Source of the DNA: an uncultured Oscillospiraceae bacterium
GTDB lineage: Bacteria > Bacillota > Clostridia > Oscillospirales > Oscillospiraceae
Reading direction: 5' to 3'
DNA length: 32,381 bases
NCBI GenBank assembly: GCA_947589745.1
Contig: CANQCS010000028.1
Span: 1-32,381 of the forward strand
Position 1 is the first letter of the stretch, and every line of letters starts with the position of its first letter. Positions 1-32,381 of this stretch are shown here, in pieces. A program made the translations under genes and the position numbers. Under the pieces are notes generated by a model. It made no database searches and had not been told where the DNA came from. It worked only from the letters and a program-made list of their open reading frames with translations.

Positions 1-1914
1 CGGGCCAGCGAGGATTTCAACTGGAGCGAGATCAGCCCCACCATCTTCGGCGCGGTGTTCGAGAGCACCCTGAACCCAGAGACCCGCCGCTCCGGCGGGA
101 TGCACTACACCAGCATCGAAAATATCCATAAGGTCATCGACCCCCTGTTCCTGGACGGCCTGCGGGCGAAGCTGGAGCAGATCAAACAGATCCCCGTCAG
201 AAGGGATCAGGTTGCCCAGTTGGGCAACCTGAGGCGTGAAATTTCACGCCTGCACTTCCTGGATCCAGCGGCGGGATCTGGGAATTTCCTGACCGAGACC
301 TACCTCTGCCTGCGGCGGCTGGAGAATGAGATCTTATCGCTGCTGTACGACGGGCAGATCGTCATGGATATGGACGGACTGATCCAGGTGTCCATCGGCC
401 AGTTCTACGGCATCGAGATCAACGACTTCGCGGTGACGGTGGCCAAGACGGCCCTGTGGATCGCGGAGAGCCAGATGATGAAGGAAACGGAGGACATTGT
501 GCATATGTCTCTGGACTTCCTGCCGCTGAAGTCCTACGCTAACATCACGGAGGGCAACGCTCTGCGGCTGGACTGGGAGAGCGTGGTGCCGAAGCATGAG
601 CTGGACTACATCATGGGTAACCCGCCGTTCGTGGGGTATTCCCTGCAAAGCAAAGCGCAAAAGGAAGACATTCTCTCCATCTATGTGGATGAAAAGGGCA
701 AGCCGTATAAGACCGCCGGGAAAATCGACTATGTTTCCGGCTGGTATTTCAAGGCCGCGCAGATGATGCAGGGAACGAGTATTCGGACCGCGTTCGTGTC
801 CACCAACTCCATCACGCAGGGGGAACAGGTGGCGGGAGTATGGAAACCGCTGTATGACCGGTTTGGTATCCACATCGACTTTGCCCACCGCACGTTCCGA
901 TGGGACAGCGAGGCCAGCTTGAAAGCGCATGTGCATTGTGTGATCGTCGGCTTTAGCATTGCGCCAAGTACGGCGCAAAAACGGATATACATTTCAGATA
1001 GGTATGTGACGGTTGCTAATATTAATCCTTACCTACTCGATGCAGCAAATTCCTTTATTGAAGGTCGAAATAAACCCCTATGTGCTGTTCCAGAAATGAT
1101 AACTGGAAATCGGCCTGCTGACGGCGGTCATTTGATCATTGAAGACAGCGATTATGCAGCATTTATTGAAAAAGAGCCAAAAGCTAGGCCTTTCATCAAA
1201 AGATTGATAGGTGCCGTAGAGTTTATAAACAATAAGAAAAGATGGTGCCTGTGGCTCGTGGGAATCAGCCCGGCCGAGTTGCGCAAAATGCCGTTAGTAT
1301 TAGACCGTGTTGAGCGTTGCCGTATCAACAGGCTCAATTCTCCTGATGTTGGTAGACAAAAACTTGCAGATACACCTTCTCTTTTCAGAGAAACAAATAA
1401 TCCGCACACCTGTGTCGTTATTCCCGAAGTTTCTTCACAGAACAGAAGATATATCCCAATCGGTTTTATCGGGGAAGATGTGATTTGTACAAATAAAATT
1501 CAAGTCATTCCGGAAGCATCATTATACCACTTTGGCATTTTAACCTCAAATGTCCATATGGCTTGGACGAGAGCAGTATGTGGTCGCTTAAAGAGTGATT
1601 ATGACTATTCAAAGAAGGTCGTCTACAACAACTTCCCCTGGCCGACGCCCACGGAGGCGCAGCGGGCGAAGATCGAGCAGACGGCGCAGGCGATCCTGGA
1701 CGCGCGGGGGCTGTACCCGGACGCGAGCCTGGCGGACCTGTACGACGAGACGACCATGCCGCCGGAGCTGCGGAAAGCCCATCAGAACAACGACCGGGCA
1801 GTGATGCAGGCGTATGGGTTCTCGGTGAAGGACATGACCGAGAGCAAGTGCGTAGCGGAGCTGATGAGGATGTACCAGTCCCTGACCGAGCCAGCCGGAA
1901 AGTCAAAGAAATAG
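1..1914 (+). CDS. MmeI-like type IIG restriction-modification protein, 5'-truncated by window edge
   Basis: The frame is open from base 1 (RASEDFNW...), so the gene begins outside the window; the GTG at 55 is not a convincing start. The visible 637 residues contain an adenine-N6 methyltransferase core: SAM-binding motif I (DPAAGSGNF, bases 262-288) and catalytic motif IV NPPF (bases 619-630). Just upstream is the conserved segment FESTLNPETRRSGGMHYTS, which I recall from MmeI-family enzymes. In that family the chain continues as methylase, helical spacer, target-recognition domain and C-terminal domain, and a nuclease domain lies N-terminally; whether it is present here cannot be seen. Roughly 1000-1610, where the recognition domain should lie, is clearly AT-richer than both flanks, which suggests domain exchange. 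Expected role: modify and possibly cleave a specific DNA sequence. It could also be a methylase-only member. Confidence 0.85.
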   Translation, partial: RASEDFNWSEISPTIFGAVFESTLNPETRRSGGMHYTSIENIHKVIDPLFLDGLRAKLEQIKQIPVRRDQVAQLGNLRREISRLHFLDPAAGSGNFLTETYLCLRRLENEILSLLYDGQIVMDMDGLIQVSIGQFYGIEINDFAVTVAKTALWIAESQMMKETEDIVHMSLDFLPLKSYANITEGNALRLDWESVVPKHELDYIMGNPPFVGYSLQSKAQKEDILSIYVDEKGKPYKTAGKIDYVSGWYFKAAQMMQGTSIRTAFVSTNSITQGEQVAGVWKPLYDRFGIHIDFAHRTFRWDSEASLKAHVHCVIVGFSIAPSTAQKRIYISDRYVTVANINPYLLDAANSFIEGRNKPLCAVPEMITGNRPADGGHLIIEDSDYAAFIEKEPKARPFIKRLIGAVEFINNKKRWCLWLVGISPAELRKMPLVLDRVERCRINRLNSPDVGRQKLADTPSLFRETNNPHTCVVIPEVSSQNRRYIPIGFIGEDVICTNKIQVIPEASLYHFGILTSNVHMAWTRAVCGRLKSDYDYSKKVVYNNFPWPTPTEAQRAKIEQTAQAILDARGLYPDASLADLYDETTMPPELRKAHQNNDRAVMQAYGFSVKDMTESKCVAELMRMYQSLTEPAGKSKK

Positions 1915-3591
<1,677 letters not shown>

Positions 3592-3628
3592 ACGTCACAA
3601 AAAGTTTACAAATATTTGCTGTGACGGG

Positions 3629-3657
3629 TTGTCACGTCAGCAGAAACGTGGTATACT
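3629..3657 (+). promoter_or_regulatory. Sigma-A promoter of the ABC exporter operon
   Basis: The -35 box TTGTCA (3629-3634) and -10 box TATACT (3652-3657) are separated by exactly 17 bp. Transcription should start near 3664, leaving a leader of about 137 nt before the first ABC gene. Confidence 0.8.
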
Positions 3658-3720
3658 TCATACTCGCGCGGGCGGTGCGCGCCGGCCGCTGAGAATAGTC
3701 CGCCGTGTCCCACTTTCAGG

Positions 3721-3804
3721 ATGCACGGTGGGCTTTCCTCTGCGCCGTTTTGGATGGAGAACACACAAGATCTGAAGGAGAGACAAGGAGAAACGACGAA
3801 ATGA
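3721..3804 (+). CDS. Possible leader ORF (27 codons) overlapping the ABC gene start
   Basis: An ATG at 3721 opens a 27-residue frame (MHGGLSSAPFW...) whose TGA (3802-3804) overlaps the ATG of the ABC gene as ATGA. This is the arrangement expected for translational coupling. It sits in a leader of about 137 nt behind a good promoter. Known background: Bacillus subtilis bmrCD is preceded by a small leader gene, bmrB, that controls expression by ribosome-mediated attenuation. Here the Shine-Dalgarno before 3721 is weak (cagg adjacent to the ATG) and no clear terminator/antiterminator pair was found, so translation is only a possibility. Confidence 0.3.
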   Translation: MHGGLSSAPFWMENTQDLKERQGETTK

Positions 3805-5582
3805 TTTTCGGAAAGCACATCAACCGGTACTATCTCAAATATGGGATATGGCTGGTGCTGGGCGTGGCCGCCCTGGCCATGGTGGACTACATGCAGCTGG
3901 TCCTGCCCAACATGTACCAGATGGTGATCAACGGCATGAACGACGGCCGGGTGCTGGTGGACGGGACTTGGCTGGACTTCAACATGGACTTCCTGCTGGA
4001 CCACATCTGTATGCCTATGGTGTGGGTCATCCTGGCCATCGTGGTGGGGCGGTTCCTGTGGCGTATCTGCATCTTCGGCTCCGCCATCAAGGTGGAGACG
4101 GATATCCGCAACGAGATGTTCGACCACGCCAAGGACCTGAGCCGGGAATACTACCAGGTCAACAAGGTGGGCAACCTGATGAGCCTCTTCACCAACGACC
4201 TGGAGACGGTGCAGGACTGCTACGGCAACGGCTTCCTGATGATGTTCGACGCCATCATCATGGGGGGCATGTCCATCTGGCGGATGTGGCACATGGACCA
4301 GATGCTCACCAGCTTCGCCCTGATCCCCATGGCCTGCCTCCTGGCGGCCAGCACCCTCATCGGCAAGTACATGACCAAGAAGTGGGATATCCGGCAGGCG
4401 GCTTTCTCCGACCTGTCCGACTTCTCCCAGGAGAGCTTCTCCGGCATCGCCGTCATCAAGGCCTTTGTCAAGGAGGGCAAGGAGCTGTGGGCCTTCCGGC
4501 AGCTCAACAAGGCCAATGAGAAGGCCAACGTGGACTATACCCGCATCTCGGTGCTGCTGCGGATCTCCGTGACGCTGTTCGTGGAGTCCGTCATCTGCAT
4601 CATCCTGGGCTATGGCGGCTTCCTGGTGCACCAGGGGACCTTCAACGCCGGGCAGCTGGTGGAGTACATCGTCTACTTCAACTCCGTGGTGTGGCCCATC
4701 ATGGCCGTGTCGGAGCTGATCGACATGACCAGCCGGGGCAAGGCGTCCCTCAAGCGGATCAGCGAGCTGCTGGACGCGGAGCAGGACGTGAAGGACCGGC
4801 CGGACGTAAAGCCCCTGGGGCCGGTGAAGGGCGCCATCGAGTTTAGGCACCTGACCTTCCGCTACCCCGGCGGCGAGTACGACGCCTTGGAGGATATGTC
4901 TTTCTCCATCAGGGCCGGGGAGAGCATCGGCCTGGTGGGCAAGACCGGCGCGGGCAAGACCACCATGGTGGACCTGCTGCTGCGGACCTACAACGTGCCC
5001 GACGGCACCGTCTTCATCGACGGCCACGACGTGAACACCGTCCCCATTCGGGAGGTGCGGGACGCCGTCGCCTACGTGCCCCAGGATAACTTTCTCTTCA
5101 GCGACACCATCGCCAACAATATCGCCTTCTGCCGGGACGGCGCGCCCCAGGCGGCCATTGAGGACGCGGCGGTGCTCAGCGACGTAGACGGCAACATCCG
5201 GGAGTTCTCCCAGGGTTACCAGACCGTGCTGGGCGAGCGGGGCGTCACCGTCTCCGGCGGCCAGAAGCAACGCATCTCCATCGCCCGGGCGCTGATGAAG
5301 GACGCGCCCATCCTGATCCTGGACGACTCGGTTTCCGCCGTGGACACCGAGACGGAGAAGACCATCCTGGAGAACCTGGGCCGCTCCCGGGCCGGGCGGA
5401 CTACCATCCTCATCGCCCACCGCGTGTCCACCATCGAGCGGCTGGACCGCATCATCTACATCGACGACGGCCGCATCGTGGCCATCGGGCCCCATCTGAA
5501 GCTGTACGAGACCTGTCCCAGCTACCGCCACATGGTGGACCTCCAGAAGCTGGAGGAGGAAGGAGGCAAGCGCAGTGCGTGA
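3801..5582 (+). CDS. ABC exporter half-transporter, BmrC-like (degenerate site subunit)
   Basis: Membrane-spanning half of a heterodimeric type IV ABC exporter, 593 aa. The ATG at 3801 has aaggag ten bases upstream; a GTG at 3705 in the same frame lies in the leader and is less likely. The N-terminal 330 or so residues hold six predicted membrane helices. The nucleotide-binding domain has Walker A GKTGAGKTT (380-388), the Q-loop region VPQDNFLFS, signature VSGGQ (484-488), Walker B ending D508 and H-loop His540. The residue after Walker B is Asp509 instead of the catalytic Glu, the hallmark of the non-hydrolysing site in BmrCD/TM287-288-type pairs. The gene overlaps the next one by 8 nt. Substrate is unknown; lipid or multidrug export is the family expectation. 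Confidence 0.9.
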   Translation: MIFGKHINRYYLKYGIWLVLGVAALAMVDYMQLVLPNMYQMVINGMNDGRVLVDGTWLDFNMDFLLDHICMPMVWVILAIVVGRFLWRICIFGSAIKVETDIRNEMFDHAKDLSREYYQVNKVGNLMSLFTNDLETVQDCYGNGFLMMFDAIIMGGMSIWRMWHMDQMLTSFALIPMACLLAASTLIGKYMTKKWDIRQAAFSDLSDFSQESFSGIAVIKAFVKEGKELWAFRQLNKANEKANVDYTRISVLLRISVTLFVESVICIILGYGGFLVHQGTFNAGQLVEYIVYFNSVVWPIMAVSELIDMTSRGKASLKRISELLDAEQDVKDRPDVKPLGPVKGAIEFRHLTFRYPGGEYDALEDMSFSIRAGESIGLVGKTGAGKTTMVDLLLRTYNVPDGTVFIDGHDVNTVPIREVRDAVAYVPQDNFLFSDTIANNIAFCRDGAPQAAIEDAAVLSDVDGNIREFSQGYQTVLGERGVTVSGGQKQRISIARALMKDAPILILDDSVSAVDTETEKTILENLGRSRAGRTTILIAHRVSTIERLDRIIYIDDGRIVAIGPHLKLYETCPSYRHMVDLQKLEEEGGKRSA

Positions 5583-7482
5583 ATATCTCCCCCTGCTGAT
5601 CGTGGGCGCTATCATCGGCTCCTTTGCCGCCATCTTCATCATCGCCTACGCCGGGATCAAGAACAAGAAGGAGGCCATCGGCTTCGACCGGAACGTGCCG
5701 GACGGCGAGATCATCCGGCGGCTCAGCAAGTACGCCCTGCCCTACTGGAGGAGCTTCCTGCTGGTGCTGCTGACCATGCTCTTCTCCATCTCCTACGACC
5801 TCCTCTCCCCCTGGCTGATTGGCCGCATCGAGGGGCTCATCAAGGAGGACTTTGAGCTGAACCGGCTCTTCATGATGGTGGCCATCTACGCCGGCATCCT
5901 GATCGTGTCCCTGGTCTGCACCTACTTCCAGTCCATCATCCTCCAGCGGACCGGCCAGAAGATCCTCTCCGCCCTCCGCGAGGACATCTTCACCCACATT
6001 GAGAGCCTGAGCCACAACCAGCTCAACCAGATCCCCGTGGGCAAGCTGGTGACCCGTGTCTGCAACGACACCAACGCCATCTCCATGATGTTCACCAATA
6101 TCCTGGTGAATCTGGTGAAGAACGTGTTCATCGTCTTCGGCGTGCTGGGCGCCATGCTGATGCTCAACTATATGCTGACGCTGATGATCCTGTGCTTCGT
6201 GCCCTTCCTGGTGCTCTTCACGGTGATCTTCCGCAAGTTCACCCGCCGGGTGTTCCGCCGGGTGAAGGACCGCACCACCGATATCAACACCTACCTGTCC
6301 GAGAACCTGTCCGGCATCAAGATCACCCAGGTCTTCAACCGGGAGGAGGCCAAGCTGCGGGACTTCCTCCGCAAGAGCGAGGAGCTGAAGAAGGCCAAGC
6401 AGGACCAGATCTTCGTCTTCGGCATCTTCCGGCCCATGGTGTATATGCTGTACATCTCCTCCATCCTGTGCCTGCTGTACCTGGGTGGCCGGGGGTATAT
6501 CAAGAGCACCGTCTTCATGGGCCAGATGGTCACCAGCGAGATCGTGGTGTCCTTCTATATGTACGTGTCCAAGTTCTTCAACCCCATCCAGACCCTGGCG
6601 GAGATGTTCAACTTTCTCCAGTCCGCCTTCGCCTCGGCGGAGAAGATCTTCGGCATCCTGGACATGGAGCCGGAGCTGGTGGACGAGCCGGACGCCATCG
6701 ACCTGCCGGAGATCCGGGGCGAGATCGAGTTCAAGGACGTGTGGTTCTCCTATGTGCCCGGCGAGTGGGTGCTGAAGGGCGTCAGCTTCCACGTCCAGGC
6801 CAAGCAGACCGTGGCCTTCGTGGGCTCCACCGGGTCCGGCAAGACCACCATCCTCTCCCTCATCTGCCGGAACTACGACATCCAGAAGGGCCAGATCCTC
6901 ATCGACGGCATCGACATCAAGCACATCAAAATCGCGTCGCTGCGGAAGCACTTCGGCCAGATGCTCCAGGACGTGTTCCTGTTCTCCGGCACCATCCGCA
7001 GCAACATCGTCCTGCGGGAGGAGAGCTTCACCGACGAGCAGGTCATGCAGTCCTGCCGCTACGTCAACGCCGACCACTTCATCGGGCGTCTGGAGAAGGG
7101 CCTGGATGAGCCGGTGCGGGAGCGGGGCAACAACTTCTCCGCCGGCCAGCGCCAGCTGCTCTCCTTTGCCCGGACCGTGCTCCACCGCCCGGCGGTGATG
7201 ATCCTGGACGAGGCCACCGCCAACATCGACACGGAGACCGAGATCCTCATCCAGGACTCCCTGGAGAAGATGAAGAACATCGGCACCATGCTGATCGTGG
7301 CCCACCGGCTGAGCACCATCCAGCACGCGGACAACATCATCCTCCTGTCCCACGGCGTCATCCAGGAGCAGGGCACCCACCAGGAGCTGCTCCACAGGAA
7401 GGGCCGCTACTACCAGCTCTACATGCTCCAGTTCGACGAGCAGGAGCGCAGGAACGCCCTCCGGAACGCGGAGATCGCATAA
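5575..7482 (+). CDS. ABC exporter half-transporter, BmrD-like (catalytic subunit)
   Basis: Partner subunit of 635 aa. The GTG start at 5575 lies inside the end of the upstream gene and is served by the purine run aggaggaaggagg (about 5556-5566). The protein carries an extra N-terminal membrane segment before the usual six helices, as larger partners of this type do. Nucleotide-binding motifs: Walker A GSTGSGKTT (417-425), signature FSAGQ (521-525), Walker B ILDE with catalytic Glu546, and H-loop His577. The non-canonical FSAGQ signature complements the Asp-containing Walker B of the first subunit. The dimer would therefore have one degenerate and one active ATP site. Co-transcription with the upstream gene is clear from the overlap. 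Confidence 0.92.
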   Translation: MREYLPLLIVGAIIGSFAAIFIIAYAGIKNKKEAIGFDRNVPDGEIIRRLSKYALPYWRSFLLVLLTMLFSISYDLLSPWLIGRIEGLIKEDFELNRLFMMVAIYAGILIVSLVCTYFQSIILQRTGQKILSALREDIFTHIESLSHNQLNQIPVGKLVTRVCNDTNAISMMFTNILVNLVKNVFIVFGVLGAMLMLNYMLTLMILCFVPFLVLFTVIFRKFTRRVFRRVKDRTTDINTYLSENLSGIKITQVFNREEAKLRDFLRKSEELKKAKQDQIFVFGIFRPMVYMLYISSILCLLYLGGRGYIKSTVFMGQMVTSEIVVSFYMYVSKFFNPIQTLAEMFNFLQSAFASAEKIFGILDMEPELVDEPDAIDLPEIRGEIEFKDVWFSYVPGEWVLKGVSFHVQAKQTVAFVGSTGSGKTTILSLICRNYDIQKGQILIDGIDIKHIKIASLRKHFGQMLQDVFLFSGTIRSNIVLREESFTDEQVMQSCRYVNADHFIGRLEKGLDEPVRERGNNFSAGQRQLLSFARTVLHRPAVMILDEATANIDTETEILIQDSLEKMKNIGTMLIVAHRLSTIQHADNIILLSHGVIQEQGTHQELLHRKGRYYQLYMLQFDEQERRNALRNAEIA

Positions 7483-7504
7483 TTCTTGAAAAAAGTAAAC
7501 ATAG

Positions 7505-7542
7505 GAAAACGCTGCCCCGCCTTCCGGCGGGACAGCGTTTCC
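7505..7542. terminator. Hairpin terminator between convergent operons
   Basis: Stem gaaacgctg...ccgcc paired with ggcgg...cagcgtttc around a TTCC loop. On the minus strand the stem is followed by a short T run (ttttcc), so it should end the minus-strand ybjQ operon. It can also serve the ABC operon that stops at 7482. Confidence 0.7.
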
Positions 7543-7554
7543 ATATATGCGGCA

Positions 7555-7866
7555 CTATCTGACCTTCACCGCCGTGCCGTAGGCGATGACTTCGGCGGCC
7601 CCCTGCATGACGGAGGAAGACCCGAAGCGGATGTTGATGACAGCGTCCGCCCCCAGGGCCTCCGCCTCGTCTACCATGCGCTTGGTGGCGATCTGCCGGG
7701 CCTCCACCAGCATCTCCGTGTAGCCGGTGATCTCACCGCCCACCAGGGTCTTCATGCCGGCCATGAAGTCCTTGCCGAAGTTCTTGGACTGGACCACCGT
7801 TCCCTTCACGATGCCCAGGGGTTCGATCTCCCTGCCGGGGATATAGTCAATATTGAGCAGCAGCAT
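7555..7866 (-). CDS. YbjQ/UPF0145 family protein
   Basis: A 103-aa cytoplasmic protein of the YbjQ (UPF0145, DUF74) family. Recognisable features are the start MLLLNIDYIPG and the conserved stretch EARQIATKRMVDEAEALGAD followed by DAVINIRF. The family forms compact oligomers annotated as putative heavy-metal-binding, but its function is not established. It is the last gene of the minus-strand operon that begins with the MerR regulator. Its ATG lies inside the 3' end of the preceding gene (20-nt overlap) and its Shine-Dalgarno ggagg is encoded within that gene's tail codons, so translation should be coupled. A hairpin terminator follows. Confidence 0.85.
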   Translation of the reverse strand: MLLLNIDYIPGREIEPLGIVKGTVVQSKNFGKDFMAGMKTLVGGEITGYTEMLVEARQIATKRMVDEAEALGADAVINIRFGSSSVMQGAAEVIAYGTAVKVR

Positions 7867-8113
7867 CAGATTCTCCTCCTTCGATCTCTCGATATCTCTG
7901 TTTTAACGCCCACAGCGCGGGCAGGAACAACAACATACAGCCGGCCGCCGAGACTGCGCAGATCCATTTTGCCGCTACCGGCATGTCCGGCAGGAAGCAC
8001 AGCGCCAGCAGCCCGGCCGCCAGAGGCAGCAGGATCGCTCCCAAAAACAGCACGCCCCGGCGGGCCTCCCGCTTTTTCCGGCGGTGGCGCGCCTCAATAC
8101 TTTCTGGCTTCAT
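7847..8113 (-). CDS. Small two-helix membrane protein with EIxxGExDxAxxY tail (third copy)
   Basis: I do not recognise a named family. The protein has 88 aa: a very basic N-terminus (MKPESIEARHRRKKREARR), two hydrophobic helices (roughly residues 21-40 and 48-67) and the C-terminal tail RYREIEGGESDAAAQY. The ATG at 8113 is chosen because ggagg lies seven bases upstream; a GTG at 8122 in frame is worse placed. Its start overlaps the preceding gene's end by 20 nt. It matches the two preceding small proteins and the end of the MerR regulator in layout and tail, so the four appear to be paralogous membrane hairpins. By the positive-inside rule both ends should be cytoplasmic. Confidence 0.75.
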   Translation of the reverse strand: MKPESIEARHRRKKREARRGVLFLGAILLPLAAGLLALCFLPDMPVAAKWICAVSAAGCMLLFLPALWALKQRYREIEGGESDAAAQY

Positions 8114-8357
8114 CCTCTTCACCTCCGTCGATTTCCTTCAGTCTTGCCTTTAAATTGATCCAGATGGGGAGGATGCTCCCCAGTTCCAGGACCAGGATCA
8201 CCAGCAGCAGCTTGGACGGGAGGCTGTCCGGGGGTCTCCCCATCCGCAGCCACAGCAGCAGGGCCGCCGCGGCCAGGCGGATGATGGTAGCGGACACCGC
8301 GCCCAAGAATGCCTCCCGCTTCCGCTCCCGCTGGGCGTCAGTACTTTTTGGCTTCAT
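8094..8357 (-). CDS. Small two-helix membrane protein with EIxxGExDxAxxY tail (second copy)
   Basis: Unnamed 87-aa protein: basic N-terminus (MKPKSTDAQRERKREA), two hydrophobic segments (about residues 17-36 and 48-67) and the tail ARLKEIDGGEEDEARKY. The start codon ATG at 8357 is made from the Asp-Glu codons of the previous gene's tail (gATGaa). The tail of this gene in turn encodes ggaggtgaagaggatg, the Shine-Dalgarno and ATG of the next gene. A product is supported by the conserved length, layout and tail among three neighbours. Function is unknown; a role as partner or competitor of the membrane-anchored MerR protein is inference. Confidence 0.75.
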   Translation of the reverse strand: MKPKSTDAQRERKREAFLGAVSATIIRLAAAALLLWLRMGRPPDSLPSKLLLVILVLELGSILPIWINLKARLKEIDGGEEDEARKY

Positions 8358-8604
8358 CTTCTTCCCCGCTGTCGATCTCCTTCAGCCGCTGGCACATGGC
8401 GACCACCACGCCCACGATGATGGCGCCCACCGCCAGGACATAGACGCCCAGGATGGGGAGCACCACCCATCCAATGGCCTCCACGTTCGCGAAGCGGATG
8501 ACGCCCATGGCCGCAAGGATGACGAGCACGATGGGCAGCAGCACCGCCGTCACCAGGATGCCCACCACCACGGGGGCGATCTTCTTTCTAGTATTGTTTT
8601 GCAT
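8338..8604 (-). CDS. Small two-helix membrane protein with EIxxGExDxAxxY tail (first copy)
   Basis: Unnamed 88-aa protein starting MQNNTRKKIAPVVVG: a short basic N-terminus, two long hydrophobic helices (about residues 9-34 and 43-69) and the tail QRLKEIDSGEEDEAKKY. Its ATG (8604) lies in the last codons of the MerR gene (17-nt overlap), with ggaga eight bases upstream inside that gene. Of the three small proteins it most resembles the C-terminal hairpin of the MerR regulator, as if that domain had been duplicated without the DNA-binding part. Confidence 0.75.
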   Translation of the reverse strand: MQNNTRKKIAPVVVGILVTAVLLPIVLVILAAMGVIRFANVEAIGWVVLPILGVYVLAVGAIIVGVVVAMCQRLKEIDSGEEDEAKKY

Positions 8605-9238
8605 CGTCGATCTCTCCTTTCCCGATCTCTTTGATCCGCTGGAATAGCGCCAGCAGCACCCCGCCGATGACCCCCAGGGGCACCGCCAGGAATATCACCA
8701 TCAGCCACCACGGCGGCGCGTTCTCCGGGGAGGACAGGATCGCCCACAGGAACACCCCGATGACGGCCGCCATCAGCGCCACCATCACCGCCGCCGCGGC
8801 CACCGGGGCCACGTACCGCACCCGGATGTCCTGGCGGCCGGTGTCCTGGAAGGACGCCCCCGCCTGCTCCAGCTGCTCCATCTCCTGGAGCACCGCCTGA
8901 GCGTCCAGCTCACTGAGGGGCATCTCCCGCTCCTTCAGCAGCTGGCACAGGCGGATGGACTCCTCCAGGTTCTGCTTCTCCCGCTCCAGGGTCACCAGAT
9001 GGCGGCGCATCCCGTCGCCTACGGTCTGCTGGCCCTCCTGCATCCGCCGGATCTCGGAGATGGGCACCCCCAGCTTGCGGAGGAGCTTTACCCGGCGGAG
9101 GGTCTCCACCTCGGCGTCCCCATAGTCCCGGTAGCCGTTCTCACTGTTGCGGCGGGGGGACAGCAGGCCCTGCTCCTCGTAGAACCGGATGTTCTTTTTG
9201 GTCACCCCGACCAGGGCCTCCACCTCGTTGATCTTCAC
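8588..9238 (-). CDS. MerR-family regulator with C-terminal membrane hairpin
   Basis: DNA-binding regulator of 216 aa. The GTG at 9238 gives the canonical MerR opening MKINEVEALVGVTKKNIRFYEEQGLL and has gagg eight bases upstream; a GTG at 9247 abuts that site. Residues 1-70 are the winged helix-turn-helix (NGYRDY included). Residues 76-125 form a long coiled helix of the dimerisation type. Two membrane helices follow at about 142-168 and 177-199, and then the tail QRIKEIGKGEIDDAKQY. A membrane-anchored MerR protein is unusual. It heads an operon of overlapping genes and is preceded by a promoter with a 19-bp spacer and a dyad, the usual MerR autoregulation layout. The signal it senses is unknown. 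Release by the neighbouring intramembrane protease is a hypothesis. Confidence 0.85.
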   Translation of the reverse strand: MKINEVEALVGVTKKNIRFYEEQGLLSPRRNSENGYRDYGDAEVETLRRVKLLRKLGVPISEIRRMQEGQQTVGDGMRRHLVTLEREKQNLEESIRLCQLLKEREMPLSELDAQAVLQEMEQLEQAGASFQDTGRQDIRVRYVAPVAAAAVMVALMAAVIGVFLWAILSSPENAPPWWLMVIFLAVPLGVIGGVLLALFQRIKEIGKGEIDDAKQY

Positions 9239-9261
9239 CAGCAGCACCTCTTTTCACCCCT

Positions 9262-9292
9262 ATTGTAATCCTTCCACCAGGGGGAAAGTCAA
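9262..9292 (-). promoter_or_regulatory. MerR-type promoter of the regulator operon
   Basis: On the minus strand the -35 box TTGACT (9292-9287) and -10 box TACAAT (9267-9262) are 19 bp apart. That is the over-long spacing activated by MerR proteins. The spacer contains the imperfect dyad CTTTCC-N7-GGAAGG. The stop codon of the upstream protease gene lies inside the -35 box, so the operon may also receive read-through. Confidence 0.75.
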
Positions 9293-10038
9293 GGGGATGG
9301 CTGGATTTTTTGCAGATTTTGGTAAACTTTCGTGGCCAGACAGGCCACCAGCGCCGTGACAGCCACCGTGGCCAGCTCCGCCGCTGCCACGCCCGCTGTG
9401 GCGTTGAGGACCACGGCCAGGAAGTCCACCGCCGCGTGGGCCAGAACGGCAACGCAGAACAACCGCCCCTTTCCCGGCTGCCGCACGGCGACGAACACCA
9501 GCACAGAGTTGCACACATGGAGTGCCACCGCCGCCACCCGCTCCAGGGCCGCCCACAAAAACATCCCCGCCGGGGCAGCTGCCACGGCCTGGGCCGCTGA
9601 GAGGACCGCCGGGTCCGTGATGGCGCCGCTCTGCAGCATAGACAGCAGGAGCAAGTTGTTCACCATGGTCACACCAACCACCAGCACCGCCTCCGCCCCG
9701 CCGTGGCCCGCGCCGTAGGCCAGGGCTGTGGCGGGGGCGGTGTGCTTTTTCAGGAAGAAGCGGAAGGCCACGAACCGTCCCGTCTCCTCAAAGAGCCCAG
9801 CCGCCAGTCCGCCATAGAGGCCGTAGAGCCAGATGGTATTTTGGACGGCCCCGCCCAGGGGACTTCGGAGCACCAGGGTGTGGAGGAGCTGTTCCAGCAC
9901 CAGGGCGAAGAGGACGAAGGTCCCCGCGCCGGTGAAGAAGTCGGACCACCTCCCTCCCATGCGCCGGTACCACAGCATCAGGCCCAGCGGCAGAGCCAAG
10001 GTCAGTAGCCCGGTGAACGCGATCGCTGCCGTCTGCAT
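9289..10038 (-). CDS. YhfC-family intramembrane protease
   Basis: Polytopic membrane protein of 249 aa, about seven or eight hydrophobic helices. It matches the YhfC group of CAAX-like glutamic intramembrane proteases: paired glutamates in FEETGRF (E84/E85), YGAGHGGAEA (H112, E116) and LAHAAVDF (H201, D205), each within a membrane helix. The ATG at 10038 is preferred because aaggga lies at normal distance; the ATG at 10047 directly abuts the Shine-Dalgarno. It precedes the membrane-anchored MerR gene in the same direction and ends inside that gene's -35 box. It has its own 19-bp-spacer promoter with a similar dyad. These facts suggest one regulon. The substrate is unknown, and proteolytic activity is assigned by family only. 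Confidence 0.85.
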   Translation of the reverse strand: MQTAAIAFTGLLTLALPLGLMLWYRRMGGRWSDFFTGAGTFVLFALVLEQLLHTLVLRSPLGGAVQNTIWLYGLYGGLAAGLFEETGRFVAFRFFLKKHTAPATALAYGAGHGGAEAVLVVGVTMVNNLLLLSMLQSGAITDPAVLSAAQAVAAAPAGMFLWAALERVAAVALHVCNSVLVFVAVRQPGKGRLFCVAVLAHAAVDFLAVVLNATAGVAAAELATVAVTALVACLATKVYQNLQKIQPSP

Positions 10039-10097
10039 GGAAATCATCTCCCTTCTGTTTTCGGGGCCGCGGCGCCGCCGCGCCCCTGGATGAGGCT

Positions 10098-10128
10098 ACC
10101 ATACACCATCCAGAAAGTGGAAGGTCAA
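10098..10128 (-). promoter_or_regulatory. MerR-type promoter of the YhfC-family gene
   Basis: On the minus strand -35 TTGACC (10128-10123) and -10 TATGGT (10103-10098) are separated by 19 bp. The spacer carries the dyad CCTTCCA-N5-TGGATGG. It resembles the promoter at 9262-9292 (CTTGAC, TTCC and GGAxGG at equal positions), which implies control by the same regulator. Confidence 0.7.
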
Positions 10129-10169
10129 GTGGTTTTTGAAAATTTTTTTCAAAAATCTTGACGTTCCAC
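10117..10169. repeat. Long imperfect inverted repeat mirroring the -35 region
   Basis: Arms of about 24 nt: gtggaaggtcaag...tttttgaaaa on the left, and ttttcaaaaa...cttgacgttccac on the right. The left arm contains the -35 box and half-operator of the YhfC-gene promoter. The right arm repeats the same bases in the opposite orientation without a matching -10 box. It may be a terminator-like hairpin or a second binding site. Confidence 0.6.
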
Positions 10170-10942
10170 AGGGGGGATAGGGGGCGGAGCCCCACAGTGC
10201 CAATCTGTAGGGGCCTCCGGCCCCTACCACCTCTTATAAATATTTTTAGTGCTTGCCAGCACCCTGGGGTACTTTTCCCACGCGGGAAAAGTACCCAAAA
10301 GGGCGCCAGCCCGTAGGGCTGGACCTCTAACTAATTTTTGTTAAGGGCAGATGGATGGTGGGACTAGGGGCCAGAGAAAGCATTCATCGGGGGTGCTGTT
10401 TTGTTTTTGCCGTATTCCTACTGCTGGTTGCTCCGTTCCACTACGCAATTGATAGCGCGGTTCTTGTCGGGCCGTCAACGGAAATCTGTCCTGTGCGTAG
10501 TGGAACGGAGCAGAATGCAGTACGACGCGGGCCGTATGCGGAAATCCACCAATTGCGTAGTGGAACGGAGCAACCAGCAGTAAGACAAAGTAAAAACCGA
10601 CCAACGCACCCAATGTGTCCGTGCACCAGCGCTTCCCTCTCCTTGGGGACATACTCACTGTAGCCGCTTCGCCCCTATACACGGGACCCGGCCCGGTTTA
10701 GACAAAACCAGCCAAAGGGGGAGCGTAGACAAAAACAAAAAATGAGGAAAGATTTTTAAGAAAACCTCGGTTTTCTTAAACGTGCTTTTGGGTACTTTTC
10801 CCACGGGGGAAAAGTACCCCAGGGGCGCACCCATCGGGGGTGCGCATCAGACCTGGGTGGGGGCGGAGCCCCCACGCCCCCCCGTTTGACATCCGGCAGA
10901 TTTAGGAGTACAATACCAGCAGATATTTTAATAGGAGTGATC
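10170..10942. repeat. Intergenic region with full-length composite repeat copy B
   Basis: No gene is supported here. Copy B runs from about 10263 to 10885. It starts with a gtacttttcc/ggaaaagtac hairpin (about 10269-10294), followed by gggcagatggatggtggga and actaggggccag. The inverted core (10426-10450) is followed by two direct cores (about 10493-10512 and 10551-10575). Then come the module tttagacaaaaccagccaaa, an aagaaaacc hairpin, a second gtacttttcc hairpin and GC-rich palindromes. Short open frames on both strands follow the repeat and do not look like genes. Bases 10170-10262 hold only GC-rich palindromes. Confidence 0.75.
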
Positions 10943-11687
10943 ATGTACGTCATACTTCACTTATAAGACCGACGTCCGCTATAGCGACGTCGGTCTGGAC
11001 AGTCGCCTCAGTTGGCAGGGGCTGCTGTGTATCCTGCAGGAGGCCGCCGCCGTGGCCTCCGACGAGGTGGGCTACGGCATCAAGGATATCCCTGTCACCG
11101 GCGTCCACTGGATCTTGAGCGGCTGGCGGGTGCAGTTTCTGGAGCGCCCCGCCTGGCGGGCCCCTATCACGGTCCGCACCTGGCCCAGGACCTTCGATGG
11201 GTTCCTGTCGGAGCGCGACTTCCTGGTGTACAGCGGCGACACGCTGGTGGCCCGGGGGTCCTCCCGGTGGTTCCTCATCGACGCAGTCACCGGGCACATC
11301 ACCCGGGTGACGGACACCGTCCGCAGCGCCTACGCCACGGACAGCCGTACCGTCTTCGACGAGCCCCTGCCCTCCAACGGCAGGAGCCCCGCCAGCGCCG
11401 CCGTCACGTTCCAGTCCGTTGTGAGCCGCCGGGACATCGACACCAACCACCACGTCAACAACATCCACTACCTGGACTACGCCATGGAGGCCCTGCCGGA
11501 GGAGGTGTTCCAACATCTGCCTGACACGGTGGAGATCGTGTTCCGCCGCCAGATGCGGCTGGGGTCCCCCTTCCGCTGCCTCTACTCCCGGACGGAGGAC
11601 GGCAAGCACCTGGTGGAGATCCAGAGCGACGGGAGCAACGGCAAGCCGGTCCACAACGCCTTCGTATGGTTCTATGATGGGAAATAG
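10943..11687 (+). CDS. Acyl-ACP thioesterase (FatA/FatB type), start out of frame
   Basis: Hydrolyses acyl-ACP to free fatty acid. The double hot-dog fold of plant FatA/B and bacterial relatives is recognisable from YFTYKTDVRYSDVGLDSRLSW through DTNHHVNNIHYLDYAM, whose Asp, Asn and His are the expected catalytic residues. The thioesterase frame extends upstream to a stop at 10938-10940 but has no ATG, GTG or TTG before the GTG at 11052, which would remove the conserved first strand. An ATG at 10943 with a good aggag is one base out of frame: removing the T at 10946 would give MTSYFTYKTDVRYS. Either a real frameshift, a sequence error or a non-standard start is involved. The next gene follows after 32 nt. 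Confidence 0.75.
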
Positions 11688-11719
11688 TAAGATTTGAACT
11701 GGAGAAAAGAGGGAAACAC

Positions 11720-12997
11720 ATGAACGATCTGCTGACCTTTCTCGCGGGCAGTCCCAGCCGCTTCCATGCGGTGGCGAATCTGTCCCGGCGGCTGACCGAG
11801 GCGGGGTACATCCGCCTCTCCGAGAGCCGGACCTGGGAGCTGGCCCCCGGCGGGAAGTACTTCGTCACCCGCAACGGGTCCGCCCTGCTGGCCTTCCGCG
11901 TGCCCAGGCGGGACTTCACCGGGTTCATGCTCTCCGCCAGCCACAGCGACCACCCCTCTTTCCATGTGAAGGAGAACGCGGAACTGCCCGGCGTGGAGGG
12001 CTATGTCCGGCTGAACACGGAGCGCTACGGCGGACAGCTGTTGTCCACCTGGGCGGACCGGCCCCTCACCGTGGCGGGCCGCGCCCTGGTGCGGGCGGGA
12101 GACGCCATCGAGACGCGGCTGGTCTACATCGACCGGGACCTGCTGCTGATCCCCAACGTGGCCAGCCACATGAACCGGGCCGCCAACGACGGCTTCAAGT
12201 ACGACCCCAAGTGCGACACTTTGCCCCTGCTGGGCATCGGCGAGGCCAAGGGGACTTTCCGCGCCCTGGTGGCCCAGGCCGCCGGGTGTGAGGCCGGGGA
12301 CATCCTGGGCACGGACCTGTACCTGTGCCTGCGGCAGAAGCCGGTGCAGTGGGGCGCGGAGAACGAGTTCATCTCCGCCGCCGCCCTGGACGATCTCCAG
12401 TGCGCCTACGGGTGCTTCGAGGGCTTTCTGGCCGCCGCGGACAGCGACAGCGTCCCGGTGTACGTCCTGCTGGACAACGAGGAGGTGCACAGCCTCACCA
12501 AGCAGGGCGCCGACGGCACCTTCCTCCGCGACCTGGTGGACCGCGTCTGCGCAGCCCTGGGCCGCGACAGGGCCACGGCGGTGGCCAACAGCTTCCTGGT
12601 CTCCGCCGACAACGCCCACGCCGTCCACCCCAACCACCCGGAGTACGCGGACCCCACCCACCGGCCGGTGATGAACGGCGGCGTGGTCATCAAGCACGGC
12701 GTGCGGTACGCCACCGACGGCGTGGCCCAGGCGGTGTTTATCTCGCTGTGCGAGAAGGCGGGCGTGCCGGTTCAGTACTTCGCCAACCGCTCGGATCTGC
12801 CTGGCGGCGGCACGCTGGGGTTGATCTCCAGTTCCCATGTGTCGCTGAACACCGTGGACGTCGGGCTGGCCCAGCTGGCCATGCACTCCTGCTTTGAGAC
12901 CGCCGGGGCCAGGGACACCGATTATCTCATTGCCGCCATGAGGGCGTTCTATTCTTCCTCCTTCCGGGAGGAGAACGGGGTGTTCCTCCTGGCGTGA
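11720..12997 (+). CDS. M18-family aminopeptidase
   Basis: Cytoplasmic zinc aminopeptidase of 425 aa that removes N-terminal residues (acidic ones in characterised relatives), a normal family length. The ATG at 11720 has agaggg upstream. Metal and catalytic positions are visible in order: H75-S-D77, D224 in ALDD, the DNEEVH block (252-257) with E254/E255, D297 in SADNAH, and H389 near the C-terminus. The gene follows the thioesterase gene by 32 nt and is probably co-transcribed; no metabolic link is evident. A GC-rich palindrome just after the stop (agggggctccgccccct) may act as a 3' hairpin. Confidence 0.93.
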   Translation: MNDLLTFLAGSPSRFHAVANLSRRLTEAGYIRLSESRTWELAPGGKYFVTRNGSALLAFRVPRRDFTGFMLSASHSDHPSFHVKENAELPGVEGYVRLNTERYGGQLLSTWADRPLTVAGRALVRAGDAIETRLVYIDRDLLLIPNVASHMNRAANDGFKYDPKCDTLPLLGIGEAKGTFRALVAQAAGCEAGDILGTDLYLCLRQKPVQWGAENEFISAAALDDLQCAYGCFEGFLAAADSDSVPVYVLLDNEEVHSLTKQGADGTFLRDLVDRVCAALGRDRATAVANSFLVSADNAHAVHPNHPEYADPTHRPVMNGGVVIKHGVRYATDGVAQAVFISLCEKAGVPVQYFANRSDLPGGGTLGLISSSHVSLNTVDVGLAQLAMHSCFETAGARDTDYLIAAMRAFYSSSFREENGVFLLA

Positions 12998-13382
12998 AGG
13001 GGGCTCCGCCCCCTGGGGTCGTCATGGTGGGGACCTCCGGTCCCTGCTGACCCTGGGTTACTTTTTGTGCAAACAAAAAGTAACCAAAAAGTTGCTCAAG
13101 GGGGCGAAAGCCCCCTTGAGAATCCCCGGGGATGACGTTCAGGGCAGATGGCCGGTTTGGACTAGGGGCCAGGGAAAGCTTTCATCGGGACTGCCTCCTT
13201 GTTTTCCGTAGTCCGACTGCCGGTTGCTCCGTTCCACTACGCAATTGAGGGCGCGCTACGTGTTGGCGCCTCCACATGAGAAAGATCTGGCGGATATCGC
13301 TTGAATAGAAAAGGGGCAGAACAGACAGCTCCTATAAACTCCCGTTCATAGTTTTACGCATCGAAGGTGCACCAGACAAGTG
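12998..13382. repeat. Intergenic region with partial composite repeat copy C
   Basis: No gene is seen. A hairpin ggttactttttg/caaaaagtaacc lies at 13056-13085. The left half of the composite repeat follows at about 13130-13250: gggcagatgg, actaggggccagggaaagc and the inverted core ending gcaatt (13222-13246). The right half is missing. I see nothing recognisable from 13260 to 13382. Confidence 0.65.
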
Positions 13383-13421
13383 AAAAAGCCCCCGGCTTTC
13401 TCGGGAAAGCCGGGGGCTTTT
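13383..13421. terminator. Bidirectional terminator after the citrate operon
   Basis: A perfect GC stem, aaaagcccccggcttt with aaagccgggggctttt, around a short loop. It has A and T runs on the two sides, so it would terminate the minus-strand operon ending at 13441. Confidence 0.88.
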
Positions 13422-13440
13422 GCGGGCACGAACTCGGTGC

Positions 13441-14805
13441 TTAGAACACCATGATCCGCATGATGATGGCGAAGATCATGCACAGGATGGAGAAGCCCCA
13501 GATGTAGAAGAAGGAGGCCTTGATGTGGTCCTTGATGTCCACGTCGGCCAGGCCGACGCCCAGCAGGGTGGCGGGCACCATGGGGCTGATGAAGGTGGCG
13601 CAGTTGCGGCAGACCACCATGGCGATGGCGATGTGGATGGGATCGATGCCGAAGCCCTCGCCGATGCCGATCATGACGGGCAGCATGCCATAGAAGTAGC
13701 TGTCGGTGTCGAAGGCCAGGGCCAGAGGCACGGACAGGACGCCGATGACGATGGGCAGGTGACGGCCCAGAACGTCGGGCAGGATCATGGTGATGATGTC
13801 GGCCATGCAGGTGACCACGCTGGGGATCTCATCGACTTCCTTGACCAGGATACCCATGAGGACGGCGGCGCCCATCAGGGTGGAGCACATCATCAGAGCG
13901 GGACCGGCGTGGAGGTTGATGATCTTCTTGTGCATCTTGGCGGTGAAGCCGTAGTTGACGAACAGAGCCACGGCGACGCCCAGCATGAAGGGCAGGTAGT
14001 CGGGGAACCAGCCCTTGATGAGCAGGGCGATGACGCCAACAGTCAGCAGGATGTTGAAGGCAAACAGCTTGGGACGGGCCAGGTCGTTGGTCTCGGCGGC
14101 AGCGGCGGGGGCGTCGCCGGTGAGGGTGACAGTGCCCTCGGTCTGGGCCAGCTTGCCGGCCAGACCGGCGCCGCGCTTCTGCTCCTGAAAGCCGGCCAGG
14201 ACGGCGTGGGCCAGGACGATCACGATACCGAAGATCTGGATGGGCAGCAGGGTGTGCCACAGGCTGGCGGGCTCAATGCCCAGCACGGTGGCGGCGCGCA
14301 TGGTGGGACCGGCCCAGGGCATCAGGTTCAGGATGCCCATGCCCATGACGGCCACGCGGAGCAGGGTGGTGGGACGCATGTGCATCTTCTGGTACACCGG
14401 CAGCATGGCGGGGACCACGATACAGAAAGTGGAGGCGCCGCCGCCGTCCAGGTGGCCGATGAGGGCGATAATGGCGGTCATGACGGTGACACCGATGACG
14501 TTATCGCCCACCAGCTTCATCAGCTTGCCGATGATGACGTCGAACATGCCGGCGTCGGTCATGATGCCGAAGTACAGCACCGAGAAGACGAACAGGGCCG
14601 CGGTGGGACCGGTACTGGAGAAGCCGGCTTTTACCAGATCGCCGATCTGGTCCAGGTTGTAGTAGCCGCCGATGCAAAGGGCAATGGCCAGGATGGCCGG
14701 GAACACGATGAACGCCACACTGGGGACGGTACGGCTCTGGAACAGCACCACCACGATGACGGCGATGCACAGGAAGCCGAGTATGCCGACAACAGTCGTA
14801 CTCAT
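13441..14805 (-). CDS. CitMHS-family citrate:cation symporter
   Basis: Integral membrane transporter of 454 aa with about a dozen hydrophobic helices. The conserved CitMHS block GHLDGGGASTFCIVVPAMLP is present. Characterised relatives (Bacillus CitM and CitH) import citrate complexed with divalent metal ions together with protons. The ATG at 14805 has agaggt seven bases upstream. It lies downstream of citDEF on the same strand, after a 184-nt spacer containing three hairpins, and is followed by a strong terminator. This gives a coherent uptake-plus-cleavage unit. Substrate assignment as citrate rests on family and context. Confidence 0.88.
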   Translation of the reverse strand: MSTTVVGILGFLCIAVIVVVLFQSRTVPSVAFIVFPAILAIALCIGGYYNLDQIGDLVKAGFSSTGPTAALFVFSVLYFGIMTDAGMFDVIIGKLMKLVGDNVIGVTVMTAIIALIGHLDGGGASTFCIVVPAMLPVYQKMHMRPTTLLRVAVMGMGILNLMPWAGPTMRAATVLGIEPASLWHTLLPIQIFGIVIVLAHAVLAGFQEQKRGAGLAGKLAQTEGTVTLTGDAPAAAAETNDLARPKLFAFNILLTVGVIALLIKGWFPDYLPFMLGVAVALFVNYGFTAKMHKKIINLHAGPALMMCSTLMGAAVLMGILVKEVDEIPSVVTCMADIITMILPDVLGRHLPIVIGVLSVPLALAFDTDSYFYGMLPVMIGIGEGFGIDPIHIAIAMVVCRNCATFISPMVPATLLGVGLADVDIKDHIKASFFYIWGFSILCMIFAIIMRIMVF

Positions 14806-14856
14806 ATGTTTTACCTCTTTCTCAATATCGCAAAATATGTCTCAGGCAGGGACCTG

Positions 14857-14885
14857 CCGCCGGAGGTGTCTCACGTCTCCGGCGG
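14857..14885 (-). repeat. Tandem bulged hairpin 1 upstream of the citrate transporter gene
   Basis: Read on the minus strand: a 9-bp stem CCGCCGGAG / CTCCGGCGG, a two-base bulge AC on the 5' side, and the apical sequence GUG-AGA-CAC. Bulge and apex are identical to hairpins 2 and 3 while the stem sequence differs. Confidence 0.85.
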
Positions 14886-14896
14886 GGAGCCCCGCG

Positions 14897-14923
14897 CCCA
14901 GGGGGTGTCTCACGTCCCCTGGG
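14897..14923 (-). repeat. Tandem bulged hairpin 2 upstream of the citrate transporter gene
   Basis: On the minus strand: an 8-bp stem CCCAGGGG / CCCCTGGG, the 5' bulge AC and apical GUG-AGA-CAC. The stem shares little with hairpins 1 and 3 but keeps perfect pairing. Confidence 0.85.
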
Positions 14924-14948
14924 GCGGGATCGTTTCTCTCTGGTATCT

Positions 14949-14971
14949 GCCGGGGTGTCTCACGTCCCGGC
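14949..14971 (-). repeat. Tandem bulged hairpin 3 upstream of the citrate transporter gene
   Basis: On the minus strand: a 6-bp stem GCCGGG / CCCGGC, the 5' bulge AC and apical GUG-AGA-CAC. It is the first hairpin to be transcribed after the citF stop codon. Confidence 0.85.
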
Positions 14972-14989
14972 GGATGTTTTCCGGGGAGC

Positions 14990-16555
14990 TCAGTCCTCGG
15001 GAATAGTATAGGGCTTGATCTTGCGGACCACGTCCAGAATGGTGCCGTCGCGGGCCTCCAGGACGGCCACCACCTTGTCCTCCCACTGCAGGTCGTCGGG
15101 ACGGCCCACCAGGGAGTAGGCCTTCTCCTTCAGGCTCTCGATGGTGACGTGGGGGATGCCCGCCTTGTCCAGGCACTCAATGAGGTCGGGACGCAGGGGG
15201 TTCACGGCGATGCCGTAGTCGGTGACCAGCACGTCAACGCAGTCGCCGGGGGTGGTGACGGTGACCACGTGCTCGCACACGGTGGCCATGCGGCCGCGGG
15301 TCAGGGGGGTGACGATGATGCAGACCTTGCTGCCGGCGGCGGTGTCGGGATGTCCGCCGGGGGCGCCGCGGAGGACGCCGTCGGAGCCGGTGAGCACGTT
15401 GACGTTGAACCCGGTGTCGATCTCCAGGGCGGCCAGGACCACGAAGTCCAGCTTGTTGACGAAGGCGCCCTTGTTGGCCGGGTTGGCGTACTGGCTGGCG
15501 CTCATCTCATAGTGGCCGGGGGTCTGGTTGATGGAGTTCACGGCGTCCAGGTCGAAGTCCTGCACGTCGATGACCTTGCCCACCTTGCCCTTCTTGAGGA
15601 GCTCCACCATGGGCCCGCAGATGCCGCCGATGGCCCAGCCCATCTTGATGCCCTGCTCGTCCATGTACTTCTCCAGGAACAGGTTGGCCGCCAGGGACGG
15701 GCCGCCCACGCCGGTCTGGAAGGAGAAGCCCTCCTTGAACCAGGGGGTGGCGGCGATCACCTTGGCCACGTTCTCGGCCATCATCAGATCCCGGGGGTTC
15801 TGGCTGATGCGGGCGGCGGCGGAGGCGATCTTCTTGGGGTTGCCGATGGAGTCCACGACCACGACAGCGTCCACGTCAATGGCCTCCACGGAGGCGGGCA
15901 TGTTGGGGAAGTCCACCAGGCAGTCGGTGACGACGACGACGTGGTCGGCGTACTTGGCGTCGGTCATGGCGTAGCCCATGCTGCCGCAGTTGCTCTTGCC
16001 GCCGATGCCCCGGCAGTTGCCCACGCAGTCGCTGGTGGGAGCCGCGATGAAGGCGATGTCGATGTGGACCTCGCCGCCCTCGATGGCACGGGGACGGCCG
16101 CCGTGGCTGCGGATGATGGCGGGGGTCTTCAGCTTGCCGGCGGAGACCACCTCGCCCATGCGGCCGCGGATGCCGGAGGTCTGGATGCCGACCACCTTGC
16201 CCTGCTCGATGTAGTTGGCGATGGGGTCGTGGGCGTTGCCCAGACTGGAGGCGGCGATGGTGATGTCCTCCAGGCCCATCTCCTCGATGGCCACCTTCAT
16301 GACCTGGTTGACGACGAAGTCGCCGTCCCGCAGGTGGTGGTGGAAGCTGAAAGTCATGCCGCTCTTGGCGCCGCACTGCTCCATGGCGGTGCGGATGGAA
16401 TCCACCAGCTTGCTCTCCTGGGGCGTCTCATACCGGCGGGTGCGGGGAGATGCCTTCTGGATGTACTTGCCATCCATGTAGTTCTTGCCCTGATAGACCT
16501 CCTTGCCGTTGGCAAGCAGGTACTCGGGGATGTCTCTTCCTACTGCGTTCTTCAT
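14990..16555 (-). CDS. citF: Citrate lyase alpha subunit (citrate CoA-transferase)
   Basis: A 521-aa subunit that exchanges the acetyl group on the CitD acyl-carrier thioester for citrate, the first half of cleavage to acetate and oxaloacetate. The length and the whole chain are typical: TFSFHHHLRDGD, SSLGNAHDPIANYI, GIRGRMGEV, CVGNCRGIGGKSNCGSMGYA and a C-terminal GHPDTAAGSKV segment. The start ATG overlaps the last base of the citE stop (taATG), so the two are translated in tandem. The ligase and prosthetic-group genes citC, citX and citG are not in the window and must be elsewhere if the enzyme is active. Confidence 0.96.
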   Translation of the reverse strand: MKNAVGRDIPEYLLANGKEVYQGKNYMDGKYIQKASPRTRRYETPQESKLVDSIRTAMEQCGAKSGMTFSFHHHLRDGDFVVNQVMKVAIEEMGLEDITIAASSLGNAHDPIANYIEQGKVVGIQTSGIRGRMGEVVSAGKLKTPAIIRSHGGRPRAIEGGEVHIDIAFIAAPTSDCVGNCRGIGGKSNCGSMGYAMTDAKYADHVVVVTDCLVDFPNMPASVEAIDVDAVVVVDSIGNPKKIASAAARISQNPRDLMMAENVAKVIAATPWFKEGFSFQTGVGGPSLAANLFLEKYMDEQGIKMGWAIGGICGPMVELLKKGKVGKVIDVQDFDLDAVNSINQTPGHYEMSASQYANPANKGAFVNKLDFVVLAALEIDTGFNVNVLTGSDGVLRGAPGGHPDTAAGSKVCIIVTPLTRGRMATVCEHVVTVTTPGDCVDVLVTDYGIAVNPLRPDLIECLDKAGIPHVTIESLKEKAYSLVGRPDDLQWEDKVVAVLEARDGTILDVVRKIKPYTIPED

Positions 16556-17469
16556 TACACCAGATCCCCCTCATACATTCCGCAGGCCCGCGCCAGCTTC
16601 AGGGTGCGCTCGGCCCCGGGGATAAACGCGATATCGATCATCTTGCCGTCCACGGTGAACACGCCCACGCCGGCGGCGGACTGCTCCCGGTACGCCCGGA
16701 CGATCTTCTCGGCCTGGATGACCTCCTTCTCGGTGGGAGCGAACACCTGGTGGACCAGGCGGATCTGCTTGGGGTTGATGAGGCTCTTGCCGTCAAAGCC
16801 CATGGCCTTGTTCTGCAGGACCTCGGCCCGGAAGCCCTCCTCGTTGTCCAGGTCGGTGAACACGGTGTCGAAGCACTGGACACCGGCGGCACGGGCGGCC
16901 ACCAGCATCTGGCCGCGGGCGGCCAGCATGTCCACACCGTCGGGCTGGAACACGGTCTGCATGCACTTGCGGAAGTCGCCGCCGGAGATGGCGACGCCGA
17001 AGAGCCGGTCGGAGGCGGCGCAGATCTCGTAGGCGTTGAGGATGCCCTTGGGGCTCTCCAGAGCGGCCATCAGCAGGGTGCGGCCCTTCTCGACGCCGAA
17101 CTCCTCCTCGGCCTTCTCCACCGCGGCCTCCACGGTGTGGACGTCGTTGGCGCTCTCGCACTTGGCGATACGGATGCCGTCGGCCCCGCCGGCCACGCAG
17201 ACGCGGATGTCCTCCTGCCAGTGGGGGGTGTCCAGGCCGTTGATGCGGACGATGACCTCGGTGTCACCGTAGTCAATGGTCTTCAGGGCGTGGTACAGGG
17301 AGAAGCGGGCGGCGTCCTTCTGGTTCTCGGCCACGGCGTCCTCCAGGTCCAGCATGATGGAGTCGCAGCCGTAGATGTAGGCGTCCTTGATGAGGCCCGG
17401 CTTCTGGGCGTTCATGAACATCATGGTCCGGCGCAGGCGGAACCGCTCCGGCTTGGGACGAGGGATCAT
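16555..17469 (-). CDS. citE: Citrate lyase beta subunit (citryl-ACP lyase)
   Basis: A 304-aa TIM-barrel lyase of the HpcH/HpaI/CitE superfamily that splits citryl-ACP into oxaloacetate and acetyl-ACP. Landmarks: RRTMMFMNAQKPGLIKDA near the start, DSIMLDLEDAVAENQKD (metal-binding Asp/Glu), VRINGLDTPHW, and LLMAALESPKGILNA with the conserved Glu. The ATG at 17469 has gggagg nine bases upstream and overlaps the citD stop as ATGA. An earlier in-frame start would add a non-conserved extension that lies inside citD. Role and order (citD-citE-citF) match the standard operon. Confidence 0.96.
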   Translation of the reverse strand: MIPRPKPERFRLRRTMMFMNAQKPGLIKDAYIYGCDSIMLDLEDAVAENQKDAARFSLYHALKTIDYGDTEVIVRINGLDTPHWQEDIRVCVAGGADGIRIAKCESANDVHTVEAAVEKAEEEFGVEKGRTLLMAALESPKGILNAYEICAASDRLFGVAISGGDFRKCMQTVFQPDGVDMLAARGQMLVAARAAGVQCFDTVFTDLDNEEGFRAEVLQNKAMGFDGKSLINPKQIRLVHQVFAPTEKEVIQAEKIVRAYREQSAAGVGVFTVDGKMIDIAFIPGAERTLKLARACGMYEGDLV

Positions 17470-17768
17470 CTCACAGCACCTCCCCAAGGGATATTGGCAG
17501 CTGACTGACCGCAGCTGCGGAACACAGCACACTCCACGCGGGCCTTCAGTGTGCAGTCCAGGGCGCCCTTGTCAACGACAGTGACCTTGGCGCTCTGCAC
17601 CTCCAGCCGCTCCAGGGTCTCCAATACGGTCTCGCGGATCTGACGGCCGTACTGGTTCATCACACTGGACTGGAGCGAGAGCTGGATCTTGCCATTGCCG
17701 GGTTCCACGGTGACCTGGGCGTCGCTGGACTCCAGGGTCCCGGCCATGGCGGGCTTCAGGATTTCCAT
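17466..17768 (-). CDS. citD: Citrate lyase gamma subunit (acyl carrier protein)
   Basis: A 100-aa carrier protein that bears the 2'-(5''-phosphoribosyl)-3'-dephospho-CoA arm. The attachment serine is Ser14 in AGTLESSDAQV, the same position as in E. coli CitD. VDKGALDCTLKARVE near the end is also conserved. The ATG at 17768 (MEILKPAMAGT) fits the family start; the Shine-Dalgarno aaggagg lies about 12 bases upstream, somewhat far. It is the first gene of the citrate operon. I could not find a convincing sigma-A promoter or a catabolite-control site in the AT-rich stretch upstream (17830-17920). Confidence 0.95.
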   Translation of the reverse strand: MEILKPAMAGTLESSDAQVTVEPGNGKIQLSLQSSVMNQYGRQIRETVLETLERLEVQSAKVTVVDKGALDCTLKARVECAVFRSCGQSAANIPWGGAVR

Positions 17769-17988
17769 GACTCGTGTCTTCCTCCTTTTTTCGACATCGG
17801 CAGGCGATTTTGTCAAAGGGTATTCTCCGCCTACCGTAGCATCGATAAACTATCATAAAAATTTTCGGAAAGCAACTACTTTTTTGTTTATATCCCATAT
17901 AATTTTTGATTATCTGTGGACAGATGTGCGTGAGACGGGGAGAATGCGGCGGGAGAAAAATTTCAAATCCGCAGGGCGCGGCGCTGGC

Positions 17989-18017
17989 TTGACACGGCGG
18001 GGCTGCGATGGTACAAT
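17989..18017 (+). promoter_or_regulatory. Strong sigma-A promoter driving a broken gene
   Basis: The -35 box TTGACA (17989-17994) is a perfect consensus. The -10 box TACAAT (18012-18017) follows after 17 bp. It points into the truncated HNH-like gene at 18121. Confidence 0.8.
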
Positions 18018-18120
18018 TGATACGTTCCGCGATGCTGCGGGTGGGTATGGCGGAGGTCGTAGACGCGAAGGATTTGGGTGCTGTCACCTGATGGAGGGTT
18101 TATAGTAGGAGATACGCATT

Positions 18121-18376
18121 GTGGCGCAGCGTGATGATTTTCCGGAAAGTGTGAAAGAACAGATAAGGCTTTGGAGTGGATGTCGCTGTTCTAATCCCAA
18201 TTGTCCTCACCCTGAAGAAGTCCTCTCGATAAGCCCTGAGTCGGGCAGAAGTATCAATACGGGCGTGATAGCTCATATTTGTGCTGCCTCACCCGGAGGG
18301 CCGCGCTATGACGCCTCCATGACGAGAGAGGAACGGAGAGGAGCGGGCAACGGAATGGTATATTTGTAATGCCTGT
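18121..18376 (+). pseudogene. HNH-endonuclease-like gene, frameshifted N-terminal remnant
   Basis: The GTG start at 18121 has aggag upstream. The first 70 or so residues look like the N-terminus of an HNH-endonuclease-like family that I recall with the pattern RCSNPNC...INTGVIAHICAASPGGPRYD. The first CxxxxC and the AAH/AASPGGPRYD block are visible. Near 18350 the frame breaks: the read frame ends NGMVYL, while a one-base shift gives NGWYICNAC, resembling the expected NGIWLCxxC. After about 18376 the similarity stops and the sigma-factor remnant on the other strand begins. The catalytic HNH part is lost. Such genes often accompany mobile or defence loci. Confidence 0.6.
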
Positions 18377-18899
18377 TTGCGGGTGAGTTGATATTTTTTC
18401 GCGATTGTCCGGGCGGAAAGCTGTTGAAAAACTTGGAGAGCAATGATGTTTCTCTCCAGTACTGGCAGAGCATAAAAAGCTTGCCACAGACATTTGTCCC
18501 TTTCCTGAGAAATTGAAATCATAAGCGGATTGGAACAGTTGAGCTGTGATTGGGCACGGTGTTTTAGCAAAAATGCGTTTCGATGGGCTGTGACTATCCG
18601 TGCAGTTCGGTTGCGAATCAGGTTCCTTGCGTATCCAGAAACCTAGTTGTAGAATCTGCTCTGTCCACGGTAACGGTATAGATATGCAAAGCAGCGCGCG
18701 AAAGCTTTATCGGTCGCCTCGGTATAGTCGAAAGTGCTCAATAATTTTTGATAGCCGGCCCATCTTGCAGACGGTAAAACATATGGACGGGATTCCCGAT
18801 AAAGGGTGTTCCAGGCATCCGTATTTCCGTCAAGCGCGTCCCTTGCCAGGCAAAAATCCCGCAACGGGTGTCTTCAGTTGATTCCTTAATCTTTGTCAT
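18345..18899 (-). pseudogene. ECF-like sigma-70 factor, decayed
   Basis: On the minus strand an ATG at 18899 starts MTKIKESTEDT. One base is then missing near 18866, before the frame continues LRDFCLARDALDGNTDAW. Region 2-like sequence follows (DYTEATDKAFARCFAYLYRYRGQSRFYN), and a TAG at 18645-18643 replaces what is probably a Trp codon. The same frame then continues VSGYARNLIRN to a region-4-like helix-turn-helix (ALPVLERNIIALQVF...LSARTIAKKYQLTRKQALQIY). It ends where it meets the HNH remnant. A frameshift, a nonsense codon and an uncertain C-terminus all indicate a dead gene of about 190 codons. Confidence 0.6.
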
Positions 18900-19060
18900 T
18901 TATTATAAATCTCCGGAGCCTTTCTACGGCGGACCGACAGATACATTACAGTCATTGTCGGAGAATGTCAATCATGGAGCAGAGAATTGTGGTAAACTGT
19001 TTGAGGCGAAAAGTAAAAAGAAACAGCGGCAGATATTGGGCTGATACCTGCAAAAATTTA

Positions 19061-19105
19061 AATACGCACCTGAGGTGGAATTGGTATACACAATGGATTT
19101 AGGTA
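19061..19105 (+). pseudogene. Truncated tRNA-Leu(UAG) copy
   Basis: Forty-four bases match the 5' half of the intact tRNA-Leu at 19161-19204 with about four differences, including the D-loop ttggtatacac and the anticodon region ggatttaggt. The match stops right after the anticodon loop. The offset is exactly 100 nt. It cannot fold into a tRNA. Confidence 0.8.
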
Positions 19106-19165
19106 ACGTCACCCCAGTGAAAGATTTTTGAACCGAATATGGCATGACCCGCGAAAACTGAATAC

Positions 19166-19250
19166 GCACCCGTGGTGAAATTGGTATACACGATGGATTT
19201 AGGTTCCATTTCGGAGACGAGTAGGGGTTCGAGTCCCCTCGGGTGCACCA
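19166..19250 (+). tRNA. tRNA-Leu (anticodon UAG)
   Basis: 85 nt with encoded CCA. The acceptor stem gcacccg pairs with cgggtgc. The anticodon stem is atgga/tccat with loop tttaggt, giving anticodon TAG. A long type II variable arm is present, and the T arm aggggttcgagtcccct is canonical. It decodes CUA leucine codons. Confidence 0.96.
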
Positions 19251-19293
19251 CCTTGCTTGGTCGTGTTGGAGAACAACAGGCCGTGCAACTCGG

Positions 19294-19329
19294 AAAGAAA
19301 CACTCCCTGTTATTGGGGAGTGTTTCTTT
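19294..19329 (+). terminator. Terminator of tRNA-Leu
   Basis: A 14-bp perfect stem, aaagaaacactccc with gggagtgtttcttt, around an 8-nt loop, followed by gtttc. It lies 44 nt after the tRNA. Confidence 0.85.
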
Positions 19330-19358
19330 GTTTCTGCACCAATTTTGCTCTGAGCGGT

Positions 19359-19834
19359 CTAATACTAATCACCAATAAAACACTTTAAAACAGAAAGAAG
19401 ATATGGTATACTGCCGAGGATGATGAAAATGTACAGATACACAGAAGGGGAAGCCAGATCTACTGTGTGCTGAAACGGCATAACTGGCAGAAAGTCATGC
19501 CACGGAGCAAGCATCCGCAGAAAGCAGACGAGGAGACGATCGATGCCTCAAAAAAATGAACGATCTGGTAAAAGAACTGCGGTTCTCCACGGGAAAGAGG
19601 GTGCGGCTGATGTTTCAGGCCGAGGCTGGATTTGGCCGGATCAACAAGCCCAGGTATTGCTGGTGTGAGAAAGGAGTCCGGCCCGTCGTTCCCTGCCATC
19701 ACATAAGAGAATGCAGATACGCCTATGGTGCTGTGGAGCCTGTTACAGGAGAGAGCTTCTCCCTGGTGCTGCCGTACTGCAATACGATCTGTATGAATGG
19801 ATTATTAAATGTTTTAATTAGTGTTTAGTATTAG
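19359..19834 (+). mobile_element. Decayed IS630-like element with terminal inverted repeats
   Basis: Both ends carry related inverted repeats: ctaatactaatcacc...taaaacacttt at 19359-19386, and its near complement at 19807-19834. Between them is an internally deleted transposase. One frame reads KRHNWQKVMPRSKHPQKADEE. After a frameshift at a run of seven A (about 19548-19555), the other reads RLMFQAEAGFGRI...KPRYCWC...YAYGAVEP...PYCNT. I recall the intact IS630 form as FQDEAGFGRI, so the catalytic Asp appears changed to Ala. The C-terminal part is missing. It is an inactive relic that could move only in trans. Confidence 0.75.
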
Positions 19835-19902
19835 TATGTCCAAAAGAAATACCAGCAAGAATCCCTTGGCTTGCTCCACGTTTCTGGGTGCTACTTACCC
19901 AC

Positions 19903-19975
19903 GATTGTTCATGGCCACATCGAGTGTCCATGAACAATCAATATTTCATTGCCTCTCGATGCGGCAATGAAATAT
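19903..19975. repeat. Twin perfect hairpins with complementary loops
   Basis: Hairpin 1: 12-bp stem gattgttcatgg / ccatgaacaatc (19903-19914, 19928-19939). Hairpin 2 follows after one base: 13-bp stem atatttcattgcc / ggcaatgaaatat (19941-19953, 19963-19975). Loop 1 contains catcgag (19918-19924) and loop 2 contains ctcgatg (19955-19961), which are exact reverse complements, so a kissing interaction is possible. No gene or T-run follows. Confidence 0.8.
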
Positions 19976-20042
19976 CGTCGTGCGATTCTGCCTGCCTCGC
20001 AAGTACACGTGACTCTTCTATTCCGACAAGCACCGCGCCATC

Positions 20043-20400
20043 AATTGCGTAGTGGAACGGAGCAACCAGCAGTACGTCTACGGAAAAACGACCAACGCAC
20101 CCAATAAGCCCCTGCACCAGCGCTTCAATTTCCTTGGGAACATACTAAAATAGCCGCAAATTCTCATACACGGGACAACGCCCGGTTTAGACAAAACCAA
20201 CCACAGGGCGAGCGCAAAACAAATCAAAAATTTTAAGTGAGTCCAGCCCTACGGGCTGGCGCCCTTTTGGGTACTTTTCCCACGTGGGAAAAGTACCCCG
20301 GGGTGCTGGCAGGCACCGAAAGTCAATTTAAGAGGTGAAAGGGGCCGGAGGCCCCTTTTGGACAGGATTAGGGGGCTGCGCCCCCACACCCCCCTTGGGG
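20043..20400 (+). repeat. Composite repeat copy D
   Basis: Right half of the composite element: core at 20043-20067, then accaacgcacccaat, gcaccagcgcttcaa, tttagacaaaaccaacc and a gtacttttcc hairpin (about 20272-20297). Its right flank (about 20245-20370) is the inverted complement of the left flank of copy B (about 10200-10325), including the segment agccctacgggctggcgcc. Modules have therefore been shuffled. From 19835 to here no gene is seen. Confidence 0.75.
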
Positions 20401-20410
20401 CGTAAGGAAA

Positions 20411-20441
20411 AAGCCCCCGGACCCGCCGGGTCCGGGGACTT
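20411..20441 (-). terminator. Terminator of the rplU-prp-rpmA operon
   Basis: GC stem aagcccccggaccc with gggtccggggactt around GCC, flanked by A/T runs, immediately after the rpmA stop codon on the minus strand. Confidence 0.85.
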
Positions 20442-20445
20442 TTGC

Positions 20446-20724
20446 TTACGCCTCGTAAACAGAGACCTGCTTCCGGTCGCGGCCCAGCCGCTCGAAGCGG
20501 ACAACGCCGTTGGCCGTGGCATACAGCGTGTCGTCACTGCCGATGCCCACATTCACGCCGGGGTGAATGTGCGTCCCACGCTGGCGGACCAGGATGTTGC
20601 CGGCCAGAACGTGCTGCCCGTCAGCCCGCTTGGGCCCCAGACGCTTGCTCTTGGAGTCACGGCCGTTCTTGGTGGAACCAACGCCCTTCTTATGGGCAAA
20701 GAACTGAAGACCAATCTGTAACAT
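20446..20724 (-). CDS. rpmA: 50S ribosomal protein L27 with cleavable N-terminal extension
   Basis: 92-aa ribosomal protein near the peptidyl-transferase centre. The start gives [21 protein letters not shown]. The sequence QFF followed by Ala-His-Lys-Lys is the Firmicutes extension cut by Prp to expose the functional N-terminus. A TTG six bases upstream (20730) is better spaced from aaagga and could be the true start, adding Met-Val. The gene is third in rplU-prp-rpmA, and its own processing protease is the gene before it. Confidence 0.95.
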
Positions 20725-20772
20725 GACCAATTGCCATCCTTTCTGTAAGATGCTTGCCGGGGAACAGGAGGC

Positions 20773-21105
20773 TTATTCCGCCTCCATCACTTCAACATTG
20801 CCGGGGTACTCCCCGTGGAGCTCGCTGAGATACACCATCATGCCCGTCAGCAGATTCTGACAGGTATCCTCTGCCGTGGGTCCCAGGGAACCGGGGAGAC
20901 GAAGAGAGATTGCGGCGTTCCTCTCGTTCACCTTCACCGCCGCGCACAGGCCCATCACGTCGTTGATGACGCACTCGACCAGGCGCACCGTGCTGGTGAC
21001 CGCCGCGCACACCAGATCCTCGCCCGCCGCGGCGCTGCGGCTGTGGCCCTTGGCGTCGAACCCGGTGATCCGATCCCCCTCCATATAAAATGTGACAGTC
21101 GTCAT
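20773..21105 (-). CDS. prp: Ribosomal-processing cysteine protease Prp
   Basis: A 110-aa cytoplasmic cysteine protease that trims the L27 extension. The catalytic pair is visible as His in AKGHSRSAAAGEDLV and Cys in DLVCAAVTS, which is the family signature. The start codon lies three bases after the rplU stop, indicating translational coupling, and rpmA follows 48 nt later. The gene order matches other Firmicutes and supports the assignment. Confidence 0.95.
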   Translation of the reverse strand: MTTVTFYMEGDRITGFDAKGHSRSAAAGEDLVCAAVTSTVRLVECVINDVMGLCAAVKVNERNAAISLRLPGSLGPTAEDTCQNLLTGMMVYLSELHGEYPGNVEVMEAE

Positions 21106-21108
21106 GCC

Positions 21109-21420
21109 TCAGGCGGTGATCTTCTGGATCTCGACCTTGGTGTAGGGCTGACGATGGCCCTGCCGCTTGCGGTAACCCTTCTTGGGGTTGTACTTGAAGA
21201 TGCGGATCTTCTTGCCCTTGCCGTTCTTCACGACAGTGGCCTCCACCTTGGCGCCGGCCACGGTGGGAGTGCCGATGGTGGCGTTGTCGCCGTCCAGCAC
21301 CGCCAAGACCTGGTCAAAGACCACCTGCTCGCCGGCCTCCACGTCCAGCTTTTCGATGAACAGGGCCTCGCCCTCGCTCACCTTGTACTGCTTGCCGCCG
21401 GTCACAATGATTGCTTGCAT
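21109..21420 (-). CDS. rplU: 50S ribosomal protein L21
   Basis: 103-aa ribosomal protein that binds 23S rRNA. It starts [20 protein letters not shown] and ends [11 protein letters not shown], both standard, as is [22 protein letters not shown]. The frame is open upstream, but those 36 codons are leader RNA and the family begins at the chosen ATG, which is preceded by gaggtgcaaagaga. First gene of the rplU-prp-rpmA operon. Confidence 0.97.
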
Positions 21421-21550
21421 TCTCTTTGCACCTCGCTTTCCTTTATTATGAGGCACTTTCCGCGCCTCTTTACGGGCTCGCTCTCGTAGGCGGCGCTCCT
21501 TACACCGGTTTGGCGGTGCAGCGCGCACTTATGCCCATTCAAAGCGGCTT
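21421..21550 (-). ncRNA. Probable L21 leader (autoregulatory 5' UTR)
   Basis: About 130 nt lie between promoter and rplU start. On the minus strand the leader contains the paired segment caccgccaaaccggtg followed by taaggagcgccgcc, and a second paired element gaggcgcggaaagtgcctc before the ribosome-binding site. Firmicutes rplU operons commonly carry a structured L21 leader (Rfam family). I recognise the layout but could not align it to the covariance model. Confidence 0.5.
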
Positions 21551-21554
21551 ATTT

Positions 21555-21583
21555 AGTATACCAGTCAAAAACCGGTTTGTCAA
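21555..21583 (-). promoter_or_regulatory. Sigma-A promoter of rplU-prp-rpmA
   Basis: On the minus strand TTGACA (21583-21578), a 17-bp spacer, and TATACT (21560-21555). Confidence 0.88.
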
Positions 21584-21634
21584 CATATTTTTTTAGAAAG
21601 TGACCCCCATGGCGCGGCAAATCCGATTTTTTCC

Positions 21635-21663
21635 TTTACAACCGCCCGATTTTGTGGTACCAT
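21635..21663 (+). promoter_or_regulatory. Likely promoter of guaB
   Basis: TTTACA (21635-21640), a 17-bp spacer and TACCAT (21658-21663), ending 46 nt before the guaB start. The -10 match is moderate. Confidence 0.55.
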
Positions 21664-21709
21664 TCAGGCAATACAAATGCCCGTCAAATAGAAAAAAGGA
21701 GAAAGCGAT

Positions 21710-23224
21710 ATGGCCTACTACTACCCCGAGCCCTCCCATACCTTCAGCGAGTACCTGCTGGTGCCCGGCTACACCTCCCCGGAGTGCATCCCCGCCAACG
21801 TCTCCCTGCGCACCCCCCTGGTGAAGTTCCGCAAGGGGGAGGAGGACTGCCCCTTCATGCTCAGCATCCCCATGGTCTCCGCCATTATGCAGTCCGTGTC
21901 CAACGACACCCTGGCCGTGGCCCTGGCCCGGGAGGGCGGTCTCTCTTTCATCTACGGCTCCCAGTCCGTGGAGGACGAGGCGGCCATGGTGGCCCGGGTG
22001 AAGAGCTACAAGGCCGGCTTCGTGGCCAGCGACTCCAATCTGTCCCCGGACGCCACGCTGCGGCACGTACTGGAGCTGAAGGCCCGGAAGGGCCACTCCA
22101 CCGTGGCCATCACCTCCGACGGCACGCCCCAGGGCAAGCTGCTGGGCATCGTCACCGGCCGGGACTACCGCGTCAGCCGCATGGACCCCGCCACCCCGGT
22201 GCGGACCTTCATGACCCCCCTGAACCGTCTGGTCACCGCCCCCGAGGGCACCACCCTCAAGGCCGCCAACGACATCATCTGGGACCACAAGCTCAACTCC
22301 CTGCCCATCGTCTCCGACGACGGACGGCTCCTGTACTTCGTCTTCCGCAAGGACTATGAGCAGCACAAGGAGAACCCGGACGAGCTGCTGGACAGCCACA
22401 AGCGCTATATGGTGGGCGCGGGCATCAACACCAAGGACTATGAGCAGCGGGTCCCTGCCCTTCTGGACGCCGGGGCGGACGTGCTGTGCATCGACTCCTC
22501 CGAGGGCTACACCTGCTGGCAGGAGCGGACCCTCCGCTTCATCCGGGAGCGCTACGGCGACACCGTCAAGGTGGGCGCGGGCAACGTGGTGGACCGGGAC
22601 GGTTTCCTGTTCCTGGCCAAGGCCGGGGCGGACTTCGTCAAGGTGGGCATCGGCGGTGGCTCCATCTGCATCACCCGGGAGACCAAGGGCATCGGCCGCG
22701 GCCAGGCTACGGCCCTCATTGAGGTGGCCCAAGCCCGTGACGAGTACTTCGCTGAGACCGGCATCTACATCCCCATCTGCTCCGACGGCGGCATCGTCCA
22801 CGACTACCACATGACGCTGGCCCTGGCCATGGGCGCGGACTTCATCATGCTGGGCCGGTACTTCGCCCGCTTCGACGAGAGCCCCACTGCCCGTGTGCTG
22901 GTCAACGGCCAGTACATGAAGGAGTACTGGGGCGAGGGCTCCAACCGCGCCCGGAACTGGCAGCGCTACGACCTGGGCGGCGGCAGCAGCCTGGCCTTTG
23001 AGGAGGGCGTGGACTCCTACGTCACCTACGCCGGTCCCCTGAAGGCCAACGTGGAGAAGAGCCTCTACAAGGTGAAGTCCACCATGTGCAACTGCGGCGT
23101 CACCACCATCCCCGACCTCCAGCGGGAGGCCCGCCTGACCCTGGTCTCCGCCACCTCCATCGTGGAGGGCGGCTACCACGACGTGGTCCTCAAGACCCAC
23201 GGCTCCTCCGCCCAAAACGTCTAG
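21710..23224 (+). CDS. guaB: IMP dehydrogenase
   Basis: 504-aa enzyme oxidising IMP to XMP with NAD, the committed step of GMP synthesis. ATG at 21710 behind aaaggag. The (beta/alpha)8 core is interrupted by a CBS-type region (about residues 110-215: [39 protein letters not shown]). The active-site loop reads [23 protein letters not shown], with the catalytic Cys in GSICITR and GGG where many enzymes have [28 protein letters not shown] is the phosphate-binding part. It stands alone on a transcript or with deoD, which follows after a 167-nt gap containing a hairpin repeat. Confidence 0.95.
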
Positions 23225-23312
23225 TTACTTTTTCTTGAAAGAAAAAGTAACCAAAAAGAACTTTAACATCGCTCTTTAGTCGCTGCGTTACCCACATTTT
23301 CCGCACGGTGAC
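23224..23312 (+). repeat. Hairpin repeat family 2, copy 1
   Basis: The perfect hairpin gttactttttctt / aagaaaaagtaac sits at the guaB stop codon. It is followed by ccaaaaagaactttaacatcgctct and, further on, acattttccgcac. A second copy at 32182-32270 shares most of these bases, and its stem differs by a compensating pair (gatac/gtatc). It may double as the guaB terminator. Confidence 0.75.
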
Positions 23313-23391
23313 GGCAGCGGTCTCGCATCAAAAAATAGGGACTTGGTCCTCGACAGTGCTGCGGCGGCATCGCCGCGGAAAGGAGATATCC

Positions 23392-24108
23392 ATGCCTACC
23401 CCCCACAACTCCGCGCAGCCCGGCGATTTCGCCAAGACGGTCCTCATGCCCGGCGACCCCATGCGCTCCAAATTCATCTCCGACTCCTACCTGGAGGACG
23501 CCAGGCTGGTCAACAACGTCCGGGGCGTCCAGGGCTATACCGGCACTTTCCGGGGCGTCCCCGTGTCCGTCATGGCCTCCGGGATGGGGATGCCCTCCAT
23601 GGGCATCTACGCCCACGAGCTCTACAGCCAGTACGGCGTGGAGAACATCATCCGCATCGGATCCGCCGGGGCCATCAGCGACCGGCTGAAGCTGAAGGAC
23701 GTGGTGGCCGCCCAGGCCGCCTGTACCGACTCCAACTTCGCCCACCAGTACGGCCTCCCCGGCATCTTCGCCCCCATTGCGGACTTCACCCTGCTGGAGA
23801 CCGCCGTGGCCGCCGCCAGGGACCTGCGGATCAAAATGCCTGTGGGCAACGTCTTCTCCTCCGACACCTTCTACGACGCCTCCAACTCCACCATGAAGTG
23901 GGCCTCCATGGGCGTCCTGGCCGTGGAGATGGAGGCGGCGGCCCTGTATATGACCGCGGCCTCCCTGGGCAAGCGGGCCCTGGCCATCTGCTCCATCTCT
24001 GACAGTCTGGTCACCGGGGAGGAACTCACCGCCGCCCAGCGGCAGACCGTCTTCACCAACATGATACGCATTGCGCTGGAGACGGCGGTCAGAATAGGCA
24101 GCCGGTAA
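23392..24108 (+). CDS. deoD: Purine-nucleoside phosphorylase (DeoD type)
   Basis: 238-aa hexameric-type enzyme that phosphorolyses purine (deoxy)nucleosides to base and (deoxy)ribose-1-phosphate. ATG at 23392 with aaggag. Visible motifs: MPGDPMRSKFI (phosphate site Gly/Arg), GMGMPSMGIYAHEL, IRIGSAGA, VEMEAAALY (ribose-binding Met-Glu) and the late CSISDSL Asp that contacts the base. It follows guaB, forming a purine interconversion pair. A strong terminator follows. Confidence 0.95.
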   Translation: MPTPHNSAQPGDFAKTVLMPGDPMRSKFISDSYLEDARLVNNVRGVQGYTGTFRGVPVSVMASGMGMPSMGIYAHELYSQYGVENIIRIGSAGAISDRLKLKDVVAAQAACTDSNFAHQYGLPGIFAPIADFTLLETAVAAARDLRIKMPVGNVFSSDTFYDASNSTMKWASMGVLAVEMEAAALYMTAASLGKRALAICSISDSLVTGEELTAAQRQTVFTNMIRIALETAVRIGSR

Positions 24109-24116
24109 ACACAGCG

Positions 24117-24152
24117 AAAACAGGGGACGGCCCGCACCGCCCCCTGTTTTTT
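24117..24152 (+). terminator. Terminator after deoD
   Basis: Stem aacagggg(a)cgg with ccg(c)cccctgtt, followed by TTTTTT (ending near 24152). Eight nucleotides after the deoD stop. Confidence 0.9.
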
Positions 24153-24238
24153 CGCGTTTGTGCCGCCGCAACCGAAACTTTACGCCCCGCAACGCAAATG
24201 CAACAGAAAATTGGTAGTCGTTGCGCCGGTCTCCCGGG

Positions 24239-24244
24239 TATAAT
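24239..24244 (+). promoter_or_regulatory. -10 box upstream of the XRE regulator
   Basis: Perfect TATAAT about 30 nt before the start codon, without a good -35 box. The upstream 60 nt contain repeated gcaac units and the inverted pair cgcaac...gttgcg, possible operator sites for autoregulation. Confidence 0.5.
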
Positions 24245-24274
24245 GACACCACATTTTCAAGGAGGTGCTCACCT

Positions 24275-25180
24275 ATGAGCTTTGGCGACAATCTGCAATT
24301 CCTGCGCAAGCGGCAGGACCTGACCCAGGAGGCGCTGGCGGAGAAGCTGGAGGTCTCCCGGCAGTCGGTATCGAAATGGGAGTCCAATGGGGCCTACCCC
24401 GAGATGGGGACCATCCTCCAGCTGTGCGACATGTTCTCCGTGGACCTGGACACCCTCCTCCGGGGCGACGTCCAGGCGGCGCTGTCGGAGGATACGGCGG
24501 GGTACGACCGCTTCATGACCCGCTTCGCCTTCCGTGTCGCCGGGGCGGTGGCCGCCATCCTGGCGGGGGTAGCGCCGCTGTTCGTCCTCAACGCCCTGGA
24601 CCTCCCGGAGATGGCCAGCGGCGCGGCGCTGCTGTGCGTGATCGCCGCCGCCGTGGTGGTCCTGGTGGCGTCCGGCATCCAATACGACTACTTTACCAAG
24701 AAAAACCCGGTGGTGACCGACTTCTACACCGACGAGGAGAAAGAGGCGTTCCGTGGGAAGTTCATCTGGCTCATCGCCGGCGGCGTGGGGGCCATCCTGC
24801 TGGCCGTGGCGCTGCTGTGCCTGTTCTTCGCCGTTTTCCCGGAGCGGGAGCCCTATGAGTCCATGGCCAGGGCCGTCCTGTTGCTGGTGGTGGCGGGGGC
24901 GGTATTCTGCTTCATCCTGGGCGGACTGCTGGAGGCGAAGTACGACATTGAAAAGTATAATCGCCGGCGCCAGCGGGAGCTCCACCCCACGCCGGAGCAG
25001 AAGCGGCTGGACAACATCACCGGGGCGCTCTGGGGCGGCGGTATGGTGGGGGCCACGGCGCTCTATATCGCCATTGGGTATTCCTTCAAGCAGTGGCAGC
25101 TTGCCGCGGTGATCTATTCGGTGGCGGCGCTGCTGTGCGTGGTGGCGACGATCTTCCTCCGTCGGAACGAGGAGGAATAA
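24275..25180 (+). CDS. XRE-family regulator with C-terminal membrane domain
   Basis: 301 aa. ATG at 24275 behind aaggagg. Residues 1-65 are a Cro/CI-type helix-turn-helix (FLRKRQDLTQEALAEKLEVSRQSVSKWESNGAYPE). After a short linker there are about six hydrophobic helices (roughly 87-107, 112-135, 163-187, 198-218, 250-266 and 273-290) separated by charged loops. Membrane-linked XRE proteins of this layout are common in Clostridia and usually lack a known signal. The 90-nt gap to azlC contains a separate promoter, so a link to azlCD is not implied. It is the second membrane-anchored DNA-binding regulator in this window. Confidence 0.88.
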   Translation: MSFGDNLQFLRKRQDLTQEALAEKLEVSRQSVSKWESNGAYPEMGTILQLCDMFSVDLDTLLRGDVQAALSEDTAGYDRFMTRFAFRVAGAVAAILAGVAPLFVLNALDLPEMASGAALLCVIAAAVVVLVASGIQYDYFTKKNPVVTDFYTDEEKEAFRGKFIWLIAGGVGAILLAVALLCLFFAVFPEREPYESMARAVLLLVVAGAVFCFILGGLLEAKYDIEKYNRRRQRELHPTPEQKRLDNITGALWGGGMVGATALYIAIGYSFKQWQLAAVIYSVAALLCVVATIFLRRNEEE

Positions 25181-25215
25181 CACCGCACTTTTTACTCCAA
25201 ATAGTCAACTTTTCC

Positions 25216-25243
25216 TTGCCAACGGCGAAAAAAGGGATATAAT
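25216..25243 (+). promoter_or_regulatory. Sigma-A promoter of azlCD
   Basis: TTGCCA (25216-25221), a 16-bp spacer and a perfect TATAAT (25238-25243), 34 nt before the azlC start. Confidence 0.82.
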
Positions 25244-25277
25244 GGGGAGGACCATTTGATACCAAGGAGTGTCCCAC

Positions 25278-25997
25278 ATGAACCGCAAGACCCTGGCAGC
25301 CGCCTTCCCCCACACCATCCCCGTGCTGATGGGGTATCTCTCCATCGGCATCGTCTACGGCTGGATGATGTCCGCCGCGGGATTCGTCCCGCTGTGGACC
25401 GCTCTGGCCTCCGTGACCGTTTTTGCCGGTAGCGGGCAGATCCTAGGCGTGGACCTGCTCTCCCGGGCCGCGCCCCTGGCGGACATCGCGTTCCTGACCC
25501 TGGTCCTGAACTTCCGCCACCTGGTCTACGGCCTGTCCATGCTGGAGAAGTTCCACGACGTGAAGGGGCTGCGGAAGCTCTACCTCATCTTCTCCCTCAC
25601 CGACGAAACCTACGCCCTGCTGTCCGGCGTCCGCCCGCCGGAGGGCGTGGACGCCCACGACTTCTACTTCACCGTCTCCCTCCTGGACCACCTCTACTGG
25701 ATCGCGGGGTCCGTCACCGGCGCGGTGGCGGGGTCCCTCATCACCATCAACACGGAGGGCATCGACTTCGCCATGACGGCCCTCTTTCTGGTCATCGCCA
25801 CGGAGCAGTGGCTGTCCGCCGAGCGGCACCTCCCCGCCCTGCTGGGGCTGGGCGGCACGCTGCTGCCGCTGCTGCTCCTGGGTCCTGACGGCGCGGGGTT
25901 CCTGATCCCGGCGCTGGTGATCCTGGTGGGCGGCCTGCTGCTGCTCCGCCCGGTGCTGGAGAAGCCCCGGCGTCTGGAAGGAGGCGAGGGCCTGTGA
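25278..25997 (+). CDS. azlC: AzlC-family branched-chain amino acid exporter, large subunit
   Basis: 239-aa membrane protein. The ATG at 25278 has aaggag at the right distance; the GTG at 25269 overlaps that site. The family pattern is clear: HTIPVLMGYLSIGIVYG, VTVFAGSGQIL, LTLVLNFRHLVYGLSM and SLTDETYALL, in about five to seven helices. With AzlD it forms an exporter of branched-chain amino acids or their analogues in characterised cases. Its stop overlaps the azlD start as GTGA. True substrate here is not known. Confidence 0.93.
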   Translation: MNRKTLAAAFPHTIPVLMGYLSIGIVYGWMMSAAGFVPLWTALASVTVFAGSGQILGVDLLSRAAPLADIAFLTLVLNFRHLVYGLSMLEKFHDVKGLRKLYLIFSLTDETYALLSGVRPPEGVDAHDFYFTVSLLDHLYWIAGSVTGAVAGSLITINTEGIDFAMTALFLVIATEQWLSAERHLPALLGLGGTLLPLLLLGPDGAGFLIPALVILVGGLLLLRPVLEKPRRLEGGEGL

Positions 25998-26320
25998 CCA
26001 CAACACAAATTGCTGTCTCCATCGCAGTGATGGCGGCAGTGACGTTTTTGACCCGCGCCCTGCCCTTCCTGCTGTTCGACCGCGGGGCCCAGCCGCCCAA
26101 GGTCATCCACTACCTGGGGGAGTATCTGCCTCCGGCGGTGATGGCCATGCTGGTGGTGTACTGCTACCGCAGCATGACCTTTGATGCGGCCGCCAACTGG
26201 GCGCCCGGCGTCATCGCCGGGATCACTGTTGTTCTGCTCCATATCTGGAAGCGGAACAATATGCTGTCCATCGTGGGAGGCACCATCCTCTACATGGTGC
26301 TGGTGCAGGCCGTATTCTAA
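25994..26320 (+). CDS. azlD: AzlD-family branched-chain amino acid exporter, small subunit
   Basis: 108 aa with four hydrophobic helices. The family signature TFLTRALPFLLF is present near the N-terminus, followed by YLGEYLPPAVMAMLVVYC. The GTG start at 25994 overlaps the azlC stop by four bases, and ggaggcgag upstream provides the ribosome-binding site. It is the required small partner of AzlC. The following 700 nt are non-coding. Confidence 0.92.
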   Translation: MTTTQIAVSIAVMAAVTFLTRALPFLLFDRGAQPPKVIHYLGEYLPPAVMAMLVVYCYRSMTFDAAANWAPGVIAGITVVLLHIWKRNNMLSIVGGTILYMVLVQAVF

Positions 26321-26978
26321 TCGGTGGATAGGCGCAGGGGGGGCTCCGCCCCCCACCGGGTCTGATTTGCACCCCCAGGCGGGGTGCGGCCCCTGGCCTA
26401 CTTTTCCCCCACGGGAAAAGTAGGCAAAAGCGTGCTCAAGAAAACCAGGAATGGTTTTCTTGAGAATCTTTCCTTATTTTTTGTTTAGTTTTGCGCTCGC
26501 CCTGTGGCTGGTTTTGTCTAAACCGTGCCGGGGGCCGTGTATGGGATGTTGCGGCTACCCGAATATGTTCCCAAGGAGATTGAAGCGCTGGTGCAGGGGC
26601 TCATTGGGTGCGTTGGTCGTTTTGTCCGTTGACCTACTGCTGGTTGCTCCGTTCCACTACGCACAGGACAGATTTCCGTATACGGACACGGCAAGAACCG
26701 CGCCATCAATTGCGTAGTGGAACGGAGCAACCGGCAGTAAGAATAAGGAAAAACAGGCCAGCACCCCCGATGAATGCTTTCCCTGGCCCCTAGTTCCACC
26801 ATCCACCTGCCCGTAACGTCCTTCCCAACGGCAGGGATCCTTAAGGGGGCGCGAGCCCCCTTAAGCGCACTTTTGGGTACTTTTCCTGCGAGGGAAAAGT
26901 ACCCCAGGGTGCGCAGGGACCGCTAGGTCCCTACCATCCACCGAGGGGCTGGAAGCCCACGGCACCCAGTCCCTCGAC
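26321..26978 (-). repeat. Intergenic region with full-length inverted composite repeat copy E
   Basis: No gene is seen. About 26335-26915 is a full-length copy of the composite element in reverse orientation relative to copy B. Read on the minus strand it has a gtacttttcc hairpin, gggcaggtggatggtgg, actaggggccagggaaagc, an inverted core (26732-26708), a direct core (26661-26642), the tttagacaaaacc module, an aagaaaacc hairpin and a ctacttttcc-type hairpin. The cores form a large stem with a loop of about 40 nt. The rest holds GC-rich palindromes. Confidence 0.75.
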
Positions 26979-27026
26979 ACGCAAAAAAAGGCAGTCACCT
27001 TTCGGTGACCGCCTCTTTTTTGCGTG
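26979..27026. terminator. Bidirectional terminator after tuf
   Basis: Long stem: acgcaaaaaa and aggc-gtcacc pair with ggtgac-gcct and ttttttgcgt around TTTC. Ten bases after the tuf stop codon on the minus strand. Confidence 0.9.
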
Positions 27027-27035
27027 TGAAAGAAA

Positions 27036-28238
27036 TTATTCGTCGATCTCGATGACGACGCCGGAACCAACGGTACGGCCGCCCTCGCGGATAGCGAAGC
27101 GGAGGCCCTTCTCGATGGCGATGGGGGTAATCAGCTCCACCTTCATGTCGACGTTGTCGCCGGGCATGCACATCTCAACGCCCTCGGGCAGGTTGATGAC
27201 GCCGGTCACGTCGGTGGTACGGAAGTAGAACTGGGGACGATAGTTGTTGAAGAACGGGGTGTGGCGGCCGCCCTCTTCCTTGGACAGGACGTACACCTGG
27301 CCCACGAACTTGGTGTGGGGGTGAATGGAGTTGGGCTTAGCCAGAACCTGGCCGCGCTCGATCTCGGTCTTGGCAACGCCGCGGAGCAGGCAGCCAGCGT
27401 TATCACCGGCCTCGACGAAGTCCAGGGTCTTGTGGAACATCTCCATGGAGGTGACGACGGTGGTGCGCTTCTCCTCGGTGAGGCCGACGATCTCGACGGT
27501 CTCGCCAGCCTTCAGGACGCCGCGCTCCACACGGCCGGTCGCCACGGTGCCGCGGCCGGAGATGGTGAACACGTCCTCAACAGGCATAAGGAAGGGCAGG
27601 CTGTCATCACGGGGAGGAGTGGGAATCCAGGTATCAACAGCGTCCATGAGCTCCTTGATGCAGGCATACTCGGGGGCGTTGGGATCGGTGGACTCGGACA
27701 CCAGGGCGTTCAGAGCGGAACCGCGGATGATGGGGGTGTCGTCGCCGGGGAAGCCGTAGAAGTCCAGAGTCTCGCGGACTTCCATCTCGACCAGCTCCAG
27801 GAGCTCCTCATCGTCGACCTGGTCGCACTTGTTCAGGAAGACCAGCACGGAGGGCACGTTCACCTGGCGGGCCAGAAGCAGGTGCTCCTTGGTCTGAGCC
27901 ATGGGGCCGTCGGAGGCGGCGATGACCAGGATGGCGCCGTCCATCTGAGCGGCACCGGTGATCATGTTCTTGATATAGTCGGCGTGGCCCGGGCAGTCAA
28001 CGTGGGCATAGTGGCGGGCCTCGGTCTCGTACTCCACGTGGGCGGTGTTGATGGTGATGCCGCGCTCGCGCTCCTCGGGAGCCTTGTCGATGCTGGAGTA
28101 GTCGGTGTACTCAGCCTTGCCCTGGAAAGCAAGATACTTGGTGATGGCGGCGGTCAGAGTGGTCTTACCATGGTCGATATGGCCGATGGTGCCGATGTTG
28201 ACATGGGGCTTGTTTCTCTCAAATTTCTGCTTGGCCAT
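27036..28238 (-). CDS. tuf: Elongation factor Tu
   Basis: 400-aa GTPase that delivers aminoacyl-tRNA to the ribosome. G1 GHIDHGKT (19-26), DCPGH with catalytic His85, and NKCD (136-139) are intact. The last two domains are complete and end ...[13 protein letters not shown] at 28238 behind aaggagg. Last gene of the ybxF-rpsL-rpsG-fusA-tuf series, with its own promoter in the 134-nt gap after fusA and a strong terminator. Confidence 0.99.
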
Positions 28239-28306
28239 TTGGGATTATCCTCCTTAAACAGTTGAATGATTTGATGGTGGTCAGCGCCAAACGTCATAAC
28301 GCTGAT

Positions 28307-28335
28307 ATTCTACAACATTTCCGGGAAAAAAGCAA
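28307..28335 (-). promoter_or_regulatory. Promoter upstream of tuf
   Basis: On the minus strand TTGCTT (28335-28330), a 17-bp spacer and TAGAAT (28312-28307). It lies between fusA and tuf and would give extra EF-Tu transcription. Confidence 0.65.
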
Positions 28336-28372
28336 TCCTAAAAAAGGACACTTTGGCTACATTTTTGCGATT

Positions 28373-30484
28373 TTACCGCATGGCGCGGCCGCCCATGCGC
28401 TGATCGATGATCTTATCCCGGATATTCTTGGGGATCTCGATATAGTGGCTGGGCTCCATGGTGTACTGGCCCCGGCCCTGGGTGCGGGAGCGGAGGTCCG
28501 TGGCGTAGCCGAACATCTCGCTCAGGGGCACGAAAGCGTCGATCTGCTGGGCGCTGGAGCGGGGCTCGAAGCCCTGGATCTGTCCGCGGCGGGCGTTCAG
28601 GTCGCCGATGACGTCGCCCATATACTCGTCGGGGACGATGACGCACACCTTCATGATGGGCTCCAGCAGCGTGGGCTCCGCCTTCATGCAGGCCTCCTTG
28701 AAAGCCATGGAACCGGCGATCTTGAAGGCCATCTCCGAGGAGTCCACCTCGTGGTAGGACCCGTCGTACAGCGTGACCTTCACGTCCACCACCGGGTAAC
28801 CGGCCAGTACGCCGGAGAGCATGGCTCCCTGGATACCGGCGTCCACGGCGGGGATATACTCCTTGGGCACCGCGCCGCCCACGACCTCGCTGGCGAACTC
28901 ATAGCCCTTGCCGGACTCGTTGGGCTCCACGCGGATCTTGACGTGGCCATACTGGCCCTTGCCGCCGGACTGGCGGACGTAGCGGGTGTCCTGGAGGACC
29001 GTCTTCTTGATGGTCTCCTTGTAGGCCACCTGGGGCGCGCCCACGTTGGCCTCCACCTTGAACTCCCGCATCATGCGGTCCACGATGATCTCCAGGTGCA
29101 GCTCGCCCATACCGGCGATGATGGTCTGCCCGGTCTCCTCGTCGGTGTAGGTCTTGAAGGTGGGGTCCTCCTCGGCCAGCTTCATCAGGGCAATGCCCAT
29201 CTTCTCCTGGCCGGCCTTGGTCTTGGGCTCGATGGCCACCCGGATGACCGGGTCGGGGAACTCCATGGACTCCAGAATGATGGGGTGCTTGTCGTCACAG
29301 AGCGTGTCGCCGGTGGTGGTGTTCTTCAGGCCCACCGCCGCGGCGATGTCGCCGGAGTACACCGTCTCGATGTCCTCCCTGTGGTTGGCGTGCATCTGGA
29401 GGATGCGGCCCATGCGCTCCCGGTGACCCTTGGTGGAGTTGAGGACAGCGGCGCCGGTGTTCAGCGTGCCGGAGTAGACCCGGAAGAAGCTGAGGCGGCC
29501 CACATAGGGGTCGGTCATGATCTTGAACGCCAGGGCGGAGAAGGGGGCGGAGTCGTCGGCGGGACGCTCGTCCTCCTTGTCGGTCTTGGGGTTCACGCCC
29601 TTGATGGCCGGGATATCCAGCGGGGAGGGCATATAGTCCACGATGGCGTCCAACAGCTTCTGGACGCCCTTGTTGCGGTAGCTGGTGCCGCAGACCACGG
29701 GGACCATCTCCACCTCGCAGGTGGCCTTGCGGATAGCGGCCCGGATCTTGTCGCCGGGGATCTCCTCGCCGTTGAGATACATCTCCATGATCTCATCGTC
29801 GTACATGGAAACCGCGTCCAGCAGCTTTTCCCGGTACTCGTTGGCCAGATCCACCATGTCCTCGGGGATCGGCTCCACCCGCATATCCTTGCCCATCTCG
29901 TCGTAGTAGACGTCGGCGTCCATCTCCACCAGGTCGATGATGCCTTTGAAGTCGGCCTCTTTCCCGATGGGGAGCTGGATAGGGACTGCGTTTGCTTTCA
30001 GACGGTCCTCGATCATGCGGAGGACGTTGTAAAAGTCGGCGCCCATGATATCCATCTTGTTGACGTAAATCATGCGGGGGACCCGGTAGTGGTCCGCCTG
30101 GCGCCATACGGTCTCGGACTGGGGCTCAACGCCGCCCTTGGCGCACATGACGGTCACAGAGCCGTCCAGCACGCGCAGGGAGCGCTCCACCTCAACGGTA
30201 AAATCCACGTGGCCCGGCGTATCAATGATGTTGATGCGGGTCTGGGGAAACTGGTCCTTCGTACCCTTCCAGTAGCAGGTGGTGGCGGCGGAGGTGATGG
30301 TGATGCCGCGCTCCTGCTCCTGGGCCATCCAGTCCATGGTGGCTGTGCCCTCATGGGTCTCACCGATTTTGTAATTGACACCCGTGTAGTACAAAATGCG
30401 CTCGGTAGTAGTGGTTTTGCCAGCGTCGATGTGAGCCATGATGCCGATATTCCGTGTGTTTTCCAGTGATACCTTTCTCGGCAT
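28373..30484 (-). CDS. fusA: Elongation factor G
   Basis: 703-aa translocation and ribosome-recycling GTPase. G1 AHIDAGKT (17-24), [10 protein letters not shown] and [11 protein letters not shown] are present, and domains II-V run full length to MGGRAMR. ATG at 30484 has aggaga upstream, and rpsG ends 15 nt before it, so the two are co-transcribed. A standard member of the str operon, with nothing unusual in the sequence. Confidence 0.99.
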
Positions 30485-30499
30485 AAAATGTCTCCTGTC

Positions 30500-30970
30500 T
30501 TACCAGCGGAAGTGCGCGAATGCTTTGTTGGCCTCGGCCATCTTGTGCGTGTCCTCACGCTTCTTGACGGCGGAACCGGTGTTGTTGGCGGCGTCCATCA
30601 GCTCGCCGGCCAGGCGCTCGGCCATGGTCCGCTCGCTGCGGTTGCGGGCGTAGCTGGTCAGCCAGCGCAGACCGAGGGTCTGGCGGCGGGCAGGCCGCAC
30701 GTCCATGGGGACCTGATAGGTGGAACCGCCCACACGGCGGGACTTGGTCTCCAGGCTGGGCATGATGTTGTCCATGGCGGTGGTGAAGACCTCAAGGGGC
30801 TCCTTGCCGGTCTTGTCCTTGACGATGTCAAACGCGCCGTAGACGATCTTCTGCGCCACGCCCTTCTTCCCGTCCAGCATGATGGAGTTGACCAGCTTGG
30901 TCACCAGCACGCTGTTATACATAGGATCGGGCAAAATTTCTCTCTTGGGAACATTACCTCTTCTGGGCAC
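30500..30970 (-). CDS. rpsG: 30S ribosomal protein S7
   Basis: 156 aa, the usual length, starting at GTG 30970 ([20 protein letters not shown]). The ATG six codons upstream (30988) is part of the Shine-Dalgarno aaggaggg that serves this GTG, so it is not the start. S7 organises the head of the small subunit and in some bacteria represses the str operon. The 200-nt gap to rpsL holds two short hairpins (near 31120-31140 and 31142-31160) but no gene. Confidence 0.97.
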
Positions 30971-31170
30971 TATGCTTCCCTCCTTCATGAATATTTATGA
31001 AATCATAGGTACTCTCCGGGTTTCATCTTCCCGGCGTTCTGCCCTGCCAAAGAGGCATCGCCACAGTTTATCGTCAGAAAACTATGTCAACCTGTTCGGC
31101 AAAGCGATCATACTTCGCTCCGCGACCGGAAGTACCCTCCGGTCCGGCTCAGAAGAGCCGCAGGGGGAGC

Positions 31171-31587
31171 TTACTTCTGCTTGGGCCGCTTGGCGCCGTA
31201 CTTGGAGCGGGCCTGCATCCGGCCCTGGACGCCCTGGGTATCCAGCGTACCGCGGATGATGTGGTACCGGACGCCGGGCAGGTCCCTGACACGGCCGCCG
31301 CGGATCATGACCACGGAGTGCTCCTGGAGGGAGTGGCCAACGCCGGGGATATAGGCGGTGACCTCGTAGCCGTTGGTCAGGCGGACACGGGCGATCTTAC
31401 GCAGAGCGGAGTTGGGCTTCTTGGGGGTCATGGTACGCACCGCCGTGCAGACGCCGCGCTTCTGGGGAGAGGGCAGGTCGGTCTCCTTGTTCTTCAGGGT
31501 GTTGAGGCCAAACTGCATGGCGGGACTGGTGGACTTGTAGGTCACCTGCTCGCGGCCCTTACGAACCAGCTGGTTGAAAGTAGGCAT
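31171..31587 (-). CDS. rpsL: 30S ribosomal protein S12
   Basis: 138 aa. Decoding-centre protein starting [13 protein letters not shown] and ending [12 protein letters not shown]. The [11 protein letters not shown] segment carries Lys at the position that is changed in classical streptomycin-resistant mutants, so that resistance allele is absent. ATG at 31587 behind aaaggag. Second gene of the operon. Confidence 0.98.
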
Positions 31588-31685
31588 AGTTTTCTCCTTT
31601 CTTCAAAGATTCGGGAGCGCCGGCTCCCGTATATTTTTGACAGGATGCGGAAAAAGTATCCTGCAAAAATCACATCGGGTGGAAT

Positions 31686-31928
31686 TTATTTCAGCAACGT
31701 CACCACGGCGGCACCCACCTGGATGCCGGCAGCCTGTCCCAGCTGCCGCATGGAGAAGTCCATGCTGACCGGGATGCCCTTCTCCCGGCAGAGCTGGGCG
31801 AGGGGTGCGGTGAGGACGCCGTCCGCATCGGAGGCGAGGAACACCTCCCTGGCCAGGTCCTCCCGGATGGCCCGCCGGGACTGCTTCACACCGACGACCT
31901 TTTCCTTTACTTGCAGCTTACTGAGCAA
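31686..31928 (-). CDS. L7Ae-family ribosomal protein (YbxF type)
   Basis: 80-aa kink-turn RNA-binding protein. The TTG at 31928 is chosen because ggagggg lies five bases upstream and the product MLSKLQVKEKVVGVKQS has the family length (Bacillus YbxF about 82 aa). An in-frame ATG at 31973 would lie upstream of that Shine-Dalgarno. Conserved features are VVGVKQSRRAI, FLASDADG and the late IQVGAAVVTLL. Its place directly before rpsL is the normal Firmicutes position. The gap to rpsL (98 nt) has a GC hairpin near 31609-31629. Confidence 0.88.
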   Translation of the reverse strand: MLSKLQVKEKVVGVKQSRRAIREDLAREVFLASDADGVLTAPLAQLCREKGIPVSMDFSMRQLGQAAGIQVGAAVVTLLK

Positions 31929-31988
31929 GGGGACCCCTCCAGAAAATTGGACACACCAAAATTCGCGGATCATTCCACGCGATTGTTT

Positions 31989-32017
31989 ATTATAGCACAG
32001 GGAAATATCGGAGTCAA
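31989..32017 (-). promoter_or_regulatory. Strong sigma-A promoter of the str operon
   Basis: On the minus strand TTGACT (32017-32012), a 17-bp spacer and a perfect TATAAT (31994-31989). It lies about 60 nt upstream of the ybxF-like start. Confidence 0.9.
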
Positions 32018-32031
32018 GTACTATTTTTAAT

Positions 32032-32073
32032 CATGTCACGGCATGTCACGGCATTGTGCACGGCATGTCACGG
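32032..32073. repeat. Short tandem repeat catgtcacgg
   Basis: The decamer catgtcacgg occurs at 32032, 32042 and 32064. The third is offset by a diverged unit (cattgtgcacgg). It sits between two divergent promoters. Confidence 0.75.
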
Positions 32074-32120
32074 CAATCATGCCACAGCTTCCTATTAAAC
32101 ATACAAATCCCAAATACGAA

Positions 32121-32149
32121 TTGCAAATTGCAAGAAAATAAGGTATAAT
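32121..32149 (+). promoter_or_regulatory. Sigma-A promoter at the right edge, plus strand
   Basis: TTGCAA (32121-32126), a 17-bp spacer and TATAAT (32144-32149), divergent from the str-operon promoter and directed toward the partial gene at the window end. Confidence 0.75.
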
Positions 32150-32181
32150 AAAAAGTGAGAAAAAAGGGAGATGATAGATAT

Positions 32182-32270
32182 GATACTTTTTCTTGAAAGA
32201 AAAAGTATCAAAAAGAACTTTATCCTCGCTCTCAAAGCGTTGTGATTCCTACATTTTCCGCACAGTAACG
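32182..32270 (+). repeat. Hairpin repeat family 2, copy 2
   Basis: The hairpin gatactttttctt / aagaaaaagtatc is followed by aaaaagaacttta, cctcgctct and acattttccgcac. It corresponds to 23224-23312, with a compensated base pair in the stem. Confidence 0.75.
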
Positions 32271-32323
32271 AAGTGTACTTTTAATGAGAGAATAGTATGA
32301 AATGCATTTTTGGAGAAGAAGAT

Positions 32324-32381
32324 ATGCGAGCAATTCAGGCGGCCAGACGGAAAAACCGAGATAAGAACGCAGAAAGAAGAT
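32324..32381 (+). CDS. Partial hypothetical gene running off the window
   Basis: The ATG at 32324 with ggag eight bases upstream opens MRAIQAARRKNRDKNAERR and continues past the window end; an in-frame ATG at 32297 is also possible. It is highly charged and basic. Too short to assign. A promoter at 32121-32149 points to it across the hairpin repeat. Confidence 0.4.
   Translation, partial: MRAIQAARRKNRDKNAERR

Follow-up and report, generated by a model that had tools for sequence, protein, structure and literature searches.

Do the six genes that follow one another at a single place in an uncultured Oscillospiraceae bacterium form a signalling system around a membrane-held MerR regulator, and if so, what would that system sense? 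The window, by which we mean the whole stretch of DNA that we analysed, is 32,381 nt of contig CANQCS010000028.1 (assembly GCA_947589745.1). The initial annotation had claimed six genes in a single direction, and we found all of them in place on the minus strand, between 7555 and 10128. They encode YhfC, a MerR protein with a membrane hairpin (MerR-TM), three small hairpin proteins (SP1, SP2 and SP3) and YbjQ:

10102..10128, minus strand: yhfC promoter/operator, MerR-type; TTGACC, 19-bp spacer with a dyad, -10 region TATGGT extending to 10098
9289..10047, minus strand: YhfC, 252 aa, putative intramembrane metalloprotease with 6 predicted TM (PF10086, E 2.4e-45)
9266..9292, minus strand: promoter/operator of the MerR-TM cassette, MerR-type; TTGACT, 19 bp, -10 region TACAAT extending to 9262
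8588..9247, minus strand: MerR-TM, 219 aa (PF13411, E 8e-21); a GTG at 9238 is a possible start
8591..8641, minus strand: C-terminal tail of MerR-TM (QRIKEIGKGEIDDAKQY), common to the small hairpins
8338..8604, minus strand: SP1, type A by eye, 88 aa, tail QRLKEIDSGEEDEAKKY; 17-nt overlap with MerR-TM
8094..8357, minus strand: SP2, type B by eye, 87 aa, tail ARLKEIDGGEEDEARKY; 20-nt overlap with SP1
7847..8113, minus strand: SP3, type B by eye, 88 aa from its ATG, tail QRYREIEGGESDAAAQY; 20-nt overlap with SP2
7555..7866, minus strand: YbjQ/UPF0145, 103 aa, no TM (PF01906, E 3.7e-38); 20-nt overlap with SP3

From MerR-TM through to YbjQ the successive overlaps are 17, 20, 20 and 20 bases, so the window is packed even more tightly than was first claimed. 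The gap between yhfC and the MerR-TM gene is about 41 bases and, together with the last bases of yhfC, is the site of the second promoter. The hairpin length of 87-88 aa given earlier is correct provided that SP3 begins at its ATG; an upstream GTG at 8122 would give 91 aa. No Rfam families were found in 7000-13500.

Anatomy and conservation of the module

MerR-TM consists of a winged-helix DNA-binding domain, a dimerisation helix, a C-terminal two-helix membrane hairpin and the tail. PF13411 scores 74.4 bits on it (cut-off 21.6), and it matches solved MerR proteins both by profile and by fold (Foldseek). Hydropathy gives two hydrophobic stretches at the C-terminus, and the AlphaFold model (mean pLDDT 87) has helices at 6-25 and 44-70 in the HTH region, then at 76-106 and 116-128, followed by the two C-terminal helices at 141-172 and 180-218. 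The proposed fusion of a MerR domain to a two-helix hairpin, predicted to lie in the membrane, is confirmed. The resemblance of the small proteins to that hairpin also holds up as kinship in phmmer, where the MerR query finds SP2 (6e-8) and SP1 (1e-6) and the SP2 query finds SP3 (2e-7); by eye, the three fall into two hairpin types, SP1 alone and SP2 with SP3. Matches of the small hairpins to other families (holin, PspM, TerC and others) were all sub-threshold and we took them as chance. For PspM, SP3 reached 22.2 bits in NCBIfam (cut-off 80) and 23 in Pfam (cut-off 27.7).

We looked for the same neighbours in relatives, using the 80 best-scoring loci among the matches listed. In all 80, YbjQ lies 3' of MerR-TM on the same strand and within 1.7 kb, and in 79 of these 80 there is a small hairpin between the two. 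Because order and strand recur in this way for MerR-TM and YbjQ, the module is not a chance arrangement: MerR-TM, hairpins and YbjQ are a real, conserved module, which withstands the initial annotation's own check for conservation of the neighbours in related genomes. The part of the conservation claim that did not stand concerns YhfC, an optional neighbour found beside MerR-TM in 16 of the same best 80. The claim of tight packing also holds for the window but not for all relatives, since the distance from MerR-TM to YbjQ is at least 860 bases in 15 of the best 80 listed, some of which have an opposite-strand ORF in between (e.g. L090, L098). Nor are the small hairpins a fixed component: they are absent from 15 of 105 loci, and from 14 of the 25 more distant ones (window included). 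MerR-TM and YbjQ are still present in the loci without them, at least five of which (L047, L049, L051, L056, L060) have an ABC pair next.

The promoter and its targets

What is new here is a MerR-type promoter, with a 19-bp spacer and a CueR-like dyad, upstream of both MerR-TM and yhfC, and with further targets in relatives. Its operator pattern is TTGACNTTCC-N7-GGANGG. The promoter precedes MerR-TM in 92 of 97 non-redundant loci, constant in length and with the 19-bp spacer and inverted repeat, within the 19-20 bp typical of the MerR family. In four of the other five (L086, L110, L133, L137) yhfC is directly upstream, so MerR-TM may be co-transcribed with it there. By script, a similar site lies upstream of yhfC in 15 of 18 loci.

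The 4.05-Mb draft genome has two sites only (with up to 1 and with up to 3 mismatches), at yhfC and at MerR-TM, the latter with 0 mismatches to the pattern. The regulon in the window's own genome therefore seems to be the module only, and the link to stress rests on relatives. Across 400 genomes of the family we found 74 sites, and 0 with a reversed-pattern control. These lie before MerR-TM (44), YhfC (9), MacAB exporters (9), another ABC exporter (3), beta-lactamase-fold hydrolases (4) and cardiolipin synthase (1), which places 70 of the 74 upstream of named gene classes (target families were verified on one example per class). The four unrecognised targets (L229, L233, L286, L293) have no clear pattern that we could find. 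A hairpin or YbjQ is downstream in 42 of the 44 MerR-TM sites, and the other two run off the contig. The exporters, cardiolipin synthase and hydrolases suggest an envelope-stress regulon, and they back the membrane role proposed in the initial annotation.

Genomes with targets outside the module tend to have MerR-TM. In a sample of 150 genomes it is present in 5/5 with a recognised outside target, against 26/150 overall (hypergeometric P 1e-4, kinship ignored), and in 7/8 once three genomes with unrecognised outside targets are added (P 2e-5, kinship again ignored); in the 400-genome sample, the figure is 16/16. The association for all sites was stronger (18 of the 19 site-bearing genomes of the 150, P 4e-16), but we dropped it as evidence: the pattern derives from MerR-TM promoters, so the regulator's own promoter is counted in it. 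The strict pattern is missing from 8 of the 26 MerR-TM genomes, which have variant sites, and two genomes (G129, 85% complete, and G1098, 82%) have a site and no MerR-TM that we could find. Other MerR proteins could use the operator, given how closely it resembles that of CueR.

That resemblance raises the question of whether the module is a CueR-like system for resistance to copper or heavy metals. Two published sequences are nearly identical to the operator, the CueR signal ACCTTCCC-5-TGGAAGGT in the accessible text of PMC1526738 and the copA promoter TTGACCTTCCCCTTGCTGGAAGGTTTA in that of PMC9004249, and YbjQ carries the label putative heavy-metal-binding. The proteins do not fit, however: the CueR equivalog profile scores 53.3 on the window's MerR-TM (cut-off 147.4), and this protein has one Cys, at position 101 in the predicted dimerisation helix, and hence no Cys pair of the metal-binding CueR type. 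In CueR, such a pair is located in a C-terminal loop, and in the AlphaFold model of MerR-TM the membrane hairpin occupies the place of that loop. Metal binding by the window's YbjQ is doubtful as well because it has 0 Cys and 0 His, though other ligands might serve, and there is no metal exporter among the recognised target classes, judged on one example of each. On the profile score, the target classes and the Cys/His content we rejected metal resistance, which has hardly any chance of being correct.

Well-studied MerR regulators are soluble sensors. MerR-TM is like the CueR/BmrR-type activators in its winged-helix HTH and dimerisation helix, in its 19-bp-spacer promoter with an inverted repeat, and in having the operator before its own gene and, in relatives, before exporter genes. 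It is unlike them in that the effector domain is replaced by a membrane hairpin and a conserved cytoplasmic tail, and in its links to hairpin proteins, YbjQ and YhfC.

The exporters could instead point to a drug-sensing MerR, whose hairpin would itself bind lipophilic drugs in the membrane, with the hairpin and YbjQ genes as accessories and no dedicated signalling between tail and YbjQ. Outside the module, the 400 genomes have 17 recognised sites, and 12 of these precede exporter genes; the hairpin-less loci with an ABC pair would also suit such a sensor. We consider it rather unlikely, as it leaves unexplained both the tail that MerR-TM has in common with the hairpins and the constant YbjQ neighbour.

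The shared tail, YbjQ and YhfC

The tail has the consensus RxxEIxxGEExxAxxY-COOH, common to MerR-TM and nearly all hairpins. Its Arg, Glu and final Tyr are invariant in all 23 aligned MerR-TM sequences (the window protein and 22 relatives); in the best 80 among the matches listed, 5 have a final Phe instead of Tyr. Divergent tails do occur: in L100 and L121 the only hairpin has Asp as its last residue, and the only one in L122 has lost its tail.

The tail might be a mere by-product of gene overlap, its codons doubling as the next gene's ribosome-binding site and start codon. The next gene's start does lie inside the tail in 243 of 283 listed tail ORFs, mostly 17 or 20 nt before the end, and the last residue of these 243 is Tyr in 235, Phe in 6 and Asp in 2. 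However, all 37 tail genes that are free of overlap, many of them related sequences, have an intact tail written in different codons, often with Glu where the overlap forces Asp. Arg, Gly and the final Tyr are present in all 37, and the Glu after Gly and the Ala in 36 each. (Of 40 non-overlapping genes listed, L065, L067 and L175 were excluded as not being tail proteins.) To be counted, a tail gene had to encode, within its last 18 residues, a Glu followed by a bulky aliphatic or aromatic residue, and it had to have a hydrophilic end; these features are therefore conserved partly by construction, and tail-less hairpins such as that of L122 were barred from entry. With the 37 intact tails we rejected overlap as the sole cause of tail conservation, and the by-product explanation is very improbable.

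The window's YbjQ matches its family by profile and by fold, and its monomer model matches YbjQ, DUF74 and RcsF structures (VIA-align, Foldseek). Solved YbjQ/UPF0145 members (PDB 1y2i, 1vr4, 2gtc) are pentamers, and 1vr4 has two folds in one pentamer, according to the accessible text of PMC2954204. The window's protein is like these in family match and fold, and unlike them in its association with a membrane regulator and with hairpins that bear the tail, and in its lack of Cys and His. Among YbjQ loci of the order, a tail hairpin is directly 5' of YbjQ in 24 of 32 high-scoring ones (8 are without) and in 0 of 15 low-scoring ones. Outside the family, too, related tail hairpins precede YbjQ. 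In one genome of another family (G823), MacA-MacB-MacB-YbjQ run in one direction and a tail hairpin is divergent from MacA. Together, the shared tail and the constant YbjQ neighbour suggest by association that YbjQ reads the tails, an element absent from the initial annotation. RcsF is an outer-membrane lipoprotein that feeds a phosphorelay. The module differs from the Rcs system in that YbjQ is predicted to reside in the cytoplasm and a MerR protein provides the output, and we claim no Rcs membership.

YhfC belongs to its family by score (PF10086, 155.2 bits, gathering cut-off 24.2), and FEExGR, GHGGxEA and the ER..H stretch, which hold the putative catalytic residues, are present in 19 of 19 aligned YhfC proteins (two from one genome). 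It has the score and the conserved acidic and His motifs of the known family and is unlike it in being located behind a MerR operator. Among the open-licence PMC papers listed for the family, including the accessible text of PMC7939560, we found no substrate. YhfC is probably a functional part of the module, since it carries the same operator as MerR-TM. Regulated proteolysis, in which YhfC would cut MerR-TM free from the membrane so that the released regulator activates genes, draws on that adjacency and shared operator and on the intact putative catalytic residues. Against it, 64 of the best 80 MerR-TM loci listed have no YhfC within the locus stretch, the position downstream of the regulator that its operator gives YhfC is a better fit to feedback, and a quick tree requires 9 YhfC gains or losses, at least 5 by starred branches. 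As YhfC is optional and, by its operator, downstream of the regulator, release of MerR-TM, one of the roles first suggested for this protease, is unlikely to have YhfC as its main switch, and we give regulated proteolysis little chance of being right.

A possible envelope-stress sensor

We lean, with modest confidence, towards a membrane-anchored, self-amplifying MerR sensor of envelope stress, with YbjQ as the likely tail partner and YhfC as a co-regulated protease. A MerR-TM dimer would sit on the 19-bp-spacer promoter with the hairpin embedded in the membrane and the tail on the cytoplasmic side. Disturbance of the membrane, or a lipophilic compound in it, would alter hairpin packing or tail engagement, and the dimer would then twist the operator to turn on its own cassette, yhfC where present and, in relatives, the MacAB-type and other ABC exporters, cardiolipin synthase and beta-lactamase-fold hydrolases. 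The cassette would yield more hairpins and YbjQ. We infer that the common tail is most likely bound by YbjQ, whose pentameric solved relatives have the RcsF fold, and that YbjQ in this way links MerR-TM with the small hairpins. New hairpins would compete with MerR-TM and damp the response, and YhfC would probably trim hairpins or MerR-TM to reset the system.

More tentatively, and with the balance somewhat against it, YbjQ may serve generally, in the cytoplasm, to read a code in the C-terminal tails (RxxEIxxGEExxxxxY-COOH) of small membrane hairpins in many Bacillota. It would be an inside-facing counterpart of RcsF that may switch through its two-fold pentamer. Oscillospiraceae would have fused such a hairpin to a MerR domain, giving a one-protein route from membrane to DNA over exporters, cardiolipin synthase and a dedicated intramembrane protease.

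In the open-licence PMC literature we found no description of a membrane-anchored, transmembrane or membrane-bound MerR, no paper linking YhfC, MerR and intramembrane, and none linking the MerR family, transmembrane and YbjQ; the accessible text of a MerR review (PMC9909328) contains neither "membrane" nor "transmembrane". A conserved branch of membrane-anchored MerR proteins that has a regulon to itself would be a new envelope-to-DNA route in common gut bacteria and, if our reading is right, a previously undescribed way of sensing envelope damage. The operator offers a means of reading regulons from sequence. The poorly understood YbjQ and YhfC families and an unnamed hairpin family are tied to a testable process, and the tail-reader role, if true, would give the YbjQ family a function.

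Anatomy of the cassette in the window

The window contig belongs to a draft genome of 4.05 Mb in 252 contigs. We placed the module among its neighbours as follows.

Features in and around the module

3705-7482, plus strand: gene pair, convergent towards ybjQ; its second gene clearly encodes an ABC half-transporter of exporter type
10128 down to 7555, minus strand: module, in the order promoter, yhfC (putative intramembrane protease), second promoter, MerR-TM (MerR regulator with a C-terminal two-helix membrane hairpin), three small hairpins, ybjQ
10262-10301 and 10785-10824: two 40-nt arms, 95% complementary and 483 nt apart, with the palindrome GGGTACTTTTCCCACG... in each
11052-11687, plus strand: acyl-ACP thioesterase gene (family match), divergent from the cassette

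Successive genes among the last five (MerR-TM, hairpins 1-3, ybjQ) overlap by 17, 20, 20 and 20 bases. The HTH and dimerisation helix of MerR-TM are those of an ordinary MerR protein (PF13411; solved MerR proteins were matched by profile and by fold), and the AlphaFold model of MerR-TM (23 sequences, mean pLDDT 87) predicts helices at 141-172 and 180-218 after the MerR part, with low confidence for the last seven residues. The small hairpins are related in sequence to the MerR-TM C terminus. At 8588-8604, 8338-8357, 8094-8113 and 7847-7866 the DNA encoding the shared C-terminal tail also contains the start codon of the next gene and apparently its RBS, a compact coding overlap at four successive junctions that is repeated with each hairpin copy.

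Further repeats lie between the 40-nt arms (10405-10596), and together these look like a small repeat element 5' of yhfC. The thioesterase is followed by a gene at 11720-12997 (plus strand), which we take to be an M18 peptidase; among the best 80 of at least 553 relatives, the thioesterase recurs in 6 loci and the second gene in 4. No ABC half-transporter pair like that at 3705-7482 stood beside the cassette in the 26 loci that we inspected.

Conservation of the module and of the shared tail

Judged by match lengths, 26 of the 150 genomes in the family search carry MerR-TM; 62 of the 150 had some match at 1e-10, and the remaining matches appear, again from their lengths, to be different MerR proteins. 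Sampling the order (245 genomes) and the class (291 genomes) turned up full-length MerR-TM in family members and, beyond them, in G333 alone. A scan of named genomes gave 80 loci, the best 80 of at least 553 relatives and hence the window's closest kin among the matches listed. They are mostly metagenome bins, some from genomes shared with the 150-genome set, and include Oscillospiraceae, Oscillibacter, Lawsonibacter, Pseudoflavonifractor, Flintibacter and Dysosmobacter as well as unplaced Clostridia, Acetatifactor, Tyzzerella and Lachnospiraceae.

In all of these best 80, YbjQ is encoded 3' of MerR-TM and on its strand; 79 of them have one to four small hairpins in between. When we pooled the window, 24 family-search loci and the best 80 (105 loci, with some genomes counted twice), a small hairpin was absent from 15, of which 14 were among the more distant family-search loci. 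By eye, the hairpins fall into a first-position type, a last-position type and a short form of 54-56 aa at four loci (L104, L117, L140, L141). These very short membrane proteins also bear the tail and are encoded between MerR-TM and the other hairpins. MerR-TM and YbjQ are at least 860 bases apart in 15 of the best 80, some with an opposite-strand ORF inside the gap, e.g. L090 and L098. The separation is about 1.4-1.55 kb at L087-L090, L092, L097, L098, L103 and L119; at L090 and L098 the longest gap ORF, on the other strand, has 244 aa, begins MGIFSF and would divide the cassette between hairpins 1 and 2. The grouping of MerR-TM, hairpins, YbjQ and YhfC put forward in the initial annotation is confirmed and extended.

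Almost every hairpin, like MerR-TM, has the C-terminal consensus RxxEIxxGEExxAxxY. A final Phe replaces the Tyr in 5 of the best 80 MerR-TM proteins; Asp is the last residue of the only hairpin at L100 and at L121, and the only hairpin of L122 has no tail. Since the tail codons contain the next start codon, gene overlap could account for the conservation. We ruled this out because 37 true non-overlapping cases retain the tail, and GluGlu is often present in non-overlapping tails where overlap forces Asp. The tail is conserved at the protein level.

Beyond the family, a relative of these hairpins lies directly 5' of YbjQ; its typical ending is ERIKEIRSGEEDDLSKY. The phylum sample (249 genomes) had the hairpin at <=2.5e-5 in 7 genomes besides the window's own, 6 of them with YbjQ directly 3'. 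Among YbjQ loci of the order sample, 24 of the 32 that score high have it directly 5' (at one of them, L191, it is a MerR-TM), against 0 of the 15 that score low, with one locus unscored. The hairpin-YbjQ pair therefore extends further than the MerR fusion, which it probably predates. G823, a genome of another family (locus L212), has MacA, two MacB genes (ATPase, permease) and YbjQ all pointing the same way; YbjQ lies about 185 bases past the permease, and a tail hairpin is divergent from MacA. This is an independent link of the hairpin/YbjQ parts to an exporter.

The operator and its predicted targets in relatives

The element upstream of MerR-TM (TTGACT, the 19-bp spacer TTCCCCCTGGTGGAAGGAT, TACAAT) has MerR promoter geometry, and that upstream of yhfC reads TTGACC, TTCCACTTTCTGGATGGTG, TATGGT. 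Of 97 non-redundant loci, 92 have this element ahead of MerR-TM; for yhfC, the figure is 15 of 18. Of the three yhfC exceptions, L069 and L072 are start-codon miscalls (the L072 site is visible) and L066 deviates. Four of the five MerR-TM exceptions have yhfC directly 5', among them L133 with a decayed element; in the fifth, L070, the element apparently lies about 600 bases further upstream, as seen in L282, a contig of equal length. In the window's own genome we found the element at MerR-TM and yhfC only, whether 1 mismatch (reversed control 0) or 3 mismatches (reversed control 2) were allowed. The operator closely resembles the CueR signal (PMC1526738 and PMC9004249), so resemblance alone cannot tell which MerR protein binds it.

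The 400 family genomes searched yielded 74 exact sites, spread over 55 of them; the control gave 0. We named the targets with reference proteins picked from the sites after inspecting them, and on this basis MerR-TM is the first recognised 3' gene at 44 sites (a hairpin or YbjQ comes next at 42, and the contig ends at the other two) and YhfC at 9 (MerR-TM next in 8). A MacA-type adaptor comes first at 9 sites (in two cases after a TetR gene), and MacB genes follow at all but L256, where the stretch is short. The others are a beta-lactamase-fold serine hydrolase (4), an ABC ATPase with a 535-aa permease (3), cardiolipin synthase (1) and unrecognised genes (4). Family searches of one example per class bore these names out: the MacA/MacB example matched RND_mfp (180 bits vs 94.9), HlyD, MacB_PCD and FtsX, cardiolipin synthase scored 332 bits vs 290, the hydrolase matched PF00144 and the 535-aa permease had no family match. 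The ABC ATPase-permease pair also lies directly 3' of YbjQ in no fewer than five loci that lack small hairpins (L047, L049, L051, L056, L060).

All 16 genomes of the 400 with recognised targets outside the module have MerR-TM, 13 through a MerR-TM site and three through a separate search. Comparing outside targets is a fairer test than counting all operator sites: in the 150-genome sample, all 5 genomes in which an outside target was recognised have MerR-TM, versus 26 of 150 overall (P 1e-4, kinship ignored), as do 7 of 8 when unrecognised outside sites are counted (P 2e-5, kinship ignored). We infer that MerR-TM binds the operator. The target set fits a response to damage from compounds that act on the membrane or wall.

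A probable membrane-anchored regulator and its partners

The initial annotation had also proposed membrane signalling in which the protease may release or degrade the MerR anchor. The outline is probably right; YhfC is more likely a member of the regulon than the trigger. It lies 5' of MerR-TM in 16 of the best 80 of at least 553 relatives. On a quickly built tree with 94 MerR-TM sequences, in which some long branches meet, 9 YhfC changes are needed (at least 5 by starred branches), and 15 of 17 carriers fall within one set of 27. The main weaknesses of the sensor reading are the hairpin-less loci, the optional YhfC and own-genome targets confined to the module.

We found no described system with these MerR-TM partners in open-licence PMC papers. 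One-component regulation by MerR proteins is itself of a known kind. On the reading we favour, MerR-TM would be a self-amplifying, membrane-anchored sensor, its signal presumably envelope stress. The hairpins and YbjQ would tune it through the common tail, which may contact YbjQ, and YhfC would be a co-regulated protease that may act on the hairpins or MerR-TM.
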